A DNA stretch of 64,000 nt from the NCBI RefSeq assembly GCF_027359415.1, contig NZ_CP114780.1, forward strand, positions 496,001-560,000, read 5' to 3'. The translations under genes were made by a program, and so were the position numbers. How positions within the stretch are numbered: position 1 is the stretch's first letter; every line of letters starts with the position of its first letter. Source of the stretch: Prochlorococcus marinus str. MIT 0918 (GTDB lineage Bacteria; Cyanobacteriota; Cyanobacteriia; PCC-6307; Cyanobiaceae). Positions 1 through 64,000 of the stretch are shown piece by piece. The notes under the pieces were generated by a model. It saw only the letters and a program-made list of their open reading frames with translations, was not told the DNA's origin and did no database searches.

Positions 1-1
1 G

Positions 2-556
2 GCATGTATGGATTATGGCTACACCATTGTTCCATCTCAATCAGATAAAGATGATCAAGGCAGACTGCTAGATGATCCATTCGATCCAAGATGTACAGAG
101 TGGCTTGTTGAAATACCAACAGAAGTTAGCTGGGCCAATATCCCTGGAGCAGATGAAATAGAGATAAACAACTTCTCGGCTCTCGCACAATTCGATTTCT
201 ATATGCAAGTTCAAACTTTTTATACTGAACATAATACTTCTGCAACTATAGAATTTCGTGAAAATGAAATAGAGGAGCTTTCCGAAGCAATTTTTAAAAC
301 AATAGATAACAATAACGGATATATATCTGCCGCTTTACTTGCGAGATTTGATGCAAATGCGACATTCCCAAGGCTTCCTTTTGAACCAATAGACGAAAAA
401 ACCTTTAATGAACTTCAATCTGAAGTTCTAAAAAGGCGAGTATCTAAGAATTTCTTTGATTCTCTAAGTCTCTATGACCAAGGTGAATTAACTGAAGCAG
501 GTCCTGCAGGTTGTGATTCTGATAAATGCTTACTACCTTTATCTAAACCTCAATAG
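2..556 (+). CDS. nrdJ: Class II (B12-dependent) ribonucleotide reductase, C-terminal fragment
   Basis: The reading frame is open at the window edge, so this is the 3' end of a larger gene. The 184 visible residues resemble the C-terminal part of the monomeric adenosylcobalamin-dependent ribonucleotide reductase found in marine cyanobacteria and Lactobacillus, which reduces ribonucleoside triphosphates to deoxyribonucleotides. Visible marks are the stretches ALAQFDFYMQVQ, SATIEFRENEIE and LLARFDANATFP. The C-terminal tail carries two cysteines five residues apart (CDSDKC), the spacing of the redox shuttle pair that re-reduces the active site in the L. leichmannii enzyme. The assignment rests on remembered family sequence and on that tail; the active-site and radical residues lie outside the window. 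Confidence 0.82.
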   Translation, partial: ACMDYGYTIVPSQSDKDDQGRLLDDPFDPRCTEWLVEIPTEVSWANIPGADEIEINNFSALAQFDFYMQVQTFYTEHNTSATIEFRENEIEELSEAIFKTIDNNNGYISAALLARFDANATFPRLPFEPIDEKTFNELQSEVLKRRVSKNFFDSLSLYDQGELTEAGPAGCDSDKCLLPLSKPQ

Positions 557-764
557 TAATAATCATATTAACAACTGCAGAAAGTCGAAAAAGTTTATTT
601 TACCATTGATAATTATATTTACCAACAAAGGAGGTTTATCAAGTCTATTTGAAATTCATAAGAGAATATATATGTAGTTAGTTATAAAAAGCAGAAATTA
701 CGATGGCAAATCACCGATAAATAGCTAATGGTAGAGAAAGGACAATATTAATTCAGTAAAAAAG

Positions 765-1019
765 ATGACAACTACTCATAAACAAGTGGAAATTCTAAGT
801 AAAAGCACTAATGACGCAATTATTGATCAACTAAGAGCTTGCAATACTAAAGATGAAATCTTGGCCTTTGAAAGATGGTTTGACAAAACAGTCAATGCAG
901 GACCGCTTTACGCAGTTATATGCCAATTGCTTAGAAATAGATCAATATCTAGGAGCACAGCTTCAAAATGGTTTGAAACCTTGCTCCAAAATAGAGATGA
1001 AAGAATAGAAAAAGGTTAA
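765..1019 (+). CDS. Conserved small protein, function unknown
   Basis: An 84-residue soluble protein, mostly helical by composition, with no signal peptide or membrane segment. Notable pieces are FERWFDKTVNAGPLYAV and a basic, Ser-rich stretch RNRSISRSTASKWFETLL near the C-terminus that could be a helix-turn-helix-like segment. I do not recognise a family. It lies alone, 208 bases after nrdJ on the same strand, with only a weak purine stretch before the ATG. It could be a small picocyanobacterial core gene; a DNA-binding role is only a guess from the basic C-terminal helix. Confidence 0.6.
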   Translation: MTTTHKQVEILSKSTNDAIIDQLRACNTKDEILAFERWFDKTVNAGPLYAVICQLLRNRSISRSTASKWFETLLQNRDERIEKG

Positions 1020-1091
1020 AAACTATATAGAAATTCTTTTTCTAGCAGATTGATAATTTAAGAATACCCTCTTGTGAATCCTTATCCTTGC

Positions 1092-1286
1092 TTAAAAAGG
1101 GAAGGGTCCAGAGGCTCCGGTTGAAGAAGTAAATCCAGTTAAAGCCCAAATACCGAAAGAAAACAATCCACATCCTATGAAAAACATCAAATGAGAAATA
1201 TAACGGACCTTCTCTTTCTCTGATATCTCTCCTGACATAGGCAGATCGCCTAAAAATCGTGATTGATCACTCTTTGTACTAGCCAT
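1092..1286 (-). CDS. Small single-pass membrane protein
   Basis: A 64-residue protein if translation starts at the ATG giving MASTKSDQ; an upstream in-frame TTG at 1331 would add 15 residues that look unlike a natural N-terminus. The first half is polar (FLGDLPMSGEISEKEKVRY). Residues about 32-51 form one hydrophobic segment (LMFFIGCGLFSFGIWALTGF), followed by a Ser/Gly tail ending in PFPF. The arrangement suits a thylakoid or plasma membrane small subunit with a cytoplasmic N-terminus, but it matches no photosystem or NDH small subunit that I know. It is not a high-light-inducible protein, since the ExxNGR motif is absent. Confidence 0.6.
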   Translation of the reverse strand: MASTKSDQSRFLGDLPMSGEISEKEKVRYISHLMFFIGCGLFSFGIWALTGFTSSTGASGPFPF

Positions 1287-1614
1287 GAAAACTTGTTTAT
1301 TCGTAAGGATTATGACACAAGGATCAATCAAAATGCATTAATTATTTTGCCTTGTTACGCAGAGAAATCAATAAGTCAAGGACTTTATCCTTTAAAACTA
1401 GGATTCATGCCGTTCTCCTGCGGAAAAATACTTTGCATAGATATTTTGAGAATAGGTAAATCTAAAGATTGCAAAAGCCTAAAGACCTAGTTTTAAAAAA
1501 CTAAATCTTATAATCAAGTCTATAATGCTTAACTGGTTATAATTTGAATCTGCAAGAAAGACAACTAAAAATTTTATTATTTAAAAAGATATAATTAATA
1601 TATATTTTGAATAA

Positions 1615-2436
1615 TTAACCAAATTTCCCTGATATATAATCTTTTGTAGCCTTTTGAACTGGAGCATTAAATATCTTTTTTGTTTCGCCAAATTCTACCA
1701 AATATCCAACTTTCCCATCATGAGAACCTTCTTTCTTAGAAGCATTGAAGAATGCTGTCATATCACTAACTCTTAAAGCCTGTTGCATATTATGCGTAAC
1801 AATAATAATTGTATATTTCTTTTTAAGTTCATGAATAGTTTCTTCGATTTTTATTGTAGATATAGGATCTAAAGCTGAACAAGGTTCATCCATTAAAATT
1901 ACATCTGGCTCTATTGCAATTGTCCTAGCAATACATAATCTTTGCTGTTGGCCTCCTGATAATGAGTATCCACTTTCTTTCAATTTATCTTTACATTCAT
2001 CCCATACTGCAGCTTTTCTTAGCGATTGTTCTACTAAATCATCCATATCTCCATTAAATCCATTAATTCTTGCCCCAAAAGCGATATTTTCAAAAATTGT
2101 TTTTGGAAAAGGGTTTGGTTGTTGAAAAACCATTCCAATTTTTCTTCTTACTTCTACAGGATCAATATCTAAAGAATATAAATCAATACCTTCAAATAAT
2201 ATTTTTCCCTTAAGCTGGCAACCTGCAATTAAATCGTTCATTCGATTTAAAGACCTAAGAATAGTAGACTTGCCACAACCAGAAGGACCTATTAGTGCCG
2301 TTACTTTTCCTTTAGGAATATCGCAAAATACATTCCTAACTGCATCCGAATCTCGATAACTTATAGTTACATTTTGAAGTGAAATTGAAGTCTCTTGACC
2401 AGAAGATTCTTTGGATAGCGTATTAGTACTATTCAT
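1615..2436 (-). CDS. pstB: Phosphate ABC transporter ATP-binding protein PstB
   Basis: The 273-residue ATPase of the high-affinity phosphate importer, energising PstC/PstA at the inner face of the plasma membrane. The Walker A motif GPSGCGKST is at about residues 50-58, the Q-loop lies in [11 protein letters not shown], the ABC signature is [17 protein letters not shown], the Walker B is [13 protein letters not shown], and the switch histidine is in VTHNMQQA. Length and motifs match PstB throughout. It is the last gene of pstC-pstA-pstB, eight bases after pstA. No PstS binding protein or PhoU follows it, so those must be encoded elsewhere. Confidence 0.97.
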
Positions 2437-2444
2437 TTTTCATA

Positions 2445-3338
2445 TTATCCCTCAGAGGTAATATGGCTAACATATCTAGAAATAATATTCATGGCCAATA
2501 ATATAATAACTAGTACAAAAGAAGCTGCCCATGCAAGTTCATTTTGAGCTTGATATGGCTCCAAGGCAAAGTTATAAATAAGAACAGAAAGAGAAGCCAT
2601 TTCGTAAAACAAGTCTCCAAAACCTGTTATGTAATAACGAGAAAATAATGCCGTAAAAAGTAATGGTGCTGTTTCGCCAGCAGCTCTAGCTAAGCCCAAA
2701 ACAATCCCTGTAGATATAGTTCTAAAAGCTGCAGGTAAAGTTATTTTTACAACTGTTGTGAACATAGAAGCACCTATACCTAATGCTCCTTTCCTTAGAT
2801 CATCTGATACTAACTTAAGTCCTTCATCTGTAGTTTTAATAACTGTTGGTAGCATTAAAATAGACAATGCCATACCTCCTGCAATGCCACTAAAAGTACT
2901 TCCAAAAAGTATTTTAGTTGCTACTATCACAGCATAAATAAATACACCTGCAATAATAGAAGGAACTCCTGCTAGAACATTAGTTCCAAATCTAATAAAT
3001 TTAGAGAATGCACCTCCTTTGGAATATTCAGCTAAATAAATTCCACCTCCAACCCCAATTGGTATAGATATTAATGAAGCAATAGTAGATATAATTAAGG
3101 TCCCCACAATTGCCGGTCCAATTCCTCCAGCTGAAAACATATCATCCCCTGGTGGTTCAGGTTCTAACAATAAAATATCAAGATTAATTTGAGAACCTCC
3201 TTTAATAATTACATATACAATTACTGAAATAAGTGGTATAACAGCAATAATTGCAAATAGAGCAGATATTATAGTAAATAATCTCTCATATAAATTCCTT
3301 TTAGAATTAAGATTGTATGTAAGTTTTGATCTATTCAT
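2445..3338 (-). CDS. pstA: Phosphate ABC transporter permease PstA
   Basis: A 297-residue inner-membrane permease with about six transmembrane helices, the first near residues 20-45. It forms the phosphate channel together with PstC. The typical PstA pieces are visible: GGIGPAIVGTLIISTIASLISIP, and the EAA-like cytoplasmic loop around GALGIGASMFTTVVKITLPAA followed by GIVLGLARAAGETAPLLFTA, which contacts PstB. Its start abuts the pstC stop (shared base 3338), so translation is probably coupled. The short cytoplasmic N-terminus is rich in Lys/Arg, as expected from the positive-inside rule. Confidence 0.95.
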   Translation of the reverse strand: MNRSKLTYNLNSKRNLYERLFTIISALFAIIAVIPLISVIVYVIIKGGSQINLDILLLEPEPPGDDMFSAGGIGPAIVGTLIISTIASLISIPIGVGGGIYLAEYSKGGAFSKFIRFGTNVLAGVPSIIAGVFIYAVIVATKILFGSTFSGIAGGMALSILMLPTVIKTTDEGLKLVSDDLRKGALGIGASMFTTVVKITLPAAFRTISTGIVLGLARAAGETAPLLFTALFSRYYITGFGDLFYEMASLSVLIYNFALEPYQAQNELAWAASFVLVIILLAMNIISRYVSHITSEG

Positions 3339-4288
3339 TAATATTTTAAACTTAATTTCTTTACTATAAACTGTGCAAATATATTCACTATTAATGTTAA
3401 TAACATAAGAACAAAGGCTGCATACATTAAAGATGAGACTTGACTTCCATCTGCTTCTCCAAATTGATTAGCCAACATTGCTGATATTGTGTATCCAGGT
3501 GAAAGTAGAGACCAATTAAAACTATTTGAATTCCCAATAATCATTGTGACTGCCATGGTTTCTCCCATTGCTCTCCCAAGTCCAAGTAAGACTCCACCAG
3601 CTATACCTGATATAGCTGCGGGAAGAATAACATTAAAAATAGCTACCCATCTAGTCGAACCAATTCCATAGGCTGCTTCTCTTAAACTATTAGGAACCTG
3701 ATTAATTGAATCTCTTGATATTGAAGTAATAATAGGAAGAATCATTACTACCAAAATTAATATTGCAGGAGCAAGTCCAGGTCCAATAGGTTCTGTACTA
3801 AAAAAAGGAATCCAACCAAATGCTTTATAAAGCAAAGTTAAGAAAGGTCTTATAAAAGGCTCCATTACAAATATTGCCCATAATCCAAGAACTACTGAAG
3901 GGATAGCAGCCAATAGTTCAACCATTAAACCAATTATATCTCTTATCTTTTTAGGAATAATATCTTCGGTGATAAAAATTGCAGCGCCTACCCCAAGTGG
4001 GACAGCTATTAGTAAAGAAGATAATGAGGTTATCAAAGTACCATAAATAGCCGTAAATGCTCCATATTCATCTGATACAGGATCCCAAGCAGATGTTGTT
4101 AGAAACTCAAATCCATATCGACTCATTGAGTCAAGTGATTCATAAAAAATAACTATAAAAATACCTAATAAGACAATTGAAACTGTAGATGCCATTACAA
4201 GAGTAAACAGCTTAAAAGCTTTGTCTGTTAGCTTTTCTAAAGGCTGTCTCTTCTTAAGCAGAAACCTTTGCTCGCTCTCAATTGTCAC
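3338..4288 (-). CDS. pstC: Phosphate ABC transporter permease PstC
   Basis: A 316-residue permease with six predicted membrane helices, partner of PstA in phosphate import. Family marks include the periplasmic stretch YGFEFLTTSAWDPVSDEYGA, the helix AAIPSVVLGLWAIFVM and the EAA loop REAAYGIGSTRWVAIFNVILPAA followed by GLGRAMGETMAVTMIIGN. It is the first gene of the leftward pstCAB operon. Its promoter must lie in the 219-base gap shared with the rightward LapA-type gene; I could not pick out a convincing Pho box there, although phosphate control by PhoB is usual for this operon. Confidence 0.95.
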   Translation of the reverse strand: MTIESEQRFLLKKRQPLEKLTDKAFKLFTLVMASTVSIVLLGIFIVIFYESLDSMSRYGFEFLTTSAWDPVSDEYGAFTAIYGTLITSLSSLLIAVPLGVGAAIFITEDIIPKKIRDIIGLMVELLAAIPSVVLGLWAIFVMEPFIRPFLTLLYKAFGWIPFFSTEPIGPGLAPAILILVVMILPIITSISRDSINQVPNSLREAAYGIGSTRWVAIFNVILPAAISGIAGGVLLGLGRAMGETMAVTMIIGNSNSFNWSLLSPGYTISAMLANQFGEADGSQVSSLMYAAFVLMLLTLIVNIFAQFIVKKLSLKY

Positions 4289-4507
4289 TTTTGTAACTAT
4301 GAGTACTATAAATCTATCAAATATAAATATTTTTTTATCAAATAAGTTCTTTTACAAATAATTTGGAATAAACATTTCTTTTCGTATAGATAAGTTAGTC
4401 ACTTTCAAAGAATGCAAGGAAAAGCTGATTTTTGATATAACTTTTAGTTTTTTTCTATTGCATTAAATCTATAAAGTACTTAATTTTTATTTGATTCTAT
4501 TTTTTTA

Positions 4508-4885
4508 ATGCAACAAACTAACTTGAAAGCAGTCAACTTTGCCTTAATGTTCGCTCTTGCACTATTAACTGCTTATTTTACTTTAGAAAATACTGCCTCT
4601 ACAACTATCAACATAATTCCGGGTGTCTCAGGGTCACTTCCCATAGCAGCATTAGTGATTATTTCATCTGGTGTAGGTGCTTGTGGAGCATGGCTTTTTG
4701 CCAGCTGGACTGACAAGTTAAGAGGGAACGAGATCAAAGAATTACAAGAGACTAAAAGTAGAATGAAGGACTTAGAAATTGATTTAAACAGATTAAAGAC
4801 AAAGCAAAATAATATTTTGCCATTTATGAGTATGAGTAACTTCTCTAGTGAGAAAGAATCCACCCTTGACAAAGAAGTTGCTTAA
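4508..4885 (+). CDS. LapA-domain (DUF1049) membrane protein
   Basis: A 125-residue protein with two hydrophobic helices (about residues 8-26 and 42-68) followed by a C-terminal coiled coil (GNEIKELQETKSRMKDLEIDLNRLK). This two-helix plus coiled-coil plan, with ENTASTTINIIPG between the helices, fits the lipopolysaccharide assembly protein A / DUF1049 family, which is widespread in cyanobacteria. In enterobacteria the relative LapA acts with LapB in controlling lipopolysaccharide synthesis; whether that holds here is unknown. It is transcribed alone, divergent from pstC, and ends in a clear rho-independent terminator at 4913-4945. Confidence 0.72.
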   Translation: MQQTNLKAVNFALMFALALLTAYFTLENTASTTINIIPGVSGSLPIAALVIISSGVGACGAWLFASWTDKLRGNEIKELQETKSRMKDLEIDLNRLKTKQNNILPFMSMSNFSSEKESTLDKEVA

Positions 4886-4912
4886 TAAAGAATTCTAAAT
4901 TAAATAACTAAT

Positions 4913-4945
4913 AAGATGGGCAAGGCAACTTCCCATCTTTTCTTA
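4913..4945 (+). terminator. Rho-independent terminator of the LapA-type gene
   Basis: Inverted repeat AAGATGGG (4913-4920) and CCCATCTT (4932-4939) around an 11-base loop, followed at once by a T-rich run. It begins 27 bases after the stop codon of the upstream gene, so it should end that transcript. Confidence 0.85.
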
Positions 4946-5243
4946 TGTATAAAAGGTGAAATAGATTATCAATACTTAGTTTTTATTAGCAAAATAATTA
5001 ATTAATCATGTCGCAATTCATAACTATAGATAAATATATGATCAAAATCCTATTTAATTATTAAACAAGGTAAGTAGAATATTATTAGAGTAAATTATAA
5101 AAATTATATATATTACTATATTCAATAATAAATCAATAATCTATAAGGAATTCTAATTTTCTAAATGAATCAAACTAAGTTAAGCAAATTCTAATAGGCT
5201 ATGAGATTTAAAAATATGAAAGAAAGGTTGCTAGAATAGAAAC
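4946..5243. other. AT-rich spacer between terminator and tRNA
   Basis: About 300 bases of very AT-rich sequence without a credible reading frame or stable hairpin. It must hold the promoter of the tRNA-Ser gene, but no single -35/-10 pair stands out. I see nothing else in it. Confidence 0.5.
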
Positions 5244-5260
5244 GACAGTTTTTAACTGTC
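5244..5260. repeat. Small inverted repeat just before tRNA-Ser
   Basis: GACAGTT and AACTGTC flank three T residues, giving a perfect 7-bp hairpin that ends six bases before the tRNA acceptor stem. It lacks a following T tract, so it is not an obvious terminator. A role in processing of the tRNA 5' leader is possible but unproven. Confidence 0.5.
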
Positions 5261-5266
5261 CAATTT

Positions 5267-5351
5267 GGAGGGGTGGTCGAGTGGTTGATGGCTCTGGTCT
5301 TGAAAACCAGCGAGGTGCGAGCCTCCGTGGGTTCGAATCCCACCCCCTCCG
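5267..5351 (+). tRNA. trnS: tRNA-Ser (anticodon UGA)
   Basis: The cloverleaf closes: acceptor GGAGGGG (5267-5273) pairs with CCCCTCC (5344-5350), with G as discriminator base. The anticodon stem CTGGT/ACCAG holds the loop CTTGAAA with anticodon TGA. A long variable arm is present, as expected for a class II (serine) tRNA, and the T loop reads GGTTCGAATCC. The 3' CCA is not encoded. It reads UCA and other UCN codons. The antisense reading frame through it is a known artefact and is not listed. Confidence 0.97.
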
Positions 5352-5609
5352 CTTTAAAAATTTCAAGAAATCTCATGTAATTAAAAATATTTAAAAATGC
5401 TAAACAGATTAATAAGAAGGATTCTTTACGGCAAAATACTTAATTGATCGAGTTTAATATAAGTTCGTATTTTCTTATGAAACATATTAAGTTTAAATAG
5501 TTTTACTAAGTCAATACTAATGAAAAGAGATAATTGTCAAAAAATATTTTTAAACTGAAAGGTTTTATATTATTAAGGAATGTTGATGGTCGCTGAAGAG
5601 GAAATATAG

Positions 5610-5978
5610 CTAATCAGTCCACATATCATGAGTCTTTTCACTCTCTTCTTTCTTACGTTCTTCCAAATATTTAATCCTTTTATTAAATTCTTGTTCTTCT
5701 GGGGTTAATAAGACTGCCTCCTCTGATTTATTATCAATTTTTATAGACTTGATTTGATTATAAAAATCTTCTTCAAAAAAATCCTTCATTTCTGTCCAGG
5801 CTTCCTTTTCTTCTTCTCTTCCAACAGTACCCTTAATTTGATCTACCAAAATAGATTTGACAAAATCCTTGAGTTCCTCAACAGACATCGTATTGAGACG
5901 TTTGGTGATGTAGATGTCTTTTAATTTATCCAACTCGTAACTTCGTAGATCTTTAAAGGAAATCTCTTCTTTAGTCAA
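5610..5978 (-). CDS. Conserved hydrophilic protein, function unknown
   Basis: A 122-residue, highly charged and probably helical cytoplasmic protein, rich in Glu and Lys, with no membrane segment or cysteine. Readable blocks are MSVEELKDFVKSILVDQIKGT, WTEMKDFFEEDFYNQIKSI and a C-terminal segment LTPEEQEFNKRIKYLEERK likely to form a coiled coil. The only start giving full length is TTG; the first internal Met is at residue 31. I do not recognise a family. It stands alone between tRNA-Ser and the polysaccharide genes, and may be the last conserved gene before the accessory stretch. Confidence 0.6.
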   Translation of the reverse strand: MTKEEISFKDLRSYELDKLKDIYITKRLNTMSVEELKDFVKSILVDQIKGTVGREEEKEAWTEMKDFFEEDFYNQIKSIKIDNKSEEAVLLTPEEQEFNKRIKYLEERKKEESEKTHDMWTD

Positions 5979-6142
5979 AGTAGTTAGGAATTTTTATAAT
6001 ACAATACTAAATGATTCAAGTTGATAATAAAATTATCAACTTGATTTAACGAAAGGATATAATCATAAGATAAATTATAATTTAAATAGGTTGTAGTGTA
6101 CGAAAGATATATAACATAGATAAGCGACAAACTGATTTAAAT

Positions 6143-7462
6143 CTAGGCTAGGGTATTTAAATGCTTTGTATTCTGAAAATAATAATAATAGATAATAAGA
6201 GAAAGCATAGATAATGTTTGGTTAACATAAATAAATCTTGGATAATATGCCCAACCAAAAAATAAAGTGGGTAATACAAGACTACATATTATTAATAAAG
6301 AATAAAATAAATAAAGATCGCTAAATCTATATAGTAAGGATATTATTAAAAATGTGCCTATAGGTACAAAAACAATAGCTATAAGAAAACCAAGAAGATC
6401 TACACTGTTATTGATACCTATATAATCTATTACTCTTTGAAATATAGGCAAAATCAATTTAAATGGAGGGATAAACTCTATAAGCTTTTGTATTGTTATA
6501 TTATGATATTCGATTGTCGTGATAAAGCCTTTACCATCTACTAATAGCTGGAATTTATTAGCGAAATAGAGATTATGGTAAACAGGTAAAAATAGTATTA
6601 CCAAATAGGGTAAAGATAAAAGAATATTTCTATACTTAAAAATAATAATAAGCAAAAATAAGAAAGAGAATATGAATATATTTTGTCTAACAAAAGGCAT
6701 TAACGCACAGCCAATAGTAGCCAATATAGGCTTGTTAATTAAAAAGAATATGATTGATAAGAAAAATATTACTATCAAAAACCATTCGGTAAGTCCCATA
6801 AGTATATTTTTTATTGTATAAGGAGTAGATAATAAGAAATAAAGAACTAAGATTTTAAAGTCTCTAGTAGATATTCTAGATTTTAGTATTAATAAAAGTA
6901 TATTAACTGATAAAAAATGTATTACACATTCAAAAATTTGCATCCCACGAGTTTCATTACCAAAGATAAGTCTATTTAATGCTACCCAATACCTATACCC
7001 TGGTTGATCCACATAATTCAAAACTCCTGGGTATAGAAGACCATCAGAGCCCCATAAAGTATTGTTTTCTATCATATTCTGTGCATATATACTATATCTG
7101 GCAGCATCATCTTGTAAATAAGTAATTGGATCACTTAAAAAAGAGAGTATAGGCAATAGAAGCAAAAAGAAAAGTAGAACAGATAATAAGAAATTAGATC
7201 TATTATATTTATGAAAAAATATAGCAAAGGCTATATATACCATTGAGAAGAAATATGGAATAAAAAGAGATAATGTATGGTATCCAAAAGAAACTGTAGA
7301 ATCAGAAAGAAATTGACCATAATATATATTAAAGATCAATCCTAATGCTATTAAAGAATAAAATAAAAGGTTGAGAATATTTTTCTTTGCTTTTGATGTT
7401 AAATAATCAAACTCTAGAGATTTTACTAAATTAAACATTATAACTTCTAAAATTATATTCAT
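6143..7462 (-). CDS. Polytopic membrane protein, probable glycosyltransferase (PMT/ArnT-like)
   Basis: A 439-residue integral membrane protein with roughly ten hydrophobic helices. After the third helix a luminal or periplasmic loop carries LQDDAARYSIYAQNMIENN followed by YVDQPGYRYWVALNRLIFG. Acidic pairs at this place followed by a Pro-Gly-Tyr/Tyr-Trp motif resemble the catalytic loop of lipid-linked-sugar glycosyltransferases of the GT39/GT83 kind. It lies 45 bases downstream of a dolichol-phosphate-mannose-synthase-like GT2 gene, the classic partner making the polyprenyl-phosphate sugar that such enzymes use. The exact acceptor cannot be read. Codons are extremely AT-rich. A second ATG eight codons in gives a shorter alternative start. 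Confidence 0.6.
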   Translation of the reverse strand: MNIILEVIMFNLVKSLEFDYLTSKAKKNILNLLFYSLIALGLIFNIYYGQFLSDSTVSFGYHTLSLFIPYFFSMVYIAFAIFFHKYNRSNFLLSVLLFFLLLLPILSFLSDPITYLQDDAARYSIYAQNMIENNTLWGSDGLLYPGVLNYVDQPGYRYWVALNRLIFGNETRGMQIFECVIHFLSVNILLLILKSRISTRDFKILVLYFLLSTPYTIKNILMGLTEWFLIVIFFLSIIFFLINKPILATIGCALMPFVRQNIFIFSFLFLLIIIFKYRNILLSLPYLVILFLPVYHNLYFANKFQLLVDGKGFITTIEYHNITIQKLIEFIPPFKLILPIFQRVIDYIGINNSVDLLGFLIAIVFVPIGTFLIISLLYRFSDLYLFYSLLIICSLVLPTLFFGWAYYPRFIYVNQTLSMLSLIIYYYYFQNTKHLNTLA

Positions 7463-7507
7463 AGTAATAGAAAAGGTAATTGTATTAGATTAAGAATTGC
7501 ATTAGGT

Positions 7508-8194
7508 CTAATTAAAGAGATTATATCTAAAAATACAATATACAGCCCAAACACCATCCTTCCAACCAATTTTCTTACCTTCATCATATCTTCTTCCGTA
7601 GTAAGAAATACCTGTCTCATAAATTCTAACGTTCATCTTTGACAACTTAGCTGTTATCTCAGGTTCAAATCCGAATCTATTTTCTCTAATAATTATTGAC
7701 TTAATTATTTCGGATCTAAAAGCCTTATAACAAGTTTCCATATCTGAGAGATTTAAATCTGTGAAGATATTACTTAGAAGAGTTAAAAAACCATTGCCGA
7801 CTGAATGCCAGAAATAAACTACACGATGGGGTCTACTACTTTTAAAACGACTTCCAAATACTACATCTGCTTTTCCTGAAATAATAGGCTCTATCATTAA
7901 AGAATACTCTTGAGGGTCATATTCTAAATCTGCATCTTGAATAATACATATGTCGCCAGTTGCTTCAGATATTCCTGTTCTAATAGCTGCTCCTTTACCT
8001 CTATTCTTTGTGTGAAATAATATATTAAGTTCAGGGTCAGAAATGTTTTTTAAAATCTGAGTTGTACCATCATCAGAACCATCATCTACAACAATAATTT
8101 CTTGATTTATCACTGAAGATTTTTTTACAGCATCTATTATTCTATTAATAGTTCTAACCTCATTATAGCAAGGAATAATTACACTTAGTTTCAT
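7508..8194 (-). CDS. GT2 family glycosyltransferase, polyprenyl-phosphate sugar synthase-like
   Basis: A 228-residue cytoplasmic transferase of glycosyltransferase family 2. The N-terminus LSVIIPCYNEVRTINRII and the nucleotide-binding loop IIVVDDGSDDGT lead to GKGAAIRTGISEATGD and the metal-binding acidic motif QDADLEYDP at about residues 91-99; VVFGSRF and the DMETCYKAFR block follow. This set is typical of dolichol- or undecaprenyl-phosphate mannose/glucose synthases, which load a sugar from NDP-sugar onto a lipid carrier. It lacks the C-terminal membrane helices of some relatives. Gene order with the downstream membrane protein suggests one lipid-linked sugar transfer pathway for a surface glycan. 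Confidence 0.85.
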   Translation of the reverse strand: MKLSVIIPCYNEVRTINRIIDAVKKSSVINQEIIVVDDGSDDGTTQILKNISDPELNILFHTKNRGKGAAIRTGISEATGDICIIQDADLEYDPQEYSLMIEPIISGKADVVFGSRFKSSRPHRVVYFWHSVGNGFLTLLSNIFTDLNLSDMETCYKAFRSEIIKSIIIRENRFGFEPEITAKLSKMNVRIYETGISYYGRRYDEGKKIGWKDGVWAVYCIFRYNLFN

Positions 8195-8363
8195 TGAAAA
8201 GTAATCAAACTACAAATTAATTAGTTTGTAAATTAAATTATTAAGATTATAGCAGATTACAGACTTACATAAAATTATTCAACAAGCATTTTCTGTTAAA
8301 TAATTATTATAGAGACATAAAATATAAATAAAGGTTTCTTCATAATCTATTATTTAAATTTAA

Positions 8364-8957
8364 TTATTTGAATTTCTTTTTTAAGATAAATTGAGAATTT
8401 AAACCAAATTGAAATTTTGAATAAGTTTCTATCTCCCATGCTGTATTAGAAAGGATATATTTAAGCCACAAATTATCGTAATAGATCTTATGATCTTTTA
8501 TCTGACTGGAATCAATCAATTTTAGCCGAAATGATAAAAACTCTAGTATTGGTTTTGAAAGAGGTGTAGGTGTTGTTGCAAAAATAATAGCATCATTTGT
8601 ACTAATATTATAAATTTTATTCAATATATATATAAGATCATAAGGATAAATATGTTCAAAAACAGCAAATGATGTAATTACTTGATAATCAGAAAACGGT
8701 AACAAATTAAAATTCGGGAATAATGAAACTCCATTATTTAAGATTTTCGTCTTTATAAGTGATGTATCCATTCCATGAACAATACTTGCTTTATTAACAA
8801 ATGCACTAGCTGTCCAACCACTTAAACCACAACCAAAATCTAGAACTTTTTTATTTAATATAATTTCTCTACCATTATTATATCTTCTTTTAATCCTATT
8901 AGATCTTCTAGTTGATAAAAACTTTTCTAAAGGAGCTAATTGAGTTGTATATTTCAT
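8364..8957 (-). CDS. Class I SAM-dependent methyltransferase
   Basis: A 197-residue protein with a basic N-terminus (RRSNRIKRRYNNGRE) followed by a SAM-binding motif I, VLDFGCGLSGWTAS, at about residues 38-51. The acidic residue of motif II is in GMDTSLI, and VITSFAVFEHIYPYD is the motif shared by Methyltransf_11/23 proteins. The C-terminal half is reduced compared with typical members. Substrate is unknown; in this setting it may methylate a sugar or a lipid-linked intermediate. It is separated by 169 bases from the GT2 gene, so it may have its own promoter. Confidence 0.75.
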   Translation of the reverse strand: MKYTTQLAPLEKFLSTRRSNRIKRRYNNGREIILNKKVLDFGCGLSGWTASAFVNKASIVHGMDTSLIKTKILNNGVSLFPNFNLLPFSDYQVITSFAVFEHIYPYDLIYILNKIYNISTNDAIIFATTPTPLSKPILEFLSFRLKLIDSSQIKDHKIYYDNLWLKYILSNTAWEIETYSKFQFGLNSQFILKKKFK

Positions 8958-9143
8958 AAAAAAGAATGAAATTATATAAATCCATAAATAAATTTAGATA
9001 ATAACAAATATTTTAATAGTTAATAAAGTAAAATAACTATTTGTAATTATGAATAGAGCTTATGAAGCCACTATATATTTGTTAATAACGTAAGTAAATA
9101 CGACTTAAATATCATATAATAAATAGTAGTTAGTTACCATTTT

Positions 9144-10076
9144 TTGAAAAATTTAGTCACAGGGGGTAGTGGGTTTGTGGGATCCCATTTGATAGATAGA
9201 CTGATGAACTCAGGAGAGGAGGTGATTTGTATAGACAACTTAAGTACTGGAAGAGAACAAAATATAGAACAATGGCAAAATAATGAGCGCTTTAAATTAA
9301 TAAAGCATGACATAGTCGATCCTATTCAATTGGAAGTAGATCGAATTTGGCACTTAGCATGCCCTGCATCACCAAAGCATTATCAAAGCAACCCAATTAA
9401 AACCGCCAAAACTTGTTTTCTAGGGACATACAATATGCTTGGGCTGGCAAGAAGAACAAAAGCCAGGCTTTTATTGGCAAGTACAAGTGAAGTATATGGA
9501 GATCCTGAAATTCATCCTCAACCTGAGAGTTATCAAGGATCTGTAAATCCTATAGGAATAAGAAGTTGCTACGACGAAGGCAAAAGAATTGCAGAATCTC
9601 TTTGCTTTAATTATTTACGAGTACATAAAACAGAAGTTCGTATAGCAAGAATCTTTAACACTTACGGTCCTAGAATGCTTCCTAATGATGGTCGAGTAAT
9701 AAGTAATTTTATTTGTCAATCACTTTTACAAAAACCCTTAACTATATACGGTGATGGGAATCAGACTCGTTCCTTTTGTTATATAGATGATCTAATTGAA
9801 GGGTTGATACTCCTAATGAAATCTGATCATATAGGACCTATCAATCTTGGCAACCCTGAAGAATACACAATATTAGAGTTATCCAACTTAATTATCAAAA
9901 AAATTAATTGCAAACTAATTACAAAACGACTCCCTCGACCAGAAGATGATCCCATAAAAAGGAAACCTGTAATTGATTTAGCAAAAAGACTTCTTAATTG
10001 GGAGCCATCAATAAATATAGACCAAGGTTTAAATCAAACCATCAAATATTTCAAAGATAATTTCAATGCTAATTAG
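9144..10076 (+). CDS. NAD-dependent SDR sugar epimerase/dehydratase, UDP-glucuronate decarboxylase type
   Basis: A 310-residue extended SDR enzyme. The NAD-binding motif VTGGSGFVGSHL sits at residues 5-16 and the catalytic Tyr143 and Lys147 are in SCYDEGKR. The diagnostic HLACPASPKHYQSNP (about 70-84) and RIFNTYGPRM are those of UDP-glucuronate decarboxylase (UDP-xylose synthase), which turns UDP-glucuronate into UDP-xylose for surface glycans. The start is a TTG with no good Shine-Dalgarno, but an in-frame ATG is missing and the N-terminus begins exactly at the Rossmann strand. It is the first rightward gene of the polysaccharide stretch. Confidence 0.85.
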   Translation: MKNLVTGGSGFVGSHLIDRLMNSGEEVICIDNLSTGREQNIEQWQNNERFKLIKHDIVDPIQLEVDRIWHLACPASPKHYQSNPIKTAKTCFLGTYNMLGLARRTKARLLLASTSEVYGDPEIHPQPESYQGSVNPIGIRSCYDEGKRIAESLCFNYLRVHKTEVRIARIFNTYGPRMLPNDGRVISNFICQSLLQKPLTIYGDGNQTRSFCYIDDLIEGLILLMKSDHIGPINLGNPEEYTILELSNLIIKKINCKLITKRLPRPEDDPIKRKPVIDLAKRLLNWEPSINIDQGLNQTIKYFKDNFNAN

Positions 10077-10115
10077 ATACTTATTTATTAATTTATTATA
10101 TTAAGGAGAATATTG

Positions 10116-10934
10116 TTGTCAAAAAATAATTTTTTATATTTCATCTTTCCTCTAATAATTGGAATAACATTCTATAATCAGTACCTTCTTCTGGCATTAT
10201 TATTAGCTAGTATTATACTATTGATAGTTAAATATATTATAAGCCTATTGATTAGGTTCCTTACTATAATTTATAGGATCTATATTTTAGAGAAAGTTAA
10301 GCCCAATATTAATTCTATTATTAACAGTAATAGAATTGCATTGTGCAATGAAAAACGTAAATTAACCTCTGTTGATCCATATGGAATAATTGATGAGTCT
10401 AAGTGGATAGGAAAAAAAGAAGGAAAATCATTAGGTAGGGATTACTTTATTCAAAAAGTCTTATTGCCAAAACTGAGTTTAATTATGAATATAAATACTA
10501 ATGATGATAGATTAATGTCAATTCTAATAGCTTATTCATTAGAACAAATAGAAAAAATAACTAGTGAAGTAGATTTACAAATAAGGTGTTATCCAAAATC
10601 GATGGATGGATTAGAATATGAAAGGTATTGCAAAGAGATACTATTGAAATATGGTTGGGAGGTTATTGAAACTAGAAAAACAGGTGATCAAGGTGTTGAT
10701 CTAATTGGTCATATAAATAACCTGAAAGTATGTATTCAGTGCAAATATTTAAAGAAGCCAATCGGTAACAAAGCTGTGCAAGAGATAATAGCAGGTAAAA
10801 GCTTTTATAAAGGAACTCATGCTGTTGTTGTAGGGAAATCTGGTTTTACTAATTCAGCTATTGAGCTAGCAAGAGCCAGCAATGTAACTCTAATTAGTGA
10901 TTTAGAGTTACATTATTTAAAAAAAATTATTTAA
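10116..10934 (+). CDS. Membrane-anchored Mrr-type restriction endonuclease-like protein
   Basis: Two TTG codons (10113 and 10116) could start it; the second gives better spacing from the strong AAGGAGAA at 10103-10110. Residues about 5-55 hold two or three hydrophobic helices. After a polar linker, a C-terminal Mrr_cat domain begins at YPKSMDGLEYERYCKEIL. Its PD-(D/E)xK core is visible as GDQGVDLI (Asp near 195) and CIQCKYL (QxK motif near 208-210), followed by the family block VQEIIAGKSFYKGTHAVVV. Such domains cleave DNA, often modified or recombining DNA. Membrane tethering suggests action on incoming DNA or at the nucleoid-membrane interface, which is inference. No methyltransferase or specificity subunit adjoins it. 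Confidence 0.8.
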   Translation: MSKNNFLYFIFPLIIGITFYNQYLLLALLLASIILLIVKYIISLLIRFLTIIYRIYILEKVKPNINSIINSNRIALCNEKRKLTSVDPYGIIDESKWIGKKEGKSLGRDYFIQKVLLPKLSLIMNINTNDDRLMSILIAYSLEQIEKITSEVDLQIRCYPKSMDGLEYERYCKEILLKYGWEVIETRKTGDQGVDLIGHINNLKVCIQCKYLKKPIGNKAVQEIIAGKSFYKGTHAVVVGKSGFTNSAIELARASNVTLISDLELHYLKKII

Positions 10935-10957
10935 GATAAGTATTTATTTTATTAGGC

Positions 10958-11728
10958 CTAAATTAGGCTTCGATATATTATTCTCCCTATTAACTCACGA
11001 AGAGCTATAGATGTTTTATTTAATGAATCTGCATTAGGAATCCACATATATGGGTTTATAAATCTATTATTGGATAAGATTCCCTTAGTTAGAAAATCAA
11101 CTGGGAAAGGAAAGATATTAAGCCCTTGTCTTTCAAAAACCACCTTTGCTCTTTTCATATGATAAGCACTAGTAACAAGGATAATTTTAGGTGTTTTATT
11201 TTTAATATTATTCTCTAATAACTTCCTAATCTCTAAAGCTTCTTCGGATGTATTCCTCACTGGTGGAGTACTAAAAAGATTATTTGAAGGTACTCCTAAC
11301 AAAATAGCTTCTTTAATATAGATACTTCCTTCTGGTGGTAATTCTGGAGAGTATGGGCTCATTCCTCCAGTAAAAAACAAATTAGAAGCTTTACCAGCTT
11401 TAAAAAGTTCAATGCCTGCTATAAATCTATCTGGGTCATTCCATTCATATATTCTTGTTTTGCCAGGTGGCAAATGTCGTGCACTACTCAATACAACTAT
11501 TGCATCTGCTTTGGTTATTTGTTCTATTTTCAACCTTTCCCAGGGGGATTCAATCCATTTCCAAAGCAACTCAGAAACTATTCCTATGCTTGAAAGCCAA
11601 ATTATAGAAATAGCTGTAGGAATAATCCATTTGGATTTTTTAAGTTGAAATAGGACAACCAAAAATAAGAATATACCAAGTGGCATAACAAGCAATGGCA
11701 GAAATTTACTTAATAAATAAATAACCAA
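10958..11728 (-). CDS. YdcF/SanA-like (DUF218) membrane protein
   Basis: A 256-residue protein with two N-terminal membrane helices (about 3-27 and 34-52) and a DUF218 domain outside. Domain marks are ADAIVVLSSARHLPPGK, RFIAGIELFKAGKASNLFFTGG, NTSEEALEIRKLL and ILVTSAYHMKRAKVVFERQG. Enterobacterial relatives (SanA, ElyC/YcbC) affect envelope permeability and the use of undecaprenyl phosphate, which would fit a polysaccharide gene neighbourhood. The substrate is not known. It is convergent with the Mrr-like gene, leaving 23 bases between them, and divergent from the acyltransferase. Confidence 0.83.
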   Translation of the reverse strand: MVIYLLSKFLPLLVMPLGIFLFLVVLFQLKKSKWIIPTAISIIWLSSIGIVSELLWKWIESPWERLKIEQITKADAIVVLSSARHLPPGKTRIYEWNDPDRFIAGIELFKAGKASNLFFTGGMSPYSPELPPEGSIYIKEAILLGVPSNNLFSTPPVRNTSEEALEIRKLLENNIKNKTPKIILVTSAYHMKRAKVVFERQGLNIFPFPVDFLTKGILSNNRFINPYMWIPNADSLNKTSIALRELIGRIIYRSLI

Positions 11729-11965
11729 AGCTAGTTATTAGTATAATAAATCCTATAAATAATAATTTAAATTGAAAGAAAACAAGCTAAATACTCTCCA
11801 AATCTAAAAAAACTTTACTTTAGCATGGATTAATTGAGGAGGTAATGCTAGGGTATAAAGAATTAATTCGAACAATAATATAATTAAATATCTTTTATGG
11901 GATTGCTAGGTTATCAATGACTTTAATCTACAGAAAAGCTAATTAACTAATCCATCTTTAATAAA

Positions 11966-13036
11966 GTGAAAAATCAAATTAAATTTAATGCTAAGAGAAG
12001 CTTCTCTTTACTGCCAGAGTTTGATCAATCTCTAACCTTCTTAAATTCAGGCCTAACACAAGATGGAATAAGGACCGCCAGAGGTATTCTAATATGCCTT
12101 GTTGTTCTAGGTCATATAGATTCATTTTCTCCTGAATATAAGGCTTTTACAGCAACTATATATAATTTTCATGTGATCTCATTTTTAATGATTTCCATGT
12201 TAAAAACAACTAATAAATTTAGCTTCAAAGAATTTTATATTATATGTAAACGATATTTAGGGCTCTTAATTCCAATAACAATAATAGCATTTCTAATCTT
12301 TCAATTTCTCATTGAAAAGAATAATCTATCAAATATATCGTCAGTATTTTCGAATTACTTTATGGCTTTAATAACTGGTAATGTTAAATATTTTGATCTA
12401 AGTACTGGACTCGAGCTTTTTTGGTTTATGTATGCAATAACAGGTCTTGTTACTATTAGAATGTTAATTAAAAAATATGCGTATAACAATTTACTTAGAA
12501 TATTTTCCCTAATTATCTTTTCTTTTATAGGTGGTTTATCTACTAAGTATCTACAATACTCTTCTCCATCATGGATTGGAATTGCAAGCTATTCTATTAG
12601 TCTAATAGTTCTTTCTTTTTTTATAATAAATATATTTAACTTGTTAGAGAAGAAGTCAAAAATTATTGTTAGAATTACTTTAATAATAATATTCTTAATT
12701 TTAAGTTTTAATGGATTACCTGGTGGCTATAATAACTTAGCTCATTTAAAAGTTCCACTACCATGGGATATAATAAATTATTTTTCACTTATTTTCTATG
12801 TATCTACAGTTTTTAAGATAATATCATTTACATCAGAATCATCTTTATGTAAAATATTTTTTAGAGATATAGGAAGTTACTCATTAGGTATATACTTAAC
12901 TCATATGTTTTTTCTTTACCCACTTAATACTTCTCCATTCCTTGTAAACCTATTTGAACCATTTAGAATTATTATTATCTTTATTAGTGTTATGTTTTTA
13001 TCAACTACTTCTTCCCAATTATTACTAAGAAAATAA
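11966..13036 (+). CDS. Acyltransferase 3 family membrane protein
   Basis: A 356-residue protein starting at GTG. After a polar N-terminus of about 35 residues it carries ten or so hydrophobic helices. The block GIRTARGILICLVVLGHIDSF contains the conserved Arg and the helix-borne His of acyltransferase family 3 (OafA/WecH/ExoZ type), and GSYSLGIYLTHMFFLYP near the C-terminus is the usual final motif. These enzymes O-acetylate or otherwise acylate sugars of exopolysaccharide or O-antigen across the inner membrane. It is followed after one base by an EpsG-type gene, so both should be co-translated. Confidence 0.78.
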   Translation: MKNQIKFNAKRSFSLLPEFDQSLTFLNSGLTQDGIRTARGILICLVVLGHIDSFSPEYKAFTATIYNFHVISFLMISMLKTTNKFSFKEFYIICKRYLGLLIPITIIAFLIFQFLIEKNNLSNISSVFSNYFMALITGNVKYFDLSTGLELFWFMYAITGLVTIRMLIKKYAYNNLLRIFSLIIFSFIGGLSTKYLQYSSPSWIGIASYSISLIVLSFFIINIFNLLEKKSKIIVRITLIIIFLILSFNGLPGGYNNLAHLKVPLPWDIINYFSLIFYVSTVFKIISFTSESSLCKIFFRDIGSYSLGIYLTHMFFLYPLNTSPFLVNLFEPFRIIIIFISVMFLSTTSSQLLLRK

Positions 13037-13037
13037 T

Positions 13038-14084
13038 ATGTGGCTCTATTACCTACTTATAATAATATTTTTCTGGTTTGGATGGGAAGGCAGTAAAAGC
13101 CCTTCAAAATCAAGGAAACTCTTTACGGTAGGGATTATTTTCCTTACCTTTTTTGTTGGTTTTAGACATGAAGTAGGCTGTGATTACTTAGCTTATGAAT
13201 TTCAATATGGTAATATTGAATCTACAGTGGGAGAATCTGGTCCTTGGATTAATAAATTCTATTGGGCATTAGTAATAACACTAAATAATCTAAATCTCCC
13301 TTATGAGAGCTTAAATGTCATTACTTCAATTGTATTCTTTTCAGGGTTTTGGAAACTTGCACGAAGATTTAATAACCCAGCCGCAATATTAGCTTTTTCA
13401 TTTCCTTTTCTTATATTTGCTCTTCCTATGTCTGCCACAAGACAAGCATTGGCTATGGGAGTTGCTTTTTTTGGTATTAATGAACTACTTGAGCGTCGTT
13501 TCTTATTCTCCTTTCTATGGTTTTTAACTGCCTCCCAATTTCACAGTAGTGGGATGATTTTCATTGGCTTTATTCCTTTACTCTTTTGGAAAGATACTAA
13601 AAAGGCTTGGCTATTTGCATCTCCTTTTCTAATTGCTTTTGCTTTATTTATATTCAGTTCTTCTGCATATGAACTAGCAATATATCGTTATGGAGCTGAG
13701 GGTCTTGGGGAGGATTCAAAAGGAGCAATATACAGAACATTAGTTCTATTCTTATTTGGCGGGTACTTCCAACTATCTCTAAAGAATCTATGGAAGATGA
13801 AACTTCCTAAAAGTTTTCCATTAATTAACCTATCTACTTATTGCATGATAGCTATATTCCTAATGTCTTATATAATTCCAACAATTGCTGATAGGCTTGG
13901 CTATTATTTATTTATATTCTTATCAATAATAGCTTCTCAAGTACCAAGCTTGCTTAAGAATAATTCGGAAAACATATACTTCCTCATGCAAGCCTTAATA
14001 ACTATAGTATTTGTAGTATGGTCTATTTTTAGTTGGCAAGTTCAATTTTGCTATTCACCTTATAATACATGGCTTTTTGGATAA
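13038..14084 (+). CDS. EpsG family membrane protein, probable polysaccharide polymerase
   Basis: A 348-residue polytopic membrane protein with about ten helices. The motif FFVGFRHEVGCDYLAYEFQYG at about residues 40-60 (Arg-His...Gly-x-Asp...Tyr) is the typical luminal segment of EpsG proteins, and the helix SATRQALAMGVAFFGI carries the second conserved Arg. EpsG-like proteins are Wzy-type polymerases or components of exopolysaccharide polymerisation. The start ATG lies one base after the stop of the acyltransferase gene, implying coupling. The two genes probably belong to one surface-glycan assembly pathway. Confidence 0.78.
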   Translation: MWLYYLLIIIFFWFGWEGSKSPSKSRKLFTVGIIFLTFFVGFRHEVGCDYLAYEFQYGNIESTVGESGPWINKFYWALVITLNNLNLPYESLNVITSIVFFSGFWKLARRFNNPAAILAFSFPFLIFALPMSATRQALAMGVAFFGINELLERRFLFSFLWFLTASQFHSSGMIFIGFIPLLFWKDTKKAWLFASPFLIAFALFIFSSSAYELAIYRYGAEGLGEDSKGAIYRTLVLFLFGGYFQLSLKNLWKMKLPKSFPLINLSTYCMIAIFLMSYIIPTIADRLGYYLFIFLSIIASQVPSLLKNNSENIYFLMQALITIVFVVWSIFSWQVQFCYSPYNTWLFG

Positions 14085-14339
14085 TGAAAATAAACTTTAT
14101 GTTGAAGAGTTAAGATTTAATAAATCAATTAATTCATAAGTTAATAATATGATTTTAAAAATTTCTTTCCATAGAATAACAAAAACCTGACAAAATAAAC
14201 TTCCAATAATCTATAAGTTATAAATGAAATAAAATATATTTAAAGCTTTGAAGAGATATTACCCAAACAAAAATAGAACTATTAAAGGCTATCAAAGATG
14301 GGCCTAAAAACACAAAGCCCCTAAAGCAGTCAGTTACAG
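14085..14339. other. Spacer downstream of the EpsG gene
   Basis: AT-rich, without a credible gene. The last 60 bases are more GC-rich (GGGCCTAAAAACACAAAGCC...) and lead into the repeat cluster at 14340-14386. No clear terminator for the EpsG gene is visible. Confidence 0.45.
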
Positions 14340-14386
14340 AATCTATAGAGACCCCACAAAGAATCTATAGACAATCCCTATAGATT
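14340..14386. promoter_or_regulatory. Three copies of AATCTATAG: candidate operator of the RHH gene
   Basis: AATCTATAG occurs at 14340-14348 and again at 14362-14370, exactly 22 bases (two helical turns) apart. Its exact reverse complement CTATAGATT is at 14378-14386, so copies two and three form a perfect 9-bp inverted repeat around seven bases. The cluster ends 30 bases before the ATG of a gene whose product has a ribbon-helix-helix-like segment. Such proteins bind as arrays of dimers to short repeated sites on one face of DNA, often their own promoter. Autoregulation is therefore the natural reading; it is inference. Confidence 0.6.
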
Positions 14387-14416
14387 ATCATACAATAGAA
14401 GCAACCAGAGGGGCTC

Positions 14417-14923
14417 ATGGAACGAAGCTGGGGAAAAGTTAGAGATGAATGGCTCGACAAGACTTCTCTTGAAGAAGAAATCTCCTTATGGGCTATTGAG
14501 TGTCTAAATAAAAATGAAAAAGCTATCTATTCGCTAGAAGAAATATCTAAAGAAGGTTCTAGCAATCAGATAGAAGAAAAAATTAAAGAGCTTAGAAAAA
14601 CAATAAGAAGCGAGATCTTGGAAAAAGAAAATAGCTTGGATGATTTAAGCCTAAATACTGCAAACTCTTCAAAGCTTCAAGTATCTGTTCCTGCAAGTCT
14701 AAATTACTTAATGAAAGCTTGGGCTGCAGCTGAAGGCAGAGACTTATCTAGTGTTGCTTTGCAATGTTTAGAAATTGGCTTAAGAGCAATGAAAAGCAAA
14801 GGCTCTATACCATCAGCTGCTATAGAGCGTTATAACGTGGCATGCCAAAGAAGGATAGCTCTTGCAGAGGTTAATAATATTTGGGACAAGCATGAATCTA
14901 TATCCATAAAAAACACAATCTAA
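14417..14923 (+). CDS. Putative ribbon-helix-helix DNA-binding protein
   Basis: A 168-residue protein. The N-terminal half is acidic and helical with coiled-coil character (residues about 20-75). Residues 86-126 show a CopG/Arc-like pattern: a short strand KLQVSVPASL, a helix NYLMKAWAAAEG, a turn RDLSS, then a second helix VALQCLEIGLRAMKSKG. The C-terminus adds another charged helix. This is larger than a simple antitoxin and could be a regulator or an antitoxin with an extra oligomerisation domain. A purine-rich AGAGGGG precedes the ATG. Three AATCTATAG sites lie upstream, and an unknown gene follows after five bases. Confidence 0.6.
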   Translation: MERSWGKVRDEWLDKTSLEEEISLWAIECLNKNEKAIYSLEEISKEGSSNQIEEKIKELRKTIRSEILEKENSLDDLSLNTANSSKLQVSVPASLNYLMKAWAAAEGRDLSSVALQCLEIGLRAMKSKGSIPSAAIERYNVACQRRIALAEVNNIWDKHESISIKNTI

Positions 14924-14928
14924 TTAAT

Positions 14929-15309
14929 ATGAATTGTCATTTATATAAAAAAAAATATGTAAAAAGAATCTCATTATCTGAGATCTCACCTTTAAGTAAT
15001 TTTGAAAGTAAGAGTACATCAAGTCTGATATACATACTATTTAGAGCTGCTGACAATAAACTAAAAATAGTATTTAACAAGAAAATAGATCAAGATATAA
15101 GTAATGAAGGTTTTAAAGAAATTGGCAGAAAATTAGGATCAAGAAGAGATTACGATCTAATGAAACTTACTTTAAAAGAATTAGGACACGAATATATAAT
15201 ATCAACCCAAGGATATAAATATTCGATTCTTCTTATACGTCATTTAAATACAATTGGTTTCCCTACTATATCTGCAAAAAAAATATTTAAGAAAAAAATA
15301 ACTATTTAA
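14929..15309 (+). CDS. Small basic protein, partner of the RHH gene, function unknown
   Basis: A 126-residue, Lys-rich basic protein (about 20 Lys), five bases downstream of the RHH-like gene and therefore very probably co-transcribed. It begins MNCHLYKKKYVKRIS and contains a strand-rich middle (SLIYILFRAADNKLKIVFNKK), a helix KEIGRKLGSRRDYDLMKLTLKELGHEYI, and ends in a basic tail. I see no known catalytic motif. The basic charge opposite an acidic partner is compatible with a toxin-antitoxin or nucleic-acid-binding pair, but sequence alone does not show that. Confidence 0.55.
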   Translation: MNCHLYKKKYVKRISLSEISPLSNFESKSTSSLIYILFRAADNKLKIVFNKKIDQDISNEGFKEIGRKLGSRRDYDLMKLTLKELGHEYIISTQGYKYSILLIRHLNTIGFPTISAKKIFKKKITI

Positions 15310-15332
15310 GCAGATTAAATAAGGACATTAGT

Positions 15333-15827
15333 CTAGTAAGAGCATTCTAATGTTTCTATAGTATTTCTTTTAGTTATTGGATTAGTACCAAATGCTATAG
15401 AGCATAAATAGCGTAAGTCCTCATCGCGGAATATTACATTAGTAAAATCAGTTCCATTTATAATGACATCTTTAAATCTTGCGTTAAAAGCAAATGCATC
15501 TTCTAAGATTGTATTTGTCAAATCTGTGCCTTCAAATACTGCTGAATCAAGTGTTGCATTACGAAGATTAGCATTGGATAAATTAGTGTTTAATAGTTTA
15601 GCTCCAAAGAGACTTGCTCCTTCTAAGTTAGTTCCAGAAAGATTAGCGTCTTGAAGGTTTGTTAAATAGAAAGTAGCCCCTTTTAAATCCAATTTCGAGA
15701 AATCTTCCCCAGTTAAAGTTTGCTTACCATAGTCAATTGAAGCAAAACTAGGCGTTATAGGTAAGAAAAACAAAAAGAAGGAAATAAGAAATGTAAAAAG
15801 CCTTAATGGATAGATCATGGGCATCAA
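15333..15827 (-). CDS. Secreted pentapeptide-repeat protein
   Basis: A 164-residue protein with an N-terminal signal peptide (hydrophobic core LFTFLISFFLFFLPITPSFA, likely cleavage after FASFA-like ...SFA-S). It continues with roughly a dozen pentapeptide repeats A(D/N)LXX: LDLKGATFYLTNLQDANLSGTNLEG in outline, then more. The repeats should fold into a right-handed quadrilateral beta-helix. The C-terminal cap carries two cysteines (LRYLCS and ETLECSY) that could form a disulfide. Cyanobacteria export many such proteins to the thylakoid lumen or periplasm; no specific function can be given. The gene is convergent with the RHH module. Confidence 0.85.
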   Translation of the reverse strand: MMPMIYPLRLFTFLISFFLFFLPITPSFASIDYGKQTLTGEDFSKLDLKGATFYLTNLQDANLSGTNLEGASLFGAKLLNTNLSNANLRNATLDSAVFEGTDLTNTILEDAFAFNARFKDVIINGTDFTNVIFRDEDLRYLCSIAFGTNPITKRNTIETLECSY

Positions 15828-15994
15828 TGGTTTTTAAGTAAAAATACCTTTTAATTTAATTAATTAAATTTATATTTTAGGTTTTGTTTATGAAGACTGA
15901 TTTGTACAATATAGAAAGTTAATAAAATGTTTATATTGAAGGTGATTTCCTTTCTCCAAAAATAAGCTAAAAAGAAATTAGCTAATAAAAGGGA

Positions 15995-16297
15995 ATGTTT
16001 TCCTCTGTTTACACTAAGAAGATTCAAGAAATCCTTATGAGACTTTCAAAGGGAGAAAAGGTGACCTTAAAAGAAAGGTTATATATTCAAGAAGCAGCTG
16101 ATAAAGATCAATCAATTGCCTCTTGGCTGAAAAAAGCAAAAAGGATGCAGCAATCTAAAGAACCTAATGACCAAATAGAATCGTTAATAAATGACCTTAA
16201 TATTGGATCCTCAGAACCTGGTTCAACTTATAACCCTAAACACGAAGATCTAGGAAGTTGGTTTTCAGGTGCACCTTCATGGGTTTCTAGAAGCTAG
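15995..16297 (+). CDS. Conserved small protein, function unknown
   Basis: A 100-residue cytoplasmic protein. The first 55 residues look helical and basic (KIQEILMRLSKGEKVTLKER, then SIASWLKKAKRMQQ). The rest is acidic and Ser/Gly rich, ending in LGSWFSGAPSWVSRS, a Trp-containing tail that resembles a docking peptide. I do not recognise a domain. The ATG follows AAAAGGGA. It precedes the GMC oxidoreductase by 81 bases on the same strand; a functional link is not evident. Confidence 0.6.
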   Translation: MFSSVYTKKIQEILMRLSKGEKVTLKERLYIQEAADKDQSIASWLKKAKRMQQSKEPNDQIESLINDLNIGSSEPGSTYNPKHEDLGSWFSGAPSWVSRS

Positions 16298-16378
16298 TTT
16301 TTCAATAAAAATTAAAAGCAATTTATATATGGAATTTCAATATATAAAATCAATAGATATCTAGATTAAATTTTAAAA

Positions 16379-18022
16379 TTGTCTAAAATAATTAAAAATC
16401 CCTTTGAAGCTATTGTAATTGGGTCAGGTGCAACTGGTGGAATAGCTGCTCTTACACTTGCTGAGCTTGGCGTAAGAGTTCTTGTTATCGAGGCAGGTCC
16501 ATTTTTTAACCCAAAAGAAGCTCTAGGTTCAGAGCCGCTAAATACATTTAAAAGAATAAGAGGAATACTTAATAGTGAAAATAAAATGCAAGCACAACAC
16601 CCAGGCTTCTGGAAAGCAAATCCTGATCTTTATATAAATGAAAAAGAAAATCGATACAAAACACCTAAAAATAAGCCCTTTATATGGACTCAAGGAAGAC
16701 AAGTTGGTGGAAGAAGTCTTACATGGGGAGGAATCACCTTAAGGCTATCTGAAGAAAACTTTAAAGCATCTAGAGTTGATAATTATGGTTCGGAATGGCC
16801 TATCTCATACTCAGAATTAGAAGAGCATTATACAGCAATAGAAAAGCTATTAAGTATTCATGGAAATAATGATGGTTTAAATCAATTACCAGATGGTGAA
16901 TATATAAAACCTCTGCCATTTACAGATATGGAGGAGGAGTTTAAAAGTAAAATATTTAATAGTTTAAATTATAAAGTAATACATTCTAGGGGGTTTGGAC
17001 CTCATGATATAAATTCAGATGGATACTGGCCCAGGTCAAGTAGTATAGGAAGTAGTCTTGCAAAAGCTTTAAAAACAGGAAAGGTAGAGCTATTAACAAA
17101 TCAAATTGTTGAACATATTATAATTAATAAACAGCAAAATCTATCAACAGGGGTAGTAATGATAGATAGATTAACCCAAGCAAAAAACAAACTTAATTCC
17201 AAACTAATTGTTTTGTGCGCCTCTACAATTCAAAGTATCAAAATATTGTTAAATTCATTAGAAAATAGAAGAACTCAAGGATTGATTGAACCATCTGGCA
17301 AATTAGGTTCTTATTTAATGGATCATATATCTACATGTCGTTTCTTTTCTATGCCATCCAATAACATTAAGAAAGTAACAAATCAAAAATTAACTGGTGC
17401 TGGTAGTTTCTTTATTCCATTTGGAAATAATCCAGATAAAAGTAATAGGGTAGATTTTATTAGAGGATATGGAATATGGGGAGGTATTGACCGTTTTGAT
17501 CCTCCAGCATTTCTAAAGAAAAAACCTCAAACTAAAACAGGTTTCTTAATTGGTCATGGAGAAGTCTTAGCCTACGAAGATAACAAGGTTACGCTATCAA
17601 ATAATTTAGATAAATTTGGCATCCCTATTCCATTAATTCGTTGTGAATGGAAAGAAAATGAACTTAAGATGGTAAAACATATGAACAAAACAATAGAAAA
17701 TTGTATTAAGTCTGCAGGAGGAGAAATAAATCAACTTAAAGATCTAATAAATTTACCATTTTTAAATCTACTTACAAAAAATGCATTTGCACTTCAGGAT
17801 TCTCCTCCTCCGCCAGGGTACTACGTACATGAAGTTGGGGGAGCGCCTATGGGATCAAAAAGGGATATAAGTGTATTAGATAAATGGAATAGGCTATGGG
17901 AATGTAAAAATGTTTTGGTAGTAGATGGAGCCTGTTGGCCTACATCAGCTTGGCAAAGTCCTACTCTTACAATGATGGCTTTAACAAGGAGAGCTTGTAT
18001 AAAAGCGGTTAAGAATTACTGA
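16379..18022 (+). CDS. GMC family FAD-dependent oxidoreductase
   Basis: A 547-residue flavoprotein. The N-terminal Rossmann motif AIVIGSGATGGIAALTLAELG at about residues 11-31 binds FAD. GRQVGGRSLTWGG at about 112-124 is the second FAD contact of glucose-methanol-choline oxidoreductases. The C-terminal block HEVGGAPMGS ... VDGACWPT ... SPTLTMMALTRRA holds the catalytic His and the closing FAD-binding residues. Substrates of the family are alcohols and sugars; close cyanobacterial relatives have no proven one. The start is TTG, since no in-frame ATG precedes the Rossmann strand. Its 3' end overlaps the convergent DUF2811 gene by 14 bases. Confidence 0.88.
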   Translation: MSKIIKNPFEAIVIGSGATGGIAALTLAELGVRVLVIEAGPFFNPKEALGSEPLNTFKRIRGILNSENKMQAQHPGFWKANPDLYINEKENRYKTPKNKPFIWTQGRQVGGRSLTWGGITLRLSEENFKASRVDNYGSEWPISYSELEEHYTAIEKLLSIHGNNDGLNQLPDGEYIKPLPFTDMEEEFKSKIFNSLNYKVIHSRGFGPHDINSDGYWPRSSSIGSSLAKALKTGKVELLTNQIVEHIIINKQQNLSTGVVMIDRLTQAKNKLNSKLIVLCASTIQSIKILLNSLENRRTQGLIEPSGKLGSYLMDHISTCRFFSMPSNNIKKVTNQKLTGAGSFFIPFGNNPDKSNRVDFIRGYGIWGGIDRFDPPAFLKKKPQTKTGFLIGHGEVLAYEDNKVTLSNNLDKFGIPIPLIRCEWKENELKMVKHMNKTIENCIKSAGGEINQLKDLINLPFLNLLTKNAFALQDSPPPPGYYVHEVGGAPMGSKRDISVLDKWNRLWECKNVLVVDGACWPTSAWQSPTLTMMALTRRACIKAVKNY

Positions 18023-18275
18023 TAACAAATAAATCATTTAAATATCTTTCTGCAACGGCTCTGTCTTCGCTTCCATTTTGGAAAAGAAAATTAGCTAAGG
18101 CTGAACTCATTAAAGAATATTGATCCCATTTAGGGTTTGTATAAATAAATTCTTTCATCCCTCTATAAAGAACTTCTGGGATTTCAGTCTCTAAACTTAC
18201 ATAAGCCTCATTGACCTTTGAAATATCTATATTCTCATTCTTTTCTTCACTGATCTTTAATTGAGCTAAATCCAT
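18009..18275 (-). CDS. DUF2811 family protein
   Basis: An 88-residue protein with a disordered acidic N-terminus of about 22 residues followed by the compact domain VSLETEIPEVLYRGMKEFIYTNP ... LMSSALANFLFQNG ... AERYLNDLF. This strand-helix-helix order, with an IP motif after the strand, matches the cyanobacterial DUF2811 family and is reminiscent of ribbon-helix-helix folds. Function is unknown. It overlaps the end of the GMC gene in convergent orientation, so the two transcripts could interfere. Confidence 0.75.
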   Translation of the reverse strand: MDLAQLKISEEKNENIDISKVNEAYVSLETEIPEVLYRGMKEFIYTNPKWDQYSLMSSALANFLFQNGSEDRAVAERYLNDLFVISNS

Positions 18276-18657
18276 TATTTTGTTTGAAAAAATAAATTCC
18301 TAACTAATATCTACAAATTTCCCTAAATCGTCAAAGGAAACGACAATTTGATACCAAACCCCGAGACAAGATAAGACTCATTGCAGCATAAAGACCTTTG
18401 AAGAACCTTAAAAAAAGATATAAATTTAAATAAATTATTTGAAGAAGAAATAAAAATCTTCTTCAATCCAAACAAACCACAAAAGCAATTATTTATACCA
18501 AAAAATGAAAATCTTAGTGGAAAACCATTCTTTAATCTGTGGAAAAAACTTGGGAAAACAATCAAAATTAATCCATAAGACTTACTTATCGAACATAAGT
18601 CTCGTAAGTCACATGTTAGAAAGAGACAGTTGAGTCAGTCAATAAAAAGTATTTTTT
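18276..18657. other. Spacer between the chelatase and DUF2811 genes
   Basis: 382 bases without a convincing gene; an 80-codon frame on the minus strand has phenylalanine-rich, unnatural composition. It holds an 8-bp hairpin (GAAGAAGA at 18441-18448 with TCTTCTTC at 18457-18464), a weaker hairpin around 18325-18350, and two DnaA-box-like 9-mers at 18516-18524 and 18538-18546. The promoter of the DUF2811 gene must also lie here. Confidence 0.45.
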
Positions 18658-19710
18658 TTAGATTTGCATGTTTTTTGAACTTCGAAGCGTGACAGGTCCT
18701 AAAGGATGATGAGAATGAGGGTAATGGTACTTATGAATATGCTCGTGGTCTTGATGAGCAGTATTATCTATATTTTCACACTCCCCAGTACATTCCTTTT
18801 CACATAATTCACACCCTTGCATTAAACCTTCAACATGATGATGGTGACTTGTTTGAGGTAATCCAACTTCTTTCTCAAAGCCAAATAAATTAGATCGATA
18901 CTTGCAAAGTGAACAATTCATTGAAGTATCACCTGTAAAAACATCATTAATACGCTTAACCAATGTCTCTAATACTTTTGGATGATTTCCTAAATAACCA
19001 GCATTAATAAATTCAATTTCAGGATTATCATTAGCAACTAACTGAACATTTCTTTTTATTCTACTAACAAGAACACCTGAAAATAAAAAATATGGAAACA
19101 CAACTATTCTTCTATAACCTAAATTTACTAAATTCCTCAAACCTGGCTCAACAAGAGGAAAAGTCACACCTGAATAAACTGTTCCCCCCCATGCGAAGCC
19201 AATAGCTTCTACAAGCATTCTTGTAATTTTAGAAACATTTGAATTTGCATCTGGATCAGAGGAACCTCTGCCAACTACAACTAATAATGTTTTATCGAAT
19301 GGGAATTTAGAGTAACTATTTAATGATTCTTTTATCCTTTCCGCAGCTGCAGTAATCATAGAATTATCTATCCCAAGTTCTCTTCCATAAGCTATATCTA
19401 AACCAGTTTCTTCTGAATAAGCATTTAGAACTGAAGGAATATCATTTTTTGCATGGGCAGCTGCAAATAACATTGCTGGAATTGCTATAACTTTCTTAAC
19501 AGATTTTTTTCTTAAGTTATCCAAAGCTTCAGATATGATTGGACGACTAAACTCCAAATAACCATATTCAACATGGACACCAGGCAGTAAAATCTTTATA
19601 GATTCAGCTAAATTTGCAAATTCATTTGTTGCAAGAATATTTCTACTGCCATGACCAATAATCAGAACTCCTATATTGGAATCAAGTTTATCTAAAAGCT
19701 CAGAAATCAA
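18658..19710 (-). CDS. Sirohydrochlorin chelatase (CbiX/SirB type) with His/Cys-rich tail
   Basis: A 350-residue chelatase inserting Co2+ or Fe2+ into sirohydrochlorin, for cobalamin or siroheme. Two tandem CbiX half-domains are present, so it is the long form. The first carries metal-binding His20 in LIIGHGSR and His86 in FAAAHAKND; the second starts at LLVVVGRGSSDPDAN with the His replaced (GRG), as usual. From about residue 264 a tail follows with six cysteines in three pairs (CSLC, CELC, CTGEC) and twelve histidines (HHHH and HQDHEHIHKYHYPHSHH), very probably binding metal. The start is TTG; no ATG lies in frame before the upstream stop. B12 synthesis would serve the class II reductase at the left edge. 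Confidence 0.87.
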   Translation of the reverse strand: MISELLDKLDSNIGVLIIGHGSRNILATNEFANLAESIKILLPGVHVEYGYLEFSRPIISEALDNLRKKSVKKVIAIPAMLFAAAHAKNDIPSVLNAYSEETGLDIAYGRELGIDNSMITAAAERIKESLNSYSKFPFDKTLLVVVGRGSSDPDANSNVSKITRMLVEAIGFAWGGTVYSGVTFPLVEPGLRNLVNLGYRRIVVFPYFLFSGVLVSRIKRNVQLVANDNPEIEFINAGYLGNHPKVLETLVKRINDVFTGDTSMNCSLCKYRSNLFGFEKEVGLPQTSHHHHVEGLMQGCELCEKECTGECENIDNTAHQDHEHIHKYHYPHSHHPLGPVTLRSSKNMQI

Positions 19711-19800
19711 AACTTCATTGCACTTATTAAGACCATATCGTGTTAAGAGTGCAAAATCTCATCTAAAAGCTAATTAATCTCATATATCAACAATACAATC

Positions 19801-21084
19801 GTGAGCATTTCTAATAAAAACTATAACTTCCCCAATAATCTTGCACAAGATCAGAAAATTGCGGGTATATATCACGAAATTAATTCAGAATTATTGAAGC
19901 TACTTCAAAATGACACCATATCTCCTAAACCTCTCATGGTATGCGGAGGGGGGACTTCCAGTAGATGTACTAGTGAAGGACATTGGACAATAGATTTGCG
20001 TAAAAATTATCAACAGCTTGAATTTGATAAAAAAAATAATGAGGTTGTTATAGAGTCAGGGATCAATATGGAAAAGCTCTTAAAGAGCTTAATAGAATTT
20101 AATCGTTCTTTCCCTATAGGGTTATCAGGTATAACAGGAATTGGATATATTTTAACCGGAGGTATTAGTCCTTTAAGTAGAAAATATGGCTTAGCAATTG
20201 ATCAAATATTAGAAATAAGTGGTTACTGGGGAAATGGCGATAAATTTCACTTATACAAGCCAGATTTATTATCAAATGAGAGCCATATTCTCCAGTGGAA
20301 AGCACTATGCGGAGCTGCCCCATTTTTTGCAATAATTACAAAAATAAGGCTAAAGACACAAAAACTAAATCCATTAACTATATGGGAAACATCTCTAAGT
20401 CCAATTCAGCTAGCAGAAATAATAGAGAAAGCAGAAGAATGGCCGAAATCAGCAAGTCTTCATTGGATCTGGGGTAATAAAATTAAATGCTATGGTACTT
20501 ATGAATGTGATGAAAAAGATAAATCTAATGATCTTAATAAAATTATTAACGAAATACCTAAAGGAGGAGATTTTTTAATCTCTAAAATTCCTAACTTACT
20601 TAACTTACCTCAACTTAATTCACATGGGAATCAATTATTTAATCAAAGAAGCTATTCAGAAGTCATTGGTCTTCTTGGCCCATCAATAAGTACAAATTCA
20701 TATGATTTAATTAAAAGAATCAAATCTCTAATGAAAGATAGACAAAATGAATATTCATATATTGCAGCACAGCAACTTGGGGGAGCAACTACACATGAAG
20801 AAAATAACCTAAGCTCTTTCATTCATCGTGATGCAATATGGAAGCCTTGGATTTCGGGGTCATGGAATTCTAGAGATAAAAAAGGTCAAGAGCAAAGTCT
20901 TAAATGGATGGAACAAGTCTGGGATGAACTTTATACTTATTTCCCTGGTGTCCATTTAGCACAAATACACCCTCACTTAAGTTGGCATAAAAAAGAAATC
21001 AAAGCTGCCTTTAAAAATTGGCTGCCTAAACTACAGCAATTAAAATCAAAATATGATCCAAAAGGTAATTTGCCACCTCTTTGA
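19801..21084 (+). CDS. FAD-linked oxidoreductase (FAD_binding_4 / berberine-bridge type)
   Basis: A 427-residue protein starting at GTG. The N-terminal PP-loop region [21 protein letters not shown] ... [13 protein letters not shown] ... [27 protein letters not shown] is that of the p-cresol methylhydroxylase/VAO superfamily and binds FAD. The C-terminus (YDPKGNLPP) resembles the BBE tail. The His/Cys residues that carry bicovalent FAD in berberine-bridge enzymes are not evident, so the flavin may be bound non-covalently. Substrate unknown. It is divergent from the chelatase gene (90-base gap) and 29 bases upstream of the sulP start. Confidence 0.8.
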
Positions 21085-21113
21085 GATACGGTCTCAATAA
21101 GAAAATTACTAAA

Positions 21114-22691
21114 ATGCTAAGTAAATCAAATTCAACTTTTTTACAAGAATGGATTTCTAATCCTAGAAAGGATATTTTATCTGGTCTTGTAGTTGCTTTT
21201 GCAATGATTCCAGAAGCAATTGCTTTTTCTGGAATCGCAGGAGTAGATCCACAAGTTGGATTATTTGGTGCATTTATTCTTTCAATAACAATTGCTATTG
21301 TTGGAGGAAGATTAGGGATGATCACCTCCGCCACTGGATCAACGGCCCTTCTTATGACAGGCCTTGTGGCAACAGGTAACGCACAGGGCGATGGTCTAGG
21401 TCTTTCTTATTTAATTGCAGCTGGGTTATTAACAGGAGTTTTTCAAATTCTATGGGGTTATTTACGGTTGGCTTATCAAATGCGTTTTGTTCCAACTGGA
21501 GTACTGAGTGGTTTTGTAAATGCTTTAGCTTTATTAATTTTCCAAGCTCAGCTTCCACAAATGGGATTGGATTTTCATCATGGGGAAGCGTTGGCAAATG
21601 ATCATTCTCAACAAATTCTTCCAATAGGTCTTCAAATACCTATTGTTTGGCTATTAATAATTTTAGGCCTAATAATTATATATGGTTTACCACGACTCAC
21701 ACGTTTAATACCTTCACAACTAGTAGCTATTCTTTTACTTACAGTAATATCAATAGGCTTAAATTTAGATATACCAACTGTAAAAGATCTGGGACAATTA
21801 CCAAATGGACTCCCAGGTTTTGGCCTCCCATTTGGCTCAATCTCAGATGGGAAAGTACCCTTCAACCTTGAAACATTTGGAATAGTTCTACCAACTGCAT
21901 TAGCAATATCATTGGTTGGTTTAATGGAGACTTTTCTTACTCAAGATATACTTGATGAAATTACAGATACAAACTCTAATAAGAATACTGAGGCAAGAGG
22001 ACAAGGAATTGCAAATATAGCTTCCTCTTTATTTGGGGGTATGGCAGGCTGTGCATTAGTTGGTCAATCAGTAATGAATACTGAAAATGGAGGTAAATCA
22101 AGACTTTCTACTTTTTCTTCAGGGATAGCACTATTACTAATGATTTTAGTATGCAAGCCTTGGCTTGAAAGAATTCCTATGGCTGCACTAGTAGCAGTAA
22201 TGATAACTATTGCCATCAGTACAGCTGATATTAATGGCTTAAAAAATATATCCAAAATACCTAGGAGCGATACTGCTGTAATGCTTATGACCTTTTCAGT
22301 GACAATGTTAACTACACCCCATAATCTAGCCCTAGGTGTAATAGCAGGCGTTGCATTAGCAGGCATTTTATTTAGCAGGAAAGTTGCAAAAGTAATAAGA
22401 GTTAGCGTTCAAGAAATAAATAACGAAGAAATAATATATGAAGTAATTGGGCAATTATTTTTCGTAAGTAAAATATATTTTATGCAGGGATTTGACACTC
22501 ATAAACATCCTAAAAAAATAACTATAGATATGTCTAAAGCCCATATATGGGATCAAAGTGGGGTAGCTGCTTTAGACCAAATCATTAGAAAACTTACTCT
22601 AGGGGGTTCAAAAGTTGAAGTTATTGGCTTAAATAAGGAAAGCTTTGATCTTTTTGATAGGTTAGGAGGACAAGAACCTAGTCACGGATAA
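21114..22691 (+). CDS. SulP family anion permease with STAS domain
   Basis: Starting at the ATG that gives MLSKSNSTF the protein has 525 residues; a TTG at 21081 overlapping the previous stop would add eleven. The N-terminal two thirds hold 10-12 membrane helices with the SulP signature region [36 protein letters not shown]. The C-terminal 100 residues form a STAS domain ([27 protein letters not shown]). Family members carry sulfate or, as BicA, Na+-dependent bicarbonate; the closest marine cyanobacterial relatives are often proposed as bicarbonate transporters, but sequence does not settle it. Confidence 0.9.
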
Positions 22692-22724
22692 ATTTAAATT
22701 TTTTCAAGCTTTTTTGTAAATAAA

Positions 22725-22754
22725 AATATGCTTATCAAATTTGATAAGCATATT
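22725..22754. repeat. Perfect 30-bp palindrome after the SulP gene
   Basis: AATATGCTTATCAAA (22725-22739) is followed at once by its exact reverse complement TTTGATAAGCATATT (22740-22754). It lies 33 bases after the sulP stop codon. As RNA it would fold into a long AT-rich stem with a four-base AATT or similar turn; no T tract follows, so termination would be weak. It could instead be a site for a dimeric protein. Confidence 0.75.
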
Positions 22755-22832
22755 AATAAAACAATTTACAACTGATCAGTTAAATTCAGAACTTTAAAAT
22801 GAGATAATAAGCTTAGCTATATCTAAAAAAGA

Positions 22833-23090
22833 ATGGCTTACAGTCAAGCTTTGGTTTTAGTAGGTGGCATTGCTCATGTGCCAATTCTCATAACAGCACT
22901 AAAATTTGCAGACAATAAAACCTCTAAACTTAATGCCACTAAAGCTCAAGCAATAGCCGTAGAAAAAGCTGCTGCTGCTAAAGCTGCTGCTGCTAAAGCT
23001 GCTGCAGATCAAGCAGCTGCATTAAGAGCTAAGCAGGAAGAAGAAGCAGCTGCCAAAGCTGCAGCTCAAACAGAATCTAATTCTGAATAA
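22833..23090 (+). CDS. Alanine-rich small protein with N-terminal hydrophobic segment
   Basis: An 85-residue protein. Residues 3-24 (YSQALVLVGGIAHVPILITALKF) are hydrophobic and could anchor it. Residues 38-80 are almost only Ala, Lys, Glu and Gln, forming a long amphipathic helix with the repeat KAAAA. The DNA shows an in-frame 15-bp tandem repeat (AAAGCTGCTGCTGCT) at 22965-23006. The Ala/Lys pattern resembles TolA-like or histone-H1-like tails; no function can be assigned. Length may vary between strains by repeat slippage. Codon use (GCT-rich) differs from the AT-rich surroundings. Confidence 0.7.
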   Translation: MAYSQALVLVGGIAHVPILITALKFADNKTSKLNATKAQAIAVEKAAAAKAAAAKAAADQAAALRAKQEEEAAAKAAAQTESNSE

Positions 23091-23151
23091 AAAACTAGTT
23101 CTAAAGACTTTTGAAGATATATTTAGGTATATATAATTTTTAATATTTTAA

Positions 23152-23712
23152 TTACTTATAACATCTAAAGGTTAAGTTAATCCTTAGATCTTTTACCTTT
23201 TTTCTTCTTGGGATTGAATGAATCCATTCAAATTGACATTCAGGTTCCATAATAAATAGGTCTCCGTTTGAAAGTGAAAAAGATTTTTTTTCTTTATTAA
23301 TTCGATTGCTTAATAAGAAATCCCTTGTTGAGCCTAGGGATAAAGATGCTATTGATTTTTGATTATCAAGTTCTTCTTCATTATCTGCATGCCAGCCCAT
23401 ACAATCATTACCATTACGGTATAAATTAATTAAACATCCATTATATTCTGTCTTGCAATATCCTTGAATTTTTTCTAATAAAGGAGTAAACCAATTCGGC
23501 CAATCCTTTCCTATATGTTTTATTCCACTATAACTATAAGAAATTCCTCTATCTGCTAAGAAAGTAGTTAATCGTGGAACAAAATACTCTTTACCATAAA
23601 TTTTAATTTTAGGTTGTTCCCATTCTAATTTTTCTAAGAGCAAGTGAGTTAATTGATTGGCCTTTCTTGAGCAAAGCCAATCTTGAGTCTTAGAAAAAGG
23701 TACTTTATTCAA
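23152..23712 (-). CDS. AlkB-like 2-oxoglutarate/Fe(II) dioxygenase
   Basis: A 186-residue protein of the AlkB superfamily, which oxidatively demethylates alkylated DNA or RNA bases. The iron ligands HAD (His108, Asp110) and His165 (in FEWIHSIPR) are all present, as are the 2-oxoglutarate-binding arginines Arg177 and Arg183 in LRINLTFR. The preceding NLYRNGNDCMGWHAD and SLSLGSTRDFLL are typical of the ALKBH2/3-like bacterial subgroup. The start is TTG. Fe and alpha-ketoglutarate dependence are family knowledge; the true substrate is inferred. It stands alone, 30 bases after metA, so it may be part of that transcript. Confidence 0.9.
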   Translation of the reverse strand: MNKVPFSKTQDWLCSRKANQLTHLLLEKLEWEQPKIKIYGKEYFVPRLTTFLADRGISYSYSGIKHIGKDWPNWFTPLLEKIQGYCKTEYNGCLINLYRNGNDCMGWHADNEEELDNQKSIASLSLGSTRDFLLSNRINKEKKSFSLSNGDLFIMEPECQFEWIHSIPRRKKVKDLRINLTFRCYK

Positions 23713-23742
23713 TAGATATAATTAATGTTTTTGCAATACGTT

Positions 23743-24636
23743 CTAATTATTTAAACTTACTCTTTGATAACAAAACCAAAGCCATTGCTGAAACATTAAA
23801 TTCCTATGGGATCTCCAGGGAGTTTGAGGTTTTTTATAATTAAAATTCTCTGGCGGAGGAACATCTCCCCTTTCTTTATCTCTTTCCATTTCAGAAAGTA
23901 GCCTTGCTACATTATATTCAGGATGTCCCAAATGCATAAGCTGCCGCTGATCAGTTGTTTCAAATATTGTGTATCCAACTTTTTCACCATAAGAAAGTAG
24001 TCTCAATAAACCTTTTCTTTGAGCTTCTTCCATCTCACAGTCAGGAAGACCTGCATATCTACTTTGTGGGCAATAAAAAATATCATCTTGGGTCCCCATA
24101 ATCGGATGAGCAGGAATAAGACTATTCATTGGAAACACCCCGAATAATTTCTTCTGAAAAACTTTCTTACTAACACCTGCTAAATAGGCCAAAGCAAAGC
24201 CAGCCCAACATAAACCTAATGTACTTGCACAACTTTTTCGAGCCTCATTAATCAAATCAACCAACTCTGACCAATATTTGACTTCTTCAAATGGTAAATG
24301 TTCAACTGGTGCTCCTGTAATAATCAAACCATCTAAAGGAGAAGGGGACATTGCCTCTTCCCAACTGACATAATGCTTAGATAAATGTGATAAATCCCAT
24401 GTTTTATAACTATGAGAATTTAATCTAATCCATATGGGTTCAATTTGAAGAGGAGAAAGACCTAATGGGTGAAGTAAATTAAATTCATATTGTTTACCTA
24501 AAGGCATAATATTTAAAATGCCAATTCTTAAAGGCCTAATATCTTGTCTCTTTGCAAGTTCAGGCTCAATCCAAGAGATATGATTTCTCTCCACTGCAGA
24601 AATCTTGTGATATCCACGTGGAAGGATTAGCGCCAT
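23743..24636 (-). CDS. metA: Homoserine O-acetyltransferase (MetA family)
   Basis: A 297-residue enzyme that activates homoserine in methionine synthesis. The catalytic Cys143 lies in TLGLCWAGFA and the His of the triad in LGHPEYNVARL. Next to the acyl-CoA pocket the motif TGAPVEHLPFEEV has Glu112 at the place where E. coli MetA has Gly111. In studied enzymes Glu there gives acetyl-CoA rather than succinyl-CoA specificity, so O-acetylhomoserine is the predicted product. This agrees with the next gene upstream, an O-acetylhomoserine sulfhydrylase, 15 bases away and read in the same direction. Confidence 0.93.
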   Translation of the reverse strand: MALILPRGYHKISAVERNHISWIEPELAKRQDIRPLRIGILNIMPLGKQYEFNLLHPLGLSPLQIEPIWIRLNSHSYKTWDLSHLSKHYVSWEEAMSPSPLDGLIITGAPVEHLPFEEVKYWSELVDLINEARKSCASTLGLCWAGFALAYLAGVSKKVFQKKLFGVFPMNSLIPAHPIMGTQDDIFYCPQSRYAGLPDCEMEEAQRKGLLRLLSYGEKVGYTIFETTDQRQLMHLGHPEYNVARLLSEMERDKERGDVPPPENFNYKKPQTPWRSHRNLMFQQWLWFCYQRVSLNN

Positions 24637-24651
24637 AAAATTTCTCTTTAT

Positions 24652-25995
<1,344 letters not shown>

Positions 25996-26012
25996 CTACC
26001 TTTATTTCTAGC

Positions 26013-26717
26013 TCAAGATTTGGATTCTGAAATCCATTCGTCAGAAGGATCTTCTTTATCTAATTTTGCTAAAGAAGGAAAACTCTTCTTAATCATTGAA
26101 ATAACTTCATTTCTAATATGTTTCCTACAAGCATCAACAGTATCTTTCTCAAAAACTGGATATTCAGATACTGCATCTAAAACCCCATCTCTTAAAGGCT
26201 GCCAATTTTTACCCTCACTTTCGTTATATGCAGAAAGAGCTTTATTGAAGTCAAAATCAAATATTTTTACTTTCTCCTTATATTTCTCAACTAAAAAAGA
26301 AACAAGCTTTTCTCTAAAAGGTATAAGAAGTTTTGATTTCAACGTATCAGGCAACCCTAAAACCGGTTCATAATAATCAAGTGTTCTTAGCTCTTCCTCT
26401 AAAAGAACAGGCCATATACCTTTGGAACCTTCCGATATATCAAATAAGCTTTCTGCCTTATTCATTTCAGAAAGAAAAAACTTTATTCGACAGTAGTAAG
26501 ATTTCTCACTAAGTGGCTTTTTAACAGAAGGTTTTCCAGATTTAATTTCAGGTAATGCTGATTCTGCTTTTCTTAAAAATTGCCTGTCTTCTCGCTCAAG
26601 ATTTATAGCTCCCCATCTCTGTCGATAATCCCATAATTCTGTATAACGTAAGATATCGTGCTGGGACCAACCTAGCAGTTTTAATTCATCTGCACGGTGA
26701 GTTAATTCCTTAGCCAC
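26013..26717 (-). CDS. Conserved cyanobacterial protein, function unknown
   Basis: A 234-residue soluble protein starting at GTG. The N-terminus reads ADELKLLGWSQHDILRYTELWDYRQRWGAINLEREDRQFLRKAE, a Trp/Arg-rich helical region repeated in style through the protein. No enzymatic motif, cysteine cluster or membrane helix is visible. Its C-terminus is acidic. It ends 33 bases before the metY start on the same strand, so it may be co-transcribed with the methionine genes without being part of the pathway. I do not recognise the family by name. Confidence 0.7.
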   Translation of the reverse strand: MAKELTHRADELKLLGWSQHDILRYTELWDYRQRWGAINLEREDRQFLRKAESALPEIKSGKPSVKKPLSEKSYYCRIKFFLSEMNKAESLFDISEGSKGIWPVLLEEELRTLDYYEPVLGLPDTLKSKLLIPFREKLVSFLVEKYKEKVKIFDFDFNKALSAYNESEGKNWQPLRDGVLDAVSEYPVFEKDTVDACRKHIRNEVISMIKKSFPSLAKLDKEDPSDEWISESKS

Positions 26718-26815
26718 TTTTAAAGAAAGATTATTTATTATATAAAGCGTACTGGGAAATCATAGAACTGAAACCCTTTTACTTGATTAATCTCAAATTA
26801 CAAACTTAACTCAGT

Positions 26816-27952
26816 TCACATACTTAAACTATTAGTAATTTTAATGACTTTATTCCATTGAGCATGAATACTCTTCAATAATGCAAACTGTACTTTAGCT
26901 TTGTAAAGATTTTGTGTAGGATAATTTGAATTAAAATAAGTATTCCCACAAAGATAATCAGTCAAAAATCTAATTCCTAATTCATATGTAATAGTTCGAA
27001 TACTATAAGGTAGATAAAAAATATCTGCTTTAGTCAATTTATCCTTATATATAGAGAAATAACCATTAAGAGCTGACTGATAATAGTTTAAATCAAAATG
27101 TACAATTGATATGTCTTCAGGTTCTTCCCCTAAAGGGTTACAGCATGACCTTAAACAATCAGCTAAATCAAAAAGAAGGTATCCCATTTGAAAAGTATCA
27201 AGGTCTATTAGAGAGACAACCTTATTTGTTGAAAAATCAAACAAAAAATTGCTAACTTTAGGATCTCCATGTATCAGTCTGAAGGATAAAGATTTTCTTG
27301 AAGAAGAATTAATAAGAGAAAAAGCTTCATTCTTATTTAAAGATACAAACTTTAAAACTAAATCAATCTCTTTTAATATCTTATGATTATGTATTTCATT
27401 CTGACGTAAAGATGTAACAACAGAGTAAAGTTGTGAAAGATATTTGGGTGTGTTATGGAAATTACTAATTGTAGTTATATAATTATCTGGATTTGCTTTA
27501 ATTGTTAAGAGATGAAAAATTGCAAGGCCTTCTAAGAGATAATATGCTTGAGAATCAGAAGTAATAGTTTCAATAGTCTTTGTAAAGTCTATATACTCAA
27601 ATGATCTCCAATAAACATCATCAATTAGCTTATAATTAGTTTTATCTACAATATTTTTTATTAACTTAGGGAAAAACCATTTTCTAGGATATCTTAATAA
27701 TACTTGATCTAGATTAGTCAAAATATTATCCTCTAATTTAGAATAGTTATCTATAATATCTTTAGGGTTTTTAAAAACATCTGAGTTTATTGACTGAAGT
27801 ATAAATTTTTTATTAATAGAGATTGAGTCAGTTGAAACTAAGAAAGTATTATTAATATTTCCAGAATTAATAGCTTTTATATCTAATATGTGATTGTTTG
27901 TAAAAAAAGTAGAAGCTATCTTTCTTATATTTTGTAAATTTTCTTTAGTCAA
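26816..27952 (-). CDS. NahK-like sugar kinase (aminoglycoside phosphotransferase fold)
   Basis: A 378-residue protein of the APH/choline-kinase fold. Residues 29-39 (NSGNINNTFLV) form the ATP loop. The catalytic loop is LIHGDPKVSNFLFD (Asp230, Asn235) and the metal-binding segment is LIDLDTFQMG (Asp250, Asp252). The continuation FDLADCLRSCCNPLGEEPED matches N-acetylhexosamine 1-kinases (NahK) better than drug or choline kinases, so a sugar or sugar-like substrate is likely. The start is TTG, 17 bases after the upstream dehydrogenase-like gene, hence an operon. Substrate unproven. Confidence 0.78.
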   Translation of the reverse strand: MTKENLQNIRKIASTFFTNNHILDIKAINSGNINNTFLVSTDSISINKKFILQSINSDVFKNPKDIIDNYSKLEDNILTNLDQVLLRYPRKWFFPKLIKNIVDKTNYKLIDDVYWRSFEYIDFTKTIETITSDSQAYYLLEGLAIFHLLTIKANPDNYITTISNFHNTPKYLSQLYSVVTSLRQNEIHNHKILKEIDLVLKFVSLNKNEAFSLINSSSRKSLSFRLIHGDPKVSNFLFDFSTNKVVSLIDLDTFQMGYLLFDLADCLRSCCNPLGEEPEDISIVHFDLNYYQSALNGYFSIYKDKLTKADIFYLPYSIRTITYELGIRFLTDYLCGNTYFNSNYPTQNLYKAKVQFALLKSIHAQWNKVIKITNSLSM

Positions 27953-27969
27953 TTAAATTAAGGAGATTT

Positions 27970-29502
27970 CTAATTAGAAAAGTATTTGTCAAACATGTTA
28001 ATAACTTCTAGATGTGAATTTACGGAGTTATTTTCTTGAGAAGATTCATGAATATTTAAAGACAAGTATAAAGAGTGAATATCCTTAGATTCAAAATTAT
28101 TGGTATAAATAGATTCACATAAGAAAGACAAGATATCATTTTTATCTAGATTATTCAAAAGTTCGTTCATCCTTGAAGAATTTTTTGGACGAACTGACTC
28201 CTGACAAAAATTTGTCAACTCTCTACTATTAGTCATTACATTAAAAACATGCCTCTTACATTCTAATGAGGAAAATATACACATATAGAGTAAATTTATC
28301 ATTGAAGAATCATGATTTGGTATTGAGTATGCTCGTAATATATCTGGCCAAAATCGTAAAGAATTAATTCCTTCTAAGGCTCCTTTCTGAAGTCCTTTTG
28401 ACTCACACCAATTTATTAGCTCATCCAAATCATTAGGACATCTTTTTAAAGACATCATGCGATCTGCTAGTATTTGTCCTACTTGAAAATTCCTAGTAGG
28501 GGAACCAGAAATAGGCAGCATCATACTTCCTTTTACATCAGCAATCATTGCTGTTAATTGAGAAAATGTATGATCTCTCACCTTTTCCATATCTCCATCT
28601 CTAGACAAAGCTGCTTCAATCCTTTGAACACCATAACCTATATCAGTTAAAGATAAACTAGATTTTTTATATAAATCATTCCGATCTAATCTACTCATTG
28701 AAACAGTAGCTGCTTGATCTAGGCATTGATTGAGCAATAAAGTTAAGAGAGTAGGTAATAGACCAGGATTATTACAATGATAAGTGTGTCCAAATCCTGC
28801 AAATATTGAAGAGACATTCTTTGCAGACTTAATATATTGACCTTCTACATTATGTACTCCAGAAGAAACTTGAATATTAGGGGAAAGATTATTTAATAAC
28901 CTTGCACCTATTAAAGCTGTAAATGAATCAGGATGACAAAAATTAGCTGTAAAACTATCCAAAGGGTTTCTTAAAGCTCCGTGTCTATGAAAACCTGAGA
29001 AGAATGCTAAATGTGAGTTTTTTTGGCATAAAAGAAATGAAGATTGTTCTGAATTTCCATATGTAAACGAACCAACTAAACATGCCAATACAACATTTGT
29101 TCTACCAAGCTTATCTCTTAGATGAAGTGCCTCCTGTAAATCCGATTCAATATGATTACTATTAGAACTTAATACTACTAAATCACATATCTCTATTAAA
29201 TCACTTAAAGTGTAAGCACGTATTTTGGAACCATCTTTATAAGTTGACATTTCTATCATCTTATTTAGATATTCTTCTTTTAATTCATTTATAGATTGTT
29301 TAGAAAATGCTCCAAGGAGATTTCTTCCAGGCCTAGGTGCTAAAAGAAGATTATTCTTATTTGTTTGCATTGCACAGTTATAAGCTAAAGATGCTGGATA
29401 TAGTCCTACACTATAAAAACCTACTTTTCCATCCTCTAATTCCTTTAGCCTTAAAGCTATAGTTTTTTTATCAAGTGAATCGGTAAAAAAATTATTTTGC
29501 AT
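27970..29502 (-). CDS. Glycerol-3-phosphate-dehydrogenase-like protein, function unknown
   Basis: A 510-residue protein from the ATG at 29502; a TTG two codons earlier is less likely. The N-terminus KVGFYSVGLYPASLAYNCAMQ looks like a Rossmann strand-helix with an altered Gly motif, and VVLSSNSNHIESDLQEAL and VVLACLVGSF fit later strands. The middle segment SAKNVSSIFAGFGHTYHCNNPGL resembles the substrate region of GpsA-type enzymes (ALKNVIAIAAG), followed by a long helical C-terminus. This suggests a divergent dehydrogenase of the 6-phosphogluconate-dehydrogenase-like superfamily. It precedes the NahK-like kinase in one operon and is divergent from the StpA-like phosphatase. Confidence 0.6.
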   Translation of the reverse strand: MQNNFFTDSLDKKTIALRLKELEDGKVGFYSVGLYPASLAYNCAMQTNKNNLLLAPRPGRNLLGAFSKQSINELKEEYLNKMIEMSTYKDGSKIRAYTLSDLIEICDLVVLSSNSNHIESDLQEALHLRDKLGRTNVVLACLVGSFTYGNSEQSSFLLCQKNSHLAFFSGFHRHGALRNPLDSFTANFCHPDSFTALIGARLLNNLSPNIQVSSGVHNVEGQYIKSAKNVSSIFAGFGHTYHCNNPGLLPTLLTLLLNQCLDQAATVSMSRLDRNDLYKKSSLSLTDIGYGVQRIEAALSRDGDMEKVRDHTFSQLTAMIADVKGSMMLPISGSPTRNFQVGQILADRMMSLKRCPNDLDELINWCESKGLQKGALEGINSLRFWPDILRAYSIPNHDSSMINLLYMCIFSSLECKRHVFNVMTNSRELTNFCQESVRPKNSSRMNELLNNLDKNDILSFLCESIYTNNFESKDIHSLYLSLNIHESSQENNSVNSHLEVINMFDKYFSN

Positions 29503-29673
29503 TGGCAAGTGTGAATGATTCTACAAAACTAGAATTGCTTTAGATTAACGCATAAACAATAATATCTTATTACTTATTAAAAGCTTTGGCAAGTTAAGAA
29601 AAACGAGAAAGAAAACAAGCACTTGCTACAAAAAGAAGTATGATAGTCCCATAATTTTTAATTATTTTATATT

Positions 29674-30891
29674 ATGTTAATAAAAGAAGAATCAGATATT
29701 AGTTTCAAAAAAATTTCAACTAAAAAGAATATACTAATAATTCAAGATATCGATGGTGTTTGCATACCACTAGTAAAAGATCCACTTCTTAGAAAAATAG
29801 ATCCAAATTATATAGAATCAATTGCTAAGCTAGATGATGAATTTGCAGTACTAACTTGTGGTGAACATGAAGGCGAAAGAGGTGTAAATAGAATAATTGA
29901 AAGAGCTTTAAATTCAAATAATAAAATTAAAGAACAAGGCCTTTATTTACCTGGCCTAGCGGCCTGTGGTGTTGAATACCAAGATAAACATGGAAATATG
30001 GAATTACTTGGTTTAAGTATCGAAGAAAATAAATTCCTTAGCGAGGCACCAAAATATATGAAGAAATTATTAGAAAAAGAATTAGTTAATAGTATTCCTT
30101 TTAAAGATAAAGAACAAGCTAATTATGAAATAAAAAAGGCAATATGTGACACACGTTTTTCTCCTGCAATTAATCTTAACTCTCTCTTTAATATTTTTGA
30201 AAATGATCTTAAAAGCAAAATAAAACTGCAAGAAATCATGCTTCGAGTAATGAGTGAGATTATAGAAATAGCTTATACAAAAGGATTTACTGATTCATTT
30301 TATCTACACATTTCACCAAATTTAGGTATAAAAAATGGAAATGAAATAATAAAGTTTGCAACTAAAGAAGATATAGGGACAACTGATATACAGCTTATAA
30401 TTAAAGGCGCTTTAAAAGAATGTGGATTACTAGTTTTACTGAATAAATATATTAAAAATAAATTTGGATATTATCCATTTGGTCATAATTTTAGTATTAG
30501 AAATGCTCCTAAAGGTATTGATGGTCTTATAAGTCTATGCAAAAAAAAGATTAGGCCCGAAATAATGCCTATATTAATAGGTGTAGGCGATACTATTACA
30601 TCGAATAAAGATATTTTAGAAAATAAATGGCTTAGAGGAGGAAGTGATAGAGGTTTTCTTACACTAATACAAGAGCTTGGCAAGGCATATAAAAAAGAAA
30701 ACATAATTATATTTGTAGATAGTAGCTTTGGCGAAGTTTATAGACCTTCCACCAAAGACCAAACTCTTACAGGCATAACTGATCCTTATGACATACTAAA
30801 ATTAAATGTAATAATGAATAATGGACCTAAGGAATATATCAAATGGGTTAATAAATTTTGTAACAACCGGTATAATATGAGGAAAAAATAA
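29674..30891 (+). CDS. Glucosylglycerol-3-phosphate phosphatase-like protein (StpA/GgpP family)
   Basis: A 405-residue haloacid-dehalogenase-type phosphatase. The nucleophile motif is IIQDIDGVCIPLVKDPL with Asp25 and Asp27. LTCGEHEGERGVNR, QGLYLPGLAACGVEYQD, and the late motif IGVGDTITSN ... GGSDRGFLTLIQELG match my memory of the StpA/GgpP family, which dephosphorylates glucosylglycerol-3-phosphate in salt-stressed cyanobacteria. No glucosylglycerol-phosphate synthase is present in this window. The gene is divergent from the dehydrogenase-like/kinase pair across a 171-base gap that could hold both promoters. The substrate may therefore differ from the textbook one. Confidence 0.78.
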   Translation: MLIKEESDISFKKISTKKNILIIQDIDGVCIPLVKDPLLRKIDPNYIESIAKLDDEFAVLTCGEHEGERGVNRIIERALNSNNKIKEQGLYLPGLAACGVEYQDKHGNMELLGLSIEENKFLSEAPKYMKKLLEKELVNSIPFKDKEQANYEIKKAICDTRFSPAINLNSLFNIFENDLKSKIKLQEIMLRVMSEIIEIAYTKGFTDSFYLHISPNLGIKNGNEIIKFATKEDIGTTDIQLIIKGALKECGLLVLLNKYIKNKFGYYPFGHNFSIRNAPKGIDGLISLCKKKIRPEIMPILIGVGDTITSNKDILENKWLRGGSDRGFLTLIQELGKAYKKENIIIFVDSSFGEVYRPSTKDQTLTGITDPYDILKLNVIMNNGPKEYIKWVNKFCNNRYNMRKK

Positions 30892-30957
30892 CTTTTTATA
30901 ATCAGAAGAGCAATGATATTAATACTTTAGCTAAAATATATTTAATTAAGATAAAGT

Positions 30958-31887
30958 ATGTCTTTCCCAAGCATAAAGAGGAATGCACTTGAAACACTAC
31001 AAGTCAACCTAGGTTACAAATGCAACCAAGCATGTATACATTGTCATGTTGATGCAAGTCCTTTTAGGGAGGAAATGATGAATGAGCATAATATTAAATT
31101 AATACCTAAGATTATTAATCAATATCTAATTAAGACCCTTGATCTAACTGGTGGTGCTCCTGAAATGCATCCTCTTTTTAAATCATTAATAACTGAGGTA
31201 AGTAAATTAGGAATAGAAATCATTGATAGATGTAATTTAACAATCCTAAAAGAAAAGGGTTATGAAGACATGGCTAAATTTCTAGCACATAATAAAGTCA
31301 GGATCATTGCATCATTACCTTGCTATTTAGAAGAGAATGTAGATGCTCAGAGAGGTAAAAGTGTTTTTCAAAAGAGCATTGAATCTTTAAAGTTATTAAA
31401 TAGTCTTGGTTATGCTAAAAAAGATAAAGGCCTTAAATTAGATCTAGTATATAATCCTACTGGAGCCAATCTACCTCCTCCTCAAAAGCAACTAGAAGAT
31501 ACATATAAATATGAATTAAAGAAAAGGTATGATATAGATTTTAATAATCTATTAGTTTTAGCAAATATGCCAATTAAAAGGTTCTCAAACTTCTTAAAAA
31601 AAGAAGGTAAACTTGAGGAATATAAATTACTACTTAGAAATAATCATAATGATGCAAATCTAAATTCTGTAATGTGCAAGAATACAATCAGCGTAGATTG
31701 GGAAGGAAAATTATTTGATTGTGATTTCAACCAACAACTATCTATAAGTAGTAAGATAAAGCCAAATACACTTGAAGGTTTATCCAAAGATGCAATAAAC
31801 ATCAGAGGCATAGAAATATCTGTTGATAATCACTGCTTTGGATGTACAGCTGGTAATGGATCTAGTTGCGGAGGAGCTTTAACTTAG
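30958..31887 (+). CDS. arsS: ArsS-type radical SAM protein (arsenosugar biosynthesis)
   Basis: A 309-residue radical SAM enzyme. The 4Fe-4S motif is CNQACIHCH with GYK before it and VDASPFREE after it, at about residues 22-39. DLTGGAPEMHP is the glycine-rich SAM motif. The C-terminal part carries further cysteines (MCKNTISVDWEGKLFDCDFN and HCFGCTAGNGSSCGG), probably ligating auxiliary cluster iron. These blocks are specific to the ArsS family, reported to join an adenosyl group to dimethylarsenic in arsenosugar synthesis. Some relatives use selenocysteine; here all positions are Cys. It follows the phosphatase gene by 66 bases. No ArsM adjoins it. Confidence 0.88.
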   Translation: MSFPSIKRNALETLQVNLGYKCNQACIHCHVDASPFREEMMNEHNIKLIPKIINQYLIKTLDLTGGAPEMHPLFKSLITEVSKLGIEIIDRCNLTILKEKGYEDMAKFLAHNKVRIIASLPCYLEENVDAQRGKSVFQKSIESLKLLNSLGYAKKDKGLKLDLVYNPTGANLPPPQKQLEDTYKYELKKRYDIDFNNLLVLANMPIKRFSNFLKKEGKLEEYKLLLRNNHNDANLNSVMCKNTISVDWEGKLFDCDFNQQLSISSKIKPNTLEGLSKDAINIRGIEISVDNHCFGCTAGNGSSCGGALT

Positions 31888-31906
31888 CTATTAGTAATAA
31901 AATATT

Positions 31907-32359
31907 TCAAAGACAATTAGGACAGATTGCTCGAACATTTAATGTTGATTCGATTAATTTAAAACCTTGATTTTCAGCAGCTTTCCTGCCAGCAACCACA
32001 ACTTGATCACTCTCAAACTCTTCTGTTCTGCCACAGTTAATACATACTAAATGATGATGATCGGGATGATCTTTACTTAAGAGTTCAAAGCGATGACAAC
32101 CTTCACTCAATTCCAATTCATGCAAAAATCCGATCTTTACTAATAATCTAAGTGTTCTATATATTGTTGCTAAAGAAACTCTTGCTTTTGATTGAATTAA
32201 ATGCGCATGAACTTCTTCTGCACTGAGATGGTTTCCACAACCAATAGCCTGAAACAAGTCAAGCACTTTTGTCCTTTGAGGAGTTAAACGTCTTCCGTTT
32301 TTATGAAGACCAGTCTCTAAAGGAGAAGATTTAGAAGAATAACCAGCACCTAAAGCCAT
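31907..32359 (-). CDS. Fur family metal-responsive transcriptional regulator
   Basis: A 150-residue regulator. The N-terminal winged helix covers RLTPQRTKVLDLFQ ... LSAEEVHAHLIQSKARVSLATIYRTLRLLVKIGFLHEL, where the recognition helix is SLATIYRTLRLL. The dimerisation part has the metal site region HPDHHHLVC and two CxxC pairs (CINC and CPNC near the end) for structural zinc. I cannot tell Fur from Zur or PerR by motif alone; the CxxC pairs occur in all three. A palindromic site at 32376-32401 just upstream suggests autoregulation. It is divergent from the isochorismatase-like gene. Confidence 0.9.
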   Translation of the reverse strand: MALGAGYSSKSSPLETGLHKNGRRLTPQRTKVLDLFQAIGCGNHLSAEEVHAHLIQSKARVSLATIYRTLRLLVKIGFLHELELSEGCHRFELLSKDHPDHHHLVCINCGRTEEFESDQVVVAGRKAAENQGFKLIESTLNVRAICPNCL

Positions 32360-32375
32360 TAATCCAGCGTGGCTG

Positions 32376-32401
32376 TTCTCAATAATAATAGCTAATGAGA
32401 G
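32376..32401. promoter_or_regulatory. Imperfect palindrome upstream of the Fur-type gene
   Basis: TTCTCAATAA...CTAATGAGAG: the ends TCTCA/TGAGA are inverted and eight of twelve positions match across the dyad. It lies 17 bases before the ATG of the regulator in its own promoter region. AT-rich dyads of this size are typical Fur-family operators. The match to any defined box is loose. Confidence 0.4.
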
Positions 32402-32493
32402 GGAGGGGACGCCATTAATTAAGAGATTATGCTTAGTTGTCTAAAAACAATTTATATAATGTTCTAAAATGAATATTTGCTCATAATAAAAAA

Positions 32494-33102
32494 ATGTTTA
32501 GTAAAAGGATCAGAAAAGCATTCCAAATACTAATAAATGAAAAATCATTTCCTATAAATGAACAAAATACTGCTCTTGTAGTTATAGATATGCAAGAAAA
32601 GCTTTTAAATGCTCTTCCAAACGATAAAGAATTAACATGGAATATAGGTAAATTAATATCTGCTTCTGAAATATTTAAACTAAGAATATTTATTACAGAA
32701 CAAAATCCTTCTAAGCTAGGTAAAACTATAAGTAATATCTCTCCAAAAGGAAAATACAAAAAATACAGCAAGATGGCATTTTCATGCATTAACTGCATCG
32801 ATCTAATGAAAGATTTAAAAAATGCAAAGATAAAGAATATAATTTTATGCGGAATAGAAACACATATTTGTATTAGTCAAAGTGCTCTAGATTTACTTTA
32901 TAAAGGGTATAATATTCATTTAATTGCTGATGCAACTAATAGTCGAGGTTTATATGATAAAGAATTAGCCATGGCGAGAATGCAACACCATGGGGTGACA
33001 ATATCCACAACAGAATCCATAATTTTTGAGATATGTCAATCAGCAGACAAAAAAGTATTTAAAGAGATTAGTCAGTTAATAAAAATGAAAATGAAAATAT
33101 GA
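32494..33102 (+). CDS. Isochorismatase-like cysteine hydrolase
   Basis: A 202-residue enzyme of the isochorismatase/nicotinamidase superfamily. Its catalytic triad is visible: Asp32 in LVVIDMQEK, Lys93 in YSKMAFSC, and Cys126 in CGIETHICISQSA. The cis-peptide motif GIETH and the strand LIADATNSR are typical. The general YcaC-like subgroup hydrolyses amides or ring carbamates; the true substrate is not evident. A polar leader of about 25 residues precedes the domain. It is divergent from the Fur-type gene, with which it may share control. Confidence 0.87.
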   Translation: MFSKRIRKAFQILINEKSFPINEQNTALVVIDMQEKLLNALPNDKELTWNIGKLISASEIFKLRIFITEQNPSKLGKTISNISPKGKYKKYSKMAFSCINCIDLMKDLKNAKIKNIILCGIETHICISQSALDLLYKGYNIHLIADATNSRGLYDKELAMARMQHHGVTISTTESIIFEICQSADKKVFKEISQLIKMKMKI

Positions 33103-33210
33103 TTTATCCTTTGCCTAGGAATGGCTAAAAAACGAGCATGAAAGAACTTTAAAGTTTACACGTATTGGTATAGCATACTAATTTAATAGATGTCATAATT
33201 AAAGAAACAT

Positions 33211-34245
33211 ATGTTGGTCATGAATGAGATTTATAGCAAATTAATTGCAACTGCAACGGTTTTTTTAATAGGTTTAATAATAACACTTTCACTTTCAAGA
33301 CTGACGCGAAGTATATTTGGAAGGTTAGTCAAAAGTAGTAAAAGTGAAACAGACGACTATATTCTGAAAGTTGTTGTAGAGACTATTAAGCCATTAGGTA
33401 TAACTATTACCTCATTTCTGTCATGGAAGATATTATCAATTCAAATAAAAATTATTGGAATTAGTGAAATCATTGGAGGTATTTTTAAATTAATAGTACT
33501 TATACTCATAGTAAGACTAATCAATAGAATTCTTCTAAGGTTAATACAAAGTTGGTCAAACAAAGTAAATGATATTGCTGTAAGTACAATGCTTAGATCA
33601 TTAAGTCCAATGGTTAGAGCAATAATATGGAGTATTGGATCCATATTTTATCTAAACAACTTAGGGGTTCAAATGGCAGCTATTTGGGCACTATTAAGTG
33701 CAGGAGGAATAGGCGCTGGTTTAGCATTAAAAGAACCTGTTCAAGAATTCTTTGAATATATAACAATTTTATTAGACAAACCTTTTCAAAGTGGTCAGTT
33801 TATTCATATAGATGGGATATGGGCACGAGTTGAAAGAGTTGGTGTTAGGTCAACAAGAATGAGGAGTATTAATGGAGAGATAATTGTTATGAGTAATAGC
33901 AATTTAACAAATGGTGTGATTTCTAATTATGCAGAAATGGAAGCAAGAAGATTGGTCCATAAACTAGGTGTTGTTTATACAACAGGTTATTCTAAAATGA
34001 TTAAAATACCTGATCTAATTAAAGATATAATTAATTCAAATGATAATGCAGCTTTTGATAGATGCCATTTTATAGAATTTGGCGACTTTAGTCTTGATTT
34101 TGAATTAGTTTACTTTATTCCTACAAATAACTATTTATTAGCAATGGATACTCAGCAAGAGATAAATCTTGAGATAATGAGAGTATTTGAAAAAGAAGGT
34201 ATTGAATTTGCATATCCAACACAAACAATTAATTTAACAAAATAG
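33211..34245 (+). CDS. MscS family mechanosensitive ion channel
   Basis: A 344-residue membrane protein with four hydrophobic helices in the first 175 residues. The pore helix region reads AAIWALLSAGGIGAGLALKEPVQEFFEYI, with the Gly/Ala packing pattern of MscS TM3. The beta domain follows at LDKPFQSGQFIHIDGIWARVERVGVRSTRMRSINGEIIVMSNSNL, typical for the family. It releases osmolytes on hypo-osmotic shock. Two starts are possible (ATG at 33211 or 33220). It stands alone on the plus strand, convergent with the POR-like gene, with three bases between the stop codons. Confidence 0.92.
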   Translation: MLVMNEIYSKLIATATVFLIGLIITLSLSRLTRSIFGRLVKSSKSETDDYILKVVVETIKPLGITITSFLSWKILSIQIKIIGISEIIGGIFKLIVLILIVRLINRILLRLIQSWSNKVNDIAVSTMLRSLSPMVRAIIWSIGSIFYLNNLGVQMAAIWALLSAGGIGAGLALKEPVQEFFEYITILLDKPFQSGQFIHIDGIWARVERVGVRSTRMRSINGEIIVMSNSNLTNGVISNYAEMEARRLVHKLGVVYTTGYSKMIKIPDLIKDIINSNDNAAFDRCHFIEFGDFSLDFELVYFIPTNNYLLAMDTQQEINLEIMRVFEKEGIEFAYPTQTINLTK

Positions 34246-34248
34246 TCC

Positions 34249-35265
34249 TTAAAGAGTATTTAATTCACAAAAATTTTTTAAAATTTCATTAGTCAGATCC
34301 CAAAGTTCCTTTGCTTTAGAAGTATCATTAGCTTCTTTGCTGACATTAGATTTCGAAAGTAACATCATGCCCGGTCTTTTTATTATATTAGAAAGATATA
34401 AAAATTGATAAGGTTTATTTGGGAAAATTGTTGCTATCTCAGTAAGTAACTGACCTGCTTTTTCTGGTGTTTCTGTAATATGTAAGACATCTCTAGCAAA
34501 AAAAGCAAATATAATTTGACCAATTTCATTATACTTACGACTATATCTAAAGAAACCTGATTTACTTCTAGGAATGACCAAACCTGGTGCCCAGCAAATG
34601 ACATTAACAGGGAAATTATTAAGCTGTAACCTACTTATTAATTCTAATGTAAAAAGGATATTACATAATTTACTATCCTTATAAGACTTATCTGCGTTAA
34701 AAGTTGAAATTCCATCTATAGTTTCAAATGTTAATGATGACTTTATTCCTAGCATTTCTCCTAATCCAGCTGGTTGTCCAATTTTGCCTCCTGAGGACTC
34801 AGGATTATGAACTTCAGAAGCCGTAACAATAATCCTTGGATAATTAGACTTACAAACTAATGGCATTAATCTTTGTGTTATATATTGATGACTAAGATGA
34901 TTAACTGCAAAAGTCAATTCTATATTCTGTTTAGATCTTCTTATTTCTTTAGAACCTGTATATTGTAGGCCTGCATTAAGTATTAAAGTATCAATTTGTT
35001 TATTCTGATGAATAAGTTTGTCAGTAAATTCTTCAATACTTTTTAAATCTGACAAATCAGCTATAGGTAGGTCAACTCTATATTTGATCTGAGAAAATAT
35101 AATATTATCTTTTTTTAGTGAATTAATAAATCTCTCTCTACTTGCTAAATCTCTGCATGGAACAATGATTTCATGTTGATCTAATATCATTTTCAAGGCC
35201 GCTTGATAACCAATTCCAGAAGTTGCGCCAGTAATAACTATCCTTCTTTTAACATCTGTTGTCAT
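34249..35265 (-). CDS. Protochlorophyllide-reductase-like short-chain dehydrogenase
   Basis: A 338-residue SDR. The NADP(H) motif ITGATSGIG is at residues 11-19, followed by LILNAGLQYTG and LTFAVNHLSHQYITQRLMP. The catalytic pair lies in SYKDSKLCN (Tyr195, Lys199), a form typical of light-dependent protochlorophyllide oxidoreductase, and the C-terminus SKAKELWDLTNEIL also resembles that family. However, the motif after the dinucleotide fold and the substrate-pocket cysteines differ from true POR as I remember it, so it may be a POR paralogue with another substrate. It is divergent from crtL, another pigment gene, across 315 bases. Confidence 0.75.
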   Translation of the reverse strand: MTTDVKRRIVITGATSGIGYQAALKMILDQHEIIVPCRDLASRERFINSLKKDNIIFSQIKYRVDLPIADLSDLKSIEEFTDKLIHQNKQIDTLILNAGLQYTGSKEIRRSKQNIELTFAVNHLSHQYITQRLMPLVCKSNYPRIIVTASEVHNPESSGGKIGQPAGLGEMLGIKSSLTFETIDGISTFNADKSYKDSKLCNILFTLELISRLQLNNFPVNVICWAPGLVIPRSKSGFFRYSRKYNEIGQIIFAFFARDVLHITETPEKAGQLLTEIATIFPNKPYQFLYLSNIIKRPGMMLLSKSNVSKEANDTSKAKELWDLTNEILKNFCELNTL

Positions 35266-35580
35266 TTTTTAGACACTTCATAATAAATCTGTACCTATAA
35301 TATAAGATTACAAAGTTTAATAGTAAAAAATAAGCAAAGTAATTTTCCATATATTATTTAACTAGAGAAAAATCTGCCATAGTAAATCAATTTAACAAAA
35401 TCGTTACATTTCTAAAAAATGGCAACATTGGGTTAATAAAATTCTTTTTACTAAATTTCTTTTGATATAAAAGGCTATTGTAGAAAAGCTTATAAAAGTA
35501 TCTGATCATGCTAATAGCTGCCTATAGTTTTGTAACGCTAAGAAAATCTTATATTTTAGGAGTCAAGTTTAATAGCTTCA
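35266..35580. other. Shared promoter region of the POR-like gene and crtL
   Basis: 315 bases between divergent genes. AT-rich with TATAATATAAG near 35296 and TTGATATAAAA near 35461 as possible -10 elements; an AGGAG at 35558-35562 is too far (18 bases) to serve the crtL ATG. No hairpin, gene or repeat is evident. Confidence 0.4.
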
Positions 35581-36864
35581 ATGAAAATTAATACGCCAAT
35601 GGATGTATTGGTTTTGGGAAGCGGTCCTGGAGCTCTAGCAATTGCCTCAGCGCTAGGACAAGAGAATTTAAATGTTAGTGTTCTTTCTAAAAATGATCCA
35701 AATGAACCTTGGCCATATACCTATGGAATATGGGGTGAAGAAGTAGATGAATTAGGACTTTCTAATTTACTCAAATATCGATGGTCTAAAACAGTTAGTT
35801 TTCTTGGTGAGGGATCCACAAAAGATTCATCTACCAAGAATAAAGCAACGCCCCATAATCGTGATTATGGTCTTTTTGACAAAGAAAAGCTCCAATCCTA
35901 TTGGTTAGATTTATGCCAACAGTCTTCTGTAAAATGGAATAAAGGTGAAGCAACTGCTCTAGAGATTAGTAAAAGCAACAGCATAGTAACTACATCTAAT
36001 GGAGAAAAACATATTGCCAAATTAATAATTGATGCGACTGGGTATAAATCAGTATTTTTAGAAAGACCTAATCATGGTGAAATTGCTGTTCAAACTTGTT
36101 ATGGAATAGTTGGAGAATTTTCAGAAGCACCTTTAGAAAAGGATCAATTCATCCTGATGGATTACAGAAGTAATCATTTAACAGCAAAAGAAAAGGAAGA
36201 ACCTCCTACATTTTTATATGCAATGGATTTTGGTGATGGTAAGTTTTTCTTAGAAGAAACATCATTAGGGCTAAGCCCTCCAGTAGAATTATCAACACTA
36301 AAATCTAGGTTAATAACAAGACTTAAACACAGAAACATACAAATAAAGAAAGTTGATCATGAAGAATTAGGAGTTTTTTTGCCTATGAATATACCAATCC
36401 CAAACTTAAATCAATCAATACTTGGTTTTGGCGGTTCAGCAGGCATGGTTCATCCAGCATCAGGGTATCTTGTAGGGGGACTTCTTCGAAGAGCTCCTCA
36501 TTTAGCTAAAGAACTTGCGATTGCTCTAAGAAATAAATCAAATACACCATCAGATATTGCAAAAATAGGCTGGGAAACATTATGGCCTAAAAACTTACGC
36601 AGAAAGCAAGCCCTATACCACTTTGGTTTAGAAAAACTAATGAGGTTTGAAGAAATTCAATTGAGAGATTTTTTCACATGTTTCTTTTCACTACCGAATA
36701 AACAATGGTATGGATTTCTAACTAATACCTTAACTGTAAATGAACTTATTAATGCTATGTGGAGTATGTTCAAAAAAGCTCCTTTAAATGTTAAGTGGGG
36801 TTTGTTAGAAATGAAGGGTAGGGAAATAAGATTATTATGGAGATTTGTTAAGCCAGGAATTTAG
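35581..36864 (+). CDS. crtL: Lycopene beta-cyclase
   Basis: A 427-residue flavoprotein that closes beta-ionone rings on lycopene in carotenoid synthesis. The dinucleotide-binding motif is MDVLVLGSGPGALAIASALG (residues 7-26). Other family marks are WPYTYGIWGEEVDELGL, ILMDYRSNH ... PPTFLYAMDFGDG, EETSL, and the FGGSAGMVHPASGYLVGGLLRRAP block near residue 280. It resembles the plant-type CrtL-b of Synechococcus along its length. Prochlorococcus also has an epsilon-cyclase paralogue; separating the two firmly needs an alignment. It is followed two bases later by an SDR gene, so they are probably co-translated. Confidence 0.87.
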   Translation: MKINTPMDVLVLGSGPGALAIASALGQENLNVSVLSKNDPNEPWPYTYGIWGEEVDELGLSNLLKYRWSKTVSFLGEGSTKDSSTKNKATPHNRDYGLFDKEKLQSYWLDLCQQSSVKWNKGEATALEISKSNSIVTTSNGEKHIAKLIIDATGYKSVFLERPNHGEIAVQTCYGIVGEFSEAPLEKDQFILMDYRSNHLTAKEKEEPPTFLYAMDFGDGKFFLEETSLGLSPPVELSTLKSRLITRLKHRNIQIKKVDHEELGVFLPMNIPIPNLNQSILGFGGSAGMVHPASGYLVGGLLRRAPHLAKELAIALRNKSNTPSDIAKIGWETLWPKNLRRKQALYHFGLEKLMRFEEIQLRDFFTCFFSLPNKQWYGFLTNTLTVNELINAMWSMFKKAPLNVKWGLLEMKGREIRLLWRFVKPGI

Positions 36865-36866
36865 AA

Positions 36867-37574
36867 GTGAGGAATATTCTTATAAGTGGTGCATCAAGAG
36901 GAATAGGAAGATGCATTGCAAAAAGGGCTATTGAAGATGGTCATAATGTAAGTATCGGTGTAAGAAATATAAAAAGCTTTAAGGATTATGAAATTAGTGA
37001 GGGTAATCTAAAAGCTAATAGCCTATTAGTGAATAAATATGAATCAAATAATAATTCAAGTATATCTAACTGGATAAGTAATACAAATAGAACTTTTGGT
37101 AAAATAGATACATTAATTCATTGTGCTGGTATATTTAAACCTACAGAATTTAATTTTAAAACTGGGGAAGAAAAGGATATTGAAGAACTCTTGAAGGTAA
37201 ATTTAATGGGTCCATGGTTATTAACAAAAGCTGCATGGAAATATTTGATAAAAAATAATAATTCCAGAATAATTGTACTTGTATCTATGAGTGGGAAAAG
37301 ATCTAAAGGGAAACTAGCTGGTTATACAGCTAGCAAATTTGCACTCATGGGTTTATGTCAAACAATTAGGAATGAAGGCTGGGAGTATGGTCTTAGGGTT
37401 ACAGCAATTTGTCCGAGTTGGGTAAATACTGATATGGCAAATAATCTTACTCATATTCAAAGAGAAGATATGACACAACCAAAAGAACTAGCATTAATAG
37501 TGTCTAGGTTATTAGAGCTATCAAATACTTGTATACCTTTTGAATTATCCATTAATTGCAATCTAGAAATATAA
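36867..37574 (+). CDS. Short-chain dehydrogenase/reductase
   Basis: A 235-residue classical SDR starting at GTG two bases after the crtL stop. The cofactor loop GASRGIG is at residues 8-14, HCAG at 85-88 is the NNAG-type motif, and the catalytic Ser140, Tyr153 and Lys157 are in VSMSG and YTASK. Lys/Arg after the second strand (GVRN) suggests NADP(H). Substrate is unknown. The tight coupling to lycopene cyclase makes a role in carotenoid or isoprenoid metabolism worth testing, but operons in such compact genomes are often mixed. Confidence 0.87.
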   Translation: MRNILISGASRGIGRCIAKRAIEDGHNVSIGVRNIKSFKDYEISEGNLKANSLLVNKYESNNNSSISNWISNTNRTFGKIDTLIHCAGIFKPTEFNFKTGEEKDIEELLKVNLMGPWLLTKAAWKYLIKNNNSRIIVLVSMSGKRSKGKLAGYTASKFALMGLCQTIRNEGWEYGLRVTAICPSWVNTDMANNLTHIQREDMTQPKELALIVSRLLELSNTCIPFELSINCNLEI

Positions 37575-37604
37575 AATCTACTAAAATTGATTATAAAATT
37601 AAAT

Positions 37605-37877
37605 TTAAACTAAAGTTTTTTTAGAAAATATATTTAATATAGTATAAATAAAAGCCCTAAGATATTTGTGGAAAAATTTTCTATAAATAGTGCCAAAAGT
37701 TTTACCTAAAGCAAATACTCTTGAAATAAACCCTAAAACAATATTAATAACCCATAAAATCAAAAGAATTGTGATTATTAATGTAGCGGTTGAATATACT
37801 CCTGAAAGTTGTTGCTGTAATGGTTCTAGAAGCTTGAGATAAGTAGAAACATTTAATGTATTAATTAAAATATGCAT
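37605..37877 (-). CDS. Small single-pass membrane protein, function unknown
   Basis: A 90-residue protein with one strong membrane helix (about residues 30-52, TATLIITILLILWVINIVLGFI) and a basic C-terminal region (RVFALGKTFGTIYRKFFHKYLRAFIY) that could be an amphipathic helix lying on the membrane. The orientation should be N-terminus outside, basic part in the cytoplasm. I do not recognise the family. It is convergent with the SDR gene and upstream of no close partner. Confidence 0.6.
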   Translation of the reverse strand: MHILINTLNVSTYLKLLEPLQQQLSGVYSTATLIITILLILWVINIVLGFISRVFALGKTFGTIYRKFFHKYLRAFIYTILNIFSKKTLV

Positions 37878-37977
37878 CTTTAATTAAAATAGTATAAATG
37901 GTTATTTTTATGATCTATGGCTCTTAAAATATATCAAGGGAAAAGTAATAGTTTTTATTAATTCAGAAAAAAACGAA

Positions 37978-38520
37978 TCATGTAAATCTAAAGATCAAAT
38001 AAGAAGAAATAGACAATAAACTAGCTATCCCTAAAGCTCTGATTCTATTTGGCCACGAAGAGAAAAGTGGGAGGTCATCACAATAGTAACCTCCAAAATC
38101 TCCAAAAAGAACTAAAAACCACATTGGGAAAGTGGCAAAAGTTAAGGCTATGGAGAAAGAATATAATAAATTTAATTTAATTTGAAAAAGAACAAACATA
38201 AATAAGATAAATAAAAATATAGATCCTGTTAAAGCTATAGTAAAGTCAGCACCAATAGTTTGAGGTAACTTTCCTTTAACACTAAACTGTTTCTTGCAGT
38301 CAATTAATTGTTTTTCTGAAAAGATAAAGTAAGAAGTATCTGGCAATCTAGATTTTTGATATCGTCTTAAAAGTCTAGCTTCAAATCCATTTGGATATTT
38401 TAATTCGATTGTTTCTATTATCTTATCTGGGTTTAATTTCTTTAACTGTCTATCAATATCCTTAACTTGACCTATTCTATAAAAGCCGTCCTTCTTTATC
38501 AAGTAAACAAAAGCTGACAT
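37978..38520 (-). CDS. GIY-YIG-like (T5orf172/Mug113 type) domain fused to membrane helices
   Basis: A 180-residue protein. The N-terminal 75 residues, FVYLIKKDGFYRIGQVKDIDRQLKKLN followed by ELKYPNGFEARLLRRYQKSRLPDT and YFIFSE, match the T5orf172/Mug113 variant of the GIY-YIG nuclease fold, where Y-L and Y-x-I-G replace GIY-YIG. A basic cluster and an Arg in the following helix fit. From residue 95 on, three hydrophobic segments follow (SIFLFILFMFVLFQ, IALTFATFPMWFLVLFG and ALGIASLLSISSYLIF). A nuclease-like domain tethered to the membrane is unusual. Activity is not shown; the catalytic Glu is uncertain. Confidence 0.65.
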   Translation of the reverse strand: MSAFVYLIKKDGFYRIGQVKDIDRQLKKLNPDKIIETIELKYPNGFEARLLRRYQKSRLPDTSYFIFSEKQLIDCKKQFSVKGKLPQTIGADFTIALTGSIFLFILFMFVLFQIKLNLLYSFSIALTFATFPMWFLVLFGDFGGYYCDDLPLFSSWPNRIRALGIASLLSISSYLIFRFT

Positions 38521-38601
38521 ACATAAACGCTTAGCCTGGCAAGCTGGGAAATGAAATAGTTAACTATAATAATTTTTACTATTATAATTGACTAAAAGAC
38601 C

Positions 38602-39306
38602 ATGTCAATAACTAAGAAAAATAATGAAAAGCCTATAAATAACATTTTATATTCTTTCCGAAGATGTCCCTATGCCATGCGAGCTAGATGGGCCTTGCTA
38701 AAAGCTGATCAACAAGTAATATTACGTGAAGTGAATCTTAAAGATAAGCCTATTGAACTAATTAATAATTCTAAAAACTCTACTGTTCCTTTATTAGTTT
38801 TAGAGTCAGGTGTAATACTAAATGAAAGTATTGATATTATTTATTGGGCAGATAACATAATAAGAATCAAAAATGGTCTTATAAAGCAAAAACATCCATA
38901 TCAACAAGAAATCAATTTATTATTAAATCAAAATGATCTCATATTTAAATTTCATCTAGATCGTTATAAATATCCCAATAGATTTCCAAACTGTAATCCC
39001 AAAGAGCATCTAATTGAATCAGAAAAAATCCTTCAAGAATGGAATGAAAGATTAGGTAAATCCTCTAAGAAGAATTCAAAGGCTTGGCTTATAGGTGACA
39101 AAGAAAGCATTGCAGATTATTCCCTATGGCCATTTGTTCGTCAATTTAGATTAGTTAACCAAGAATATTTTGATAACAATATAAAATTTAAATATTTAAA
39201 AGTCTGGTTAGATTTTTATTTAAATCATAAATTATTTTCCGTATTGATGAAAAAGTATAAATTTTGGAATAGAGAATCTAAGGAAGTTCTATTTCCTTCA
39301 GAATAA
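38602..39306 (+). CDS. Glutathione S-transferase family protein
   Basis: A 234-residue protein. The thioredoxin-like N-terminal domain has FRRCPYAMRARWALLKA with Cys22 in a CPYA motif, and VPLLVLESGVILNESIDIIYWAD is the cis-Pro/glutathione-binding ES motif. A helical C-terminal domain follows, including LIGDKESIADYSLWPFVRQF, the conserved N-capping motif of GSTs. The Cys-Pro-Tyr-Ala site suggests an omega or glutaredoxin-like type that carries out thiol transfer or dehydroascorbate reduction rather than simple conjugation. It stands alone on the plus strand. Confidence 0.88.
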   Translation: MSITKKNNEKPINNILYSFRRCPYAMRARWALLKADQQVILREVNLKDKPIELINNSKNSTVPLLVLESGVILNESIDIIYWADNIIRIKNGLIKQKHPYQQEINLLLNQNDLIFKFHLDRYKYPNRFPNCNPKEHLIESEKILQEWNERLGKSSKKNSKAWLIGDKESIADYSLWPFVRQFRLVNQEYFDNNIKFKYLKVWLDFYLNHKLFSVLMKKYKFWNRESKEVLFPSE

Positions 39307-39336
39307 GTAAATATACTTCTATAAAATATAAATTTG

Positions 39337-39597
39337 TTAGTTCTCTAATCTTCTTTTATCAATTATTCGAGCCAATTCTAAAAAATAGCCGGCAGTACAG
39401 TACTTACCTATATTTCTTTCTCTATTGCCTAAGTCACTTCTTAACTCAGCTGTCTCTGCCATAAGCAAATCAAGTTCTGATTGAGGCATCTCATAAAGTT
39501 CTTTAAGTTCCACTTCTCTGGCAAGCAGATGACTTTTAAACCATTTTTCTCTTGACTCCTGAGGAGGAACGTCTTGTTGAAAATTTGATCTAATCAT
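39337..39597 (-). CDS. Conserved small cyanobacterial protein, function unknown
   Basis: An 86-residue soluble protein, mostly helical and acidic (REVELKELYEMPQSELDLLMAETAELRSDLGNRERNIG). The C-terminus KYCTAGYFLELARIIDKRRLE is the most distinctive part. No membrane segment and no known domain. It lies between a GST gene and the GltS gene, downstream of GltS on the same strand by 47 bases; a functional link is not visible. Confidence 0.6.
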   Translation of the reverse strand: MIRSNFQQDVPPQESREKWFKSHLLAREVELKELYEMPQSELDLLMAETAELRSDLGNRERNIGKYCTAGYFLELARIIDKRRLEN

Positions 39598-39644
39598 ATA
39601 ATTAGTGAATTAAGTTAATTTAATATTTTAATGCATACAGCTTA

Positions 39645-41033
39645 CTAAGCGATATCTTGCTCAAGTTTATTTTGAAGAATCATTGCAAGCAAAATGAATG
39701 CTATTGTCAAAACACCGCATAATTCTGTCCACCCAGTTAAGCCTAATTTTAGTATATAAAGTGGTGCTATAACTGTTATTAATCCACCTGAAAGTAATGG
39801 TTGAAGAAATAATTGTTTTATTGAAAATATGGGCAACGTATTTGTATCATCTTTAGGATCAGCCAAACGGAGCAAAAGTATTCCACTAGCTGCAACTCCA
39901 GTTGCATTACCAAATTCAATTATTGATCTTTCAAACCATTTATCCTTAAATAATATTCTTGCAAATAAAAACATTCCTAGCAAATTCCAAATTAACCCAC
40001 TTAAAGCAAGTATTGATATTGGCAACCAATCTTGCAATAGCAATGGCAAATTAAGACCAGCCATTGCTGTAGTGATAAGTAAATCCGTAGAAAGAATTCC
40101 TATCTCTCTTTGTAATATTTCAGAAACAAATTCTGTTTTATCAAACTTTTCTAAAAAGAATCGGATAAACAATGATCCAATTAAGGCCAATGGGAAAACA
40201 GGGAATATAGAACTAACTTCATAAAATTGACCTCCTAAATAACTTCCTAATTGTCTTAAGCAACTCAAAAGAGTTATACCAAAGAGAACTGCAAGTCCAA
40301 CAAAAGCAATATTAATAGCTAATTGCCTTATTTGAGAATAAATAGATATTTGATCACCTGAAATAAGATCGTCTTCAATATTATTTTGATTATTTATGCT
40401 AGAAATCCATCCAAGTGACCTGCCTAATACAACTAATCCACTGCCAATCAAGGTTGAGGATAAAAGTCCTACTGTGGCCATCGCCAATCCTAAATCCAGA
40501 CCTTGACTAAACCCAATCTTTTCAAAACTATTTCCCATAATTGCTGCCGCACCATGACCTCCTTCAAATCCAATTTCAATTAAACATCCCATTAATGGAT
40601 CGACATCTAATACAGGGCTTAGGAAAATTAAAACTGCAATACCACCTATCAAATATTGTCCAAAACCCAAAAGAAGTCCTAAGAGAGCTTGAGATGCAAC
40701 AGGTTGCCATAATGAGCTGCCTTTAGGTAAAGGTTTCCCAAGCATTAAAGTTGCAAAAACAAGCGTTAGAAGCGGCGTAGGAAGTCTTATCCATACATCA
40801 GTAATTGTTTGTGGCAAAAGAGGGTAAGGGCCATAAGGGCCTATCAAAAGAGCAAATGTTCCTACAAGAATTGATATTGGTATACCTAGTCTTTCGAGCC
40901 TCAAGGCTGATTTAAATCTTCTTCCGATAATGAATAAACTTGCAAAAATAAATAAGACACCAAAAGAAATTATTAATGTTGAAGCAGAATCTGAAAAAAT
41001 AACTTTTCCTAACAACTGATGAAATTCTTTCAT
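39645..41033 (-). CDS. gltS: GltS family sodium/glutamate symporter
   Basis: Starting at the ATG that gives MKEFHQLLG the protein has 462 residues; a TTG 13 codons upstream is less likely. About ten to twelve membrane helices are present. The two re-entrant loops typical of the ESS/GltS family are visible: GCLIEIGFEGGHGAAAIMG in the first half and NATGVAASGILLLRLADP in the second. E. coli GltS imports L-glutamate with Na+. Marine picocyanobacteria use it perhaps for amino-acid uptake. A Gly-rich FGNATGV motif in the C-terminal half supports the inverted-repeat structure. Confidence 0.87.
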   Translation of the reverse strand: MKEFHQLLGKVIFSDSASTLIISFGVLFIFASLFIIGRRFKSALRLERLGIPISILVGTFALLIGPYGPYPLLPQTITDVWIRLPTPLLTLVFATLMLGKPLPKGSSLWQPVASQALLGLLLGFGQYLIGGIAVLIFLSPVLDVDPLMGCLIEIGFEGGHGAAAIMGNSFEKIGFSQGLDLGLAMATVGLLSSTLIGSGLVVLGRSLGWISSINNQNNIEDDLISGDQISIYSQIRQLAINIAFVGLAVLFGITLLSCLRQLGSYLGGQFYEVSSIFPVFPLALIGSLFIRFFLEKFDKTEFVSEILQREIGILSTDLLITTAMAGLNLPLLLQDWLPISILALSGLIWNLLGMFLFARILFKDKWFERSIIEFGNATGVAASGILLLRLADPKDDTNTLPIFSIKQLFLQPLLSGGLITVIAPLYILKLGLTGWTELCGVLTIAFILLAMILQNKLEQDIA

Positions 41034-41115
41034 ATACTTAATTTCTAAGAATACTCCGTGAGAAAAGATCAATAGACCTTAGAAATTAGTTAAAATTTTA
41101 ACCAACTATAAATAA

Positions 41116-41146
41116 AAAAGGCTCCCAAGTTAGTAGGGAGCCTTTT
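41116..41146 (-). terminator. Rho-independent terminator downstream of pcb
   Basis: AAAAGGCTCCC (41116-41126) and GGGAGCCTTTT (41136-41146) form a perfect 11-bp stem around a 9-base loop. On the minus strand it is followed by T-rich sequence. It is the strongest hairpin of the region and should end the pcb mRNA; it is also symmetrical enough to act against transcription from the other side. Confidence 0.88.
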
Positions 41147-41153
41147 GTTTAAG

Positions 41154-41183
41154 CTCAGACTTTTAATAAAATAAAAGGCTGAG
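41154..41183 (-). repeat. Second hairpin in the pcb 3' region
   Basis: CTCAG-CTTTT (41154-41164, one mismatched base inside) pairs with AAAAG-CTGAG (41173-41183) around an 8-base loop. It starts six bases after the pcb stop codon and before the terminator. Paired hairpins of this kind often protect abundant mRNAs from 3' exonucleases. Confidence 0.6.
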
Positions 41184-41189
41184 ATAATA

Positions 41190-42245
41190 TCAATCGTTTA
41201 AAGAGACTGTAGCTGTATCGATATTGCCAATAGCACCAGTTACTCGCTTGAAGTCAAATCCCATTGCACGAAGAGCATGCCACAAATGACCTTGGATATA
41301 GAAGAATCCTAGATAATAGTGAACATTAGTTAGCCAAGCTCTAGAGGTATGAGCCCCATTTGCTAGCTCAACAGTATCAACCCAATAAGGGGCAACTCCG
41401 AATTTGAGATCTAAGACTTCACCAAAGAAATCTACTGGATAAACTGTTGTATTTGTCGCACACCAGAAGGCAGCAACTATTGCCATCCAGCCAATACCAG
41501 CAAGAGACCATGAAAGTACTGCTTCAGCTGAAAGAAGACCAGAACCCTTAAACTTGGTGTATTCACCAACTTGCTTAGTAGCAATATGGAAAGCACCACC
41601 AGTAATCATGAAAAATGCTAAGAAAGCGTGGCCGCCCATAACATCTTCCAAGTTATTTATTGAAAGAAAATCAAACTGATGATTCCATATTGAAGCAAGA
41701 TTTAGGTTGTATTCAACCTGACGGATAGAGCCTGCTGCTGCATCCCATATACCGTGTATTCTTGCCCATTCAACAAACTGAATATTGGCTACACCCAGAA
41801 AGATAAGGTGATGTCCCAAAATAAATGTCTGATTATCAGGGTTATCCCATTCGAGTTTGAATTTCCTTGCCTGAGCTACCTCTGAATCCTGCATATCTCC
41901 AGGGAATAAAAGAGAATGCAGAAGTCCACCAGCTCCATAAACCATGGAAAGAATAAGGTGAACAATTGCTATTGATGTAACTGTAGTTCCACCAACAAAG
42001 GTTCCTGTCTCATCAAAACCTATACCAAGTGCAGCCAAATGAGGCAGTGCAATTAAAGGTTGATGACCCATAGGCACTGAAGGGTCAAATCTAGCTAATT
42101 CAAAAAGTGTGAAGGCACCAGCCCAGAAAGCTATCAAGCCGGTATGAGCGGCATGAGCAGCAATGAATTTTCCTGAGCGGTTGGTGACCCCAGAATTACC
42201 AGCCCACCACCCGTAGGTGACGTCTGGATTTCCATAGGTCTGCAT
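41190..42245 (-). CDS. pcb: Divinyl-chlorophyll a/b-binding antenna protein Pcb
   Basis: A 351-residue six-helix antenna protein of the Pcb/IsiA family, the main light-harvesting protein of Prochlorococcus, placed around PSII or PSI in the thylakoid. The N-terminus MQTYGNPDVTYGWWAGNSG and the His-bearing helices (FIAAHAAHTGLIAFWAGAF, LPHLAALGIGF, IVHLILSMVYGAGGLLHSLLF, FILGHHLIFLGVANIQF, VMGGHAFLAFFMITGGAFHIATKQVGEYTKF, TNVHYYLGFFYIQGHLWHALRAMGFDF) bind chlorophyll. It lacks the large luminal loop of CP43, so it is not PsbC. It is monocistronic, with two 3' hairpins. Which Pcb paralogue this is cannot be decided here. Confidence 0.97.
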   Translation of the reverse strand: MQTYGNPDVTYGWWAGNSGVTNRSGKFIAAHAAHTGLIAFWAGAFTLFELARFDPSVPMGHQPLIALPHLAALGIGFDETGTFVGGTTVTSIAIVHLILSMVYGAGGLLHSLLFPGDMQDSEVAQARKFKLEWDNPDNQTFILGHHLIFLGVANIQFVEWARIHGIWDAAAGSIRQVEYNLNLASIWNHQFDFLSINNLEDVMGGHAFLAFFMITGGAFHIATKQVGEYTKFKGSGLLSAEAVLSWSLAGIGWMAIVAAFWCATNTTVYPVDFFGEVLDLKFGVAPYWVDTVELANGAHTSRAWLTNVHYYLGFFYIQGHLWHALRAMGFDFKRVTGAIGNIDTATVSLND

Positions 42246-42553
42246 TAGATTGCAAGAAGGTGGGAAAGCGCAGTGAGACTAACTAAAAAGGAGATAATAA
42301 AGTGGAATAAATCAACACCTTTTACATTGTGTAAGTCTTTAAGCTAAAACCATAATAAATCTATTGCCTTAAAAAAGCGATTTTCAAATATAAAATCCAT
42401 AGAATCTACTTCCAGATTGTAAAAGAACATTACTAAAATTCGACATAATGGAATTTAAGCCTTTTAAGAAGAGGTACTAGAAAAAATCAAGACTCCCAAA
42501 AGCCGTTAAGAATGAGTTAATATATAGAAATTAATTCTTATGAGATTGAAAAG
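42246..42553. other. 5' region of pcb
   Basis: 308 bases that must hold the pcb promoter and leader, read leftward. An AAAAAGGAGAT on the plus strand at about 42284 belongs to no gene start. TATTAT-like -10 candidates exist on the minus strand, but none has a well-spaced -35. I see no repeat or hairpin of note. Confidence 0.4.
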
Positions 42554-42709
42554 ATGTTTTTAAAATTATGGGAGATAATTCTCCCTTTAGTAAAAGATAT
42601 GAGACTTAGATTTGCTTTAGCCATGCTAGGTAACATTTTAATCTTATGGTTTATGATCTCATTCTTTAAGAATTTTATACCAAATCTACCTGATAATATA
42701 ATAAGCTAA
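42554..42709 (+). CDS. Candidate 51-residue single-pass membrane peptide
   Basis: An open frame starting ATG TTT TTA AAA gives a 51-residue product beginning MFLKLWEIILPLVKDMRL. Residues about 19-41 (RFALAMLGNILILWFMISFF) form a clean membrane helix flanked by Arg and Lys, and the tail ends FIPNLPDNIIS. GAAAAG precedes the ATG. Natural amino-acid composition, a charge bias fitting the positive-inside rule, and its placement in an otherwise empty gap argue for a real gene. No family is recognised. It would be one of the many short membrane peptides of picocyanobacteria. Confidence 0.5.
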   Translation: MFLKLWEIILPLVKDMRLRFALAMLGNILILWFMISFFKNFIPNLPDNIIS

Positions 42710-42891
42710 GCCAATTTGCTACTTTTATAATAATAAAACAGGCTAGTAAACTTAATTAGGTTTTTATAAACTATATATTAATTGATTAAAACTTTAGCAA
42801 CCTAGAAAGCAAGGCTTTATTAGCTATATTTAATTGATTATCAATAAAAGGGGTTAATTCTATAAAGTAAAAACTTAGCTTAAGGTTAAAT

Positions 42892-43131
42892 TTATGCTGC
42901 TAAATCATTCATTGGTACATCTCTAGATCGCCAGTACTCAATAATTTCCATACACCAATTTAAACGATAAATAACTATAGGATTCCAAGGTTTTGAATTA
43001 GAATCAGGAGCGCTTCGCCAATGCGTACCTGCCTTTAAATATCCTACCTCTCTCCAATACTTCAAAGTCTTTTCACTTACTCCTAGCTCCTTACTTGCTT
43101 CACTTTCTTCAAGCCATTTATTTGAAGACAT
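42892..43131 (-). CDS. Small helix-turn-helix protein (MerR/excisionase-like)
   Basis: A 79-residue protein. Residues 6-32 (LEESEASKELGVSEKTLKYWREVGYL) match the winged helix-turn-helix of MerR or excisionase-like proteins, with ASKELGVS as helix-turn and KTLKYWREVG as recognition helix. A Trp-rich second half (HWRSAP ... IYRLNWCMEIIEYWRSRD) follows. No integrase or phage gene adjoins it, so an excisionase role is unlikely; a small regulator is more plausible. It is transcribed leftward, alone. Confidence 0.7.
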   Translation of the reverse strand: MSSNKWLEESEASKELGVSEKTLKYWREVGYLKAGTHWRSAPDSNSKPWNPIVIYRLNWCMEIIEYWRSRDVPMNDLAA

Positions 43132-43201
43132 TTTCTTAAAAGCATTATTTCTTTATTAACGCATAAACTCGCATTTTGAAAGTACCTCTACAAAAAGGAA
43201 T

Positions 43202-43552
43202 TTAAAACCAAGGTCTAATTTCAGCTATTTCAATTGGCATGGTTAAACCGGAATCTCGAGATGGGTCAAGATGTGTATTTATATTGATTTTTCTAGTTTT
43301 TTTAGAGCTATGTTCTATTACAACATCCTTATCATCAAAATCATGCCACCCTTGAAGCCATAACATTTTATTACTTAATTCTTCAAATGATACTTGAAGT
43401 CTTATGTCACCATCAATGACCGAAACCAAATAAACCAAGGCCTCTTTTTGACGGGGAGAGTAATTAAAAGCTACAAAATGCCTAAATCCTTTAACAAGAA
43501 CAATGCTTGTCCAGGCTTTTGGAGGAGGCCAATGTAAAAGATTATTTTTCAT
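43202..43552 (-). CDS. Trp-rich conserved protein (possibly TIGR02450-like)
   Basis: A 116-residue soluble protein. WPPPKAWTSIVLVKGFRHFVAFNY, followed by a strand-rich part LVYLVSVIDGDIRLQVSFEELSN and KMLWLQGWHDFDD, resembles the pattern W-T-S ... RHF ... L-W-x-x-GW of the small Trp-rich family TIGR02450. The assignment is tentative. Its start overlaps the preceding membrane-protein gene by 11 bases, implying coupling. Function unknown. Confidence 0.6.
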   Translation of the reverse strand: MKNNLLHWPPPKAWTSIVLVKGFRHFVAFNYSPRQKEALVYLVSVIDGDIRLQVSFEELSNKMLWLQGWHDFDDKDVVIEHSSKKTRKININTHLDPSRDSGLTMPIEIAEIRPWF

Positions 43553-43787
43553 CCTTTTTAAGAGATTTATATTCTTTTCTTATATCATTAATTAGCCTAT
43601 TCTTTTTTTTCATAATTCTTATTTTTTCCTTTTGATCAATTTTAAATCTATTACCACGGTCAATCTTCATCCATTTATAAATAGAAATTCCTTTATTAGG
43701 TAAATAAATCTTTCTTAGGATAAGCAACCTTTTAATGAGAAATAAAGCTATAGTTAAGCTAACAATAATAATTAGAAGGTGATTCAT
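43542..43787 (-). CDS. Small membrane-anchored basic protein, function unknown
   Basis: An 81-residue protein: N-terminal helix MNHLLIIIVSLTIALFLIKRLLI spans the membrane, followed by a very Lys/Arg-rich cytoplasmic part (about 22 basic residues) ending SLKKDEK. The basic domain might touch RNA, DNA or ribosomes. No family is recognised. It overlaps the next gene by 11 bases and lies 36 bases after hisS on the same strand. Confidence 0.6.
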   Translation of the reverse strand: MNHLLIIIVSLTIALFLIKRLLILRKIYLPNKGISIYKWMKIDRGNRFKIDQKEKIRIMKKKNRLINDIRKEYKSLKKDEK

Positions 43788-43823
43788 GGAACTTAATTTT
43801 GCTTAAGTAAATATTGCAGAAAT

Positions 43824-45101
43824 TTATAAGCTGATAATATTAATAATATAATTAATATCTGTTATTTTCGAAATATGTTGCTTAATATTTTCATGCTTTG
43901 TATTAAGACTCTTAATTCTAACCTCATCATTTGATAAATCATTTTCCCCTAAAATAATCACCCAAGAAGCAGACGATTTATTTGCTCTTTTAAATTGTTT
44001 TGAAATCGCCGAACCAGAATAATCTAATTCTACAGAAAAATTTGCAAGTCTTATTTCTCTTGCCAAGACTAATGCATTAATATAGACATCTTCTCCTCTA
44101 TTAATGATATAAACATCTGTTGATGTTTTAGTTGAAAAGTCATCGCCTAAAAGAATTAATAATCTTTCCATGCCTATTGCCCATCCAATAGAAGGTGTAG
44201 AAATACCACCTAATTGTTCAACTAGTGTGTCATATCTTCCTCCTCCACATACAGTAGCTTGTGCGCCTAATTGATCACTAATAATTTCAAAGGCTGTGTG
44301 GCAATAATAATCAAGCCCCCTAACTAACTTCAGATTAAGTTGAAATGGTATTTTCAACTTAGATAATATTGATTGTAATTTTAAAAACCTCTGTTCACTT
44401 TCATTACTTAAATAATCCATAAGGACAGGAGCCTCATCTAACATTTCCTGTATCTTTGGATTTTTACTATCTAATATTCTTAATGGATTGCTTTTCAATT
44501 TTCTTTGAGAATCTTCATCAAGGAAATCAAATACGTTTTCAAGCCATGTAACTAATTCCTTACGGTACTTTTTTCGATCATCCATAGTTCCCAAAGTATT
44601 TATTTGAAGACTAAGTCCTTGAATTCCAAGTTCATTTAAAAAATCCCAAGCAATAGTTATAATCTCAGCATCACTTCTTACAGAAGATAATCCGAAAAAC
44701 TCAACTCCTATCTGGTGAAATTGACGTTGTCTTCCTGCTTGAGGACGTTCATATCTAAACATAGGGCCGTTATACCAAAGGCGTTGCGCTCCTTGGTTTA
44801 ACAAACCATTCTGAATAACTGCTCTTACAACTGAAGCAGTTCCTTCAGGTCTAAGAGTACAAGGCCTATTACCTCTATCTAAAAATGAATACATTTCCTT
44901 ACCAACCACATCTGTGTTTTCACCAATCCCTCTATTAAATAATTCAGTTTGCTCTAGAAGAGGTGTCCTTATTTCTTTAAGGCCAGCTCTAAGAAAATGA
45001 TTTCTAGCCAGATCCTCAACTTTTTGCCAACACTCAGTTTGCGATGGCAAGAGATCAGGCATTCCTCGTAGTGTTTGAAAATTAGTCAATAGCAAATCCA
45101 A
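43824..45101 (-). CDS. hisS: Histidyl-tRNA synthetase
   Basis: A 425-residue class II aminoacyl-tRNA synthetase charging tRNA-His. Visible blocks: [16 protein letters not shown] at the N-terminus; motif 1 region [19 protein letters not shown]; motif 2 [21 protein letters not shown]; the histidine-A motif [14 protein letters not shown]; motif 3 [14 protein letters not shown] ... [15 protein letters not shown]; and the C-terminal anticodon domain VYIINRGED onwards. Length is normal. The start is TTG; the first ATG (Met14) lies inside the conserved N-terminus, so it cannot be the true start. Confidence 0.97.
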
Positions 45102-45266
45102 CTAGATTTATTGTGCCTCATTGATCAACGGTTTAATCAATCTATCTTTAATATAAATCAATTAACCCCATGAATGAAAGTCGAGTATCCTCAAATATAT
45201 TAATGATGAAACTAATAAAAATACTGAAAAATGAGTTAATTCACTAATAAAATTTTTCGTTTTTGT

Positions 45267-45503
45267 TTAATTACCACCTAATCTGGTAGCTACTGAATAT
45301 TTAATCAACCAAAGATTTACTCTTCGTCGATAAGAAGGAGGAACTTCTTCAAGTAATTGCGATAATTCTAAAGCTCCTAATCTTTTGATTTCTTTTTCTT
45401 CTACATGCCAAAGGCTTTCTGCTTCTCTTATTAATCTTGCCCAACTTCGAACCTGCTGCCAATGGCGTAAACTTCTTATTATTTTTTGTCGTTTTAAAAG
45501 CAT
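45267..45503 (-). CDS. Small basic conserved protein, function unknown
   Basis: A 78-residue, basic, helical protein (RQKIIRSLRHWQQVRSWARLIREAESLW then EVPPSYRRRVNLWLIKYSV). It has four Trp and about 17 Lys/Arg, suggesting contact with nucleic acid or acidic membrane. No family is recognised. It lies between hisS and the exonuclease gene, on the same strand. Confidence 0.6.
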   Translation of the reverse strand: MLLKRQKIIRSLRHWQQVRSWARLIREAESLWHVEEKEIKRLGALELSQLLEEVPPSYRRRVNLWLIKYSVATRLGGN

Positions 45504-45637
45504 TTTCTATTTTTTGAATCTAAGCAAAACACCTCACATACAGCCTGGCAGAAAAAATCCAATACCAAACAAATCCCCCTAGTCATTTCAAAGATATAAA
45601 GGAAATATATGACTATGAGGAAAAACCATTTTCTTAA

Positions 45638-46375
45638 TTAAAATTGGATTTCATTTACAGGGAAAGGAAGTTTCATAATCTCTCTTTCACTAAGGCGGCG
45701 AGTCCAGGCACCTCGAATAGGTTCATTCCATTGAAATCCAGCTTTCTTTGCCAAATGTCTTTCTTCATAAGAGATATCTGCCCTCATTAATCTTCTTGGC
45801 TCAAGCGCCTGTTCTAAAAGATCTTCTAAATTTGTACATCTTCTAAGAACCTCAACTAAATAAATACAATCAGTTAAAGCTCTATGAGCACTCCAAACAG
45901 GAACTTCATATGCAAGCGCAAGATCTTTTACCGAAGGTCTTGCTCTAAGGTGAAGGTCTGATGGCCAGGGTATATCTTCCATAGAACAAATCCATGGTTT
46001 TAAAATATCTGGAAGGGGGTATTTCCCAAACCATTTTTTATCAAAAGATGCGTTATGCGCAAGAACAACATCCGCACTCTCAAGCAAAGAATTAAAATAG
46101 GTAAGTCCATCTTTCCAAGATTCAGTCAATTTTGTAACTTCTGGGGAAATCCTATTAATTGATTCAGCAGCATTACTATTAGAAGGAATTAAAAATGAAT
46201 TCTGAGCAATAACAGATCTACTTGCAACATGAAAGAGTACAGCACCAACTTCAATACATTGATCTTGTTCTGAGTCAAGCCCAGTTGTCTCAGTATCAAT
46301 TATCAAAATAAATAATGGTGAAGACAACTTTTCTGCAATTTGAGATGTGTTAATAAAATCGAGTTCTTTCTGCAT
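45638..46375 (-). CDS. DnaQ-like 3'-5' exonuclease (DEDDh)
   Basis: A 245-residue protein if started at the ATG giving MQKELDF (a TTG two codons earlier is also open). The exonuclease core has all DEDDh positions: Asp27 and Glu29 in IIDTETTGLDS, Asp in VVLAHNASFDKKWF, and His/Asp in SAHRALTDCIYL. The domain resembles the epsilon proofreading subunit of DNA polymerase III or RNase T. It has a C-terminal extension of about 70 residues (RRLMRADISYEERHLAKKAGFQW) ending in a Trp-rich segment, which is not part of polymerase epsilon. It could be epsilon itself or a stand-alone repair nuclease. Confidence 0.87.
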   Translation of the reverse strand: MQKELDFINTSQIAEKLSSPLFILIIDTETTGLDSEQDQCIEVGAVLFHVASRSVIAQNSFLIPSNSNAAESINRISPEVTKLTESWKDGLTYFNSLLESADVVLAHNASFDKKWFGKYPLPDILKPWICSMEDIPWPSDLHLRARPSVKDLALAYEVPVWSAHRALTDCIYLVEVLRRCTNLEDLLEQALEPRRLMRADISYEERHLAKKAGFQWNEPIRGAWTRRLSEREIMKLPFPVNEIQF

Positions 46376-46506
46376 CCTCAATTGAATCTCAAGTTATTGT
46401 AGATACTCATCAGAATTTTCCAACTTCACAAAAACCTCATGTTAATAAACTATATTAAATACTTTTTTCTAAAACTCTTTATTTAATACCTTTTCTCAAA
46501 TAAATA

Positions 46507-47238
46507 ATGACTAAATGGAGACGCATTAATCAAACATGGTGCAAATGGCCTGCTAACCCAACAGCATTAATAGAAATGATAGGAGGAAGCTATTTGGCAA
46601 CATCACCTCATATAAGCTACAAAAAACTTCTTGAGAGGTTGGCTAAAAAAAACAATGCTATCCATGCATGGAGTTATATTCCTAATTTTGATCATCAAGA
46701 ACAATCTAATCAGGCTTGGAGAAATCTAAGAGAGTGCAGAGAAATTCTTGAGTCAAGAGTTGGAAAACTATTTAACCCAATTAGATTAGGCCATAGCTTA
46801 GGCTGCAAATTACATTTACTAGCTCCAGATGGAGGAAGAAAAAGCGAATTCTTAGTTTCAATAAGTTTTAACAATTTCAAAGCAGATCGATCAATTCCAA
46901 TGCTCAGAAAATTAAAAAGAAAATTCAACATTGAAACTGAATTTAGTCCTAACCCAGATCAAACAATGTCTCTAATTAGCAATAAATATATTCAAGCAAA
47001 TAACCTGTTAATTAAATTTAATGCTGACAAGCTTGATCAAAGCGAATTACTCCTAAGTCATTTAAAAAAGAGAATTAATGATTCTTCTAAAATTATTGAA
47101 ATCAAGGGTGATCATTTATCACCTATTGGTACTGGAATAAAAGAAGTATTTTCAACTAAAAGTGCTAATTTTGAATATGAGCAAGAAGACTGTTTACAAG
47201 ATATCATTGATACAATATATGAATTTAAACAAGGTTAA
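46507..47238 (+). CDS. DUF1350 family alpha/beta-hydrolase-like protein
   Basis: A 243-residue protein of a family shared by cyanobacteria and plastids. ALIEMIGGSYLATSPHISYKKLLERLAKKNNAIHAWSYIPNFDHQEQSNQAW fits the strand and oxyanion part, and LGHSLGCKLHLL is the nucleophile elbow GHSLG. Asp and His of the triad are not obvious in the second half. Family members lack a tested substrate; lipase or thioesterase-like activity is possible. It is followed after four bases by another small gene. Confidence 0.78.
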   Translation: MTKWRRINQTWCKWPANPTALIEMIGGSYLATSPHISYKKLLERLAKKNNAIHAWSYIPNFDHQEQSNQAWRNLRECREILESRVGKLFNPIRLGHSLGCKLHLLAPDGGRKSEFLVSISFNNFKADRSIPMLRKLKRKFNIETEFSPNPDQTMSLISNKYIQANNLLIKFNADKLDQSELLLSHLKKRINDSSKIIEIKGDHLSPIGTGIKEVFSTKSANFEYEQEDCLQDIIDTIYEFKQG

Positions 47239-47242
47239 TTGA

Positions 47243-47497
47243 ATGAAATCTCAAACCAACCTTTGGCCAGAAGATACAAAGAAAACAATGCAAGAGCTTC
47301 ATTTTCAACTAGCATTGGATAACACGAATTGGCATAAATATAAAACAAATAAACATAGAAGGACTGCTGAGCTACTAGCAAGTGCTTTATCTCAAGTGAT
47401 TAATAATGGGAAAGAAGATGATATTGAATCTCTTATAGAACAATCTTTACGTTGGATCAGAGAAGAAATCAAAGATCCAGGATGCCCATCGCATTAG
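47243..47497 (+). CDS. Small conserved protein, function unknown (DUF6439-like)
   Basis: An 84-residue helical protein. The repeated pattern MQELHFQLALDNTNWHKYKTNKHRRTAELLASALSQV and IESLIEQSLRWIREEIKDPGCPSH is distinctive, with a cysteine near the C-terminus. I associate it loosely with a small cyanobacterial DUF. It starts four bases after the DUF1350 gene, hence the same operon, and its last 29 bases overlap the end of the convergent anti-sigma-factor gene. Confidence 0.6.
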   Translation: MKSQTNLWPEDTKKTMQELHFQLALDNTNWHKYKTNKHRRTAELLASALSQVINNGKEDDIESLIEQSLRWIREEIKDPGCPSH

Positions 47498-47906
47498 GCT
47501 GATCAGTTCTCTTAGAAGCAATTTGCAATCTGTTACCTTTTCGACTCCAACGGACATCATCAAAACATTCATGTATTAGAAACAAACCTCTCCCACTTTC
47601 TGCATCAATTTCTGAAGGTAAGGAAAATATTCTTTCATAAGAAGGTATGCCTAACCCTTGATCTTGAATCTGCCAAACAACCCAATTAGGAGTAATGATT
47701 CTTCTCACTCTTAATTTTTTTTTAGGATCTCCTAAATTCCCATGCCGAACTGCATTCACTAATGCTTCATGCAGTCCTAACTCAATAAATTCTCTTTTTT
47801 GCTTGCATTCAACCTTTCCTTGGATCAAATGAATATGAGCACTTAATTTAAGAGTAGAAGGGATAATAAAATCAGCCCATCGAAATAATTGTTTTTCATT
47901 TCTCAT
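47469..47906 (-). CDS. RsbW-like anti-sigma factor / serine kinase (HATPase_c_2)
   Basis: A 145-residue GHKL-type ATPase. The N box is HEALVNAVRHGN, the G1 box is VWQIQDQGLGIPS, and the G2 box SGRGLFLIHECFDDV is complete. This is the layout of RsbW/SpoIIAB-type anti-sigma factors and partner-switch kinases; a partner anti-anti-sigma protein is not seen here. It overlaps the upstream GUN4 gene by 11 bases, so both are translated together, which ties stress signalling to tetrapyrrole regulation. The 3' end is embedded in the opposite gene. Confidence 0.85.
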   Translation of the reverse strand: MRNEKQLFRWADFIIPSTLKLSAHIHLIQGKVECKQKREFIELGLHEALVNAVRHGNLGDPKKKLRVRRIITPNWVVWQIQDQGLGIPSYERIFSLPSEIDAESGRGLFLIHECFDDVRWSRKGNRLQIASKRTDQPNAMGILDL

Positions 47907-48621
47907 TACAACGAGACTTTATAGCTGGATGATTTAAATAAGCATCCATCAATCGAACTCCTCGCAACTGATTTACTAAAGGCATATGCCCTTCAGGAGC
48001 TTCAAGAGACCAATTAAAAGATTTTGGATACCTAGTCCAAACACCATCTGTTTTCCAACCTATACGTGGCCAAAGCATTTCATATCGGCCATCAAAAGAA
48101 TCAAGAAGTCTTGCTTGTGCAGAGAAACCAAATCTTCCCTGAGAATACGCAATCCATAATCGATCTAAAGTAGTCAAATCAATCCCATCTATGGACTCAA
48201 CCTCACTGAAATATACATATCCGCGTTCTAATGCATTAGGACCAGCAAGCTCTCTTAAACTTGATGTTGTAATCCGATCTGCATCTTCAAATCGCTCTTC
48301 AAGAAGACTTAGCTGCAAAGGGCCATAGTCTATTCCTTTCCCTGAAGGAGCTTTAAACCACCCTAAAGAATTTTTGTTAAGGATTTCAGAAAGAAATTCT
48401 TTTTGATGCCTTTGCAAAACCTGTAAAATCCAACCAGCAGACCAATTATCACCTTCCTTATCAAAACTCTCTAATAAAGTATCCCCAAGTTTTGTCAATT
48501 CTGAAGAGCGCTCCTCAATAGGGTTGATAAAACGACGCCGTTGTCTTAAAGAACCTATTGAAAATTTTTCAAGTAACTCTTCAATTGGCATAATGTTTGA
48601 ATCAGCTGTTTCTGATGGCAT
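47896..48621 (-). CDS. gun4: GUN4 domain protein, regulator of Mg-chelatase
   Basis: A 241-residue protein with a helical N-terminal domain (EELLEKFSIGSLRQRRRFINPIEE ... FLSEILNKNSLGWF) and a C-terminal GUN4 domain (about residues 70-241) shown by GIDYGPLQLSLLEERFEDADRIT, LTTLDRLWIAYSQGRFGFSAQ, and WTRYPKSFNWSLEAPEGHMPLVNQLRG. GUN4 binds protoporphyrins and activates Mg-chelatase at the branch point of chlorophyll synthesis. The N-terminal bundle matches that of the Synechocystis protein. It is the first gene of a two-gene unit with the RsbW-like protein. Confidence 0.9.
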   Translation of the reverse strand: MPSETADSNIMPIEELLEKFSIGSLRQRRRFINPIEERSSELTKLGDTLLESFDKEGDNWSAGWILQVLQRHQKEFLSEILNKNSLGWFKAPSGKGIDYGPLQLSLLEERFEDADRITTSSLRELAGPNALERGYVYFSEVESIDGIDLTTLDRLWIAYSQGRFGFSAQARLLDSFDGRYEMLWPRIGWKTDGVWTRYPKSFNWSLEAPEGHMPLVNQLRGVRLMDAYLNHPAIKSRCNEK

Positions 48622-48657
48622 AACGAACGACCTTTCTCATAGTCACTTCATTCCACT

Positions 48658-49701
48658 ATGTCAGGCATTGGACTCCCAATATCATATTCTCTCGAGATTT
48701 TTCAAACCAATGAAGGGCCAATAATTGATGTACGTAGCCCAAAGGAATTTCTACAAGGTCATTGGCCAAACGCAATTAATATGCCATTGTTTAATAATGA
48801 AGAGAGAATATTAATTGGAACAACATATAAACAAAAAGGTCGAGAAAAAGCTATCTATTTAGGTCTTGAGATAACAAAACCTAAGCTTAAATCCCTTAAA
48901 AAACAGCTTGAACAAATAAGCAAAGAATCAAATAAATCTAATCTAAGGATTTATTGTTGGCGCGGAGGGCTTAGATCTTCAAGCATAGGCTGGCTAGCAA
49001 ACGCATTAGGCCTAAAACCAATTTTATTAAGTGGTGGTTATAAAGATTACAGGAAATGGGCACTTAAGCAATTTGAAAAAGAATGGCCTTTAAAACTCAT
49101 CGGTGGAAAAACAGGCACTGGGAAAACCTCTCTACTTTTATCCTTATCAAAAATGGGTATTTCAACAATCGATTTAGAAGGATTAGCAATTCACAAAGGA
49201 AGCAGTTTTGGTGGCCTTGGACTACCTCCCCAACCAAGTACTGAGCATTTTGAAAACTTACTAGCTAACTCTCTTTATCTCCTAAGCAAAAATTCTCCTA
49301 AAGGGATTTGGCTAGAAGCCGAAAGTGCCAGTCTTGGTAAATGCAGAATTCCCAATAACTTTTACAAGCAAATGCAACAAGCAGAATTGGTCGAGATCAC
49401 GAGAAGTAAAGAAGAAAGGCTTGAAAACCTAATCAATGAATACAGTCATCATTCTAAAAAAGATCTTCAAGAAGCAACATTAAGAATCCAAAAACGCCTA
49501 GGACCTCAACGAACGAAAAAAGCACTGGAATCAATTCAAAGCCAATCATGGGAAGAAGCATGCTTAGCAATGCTTTCTTATTACGACAAATGCTATGACT
49601 ATGAACTAAATAAAAAAAATAAACGAGAGTCAATTGACATCTCAGGATTAAGTCATAAAGCTTCTGCTGAAAAATTGATAAGGCTAGGATATGTTTACTA
49701 G
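48658..49701 (+). CDS. mnmH: tRNA 2-selenouridine synthase
   Basis: A 347-residue protein with a rhodanese domain (IIDVRSPKEFLQGHWPNAINMPLFNNEER; catalytic Cys100 in IYCWRGGLRSSS) and a P-loop ATPase-like domain (LIGGKTGTGKTSLL at about 148-161). This is MnmH/SelU, which replaces sulfur by selenium in 2-thiouridine at the wobble position of some tRNAs, by way of a geranylated intermediate, using selenophosphate. SelD is not in the window. It is divergent from gun4 across 36 bases, too short for two full promoters without overlap. Confidence 0.93.
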   Translation: MSGIGLPISYSLEIFQTNEGPIIDVRSPKEFLQGHWPNAINMPLFNNEERILIGTTYKQKGREKAIYLGLEITKPKLKSLKKQLEQISKESNKSNLRIYCWRGGLRSSSIGWLANALGLKPILLSGGYKDYRKWALKQFEKEWPLKLIGGKTGTGKTSLLLSLSKMGISTIDLEGLAIHKGSSFGGLGLPPQPSTEHFENLLANSLYLLSKNSPKGIWLEAESASLGKCRIPNNFYKQMQQAELVEITRSKEERLENLINEYSHHSKKDLQEATLRIQKRLGPQRTKKALESIQSQSWEEACLAMLSYYDKCYDYELNKKNKRESIDISGLSHKASAEKLIRLGYVY

Positions 49702-49765
49702 TAAGTCATAGGTCACGTTTTAACTCACAATATAAGTAATATTTAATTCAAGTCGCTCAAGAAAA

Positions 49766-50119
49766 ATGACTAGCAAAAACAACAATGCGACAATTCAATT
49801 TTTAAATGGAATTAGTGAGCCTGTTGTTCCAGAAATAAGATTAACTAGAAGTCGAGATGGAAAAACAGGTCAAGCTTTTTTTACTTTTGAAGAGCCAAAT
49901 GCACTTTCTTCTGTAAAAGATGGTGAAATCAAGGGAATGAAAATGATAGATGAAGAAGGAGAGTTAAATACAAGAGAGGTAAAAGCACGTTTTTTGAATG
50001 GAGTTCCAAGTGCAATAGAAGCAACATATGTTTGGAAAAACGAAACTGATTTTCAAAGGTTTATGCGATTTGCTCAACGATACGCAGAGAAAAATGGAAT
50101 GGGTTATTCGGAAAAATAA
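49766..50119 (+). CDS. psb28: Photosystem II assembly protein Psb28
   Basis: A 117-residue soluble protein that attaches to CP47 in PSII assembly intermediates and helps build the complex on the stromal side. Hallmarks: [50 protein letters not shown] and the C-terminus [31 protein letters not shown]. Length and sequence match the family throughout. The next gene begins nine bases later. Confidence 0.95.
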
Positions 50120-50128
50120 AAAAGTAAA

Positions 50129-51196
50129 TTGAAATTTTCATATTGGCTAAACTTAATATTTTTAATCACAATAGGCTTTCTATTTTGGAGCCTAAAGGAA
50201 GTTTTAATTTTAATATTTGCTGGAGTAATAATTGCTATGGCTCTATGTACATTAACAGGTAGAGTTGCAAAAATAATTCCTATCTCACGACAGTTTTGTT
50301 TATTTATATCTTTAACAAGTGTAATATTGATATTAACTATTGCAATGATAATTGTAATTCCCCAATTCACAAAAGAATTTCAACAATTGATAATTCAACT
50401 TCCATCTGCAGTAAAGGCACTTTTAGAAATAATAATAGATTTTATTAAAAAGTTATCTGAAATTATTTATGGAAACAATTCAGAAATCATTACAAATAAT
50501 GATTTTATTTTTAAGGAATTTACTCCTCTACCTGACGGGGGTGCATTAGCAAATGGTATTACTGATAGTATTAAAAGGTTGTTAAATATAGCAGGTAATT
50601 TAGGTCTAGGTATAGTTCAGATAATCTTTGTATTTTCAATAAGCTTGATGATTGCTTTTCAACCTGACGCATATAGAGAGATTATTATACAGTTAACGCC
50701 ATCTTTCTATAGAAGAAGAGCAAGACATATACTTAATGAATGTGGTCAAGCTTTAAGCAATTGGATGGTAGGAGTAATAATTAGCTCTTCATTTGTAGCT
50801 TTATTAGCTGGGATTTCATTATACTTACTAGGAATAAAACTTGTTTTCGCTAATGCATTAATTGCAGGCATATTAAATATCATTCCAAATATAGGACCAA
50901 CTATTAGTACTATCTTCCCTATATCAGTAGCACTATTAGATGCACCCTGGAAATCTATTGCAATCCTTATTGCATATATAACTATTCAAAATATAGAAAG
51001 TTATGCAATTACGCCATCAGTAATGCACTATCAAGTCAAGTTATTACCAGCTCTTACTTTATCTGCTCAGTTTATTTTTACCGTTATCTTTGGTCCAATA
51101 GGATTATTGCTTTCTTTGCCATTAGCAGTTATTTTACAAGTTTTAATAAAGGAAATTTTAATTCATGATGTTTTAGACAAGAAAAAGATTGCATGA
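50129..51196 (+). CDS. AI-2E/PerM family transporter
   Basis: A 355-residue polytopic protein starting at TTG, nine bases after psb28. About seven to eight membrane helices, two N-terminal (YWLNLIFLITIGFLFWSL) and a group after residue 150. The family motifs are FSISLMIAFQPDAYREIIIQLTP and GILNIIPNIGPTISTIFPISVALL in the second half, followed by QNIESYAITPSVMHYQVKLLPALTLSAQF. Members export autoinducer-2 or act as Na+/H+ antiporters; which applies here is unknown. Confidence 0.88.
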   Translation: MKFSYWLNLIFLITIGFLFWSLKEVLILIFAGVIIAMALCTLTGRVAKIIPISRQFCLFISLTSVILILTIAMIIVIPQFTKEFQQLIIQLPSAVKALLEIIIDFIKKLSEIIYGNNSEIITNNDFIFKEFTPLPDGGALANGITDSIKRLLNIAGNLGLGIVQIIFVFSISLMIAFQPDAYREIIIQLTPSFYRRRARHILNECGQALSNWMVGVIISSSFVALLAGISLYLLGIKLVFANALIAGILNIIPNIGPTISTIFPISVALLDAPWKSIAILIAYITIQNIESYAITPSVMHYQVKLLPALTLSAQFIFTVIFGPIGLLLSLPLAVILQVLIKEILIHDVLDKKKIA

Positions 51197-51219
51197 GTTT
51201 GATTATGATATCTTTAAAT

Positions 51220-51450
51220 TTAGTCTTTAAAAAGCCTTGGTATCATAAATAAAACAATAAAAGGGAGGGGGTGATTATATATTGCATAAAAAAATCCTAC
51301 TAAAGTAAAATTCTCAATTAACAATTTAATTTCAATACGCAGTTCCCATAATGAAAAGCAAATCAAAATAAATGCCATCCAAAATGAACTTGGATCTTTA
51401 TTAAAAACCTTAAATTTAAATCTATTTATTCTTTTTAACCCATTAATCAT
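51220..51450 (-). CDS. Small membrane protein downstream of secF
   Basis: A 76-residue protein with a basic N-terminus (MINGLKRINRFKFKVF) and two membrane segments (FWMAFILICFSLWEL and TLVGFFYAIYNHPLPFIVLFMIPRLF). It overlaps the end of secF by 8 bases and shares its direction, so it is a translationally coupled last gene of the sec operon. No family is recognised; an accessory role in SecDF is only suggested by position. Confidence 0.55.
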   Translation of the reverse strand: MINGLKRINRFKFKVFNKDPSSFWMAFILICFSLWELRIEIKLLIENFTLVGFFYAIYNHPLPFIVLFMIPRLFKD

Positions 51451-52417
51451 TACTTAGAGAAAGTAAAGAAGGAGCTAAGGCAATACTAGACCAACTTCCG
51501 ACTATAACTCCAAGCGCTAATGCTATGGCAAACCAATAAAGAGTCGTTCCACCAAAAAAGATCAATGCTAAAAGAGGTAACAAAGTAGTTCCTGTTGTAT
51601 AAAGTGTTCTTGTTAATGTTGCAGATACAGCAAGATCAATTTTCTGTTTTAAAGATAAATTAATTTTACTTCTATTAATTTCACGTACTCTATCAAAAAC
51701 GACAACAGTATCATTAACTGAATATCCAGCAATAGTTAATAATGCTACAGCAAAGAGACTATTAACCTCTATATTTTGAAAAATACCAAGCCAAGCAAAA
51801 ACCCCACAAACTATTATAACGTCATGTGAAAGAGCTAATAATGCTAAAAAAGCATATTTCCTATCAAATCTTATAGATATATAAGTAGAAATTAATAAGA
51901 ATGCAACTAACAAAGAAATCAAGCTAGTTCTCAAGAGCTTTTTTCCTAATGTTGGGCCAATAGTTTCTATAGACTGACCTCCTTCATCAAAAGGCCCTGC
52001 GATATTAACTACTGAATCTATAACTTTCTTACTTTCAAAGGCTGATAAGGTTGGGGTTCTAATAAGCAGTGATTTATATCCATCAAGAAATTGAATTCTA
52101 GCTCCATCAAGCTTTTGATATGGTATTCCTTCATTCGAATCTGAAATATCATTCAGAGCATTACTAATGCTAATTGTAGATATCAAACCACATTCCTTTT
52201 GACATTTTCTCTCGAGCCTTATTTGAGTTCCACCAGTAAAATCAAGACCAGCTCTTAAAGGTAATCCTATTGATGGATTCAGCCATGATGAAATTAAACC
52301 TATAAGACTTATAAGTATCGCAAAACCAGAAATTGTCCATACTTTATATCTCTGTCTTGAAAGACTAAAAAAATTTTGATTATTAATTTTGTTAGATTTG
52401 ATCTGTGGGACTTCCAT
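51443..52417 (-). CDS. secF: Protein translocase subunit SecF
   Basis: A 324-residue membrane protein with six helices and one large periplasmic domain. The P1 motif GLPLRAGLDFTGGTQIRLERKC near residue 55 and the transmembrane block ISLLVAFLLISTYISIRFDRKYAFLALLALSHDVIIVCG ... AGYSVNDTVVVFDRVRE fit SecF. With SecD it pulls preproteins across the thylakoid or plasma membrane, driven by the proton gradient. It begins one base after secD ends. Confidence 0.96.
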   Translation of the reverse strand: MEVPQIKSNKINNQNFFSLSRQRYKVWTISGFAILISLIGLISSWLNPSIGLPLRAGLDFTGGTQIRLERKCQKECGLISTISISNALNDISDSNEGIPYQKLDGARIQFLDGYKSLLIRTPTLSAFESKKVIDSVVNIAGPFDEGGQSIETIGPTLGKKLLRTSLISLLVAFLLISTYISIRFDRKYAFLALLALSHDVIIVCGVFAWLGIFQNIEVNSLFAVALLTIAGYSVNDTVVVFDRVREINRSKINLSLKQKIDLAVSATLTRTLYTTGTTLLPLLALIFFGGTTLYWFAIALALGVIVGSWSSIALAPSLLSLSND

Positions 52418-53902
52418 TTATATTAATTGAGAAGGTAATTGATTAGAAGGAATGAAATTAGTTGCTCTCCTTAGGGATTTATAACTCATAAAAAACTTAA
52501 GCAGTACTCGCGTACAACTTAAAGCTGTAAATAAACTAATAAATACTCCAATGCCTAAAGTAGCTGCAAAGCCTTTGACGAAACCAGTTCCCAAATAAAA
52601 CAATGATAGACAACTTATCAGAGTCGTAAAATGTCCATCTATTATTGATGAAAAGGCTTGGGAAAAACCAGTTTCAATAGATCTAATCAAAGTATTACCT
52701 CTTCGTAATTCATCTTTAACTCTCTCAAATATAAGAACATTTGCATCTACTGCCATACCAATACTTAATATAAACCCTGCTATCCCGGGCAATGTTAACG
52801 TTACAGGCAAAAGTGCATAAACAGCTATATTAAAAAGAGAGTAAAAAGAAAGTGCAATAATAGCAACAAATCCAGCTAATCTATAAAAAACAAGCATAAA
52901 TATTGCAACCAGGAATAATCCAGATAGAGAAGCAATTAAACTTCTCCTAATATTCTCAGCACCAAGAGTTGGTCCAATAGTTCTAACTTGAATAATTTTT
53001 ACAGGTAACGGCAACGACCCTCCTCTAAGCTGGACCTCAAGTTCCCTTGCCGAGTCCGCATTAAAATTCCCACTAATAGTTGCTGAGCCCCCTGTTATAC
53101 CTGCAACTTTGAATTGCTCCCCTACTGATGCTTCACTAATTGATTCCCCATCTAAAATTATTCCAAGCAATCTATCTGATCCAGCTATAGATTTAGTTAG
53201 TTTTGCAAATTTATCTCCACCATCTTGATTAAAAGAAAGTGTAACTTCCCAGCTAGATAGATTTTGTTCCTGACGTCTTCCAGCACTTATTAAATCACTA
53301 CCAGTTAAAAAAGAAGGCTCGAATAACATAACTATTTCATCATCTATCTTCTTTTTAATCTCATCTAATTGCCGTTGATCAATCAGCGAATCAGATTTTA
53401 TATTTAGAGCTTTTCTTAAATCAGTAATCTGTTTCGACTGAAATGATTTATCTGAAAGATCTAGTTTTTCATTCTTATTTTTCTCATATAATAAACTAAT
53501 ATTTTTTACTTGATTCCTAAATCTTTGTAGTCGCTGCATAGCTTCTTTCGTACCTGGCTTCTGTGCTCTAAATTCCAGCAATGCAGTTTTGCCTAAAATC
53601 CTGGCGGCCTTGGATGGCTCTTGCTCTCCAGGGAGTTCTAAAACAAGCTGATTTGTTCCAATAGTTTGAAGAGATGACTCTGAGACTCCTAAACCATTTA
53701 CTCGCCTATCCAAAACTGTTTGAACTGCCTCTAGTTGATCTGATGTAACAGGGGTAGATGGTTGCAAAGATTGGACTTCAAGAGTCAATTGGCTCCCTCC
53801 TCTAAGATCTAATCCTAATTGAAAAGGTAATTTGATACATAACAAAAATGCAGAAATAACTAATGCAAGTAATAAGGCAAACCAACCTTGCTGCCGTGCC
53901 AT
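52418..53902 (-). CDS. secD: Protein translocase subunit SecD
   Basis: A 494-residue subunit of the SecDF translocation motor. Family motifs are LGLDLRGGSQLTLEVQ at about residues 31-46, LELPGEQEPSKAARILGKTALLEFR, and the C-terminal block ADANVLIFERVKDELRRGNTLIRSIETGFSQAFSSIIDGHFTTLI. The six helices are at the N-terminus (one) and after residue 320. A charged insert of some 60 residues (about 110-175) sits in the periplasmic P1 domain, as in other cyanobacteria. It lies three bases after pdhB. Confidence 0.96.
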   Translation of the reverse strand: MARQQGWFALLLALVISAFLLCIKLPFQLGLDLRGGSQLTLEVQSLQPSTPVTSDQLEAVQTVLDRRVNGLGVSESSLQTIGTNQLVLELPGEQEPSKAARILGKTALLEFRAQKPGTKEAMQRLQRFRNQVKNISLLYEKNKNEKLDLSDKSFQSKQITDLRKALNIKSDSLIDQRQLDEIKKKIDDEIVMLFEPSFLTGSDLISAGRRQEQNLSSWEVTLSFNQDGGDKFAKLTKSIAGSDRLLGIILDGESISEASVGEQFKVAGITGGSATISGNFNADSARELEVQLRGGSLPLPVKIIQVRTIGPTLGAENIRRSLIASLSGLFLVAIFMLVFYRLAGFVAIIALSFYSLFNIAVYALLPVTLTLPGIAGFILSIGMAVDANVLIFERVKDELRRGNTLIRSIETGFSQAFSSIIDGHFTTLISCLSLFYLGTGFVKGFAATLGIGVFISLFTALSCTRVLLKFFMSYKSLRRATNFIPSNQLPSQLI

Positions 53903-53905
53903 TAG

Positions 53906-54889
53906 TTAGACCTCCGAATTAACAATTTGTTCAGCTGCCTCAACAATCTGATGAGGCTGAATAATTGTTAGATTTTCTAGCTGTCCATTGTAAGGTGTAG
54001 GAATATCTTGACTAGAAAGTCTTATTGGTCGGCAATCAAGGTAATCAAAGCAATTATCATTAATTAAAGCAATTAATTCTGCACCAATACCGCCTGTTTT
54101 CATACATTCTTCAACAATAATAACTCTATGAGTTTTTTTAATTGAGCGACTAATAGTTTCCAGATCAAATGGTTTAAGACTTATAAGGTCAATCAACTCA
54201 ATATCAATGCCTTTTTCATCTAATTGTTCTACAGCTTTCAAACAATGATGACGCATTCTGGAGTAAGTAAGTATTGTTATATCTTTGCCTTCTTTAACTA
54301 AATCAGCTTGGTCAAGCGCACATAAATAATCACCTTGAGGAACTTCTTCTGAAAGGTTATAGAGAAGTACATGCTCAAAAAACAAAACCGGATTATTATC
54401 TCTAATTGCAGCTTTCATTAACCCCTTTGCATTAGTTGGAGTACTGCAGGCAACTATTTTTATACCAGGAACAGCATGAAAATAAGCCTCTAGCCTTTGA
54501 CTATGCTCTGCACCTAGCTGCCTACCTACACCACCAGGACCTCGAACTACTGTTGGAATTGTAAAGTTTCCACCGCTCGTATAGCGCAACATCCCCATAT
54601 TATTTGAAATCTGATTAAAGGCTAAAAGCAAAAAACCCATATTCATACCCTCAACTATTGGCCTTAAACCAGTCATAGCTGCGCCAACAGCCATTCCTGT
54701 AAAACTATTCTCTGCAATTGGAGTGTCTAAAACTCTTAGCTCTCCATACTTTTCGTATAAATCCTTCGTGACTTTATAAGATCCTCCATACTGGCCAACA
54801 TCCTCGCCCATCACGCAAACATGAGGATCTCTTGCCATTTCTTCATCTATGGCTTCACGAAGAGCGTTAAATAGAAGTGTCCCTGCCAC
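53906..54889 (-). CDS. pdhB: Pyruvate dehydrogenase E1 component, beta subunit
   Basis: A 327-residue subunit that with PdhA oxidises pyruvate to acetyl-CoA using thiamine diphosphate. Characteristic blocks are [84 protein letters not shown] and [21 protein letters not shown]. The start is GTG; no Shine-Dalgarno is seen, and a structured leader lies upstream. The E1 alpha gene is not adjacent. Confidence 0.95.
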
Positions 54890-54905
54890 AGTTTTTTATG
54901 GAATT

Positions 54906-54930
54906 CCGGCTAAGCCGGCTTAATTAAGCC
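54906..54930. repeat. Overlapping GC-rich dyads in the pdhB leader
   Basis: CCGGCT-A-AGCCGG (54906-54918) is a perfect dyad, and GGCTTAATTAAGCC (54917-54930) is a perfect 14-bp palindrome sharing two bases with it. The two structures compete in RNA. They stand between the stop of the 31-residue peptide (54954) and the GTG of pdhB (54889). Confidence 0.65.
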
Positions 54931-54953
54931 AAGCTATAACAAAGTGTGCCCTA

Positions 54954-55049
54954 TTATCCGCCTGCTGCAAATGTAGAAAGAATCAACACTGATAACAACA
55001 TGCCAGGACTCAAGAGCAAAACTAGTAATCCAAGATCATGAAGAGTCAT
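54954..55049 (-). CDS. 31-residue membrane peptide with a perfect Shine-Dalgarno
   Basis: An ATG at 55047-55049 preceded by AAAGGAGGTAAATTCA, a near-perfect ribosome binding site at good spacing, opens a frame for MTLHDLGLLVLLLSPGMLL and on to FAAGG. The peptide has one membrane helix of about 20 residues (LGLLVLLLSPGMLLSVLILST) and no cysteine. It is in the run between DUF3082 and pdhB, same strand. Size and type recall photosynthetic complex small subunits, but it is not PetG, PetM, PetN, PsaI, PsaM, PsbT or Psb30 as I remember them. Confidence 0.68.
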   Translation of the reverse strand: MTLHDLGLLVLLLSPGMLLSVLILSTFAAGG

Positions 55050-55096
55050 TGAATTTACCTCCTTTAGCAGAGTAAAAAGGAATCTATTATTAAAGA

Positions 55097-55459
55097 CTAA
55101 TCATCCAGAGCAGCCTTGACAGAGAATAAACTTCGAATAAATACAATCGTCAGGCCTATACCAATAAAAGCAAATGTAAAAGTAGCCAAAAAACACATGC
55201 CTATAGCTAATGTTTTCATAGCTGAAGCAATACTCTGCGCAATTGGAGCGCTATAATGAGGAGAATGCAATGTGAAATAAATAACAACTTTTTTACTCAA
55301 AAGCAAACAAACCCAAGCAAACAAGATGCTTGTTAAAGCTCCTGATAAAAAGCTCAATGGTCCTTTTTTGGGTTGCTGATTATTTTCGGCAGTAACTTCC
55401 TTTAAATTTTCCTCAGAGCCTGAATTAATATCTTTTTGACTAGGGTCATTCAAAGACAT
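55097..55459 (-). CDS. DUF3082 family membrane protein
   Basis: A 120-residue protein with a polar N-terminus of about 35 residues and two membrane helices (GALTSILFAWVCLLLSKKVVIYF at 38-60 and AMKTLAIGMCFLATFTFAFIGIGLTIVFI). The loop HSPHYSAPIAQSIAS is typical of the cyanobacterial DUF3082 family. Function unknown. Its start overlaps the end of ispE by 10 bases. Confidence 0.78.
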   Translation of the reverse strand: MSLNDPSQKDINSGSEENLKEVTAENNQQPKKGPLSFLSGALTSILFAWVCLLLSKKVVIYFTLHSPHYSAPIAQSIASAMKTLAIGMCFLATFTFAFIGIGLTIVFIRSLFSVKAALDD

Positions 55460-56409
55460 AATGTAACCCCCTTAGACCTAAAAGAACAACACCAACCATT
55501 AAAGCCTAGAGATTCTAGCTTTTTCTGATTCTTTTTAAATTCTATTTGAGCTGAATCTAAGTTAGCAAAAACAGCAAAACAACTTGGTCCTGATCCACTC
55601 ATAGCTAATGAAAGAACACCATTAAGAGAAGAAAGGAAATGCAAACCATTTCTTACTGCTGGGGTAATAGGTTCTATAACTTTCTGAAGATCATTTTTTA
55701 ATGGTGGTGGATTTAAAGAAGTTAATGGATTAATCCAAGAAACCTCTCTAAGAAATTTCCGCCTAACTTCAAAATCTTTTTCTAAATTCAAATAATTAGT
55801 GCTATTAAGTTCCTTATACCTTGAATAAGCCCAAGGAGTCGAAACTGATGTTTTAGGGTCCTTTACAAGGATGACTGCCATAGAATCATCCCCTTGCGAT
55901 ACTGGCTCTACTAATTCTCCTCTCCCAAAACAAAATTGAGTTCCACCTCTCAAACAAAAAGGAACATCCGAACCCAGTTCTGCTGATAATTCTTCTAATT
56001 GTTTAATAGAAAGACCAAGTTGCCACAACTCATTAAGTCCTAACAGCACAGCAGCTCCATCACTAGATCCACCTGCAAGTCCTGCCCCAATTGGAATATT
56101 CTTTTTCAGATAAATCTCAACCCCTAATTGTTCATTATTAGAAACTCGTCGTATTAATTTTGCCGCTTTAATAATTAAATTATCATCATTTAGACTTAAG
56201 TTTGGATTATCACAACTTAATTTAATTTCACTATTAGTAGTTTTAAAAAATTCAATTTCATCAAAAAGATCGATACTCTGCATCAACATAGCTAGCTCAT
56301 GAAAGCCGTCTTTACGAAGTCCAAGGATTTCTAAATGCAAATTCACTTTTGCAGGCGCAATAACTTTTAAAGAAGTATCAAATGTTTTATAGGAATTATT
56401 AGTGCTCAT
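55450..56409 (-). CDS. ispE: 4-diphosphocytidyl-2-C-methyl-D-erythritol kinase
   Basis: A 319-residue GHMP kinase of the MEP isoprenoid pathway, supplying precursors of carotenoids and phytol. Motif 1 APAKVNLHLEILGLRKDGFHEL, the ATP loop IPIGAGLAGGSSDGAAVLLGLNEL, and motif 3 LAMSGSGPSCFAVF are all intact. It overlaps the end of ksgA by 11 bases, forming ksgA-ispE, a pairing common in cyanobacteria. Confidence 0.95.
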   Translation of the reverse strand: MSTNNSYKTFDTSLKVIAPAKVNLHLEILGLRKDGFHELAMLMQSIDLFDEIEFFKTTNSEIKLSCDNPNLSLNDDNLIIKAAKLIRRVSNNEQLGVEIYLKKNIPIGAGLAGGSSDGAAVLLGLNELWQLGLSIKQLEELSAELGSDVPFCLRGGTQFCFGRGELVEPVSQGDDSMAVILVKDPKTSVSTPWAYSRYKELNSTNYLNLEKDFEVRRKFLREVSWINPLTSLNPPPLKNDLQKVIEPITPAVRNGLHFLSSLNGVLSLAMSGSGPSCFAVFANLDSAQIEFKKNQKKLESLGFNGWCCSFRSKGVTLCL

Positions 56410-57241
56410 TTTCAGCCAACTCCAATTTTTCTATGCCCTTTGCTAATCCCACCCAAAGTTTTGGTGAAATCTCTTGAGGCCTTTCATTAAGACTAAACCC
56501 TTGAGATTCAGCAATTGTTTCCAATTTATTTAATGGACATATACCTATTAATGTATTTTTCAATTTTTTTCTTCTAGATGAAAATGCTCTTCTCAATAAA
56601 AAGTCTATTTTCTTTTCCAGTTTATAATCCAATCTCTCAGTTTCATTCAATGGGTCTAAAGCAATTACCTGTGAGTAAACTTTTGGAGAAGGAGTAAAAC
56701 ATCTTGGAGGGACCTCACAAACACTGCGGCACTTTGCTAATAATTGAAGTCTTACACTCATAGCGCTAAAATTACTCTTGCCAGGTAAAGAAACTATTCT
56801 CTGAGCAACTTCTTTTTGCAAAAGAAGCACTAGACGGTGATATTTCATCTCTGGAGGTGAACCTAAACGACCAATTAGCCTTCCTAATAGAGGTGATGTG
56901 ATGTTGTAAGGAATATTTGCTACAACTTTATTCAATTGTTTTCCATCTGGCGGTTTTAATGAAATTGATAAGACATCCCCCTCTTGCAAAGTAAATCGAG
57001 ACTCATTTTCAAAGCGTTTCCTCAATCCAACAACCAAATCAACATCCAATTCAATTCCATGTATCAATTCAACACTTGACTCAATCAATTTTTTAGTAAG
57101 AGCTCCACGACCAGGGCCTATCTCTAAGACTCTGTCAAGTGACTTCAGATCAGCTGCTTCGATAATTTTCTCTAAAATACTTTCATCTTTAAGCCAATGC
57201 TGGCCAAATCTCTTGCGTGGTGAATGCCCTGAAAACGACAT
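56399..57241 (-). CDS. ksgA: 16S rRNA (adenine-1518/1519-N6)-dimethyltransferase
   Basis: A 280-residue SAM-dependent methyltransferase that dimethylates two adjacent adenines in the 3' hairpin of 16S rRNA. FGQHWLKDESILEKI, motif I VLEIGPGRGALTKKLI, and motif IV VVANIPYNITSPLLGRLI are complete, as is FTPSPKVYSQVIAL. Length is normal. It is the first gene of the leftward unit leading through ispE to DUF3082. Confidence 0.96.
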   Translation of the reverse strand: MSFSGHSPRKRFGQHWLKDESILEKIIEAADLKSLDRVLEIGPGRGALTKKLIESSVELIHGIELDVDLVVGLRKRFENESRFTLQEGDVLSISLKPPDGKQLNKVVANIPYNITSPLLGRLIGRLGSPPEMKYHRLVLLLQKEVAQRIVSLPGKSNFSAMSVRLQLLAKCRSVCEVPPRCFTPSPKVYSQVIALDPLNETERLDYKLEKKIDFLLRRAFSSRRKKLKNTLIGICPLNKLETIAESQGFSLNERPQEISPKLWVGLAKGIEKLELAENEH

Positions 57242-57383
57242 GTTTTTCTCCTTACAGAAATCGCTTAAAGCTCAAAACAGCAATGAAATTATTAGCGAAA
57301 TATCCATACACTTAATTAATTGATTGATTTTCAAATACAATAAAAACCATTCTAACTCTTCAAAGCACATATACCTATAACAA

Positions 57384-57767
57384 ATGGCCTTTGACTCTCA
57401 CAGTCTTGAACGTCTACGTGATTTAGGACGTAAACTACCTAAGTCACTAGCAACTCCTAAAAGTAGCTCTAAAGAAAAAGCCTCAAAACAGCATCCCATT
57501 GAAACTGAACTAAACCCTCAAAAACTCTTCAGAGAGTTAATTAAAGCCAGCTCCGACGGCACAATCCCCCCTCACTTAATTAATCGTCTAAAGCAAACTG
57601 AGTTACTGCATTCAGAAACACCACAACACTTAAAACATCAAACTAATAAGTCAAATACTTCTTCTGAAATCAGTCCTCATATTCCTAAGGAAAAACAACC
57701 CAAGCAACTTTCTCAAAAAGATGACCTTTATATTTCTTTTGAAAGATTGCTTCTAGAAGAAGACTAA
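57384..57767 (+). CDS. Hydrophilic conserved protein, function unknown
   Basis: A 127-residue protein, largely disordered and Lys/Ser-rich in the middle (KSSSKEKASKQHPIETE). Two helical parts stand out: the N-terminal MAFDSHSLERLRDLGRKLP and LNPQKLFRELIKASSDGTIPPHLINRLKQTE. The N-terminus looks like a protein-binding segment. No family is known to me. It precedes rlmH by 31 bases, same strand. Confidence 0.6.
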   Translation: MAFDSHSLERLRDLGRKLPKSLATPKSSSKEKASKQHPIETELNPQKLFRELIKASSDGTIPPHLINRLKQTELLHSETPQHLKHQTNKSNTSSEISPHIPKEKQPKQLSQKDDLYISFERLLLEED

Positions 57768-57798
57768 TGTTCTCTTTTTTCAACATTTCTAATAAATA

Positions 57799-58236
57799 GT
57801 GTTCAACCCATCTCGGTATCGAATTATTGCTGTAGGAAAAATTCGTAAGTCATGGATACAAACTGCTCTTAATCTTTACATAAAAAGGCTTCCTGGTTTA
57901 TTAATTACTGAAATAAAAGACAGCAATATCAATAAAGAAGCACAAGCTATTCGCTCTTCACTAAAGCAGGATGAATTATTAATTGCTCTTAGCGAAGAAG
58001 GTGAGTCTTTAACTTCTATTGCTTTTTCAAATCGGCTACAAAAGCTTGGATCCCAACGTATTGCCTTTATTATTGGAGGCCCTGATGGCTTATCACCTGA
58101 CATCAAGAGCCTTGCTCATTATTGCTTTAGCATCTCTCCCATGACTTTCCCTCATGAGATAGCAAGGTTTTTACTTTTAGAGCAAATATATAGAGCAACA
58201 ACTATTGCCAACAGGGGCCCTTATCACAGGGAATAA
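57799..58236 (+). CDS. rlmH: 23S rRNA (pseudouridine-1915-N3)-methyltransferase RlmH
   Basis: A 145-residue SPOUT-class methyltransferase acting on helix 69 of 23S rRNA. YRIIAVGKIRKSWIQTALNLYIKRL, ALSEEGESLTSIAFSNRLQ, the knot motif IAFIIGGPDGLSPDI, and the C-terminal tail MTFPHEIARFLLLEQIYRATTIANRGPYHR are complete. The start is GTG. Confidence 0.95.
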   Translation: MFNPSRYRIIAVGKIRKSWIQTALNLYIKRLPGLLITEIKDSNINKEAQAIRSSLKQDELLIALSEEGESLTSIAFSNRLQKLGSQRIAFIIGGPDGLSPDIKSLAHYCFSISPMTFPHEIARFLLLEQIYRATTIANRGPYHRE

Positions 58237-58285
58237 GTCAACTAGTAGCGCACAACCACACGAAGACCTACACATATACTATACT

Positions 58286-58299
58286 AGTACATGAGTACT
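58286..58299 (+). promoter_or_regulatory. LexA (SOS) box upstream of umuD
   Basis: AGTACATGAGTACT is a perfect dyad that fits the cyanobacterial LexA consensus RGTAC-N3-DGTWCB at every position. It lies 10-23 bases before the umuD ATG. A TATACT at 58275-58280 immediately upstream may be the -10 element, so LexA bound here would block RNA polymerase. This gives direct sequence support for SOS control of umuDC. Confidence 0.85.
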
Positions 58300-58308
58300 G
58301 ATTAAGCT

Positions 58309-58755
58309 ATGCTTTTTGTCCAAGGAGTAAGCCCTTCCCAGCTTGAGAGGTCAAAAAAAGTCTTTCCTTTAATGCAAGAGCATATCGAAGCAGGCTTTCC
58401 TTCACCCGCTGATGACTACATTGATATAGGTATTGACTTAAATGAGGAATTAATACGCCATCCATCAAGCACCTTTTTCCTTCGAGTAAAAGGTCAATCA
58501 ATGAGCAATGCAGGGATATTAGATGGGGATCTATTAATCGTTGATCGTAGTCTAGATCCAAAACCAGGCCGAATTGTAGTGGCAATAATTGATGGATCTT
58601 TTACTCTGAAAAAATTAACTTATCAAAAAGGGATTCCCTACCTAGAAGCAGAACACCCTAATTATCCATCAATTGATTTACGTCATCACGACAATGTCCA
58701 AATTTGGGGAGTAGCAATATATTCTATTCATAGCCTGGGCCATATAAGTAACTAA
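58309..58755 (+). CDS. umuD: SOS mutagenesis protein UmuD
   Basis: A 148-residue S24 peptidase. Self-cleavage would occur at Ala28-Gly29 in HIEAGFPSP. The catalytic dyad is Ser64 in VKGQSMSNAGI and Lys101 in FTLKKLT, with the same spacing (37 residues) as Ser60 and Lys97 of E. coli UmuD. The cleaved form joins UmuC as DNA polymerase V. There is no N-terminal DNA-binding domain, so it is not LexA. It sits 8 bases upstream of umuC, behind a LexA box. Confidence 0.95.
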   Translation: MLFVQGVSPSQLERSKKVFPLMQEHIEAGFPSPADDYIDIGIDLNEELIRHPSSTFFLRVKGQSMSNAGILDGDLLIVDRSLDPKPGRIVVAIIDGSFTLKKLTYQKGIPYLEAEHPNYPSIDLRHHDNVQIWGVAIYSIHSLGHISN

Positions 58756-58763
58756 AAGGATTT

Positions 58764-60032
58764 ATGGCAATAGCACTAATTGATAGTAATAATTTTTATG
58801 CTGCATGCGAACAAAGCATCGATCCATCAACACATGGCCGACCATTAGTAGTCTTGTCAAATAATGATAGTTGCATCATCGCCCGAAATGCTGCTGCAAG
58901 GCAACTTGGCATCTCAATGGGACAGGCATATTTCAAAATACGTCATAAGCTCAAAACACTTGATGTTGAAATAAGAAGCTCAAACTACGCACTATATGGT
59001 GACATGAGTCAACGCTTAATGAATCTCATAAAAGCTAACTGTGAAGAAGTAGAGGTTTATTCAATTGACGAAGCATTTGTAAAAGTACAGAGACCTTCTA
59101 ATCACGATCTCAAATTTTGGGCACAACAATTACGTGAATTAATCTACCAAAACTTAAGTCTACCAATAGCCATCGGAATTGGCTCAACAAAAAGCCAAGC
59201 AAAACTAGCAAACTATATAGCTAAAACAATGTCAGATTATGCGGGTATATTTGATTTGGAGGTAGCTGTTAATCAAGATGATTGGCTTGAAAAGATTGCA
59301 ATAGAAAATGTTTGGGGGGTTGGGAAAAAATTAGCGTACTGGTGTCGATCACAAGGAGTTAATAATGTTAAGCAATTTCGAGACATGCCAAAAAATTTAC
59401 TAAAAACGAAGTTTGGCATAACAGGTATACGTTTACAACATGAATTAAAAGGAAAAACATGTCTAGAACTCTCAACAAAACCGATAGCAAAGAAAGAAAT
59501 CTGTGTTAGCAGAAGCTTTAGCCACCCTATAACTAATATAAAAGATTTGCGTCAGGCCATAGCAATTCACACAATACGTGCAAGTCAAAAATTAAGAAGT
59601 CAGAAATTACAAGCCAACACTATTACCATATTTACTCGCACTAGCCATTATACATCAACATTTTATAGTCAATCAGCAAGTCAACATCTAAATATAGCTA
59701 GCAATGATACGCAACTACTTTTATCTGCGAGTCTTAATCTAACAAAACAAATATTTCATTCTAATCGCTTACTAATGAAAGCAGGTGTAATCATGCAGAA
59801 CCTTCTAAGTGAGGACTCTCTTCAGCTAAATTTATTTTCAAAATATAGTGCTGAACATAAATTAAGGCAAGAATGCCTAATGAAGGTAATTGATAGGCTA
59901 AACAAACGCTATGGACAAAATACAATCAATTGGGCAATATGTGGGGCAAATAAAGATTGGGAAATGTGTCGTAAACATTTGAGTGCTTCAGCAACAACAC
60001 GTTTTAAAGAAATTCCCATTGTAATCGCATGA
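58764..60032 (+). CDS. umuC: DNA polymerase V catalytic subunit UmuC
   Basis: A 422-residue Y-family polymerase that copies past DNA lesions. The first acidic motif is ALIDSNNFYAACEQ (Asp8), the second VEVYSIDEAFVKV (Ser-Ile-Asp-Glu), then LPIAIGIGSTKSQAKLANYIAK. IENVWGVGKKLAYW is the helix-hairpin-helix of the thumb, and SRSFSHPIT the start of the little finger. Full length (422 as in E. coli). It works with UmuD' and RecA. Confidence 0.96.
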   Translation: MAIALIDSNNFYAACEQSIDPSTHGRPLVVLSNNDSCIIARNAAARQLGISMGQAYFKIRHKLKTLDVEIRSSNYALYGDMSQRLMNLIKANCEEVEVYSIDEAFVKVQRPSNHDLKFWAQQLRELIYQNLSLPIAIGIGSTKSQAKLANYIAKTMSDYAGIFDLEVAVNQDDWLEKIAIENVWGVGKKLAYWCRSQGVNNVKQFRDMPKNLLKTKFGITGIRLQHELKGKTCLELSTKPIAKKEICVSRSFSHPITNIKDLRQAIAIHTIRASQKLRSQKLQANTITIFTRTSHYTSTFYSQSASQHLNIASNDTQLLLSASLNLTKQIFHSNRLLMKAGVIMQNLLSEDSLQLNLFSKYSAEHKLRQECLMKVIDRLNKRYGQNTINWAICGANKDWEMCRKHLSASATTRFKEIPIVIA

Positions 60033-60096
60033 CTTTCTATAAAAGCAATAAGATCAAGTATTATAAGTACAAGCAAATATCAAGATTGCAAACAAC

Positions 60097-60558
60097 ATGT
60101 TGGAATTCCTTATATTTCTTAACTCAAAAGAAGAAAAAATATTAGACTTAATTCAAAAAGCTAATTACAAGATAGTAGAGAACAGTCCTTTATGTCTTAT
60201 AGATAATAAATTCTTTGGTTTTTTAAAAAAAAAGGAAAAGATAGTAGTCATATGTACAAAAAATGCTAAAGACTATGGTGGCTACAATTTTGCTAAGGAC
60301 AATGCAACCGGGGGGTCTTTCAAAACTGGTCTAATGATAAGAAGAGCATTAAGGCACGAATCTGTACATATTGCTCAGGAATGTAATGATGATAATTTAA
60401 TTAATAGCAGTAAAGGCCAAGAAATAAGCCCTTACAAACTAAATGCTTTAAGAGCTTCCGTTCAATTAGTAGGTAATCCAGAATTAGAGTATGAAGCTTA
60501 TTCAATGGAAGACAACCCAAGGAAAATAATATCTGCTTTAAAAAGGTTTTGTTTTTAA
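60097..60558 (+). CDS. HExxH-motif protein, putative zinc metallopeptidase
   Basis: A 153-residue protein. RALRHESVHIAQEC gives HESVH (His87, Glu88, His91), the zinc site of zincin peptidases; Glu131 and Glu133 in ELEYEAY some forty residues later are candidates for the third ligand, as in gluzincins. The first half is Lys-rich, with KDYGGYNFAKDNATGGS before the motif. No signal peptide or membrane helix is present, so it would act in the cytoplasm. It stands 64 bases after umuC on the same strand without its own LexA box; co-induction with umuDC is possible if there is read-through. Activity unproven. Confidence 0.68.
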   Translation: MLEFLIFLNSKEEKILDLIQKANYKIVENSPLCLIDNKFFGFLKKKEKIVVICTKNAKDYGGYNFAKDNATGGSFKTGLMIRRALRHESVHIAQECNDDNLINSSKGQEISPYKLNALRASVQLVGNPELEYEAYSMEDNPRKIISALKRFCF

Positions 60559-60594
60559 CTTAATCAATCAAAAGAAAATAAACTGCTAAAAAAA

Positions 60595-62652
60595 TTATGC
60601 TGTAATAGTTTCTTTACCTTGATCAAGAGAGCATCTTTGTTGATCTAAATAAAGAATATGTTTACGTTCTGTATAATATAATTCCTGAAATGTTAGGGCC
60701 TCAATATTTAATCTTTCAAACATTTCATTGATTTTACTTTCCATATCATATTTCTCAGTAGGTTGTTGTTTCTCTTGCTCAATAAGTACAGAAAGGCAGG
60801 TTTCGAGAGTCTCTAATCTTTGCCCGCTCCAAGCCTCAATTAAGTGTCTACATCGTTTTAATGATTTCTGACGTTCTAAAACAGCTAATGTCCCTTGTAA
60901 CTGAAGAAGAGGGTTTTCTATAGAAACCAACTGAAACTCATTAAGTTCTAAAAAGCATGTAAGCGTAGAACTAAGCGCAATATTGTTATTAGAAACAAGT
61001 TGGTCTAAAAGTTTTTCAGGAAGATCAATTTCTGACAACTCATTTCCTTTGTTGTCACCTCGAGCAATTGATTCTAGAAGAGTAGAGCCTAAAATCGCCT
61101 CTTCTAATTCGCTAATCGCAACCCAAAGCAATCTATGATGGTGAAGAGCAAAATCCTCAAGCTCTCTTTGTCTTAATTCCATACGAATAGAAGCCCGATG
61201 ATTAGGACAATGCAAATAAAGCCTGAAAATCTGAGCTTCCGTACGTTCCCTTAAAGATGTCTCACTAGGCAACTCAAATCGACTAGCCCGGCCATGCCAT
61301 CTTTGTCCTTTTATCTGTGTTCTAAGATCTTCTTCTAATTGCAAAGCTAACCGCGCTTGACCGCCACTTAGAAGCTCAGCCACCTTCTGCAAATAGTGAG
61401 AACGTAAAGCTGACTGAGGCAATTTACCTAATAACTGCACTAATCCACTAACAGCCTTCTGAAAGTGATCAGCTTTGCTTAAATCAAGTCCCTTTAATAC
61501 CTGATCTATTTTCCAATCAATCCAAAGAGGAGACTTCTCAATAAGAGTTTTATAGTCAAACGCTGAATGCTCTTGAAGATAGTCATCTGGATCTTTACCA
61601 GAAGGAAGCTGTAAAATCCTTAATTCCAACTGACCCTGCATAGCAAGCTGCTCGACTTCTCCTATAGCTCTATTTGCAGCTGAAATCCCTGCTCTATCTG
61701 CATCAAAATTAAGTATTATTCTTTTACTATCACTACAACGACATAGCTGTTTAATCTGTTGGTTACTAAGAGCCGTGCCTAAAGCTGCAACTGAATTATT
61801 AATGCCAGCTGCATGGAGAGCAATGACATCAAAATACCCTTCTACAACTATTGCCTTATCAACTTTTCTAATTGTATCGGCAGCTTTATTTAATCCAAAG
61901 AGATGTTTTCCTTTTTCAAAAATCTCAGTTTCTGGTGAATTCAAATATTTAGGTTCTGATCCGTCAAGACTTCGTCCACCAAATCCAATAACACGCCCTT
62001 GTCGATCATGAATTGGAACAATAAGACGATTCCTAAAACGATCATAAAAACCATCTTTCCCTTTCCGCGGAACAATAAGACCAACTGCAATTAGTAAATC
62101 AGTGGAAATATTCTCAACATCAACCATATATCTCAAAAGTCCATCCCATCTATTAGGAGCAAAACCAAGTTCAAATCCATCAATTGTTCCTTTACTCAAG
62201 CGACGATCTTTTTGCAAATATTCCAACGCTTGAGATCCTGTTGAATGATGTAATTGATTACAAAACCAACCTTTTGTAAGCGAAAGAATTTTAAAAAGCT
62301 TTTCTCTTCTTGAAAGATCTTGACGTAAACGTTCCTGCTGAGCGCCTTCTAAAGTTTCAATTGGAAGTTGGTATTTTCTCGCCAAATCAAGAACAACTTC
62401 AACAAAGCTCTGCTTATTAAGTTCCATAAGGAACTTAATAGAATTACCTCCAGCACCACAAGAAAAACAATAATAAATCTGCTTCGCAGGAGAAACCGTC
62501 ATGGAAGGCCTGCTGTCATCATGAAAAGGACAAATCCCAACGAATTCTTTACCTTTTTTCTTTAAAACAACATGTTCTCCTACGACATCTACAATATCAG
62601 CTCTTTCCTTAACAGAATCTAAAGTACGTTGATGGAGTCGTAGGTTTCTCAT
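60595..62652 (-). CDS. dnaG: DNA primase
   Basis: A 685-residue primase making RNA primers at the replication fork. The zinc-binding domain has Cys41, His44, Cys62 and Cys65 in CPFHDDSRPS and YYCFSCGAGGN. The catalytic core shows RNRLIVPIHDRQGRVIGFGGR, the TOPRIM motif VVEGYFDVIALHAAGI with Glu, and LNFDADRAGISAANRA with the DxD pair. The C-terminal helicase-binding domain follows to residue 685. Normal cyanobacterial length. Confidence 0.97.
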   Translation of the reverse strand: MRNLRLHQRTLDSVKERADIVDVVGEHVVLKKKGKEFVGICPFHDDSRPSMTVSPAKQIYYCFSCGAGGNSIKFLMELNKQSFVEVVLDLARKYQLPIETLEGAQQERLRQDLSRREKLFKILSLTKGWFCNQLHHSTGSQALEYLQKDRRLSKGTIDGFELGFAPNRWDGLLRYMVDVENISTDLLIAVGLIVPRKGKDGFYDRFRNRLIVPIHDRQGRVIGFGGRSLDGSEPKYLNSPETEIFEKGKHLFGLNKAADTIRKVDKAIVVEGYFDVIALHAAGINNSVAALGTALSNQQIKQLCRCSDSKRIILNFDADRAGISAANRAIGEVEQLAMQGQLELRILQLPSGKDPDDYLQEHSAFDYKTLIEKSPLWIDWKIDQVLKGLDLSKADHFQKAVSGLVQLLGKLPQSALRSHYLQKVAELLSGGQARLALQLEEDLRTQIKGQRWHGRASRFELPSETSLRERTEAQIFRLYLHCPNHRASIRMELRQRELEDFALHHHRLLWVAISELEEAILGSTLLESIARGDNKGNELSEIDLPEKLLDQLVSNNNIALSSTLTCFLELNEFQLVSIENPLLQLQGTLAVLERQKSLKRCRHLIEAWSGQRLETLETCLSVLIEQEKQQPTEKYDMESKINEMFERLNIEALTFQELYYTERKHILYLDQQRCSLDQGKETITA

Positions 62653-62782
62653 TATGCAATTATGAAGTACATACAGTAATGGATTTAAATAGGATTGAGA
62701 ACTTTATTTAAATGTGCGCAAAAGACATCTAAGCAATTAAATCAAATAATTCTCGCACTAAAAATAAAATCCTTATAGCCTT

Positions 62783-63673
62783 ATGAACCTACAAATAAGT
62801 AAAGAGAATCAAAAAATTAACACTCATGGTGTTTTTACTTTAATAGGAAGTGCTCTTGCCTTCAGCCTGATGACAGTTTGCATCAAGCAACTCAACGGGA
62901 GAATCCCTGTTGCAGAGCTAATCTTCTTCAGGTCTTTATTCAGCATAATAACTACAAGATTAATGATGATAAAGGATGATATAAATCCTTGGGGGGCAAA
63001 TAAAAAATTACTTATATCTAGAGGGTTGATAGGAACAGCTGCATTATTTTGTGTTTTTAAAGCGGTCGAATCACTATCACTTGCAGCAGCAACAATAATT
63101 CAATATACATATCCAGTATTTTCTGCAATATTAGCTTGGCCATTTCTAGGAGAAAAAATAAGGAGTAAAATCATATTTGCGATAATTCTTGGTTGGATAG
63201 GTATACAAGTTGTAGTTCACCCACTTTGGACAAGTCCTTCATCCCAGAATCTTACCTTCTTGCCAATAGGTATTGCTTTAGGTGGCGCATTCCTTACTGC
63301 GCTTGCATATGTAACAGTGCGTAAGTTATCAAAATCCGAGCATCCTTTAGTAATTGTTTTTTATTTTCCATTAATTTCAATCCCAGTAACTTTGCCATTC
63401 TTATTTCAGCAAGGAGTTATTCCACAAGGGGATGAATGGATATGGATTTTAGGAATAGGTGTTTTTACTCAGCTGGGGCAATTATTGATTACACAAGGTC
63501 TTTCTCTCTTGCCTGCTGGACATGCAGGGTCGATAAATTATTCTCAAGTTTTTTTCGCCTCACTCTGGGGTACCATATTTTTCTCAGAGCCTGTAACACT
63601 TTATTTAGTTATAGGAGCTGCATGTATTCTCTTGGCAACATTAATATCTTTAAGCGATTTACCAAATTTCTAA
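62783..63673 (+). CDS. EamA/DMT family transporter
   Basis: A 296-residue membrane protein with ten helices in two EamA repeats. The first repeat runs GVFTLIGSALAFSLMTVCIKQLNGRIPVAELIFFRSLFSI ... ATIIQYTYPVFSAILAWPFLGEK; the second repeats this from PIGIALGGAFLTALAYVTVRKLS to YSQVFFASLWGTIFFSEP. Such carriers export or import amino acids, nucleotides or sugars; the substrate is unknown. It stands alone, divergent from dnaG. Confidence 0.9.
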   Translation: MNLQISKENQKINTHGVFTLIGSALAFSLMTVCIKQLNGRIPVAELIFFRSLFSIITTRLMMIKDDINPWGANKKLLISRGLIGTAALFCVFKAVESLSLAAATIIQYTYPVFSAILAWPFLGEKIRSKIIFAIILGWIGIQVVVHPLWTSPSSQNLTFLPIGIALGGAFLTALAYVTVRKLSKSEHPLVIVFYFPLISIPVTLPFLFQQGVIPQGDEWIWILGIGVFTQLGQLLITQGLSLLPAGHAGSINYSQVFFASLWGTIFFSEPVTLYLVIGAACILLATLISLSDLPNF

Positions 63674-63700
63674 TAAGATAAAACAAAGGTAATCGACGCT

Positions 63701-64000
63701 ATGAAATTTTTACTGGCACTAGCTTGTTCTCTAAGTTTCTGCTCAACTGCACTTGCAAATGAATCTCAAGCAGGATTCTCTAGGTCTAGAACATGTACAA
63801 GGAATGAATATAGAGAGCAATATTTTCCTGGAACAGAAAAATCTCCTGGCTATGTAAAAAGTTGGAATGAGACAGTAGAAGTACCATGCAAAGGTTCATC
63901 AGCAAACTACAAAGGTGCGATACCTCAAGATGTTGACAATAATGACTGTAAAGAAGGCTCACTGATAGGAGGATTGCTCGGAGCAGGGCTAACTATGTCT
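63701..64000 (+). CDS. Secreted glycine-zipper protein (5' part, truncated by window)
   Basis: An ATG at 63701 opens a frame that runs off the window after 100 codons. The first 19 residues are a Sec signal peptide (MKFLLALACSLSFCSTALA, cleavage before NES). The mature part has cysteines in RTCTRNEYREQYFPG and VEVPCKGSS, then DNNDCKEGSLIGGLLGAGLT, which begins a Gly-rich membrane-like segment typical of glycine-zipper 2TM outer-membrane or periplasmic proteins (Rick-17kDa-like). AAAGGT precedes the start at a usable distance. Function unknown. Confidence 0.75.
   Translation, partial: MKFLLALACSLSFCSTALANESQAGFSRSRTCTRNEYREQYFPGTEKSPGYVKSWNETVEVPCKGSSANYKGAIPQDVDNNDCKEGSLIGGLLGAGLTMS

Follow-up and report, generated by a model that had tools for sequence, protein, structure and literature searches.

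A divergent glycerol-3-phosphate dehydrogenase-fold protein, linked to an orphan glucosylglycerol-phosphate phosphatase, as a candidate source of the lipid backbone in marine picocyanobacteria

Bacteria with ordinary ester lipids require glycerol-3-phosphate, and most glycerol-3-phosphate dehydrogenases (GPDH) are about 300-350 amino acids long. The established substrate of the phosphatase GgpP is glucosylglycerol-3-phosphate. Marine picocyanobacteria are the ocean's commonest photosynthetic cells. Their source of the lipid backbone constitutes a metabolic gap, because two published surveys report the usual NADPH enzyme as unannotated in Prochlorococcus or as a freshwater rather than marine trait: PMC3369817 leaves EC 1.1.1.94 unannotated in three Prochlorococcus strains and in WH7803, and PMC9361551 assigns an FAD-type glpA to marine picocyanobacteria and gpsA to freshwater ones.

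We analysed a window of 64,000 nucleotides from the genome of Prochlorococcus marinus MIT 0918. Here, a divergent GPDH-fold protein of 510 amino acids (27970..29502, minus strand; hereafter DH), recognized from the ORF call, family alignment and predicted fold, is followed on the same strand, 3' and after a gap of 17 bp, by a NahK-like sugar kinase (26816..27952, minus strand). Across an intergenic region of about 170 bp (29503..29673, delimited by the ORF calls) it diverges from an orphan glucosylglycerol-3-phosphate phosphatase of the GgpP/StpA family (29674..30891, plus strand). Coordinates and strands thus confirm the layout given in an earlier note, which had suggested that the three genes could together form one unrecognised route to a compatible solute. 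The DH frame is open up to a TTG at 29508, with the ATG at 29502 as its conserved start. In relatives all three genes have dN/dS values of 0.07-0.32 (DH, 0.07-0.16), indicating purifying selection, and they are therefore not chance open reading frames. A promoter scan of the intergenic region shared by DH and ggpP gave no signal exceeding that of shuffled sequences. The order DH-kinase is kept at many loci of Prochlorococcus and at some of Synechococcus; in some Synechococcus, genes of clusters 22 and 26, which by eye resemble SbcD/SbcC-type proteins and were taken as unrelated, lie between the two.

DH has zero sequence matches in Pfam, NCBIfam or the PDB. Its predicted structure (pLDDT 80, pTM 0.79) contains a Rossmann fold followed by an all-helical C-terminal domain of GPDH type, in line with the GpsA-type fold that the earlier note had suggested. 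When the model was compared with the PDB using VIA-align, the 16 best rows were all GPDH (Z 22.2-28.0, 298-335 residues aligned) and the next family, ketopantoate reductase, scored Z 14.8; the top nine Foldseek matches were also all GPDH (E 2.7e-8 to 5.6e-7). The weakest stretch of the model (residues 291-313, pLDDT <50) lies between the presumed halves of the active site. Among 114 distinct family members, K228-N229, D322, R337-N338, R57 and R60 are invariant, and the K, N, D, R, N set holds even in fast-evolving HL Prochlorococcus. The nucleotide-binding motif G-x-G-x-x-G is absent from DH, as the same note had read from the sequence, and altered in every member: it is S-x-G-x-x-P, with S31-x-G33 in 114/114 and P36 in 113/114, and cofactor binding is consequently putative. 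Profile-profile comparison with GpsA reached no significance (E 0.18-0.23, probability <1%) and so failed as proof that DH is GpsA; a permissive, non-significant profile alignment (E 0.18) sets the K-N, D and R-N of DH in register with the LKN, GD and SRN of GpsA. The GpsA model PF07479 touches just 3 of 24 DH members, with a best E of 0.0087 that is below significance.

Canonical GpsA, scored by PF07479 only, a single C-terminal model, was detected in 8 of 31 host-family genomes; with this model it was not found in the host genome, nor in the near-complete genomes G003, G004, G010, G017 and G029. Either GpsA or DH is present in 16 of the 17 near-complete host-family genomes; the exception is G013, whose contig stops about 110 bp beyond the GgpP match, where DH should start. 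Apart from this contig-cut genome, DH is kept in all near-complete tested genomes that lack GpsA. The two are not statistically exclusive (Fisher p 0.68 for the 31 genomes, p 0.25 for the 17 near-complete ones): four of the 31 have both, and neither occurs in eight incomplete or fragmented ones.

The distribution of DH also follows that of the phosphatase. Both genes occur in 52 of 94 near-complete host-family genomes, neither in 38, and only one in four (1 and 3); where both are present they lie ≤1 kb apart in 55 of 72 genomes and within 5 kb in eight more. DH and GgpP belong together, and to this extent the functional link drawn in the earlier note stands. Outside the host family, GgpS accompanies DH in 11 of 12 genomes, and in G203 the gene order is ggpS-glpD-DH; the profiled DH neighbours in Xenococcaceae and Leptolyngbya loci are mixed and, unlike those in G203, include no glycerol genes. 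In PMC6753628, the Fig. 6B legend places a gpsA beside ggpS, gghA, glpK and glpD, and this gpsA may be the DH gene.

The phosphatase matches TIGR02399 at 525.2 bits (cut-off 365.5) and PF09506 at 3.4e-157, which bears out its earlier reading as a GgpP-type enzyme, and its HAD motif D25-x-D27-G-V-C is invariant (D25 and D27 in 52 sequences). Its predicted fold is of the HAD type, with trehalose-6-phosphatases as best matches (VIA-align Z 15.7-22.1; Foldseek likewise). Sucrose-phosphate phosphatase structures are missing among the fold matches listed, which excludes nothing. A whole-genome search of the complete 1.79-Mb host genome found no GgpS (TIGR02398); the earlier note had seen none in the window. 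GgpP has outlived GgpS at least twice. Sixteen of its columns are nearly constant in GgpS-bearing strains and variable in orphans; position 214 is A in 25/25 GgpS-bearing rows and S or M in 23/27 orphans.

These observations are probably best explained, as a whole, by a divergent GPDH of glucosylglycerol origin that is now the only GpsA-type enzyme, a repurposed GgpP and a kinase that stands apart. From fold, residues and neighbours we infer that DH would be an NAD(P)H-dependent glycerol-3-phosphate dehydrogenase converting dihydroxyacetone phosphate to sn-glycerol-3-phosphate, and that it would be the sole GpsA-type enzyme of the host and of most marine Prochlorococcus and Synechococcus. All glycerolipids there would owe their backbone to DH, which in genomes that still have GgpS would also provide the acceptor for glucosylglycerol synthesis. 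DH seems to derive from the glucosylglycerol gene set (ggpS, glpD, glpK, ggpP) and to have assumed this role upon the loss of gpsA. GgpP, which originally catalysed the second step of glucosylglycerol synthesis, would have been retained after the loss of ggpS for another sugar phosphate, while the NahK-like kinase would serve a separate function. The absence of canonical GpsA argues that DH has a more basic job than a solute route. Against this assignment, marine strains are reported with glpK and glpA, which might in principle allow them to form glycerol-3-phosphate from glycerol. We put it at somewhat better than even that a GPDH branch unrecognisable by sequence arose from the glucosylglycerol set, changed its nucleotide motif and replaced GpsA as the only lipid-backbone source in marine Synechococcus and Prochlorococcus.

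For the new substrate of GgpP, the best published guess would be sucrose-6-phosphate in those Prochlorococcus in which the phosphatase domain of sucrose-phosphate synthase (SPS) has been lost. This speculation (PMC11505929) is compatible with the explanation above, and we consider it a real possibility, although short of an even chance. Of 122 SPS-bearing genomes, 16 have a short SPS (frames of 461-496 amino acids) and no strong sucrose-6-phosphate phosphatase (S6PP) match; the host is among them (SPS frame 471 amino acids), its weak S6PP match being its own GpgP. GgpP occurs in 15 of these 16 genomes and in 12/12 near-complete ones, compared with 3/13 that have a separate SPP, but the 12/12 discriminates little because almost all near-complete marine genomes carry GgpP anyway. 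The predicted resemblance to trehalose-6-phosphatase, a disaccharide-phosphate phosphatase, also favours such a substrate; however, with E values up to 1 allowed, the window phosphatase matched PF09506 alone and not the S6PP profile PF05116. Orphan GgpP is also kept where SPS retains its phosphatase domain (g29, g56, G003), and sucrose therefore cannot be the only reason for its retention; Table 1 of PMC4390843 likewise has strains with fused SPS-SPP that keep GgpP. A role as glucosylglycerate phosphatase is unnecessary, since the host has GpgS (NF040724, 383.7 bits, below the 700 cut-off) and GpgP (NF001217, 390.9 bits, above the 373 cut-off) at one locus; the NF010496 search for GpgS placed zero genomes above cut-off and served for gene location only.

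It is unlikely that DH is instead an enzyme or regulator of the glucosylglycerol system that no longer makes, or never made, glycerol-3-phosphate, either as a pseudo-dehydrogenase binding glycerol-3-phosphate or nucleotide and controlling GgpP, or as a reductase of another phosphorylated substrate. The universally altered glycine motif, the tight linkage to ggpP and the additional C-terminal helical part of a protein well beyond the usual GPDH length would fit such a role, but not the invariance of K, N, D, R and N in all 114 members, HL Prochlorococcus included, nor the retention of DH in the near-complete GpsA-less genomes tested, bar the contig-cut one, and control of GgpP would leave the missing GpsA unexplained. 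That DH and GgpP are a split version of the Dunaliella DsGPDH, a HAD-phosphatase/GPDH fusion, making glycerol from dihydroxyacetone phosphate, is very improbable: DsGPDH holds Foldseek ranks 2 and 3 for DH, and in this locus the gene for a HAD phosphatase lies divergently beside one for a GPDH fold, but GgpP best matches trehalose-6-phosphatases and its established substrate is a different one.

The kinase matches Pfam APH (5.9e-13), and in the PDB its sequence matches N-acetylhexosamine 1-kinases alone (best 3.7e-34, 4wh1), which upholds its designation as NahK-type; almost all of 68 sequences retain HGD-x4-N and D-x-D. Its distribution is independent, with the separate gain and loss that the earlier note had named as part of what would speak against its proposal, since it is missing from 7/53 near-complete DH-bearing genomes, among them all five near-complete g17 genomes, and present in 29/41 without DH (Fisher p 0.07). 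It also diverges fastest (identity to SS120: kinase 41%, DH 70%, GgpP 61%; dN/dS in one pair: 0.32 against 0.08 for DH and 0.15 for GgpP) and is probably an independent function. The least probable reading, a single unrecognised solute route through all three genes, draws on the conserved DH-kinase order, but is rejected on this distribution, on the host's own gpgS and gpgP for glucosylglycerate, and because glucosylglycerol loci and the lack of canonical GpsA account for DH without it.

In the literature searched on the topic, as distinct from KEGG, UniProt and Cyanorak, which lay outside the search, DH was nowhere found described as the missing enzyme. It is a concrete candidate for that glycerol-3-phosphate maker. 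If the assignment is right, it would fill a known metabolic gap and show that an enzyme of stress-solute metabolism can become a core lipid enzyme as genomes shrink; it would also account for the retention of a ggpP-adjacent gene even in small HL-type genomes, and give enzyme databases an unprofiled family for a currently unannotated gene.

Compared with GpsA and eukaryotic GPD1 (EC 1.1.1.94 / 1.1.1.8), DH shares a predicted fold over ~300-335 residues (Z 22-28), a genomic link to glycerol-3-phosphate genes and, as far as the permissive alignment goes, the order of the K-N, D and R-N motifs; it differs in its identity of 11-15% with no profile match, in S-x-G-x-x-P where GpsA has G-x-G-x-x-G, and in its greater length, with an insert and the extra helical part. 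The kinase resembles NahK (PDB 4wh1, 4ocj) in its full-length match and conserved kinase loop, but not in host lineage or neighbours, and NahK-type activity is putative here. The phosphatase is like described GgpP/StpA in profile score and HAD motif, but sits in a genome without GgpS. Finally, DH lies within glucosylglycerol gene sets (ggpS, glpD, glpK, hydrolase) in G203 and RCC307, whereas in the host locus DH and ggpP alone remain.

All three open reading frames claimed in the earlier note are present as described in the window, which occupies 496001-560000 of the single contig (1,789,313 bases; 99.99% complete) of the MIT 0918 genome. The right-hand frame (29674-30891, +) is beyond doubt a GgpP/StpA phosphatase by its Pfam and NCBIfam profile matches, and the left-hand frame (26816-27952, −) is a NahK-like kinase by sequence match to the PDB. 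The 510-residue middle frame (27970-29502, −), here called DH, found no match among Pfam profiles, NCBIfam profiles or PDB sequences. Directly downstream of ggpP lies an ArsS-type radical SAM gene of arsenosugar biosynthesis (30958-31887, +; TIGR04167, 443 bits), and downstream of the kinase, followed by met genes, lies a conserved protein of ~231 residues (26013-26717, −) without a match in Pfam or NCBIfam profiles. Their clusters were seen in 51 and 53, respectively, of 81 loci compared (the best 80 of 291, plus the window).

The proposal that the three genes form one linked set held for DH with GgpP and failed for the kinase. Among 151 Cyanobiaceae genomes DH was found in 75, GgpP in 78 (75 over cut-off), the kinase in 102 and glucosylglycerol-phosphate synthase (GgpS) in 61 over cut-off, or 65 counting weak matches. 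Within the 94 near-complete genomes, kinship not corrected, 52 carried both DH and GgpP and 38 neither, with one carrying DH only and three GgpP only. These four exceptions are genomes G013, G073, G083 and G102; in G013 the 3,324-base contig stops shortly past GgpP (2052-3215). The complete G083 genome (SynAce01) contains DH and GgpS, and a profile search of it found no TIGR02399 GgpP. Where both genes had placed coordinates (72 genomes, the fragmentary G069 left out), they lay less than 1 kb apart in 55, 1-5 kb apart in 8, far apart in 6 and on different contigs in 3. The divergent pair recurs through Prochlorococcus and marine Synechococcus in the 80 named loci, though not in every one; the GgpP cluster was in view in 58 of the 81 loci, some contigs ending, and distant forms are under-represented because only the best 80 of 291 were taken.

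The same 94 genomes divided differently for DH and the kinase (46 both, 7 DH only, 29 kinase only, 12 neither; p = 0.07, kinship not corrected). The kinase occurs in many genomes without DH and is absent from g17 (HL-type) genomes, as in locus L141, where another gene comes directly after DH; its loop residues are conserved across 68 sequences, and it is the fastest-evolving of the three (dN/dS 0.32; 41% identity to SS120). Separate distribution, fast divergence and absence from g17 speak against a shared pathway with DH and GgpP, and the protein is treated as a putative separate sugar kinase.

Orphan ggpP, from genomes without GgpS, is already on record for Prochlorococcus (excerpts of PMC11505929). 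A tree of 52 GgpP sequences, 27 orphan and 25 from GgpS-bearing genomes, required three label changes, two of them forced by well-supported branches; GgpP has therefore outlived GgpS at least twice. The tree contains one clade of 23 orphans (support 100/98) and an MIT9313-type orphan group beside a GgpS-bearing relative (99/89); the third change is G036, a genome only 64% complete. Orphan GgpP is still constrained (dN/dS 0.15-0.31, six orphan pairs). Fifty-nine columns are invariant, D25 and D27 among them, and 102 and 100 are near-constant in the two groups; 16 that are near-constant in GgpS-bearing rows vary in orphans, and 9 the other way. At position 214 all 25 GgpS-bearing rows have A and 23 of the 27 orphans have S or M, a difference that suggests, without proving, a change of substrate. 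The predicted structure has the fold of trehalose-6-phosphatase (best Z 22.1). That orphan GgpP serves sucrose, an idea found in the same excerpts (PMC11505929), is weakly suggested by its presence in 15 of 16 genomes with a short sucrose-phosphate synthase and no sucrose-phosphate phosphatase (lone miss G033, 53% complete) and in 3 of 13 with a separate one; however, strains with a fused synthase also retain GgpP. Elsewhere in the MIT 0918 genome a glucosylglycerate locus (L200:4169-7980) holds a GH13 gene resembling sucrose phosphorylase alongside gpgS and gpgP.

DH extends beyond the family: a class-wide draw of 252 genomes yielded it in 41, 28 inside and 13 outside, from which G271 was dropped as a fragment (E 1e-3). 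GgpP accompanies it in 11 of the remaining 12 (counting a below-cut-off fragment in G364; G332 has none), and GgpS over cut-off in 11 (exception G364). Of the 74 GgpP matches overall, 28 fall inside the family, which leaves 46 among ~222 genomes beyond it; the figure of ~222 rests on the 30 family genomes among the matches listed. In G203, ggpP, an FGGY kinase and a GHL5 hydrolase lie on the other strand from ggpS, glpD and DH in a row. RCC307 groups ggpS, four genes taken as putative transporter genes, DH, ggpP and a GH13 enzyme; glpD and glycerol kinase come next, by synteny with the RCC307-like locus L070 on which families were assigned.

Canonical glycerol-3-phosphate dehydrogenase, GpsA (PF07479), was found in 10 of 14 control genomes. 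Of the 31 family genomes, 8 had it (G005, G008, G009, G018, G022, G023, G024 and G030); this search found none in MIT 0918, G010, G003, G004, G017 or G029. Family GpsA retains the glycine motif, LKN and SRNY, and is thus easily recognised where present. Fifteen of the 31 genomes had DH only, 4 GpsA only, 4 both and 8, all 90% complete or less, neither; among the 17 near-complete genomes G013 alone had neither. Mutual exclusion is not statistically significant (Fisher p = 0.68 for the 31, 0.25 for the 17), and the claim that DH replaces GpsA is made because every near-complete genome has one or the other, contig ends aside. Published surveys report that EC 1.1.1.94 lacks annotation in three Prochlorococcus strains and WH7803 (PMC3369817), and that gpsA occurs in freshwater picocyanobacteria and FAD-type glpA in marine ones (PMC9361551). 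Glycerol is a possible other source of glycerol-3-phosphate in marine strains, since these are reported to have glycerol kinase (excerpts of PMC9361551).

DH would most likely reduce DHAP to glycerol-3-phosphate using NAD(P)H, a reading based on fold, invariant residues, gene context and the lack of a canonical GpsA match; from these we infer activity, cofactor, direction and indispensability. A figure legend in a 2019 review, consulted in excerpt (PMC6753628), names a gpsA in such clusters. The orphan phosphatase being known, its neighbour as candidate missing glycerol-3-phosphate dehydrogenase is the part that we did not find reported in those portions of the literature searched, protein databases lying outside that scope.

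Mean column identity across 24 DH relatives was 72%. Two Prochlorococcus single-cell genes (L112:9941-11527 and L094:9968-11506) have unusually long branches, and three contigs labelled Gammaproteobacteria MAGs (L052, L072, L082) look mis-binned because their DH falls among marine Synechococcus or LLIV-type Prochlorococcus. The GpsA-type fold proposed for the middle protein was borne out on its AlphaFold model (pTM 0.79; pLDDT 80.4, against 69.9 for the next-ranked model; prediction poor at residues 291-313): the top nine Foldseek matches to this prediction were all glycerol-3-phosphate dehydrogenases, as were 16 VIA-align rows (Z 22.2-28.0; 11-15% identity), with ketopantoate reductase next at 14.8. 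Profile-profile comparison with GpsA was not significant by default (E 0.23); a permissive alignment placed the motifs in register over 301 columns, likewise without a significant score (E 0.18). Across 114 distinct members, which range from HL Prochlorococcus to Xenococcaceae, S31, G33, R57, R60, K225, K228, N229, D310, D322, R337 and N338 are invariant. Of these, R57 and R60 follow the second strand, where they might contact the 2′-phosphate of NADPH. Glycines 1 and 3 of the GpsA nucleotide motif are replaced in DH by serine and proline, and because neither the glycine motif nor a match to the curated profiles was found, the motif rule keeps DH out of the GpsA class. Our claim is that it works like GpsA outside that class, its K-N, D and R-N appearing to occupy the positions of the LKN, GD and SRN motifs of GpsA.
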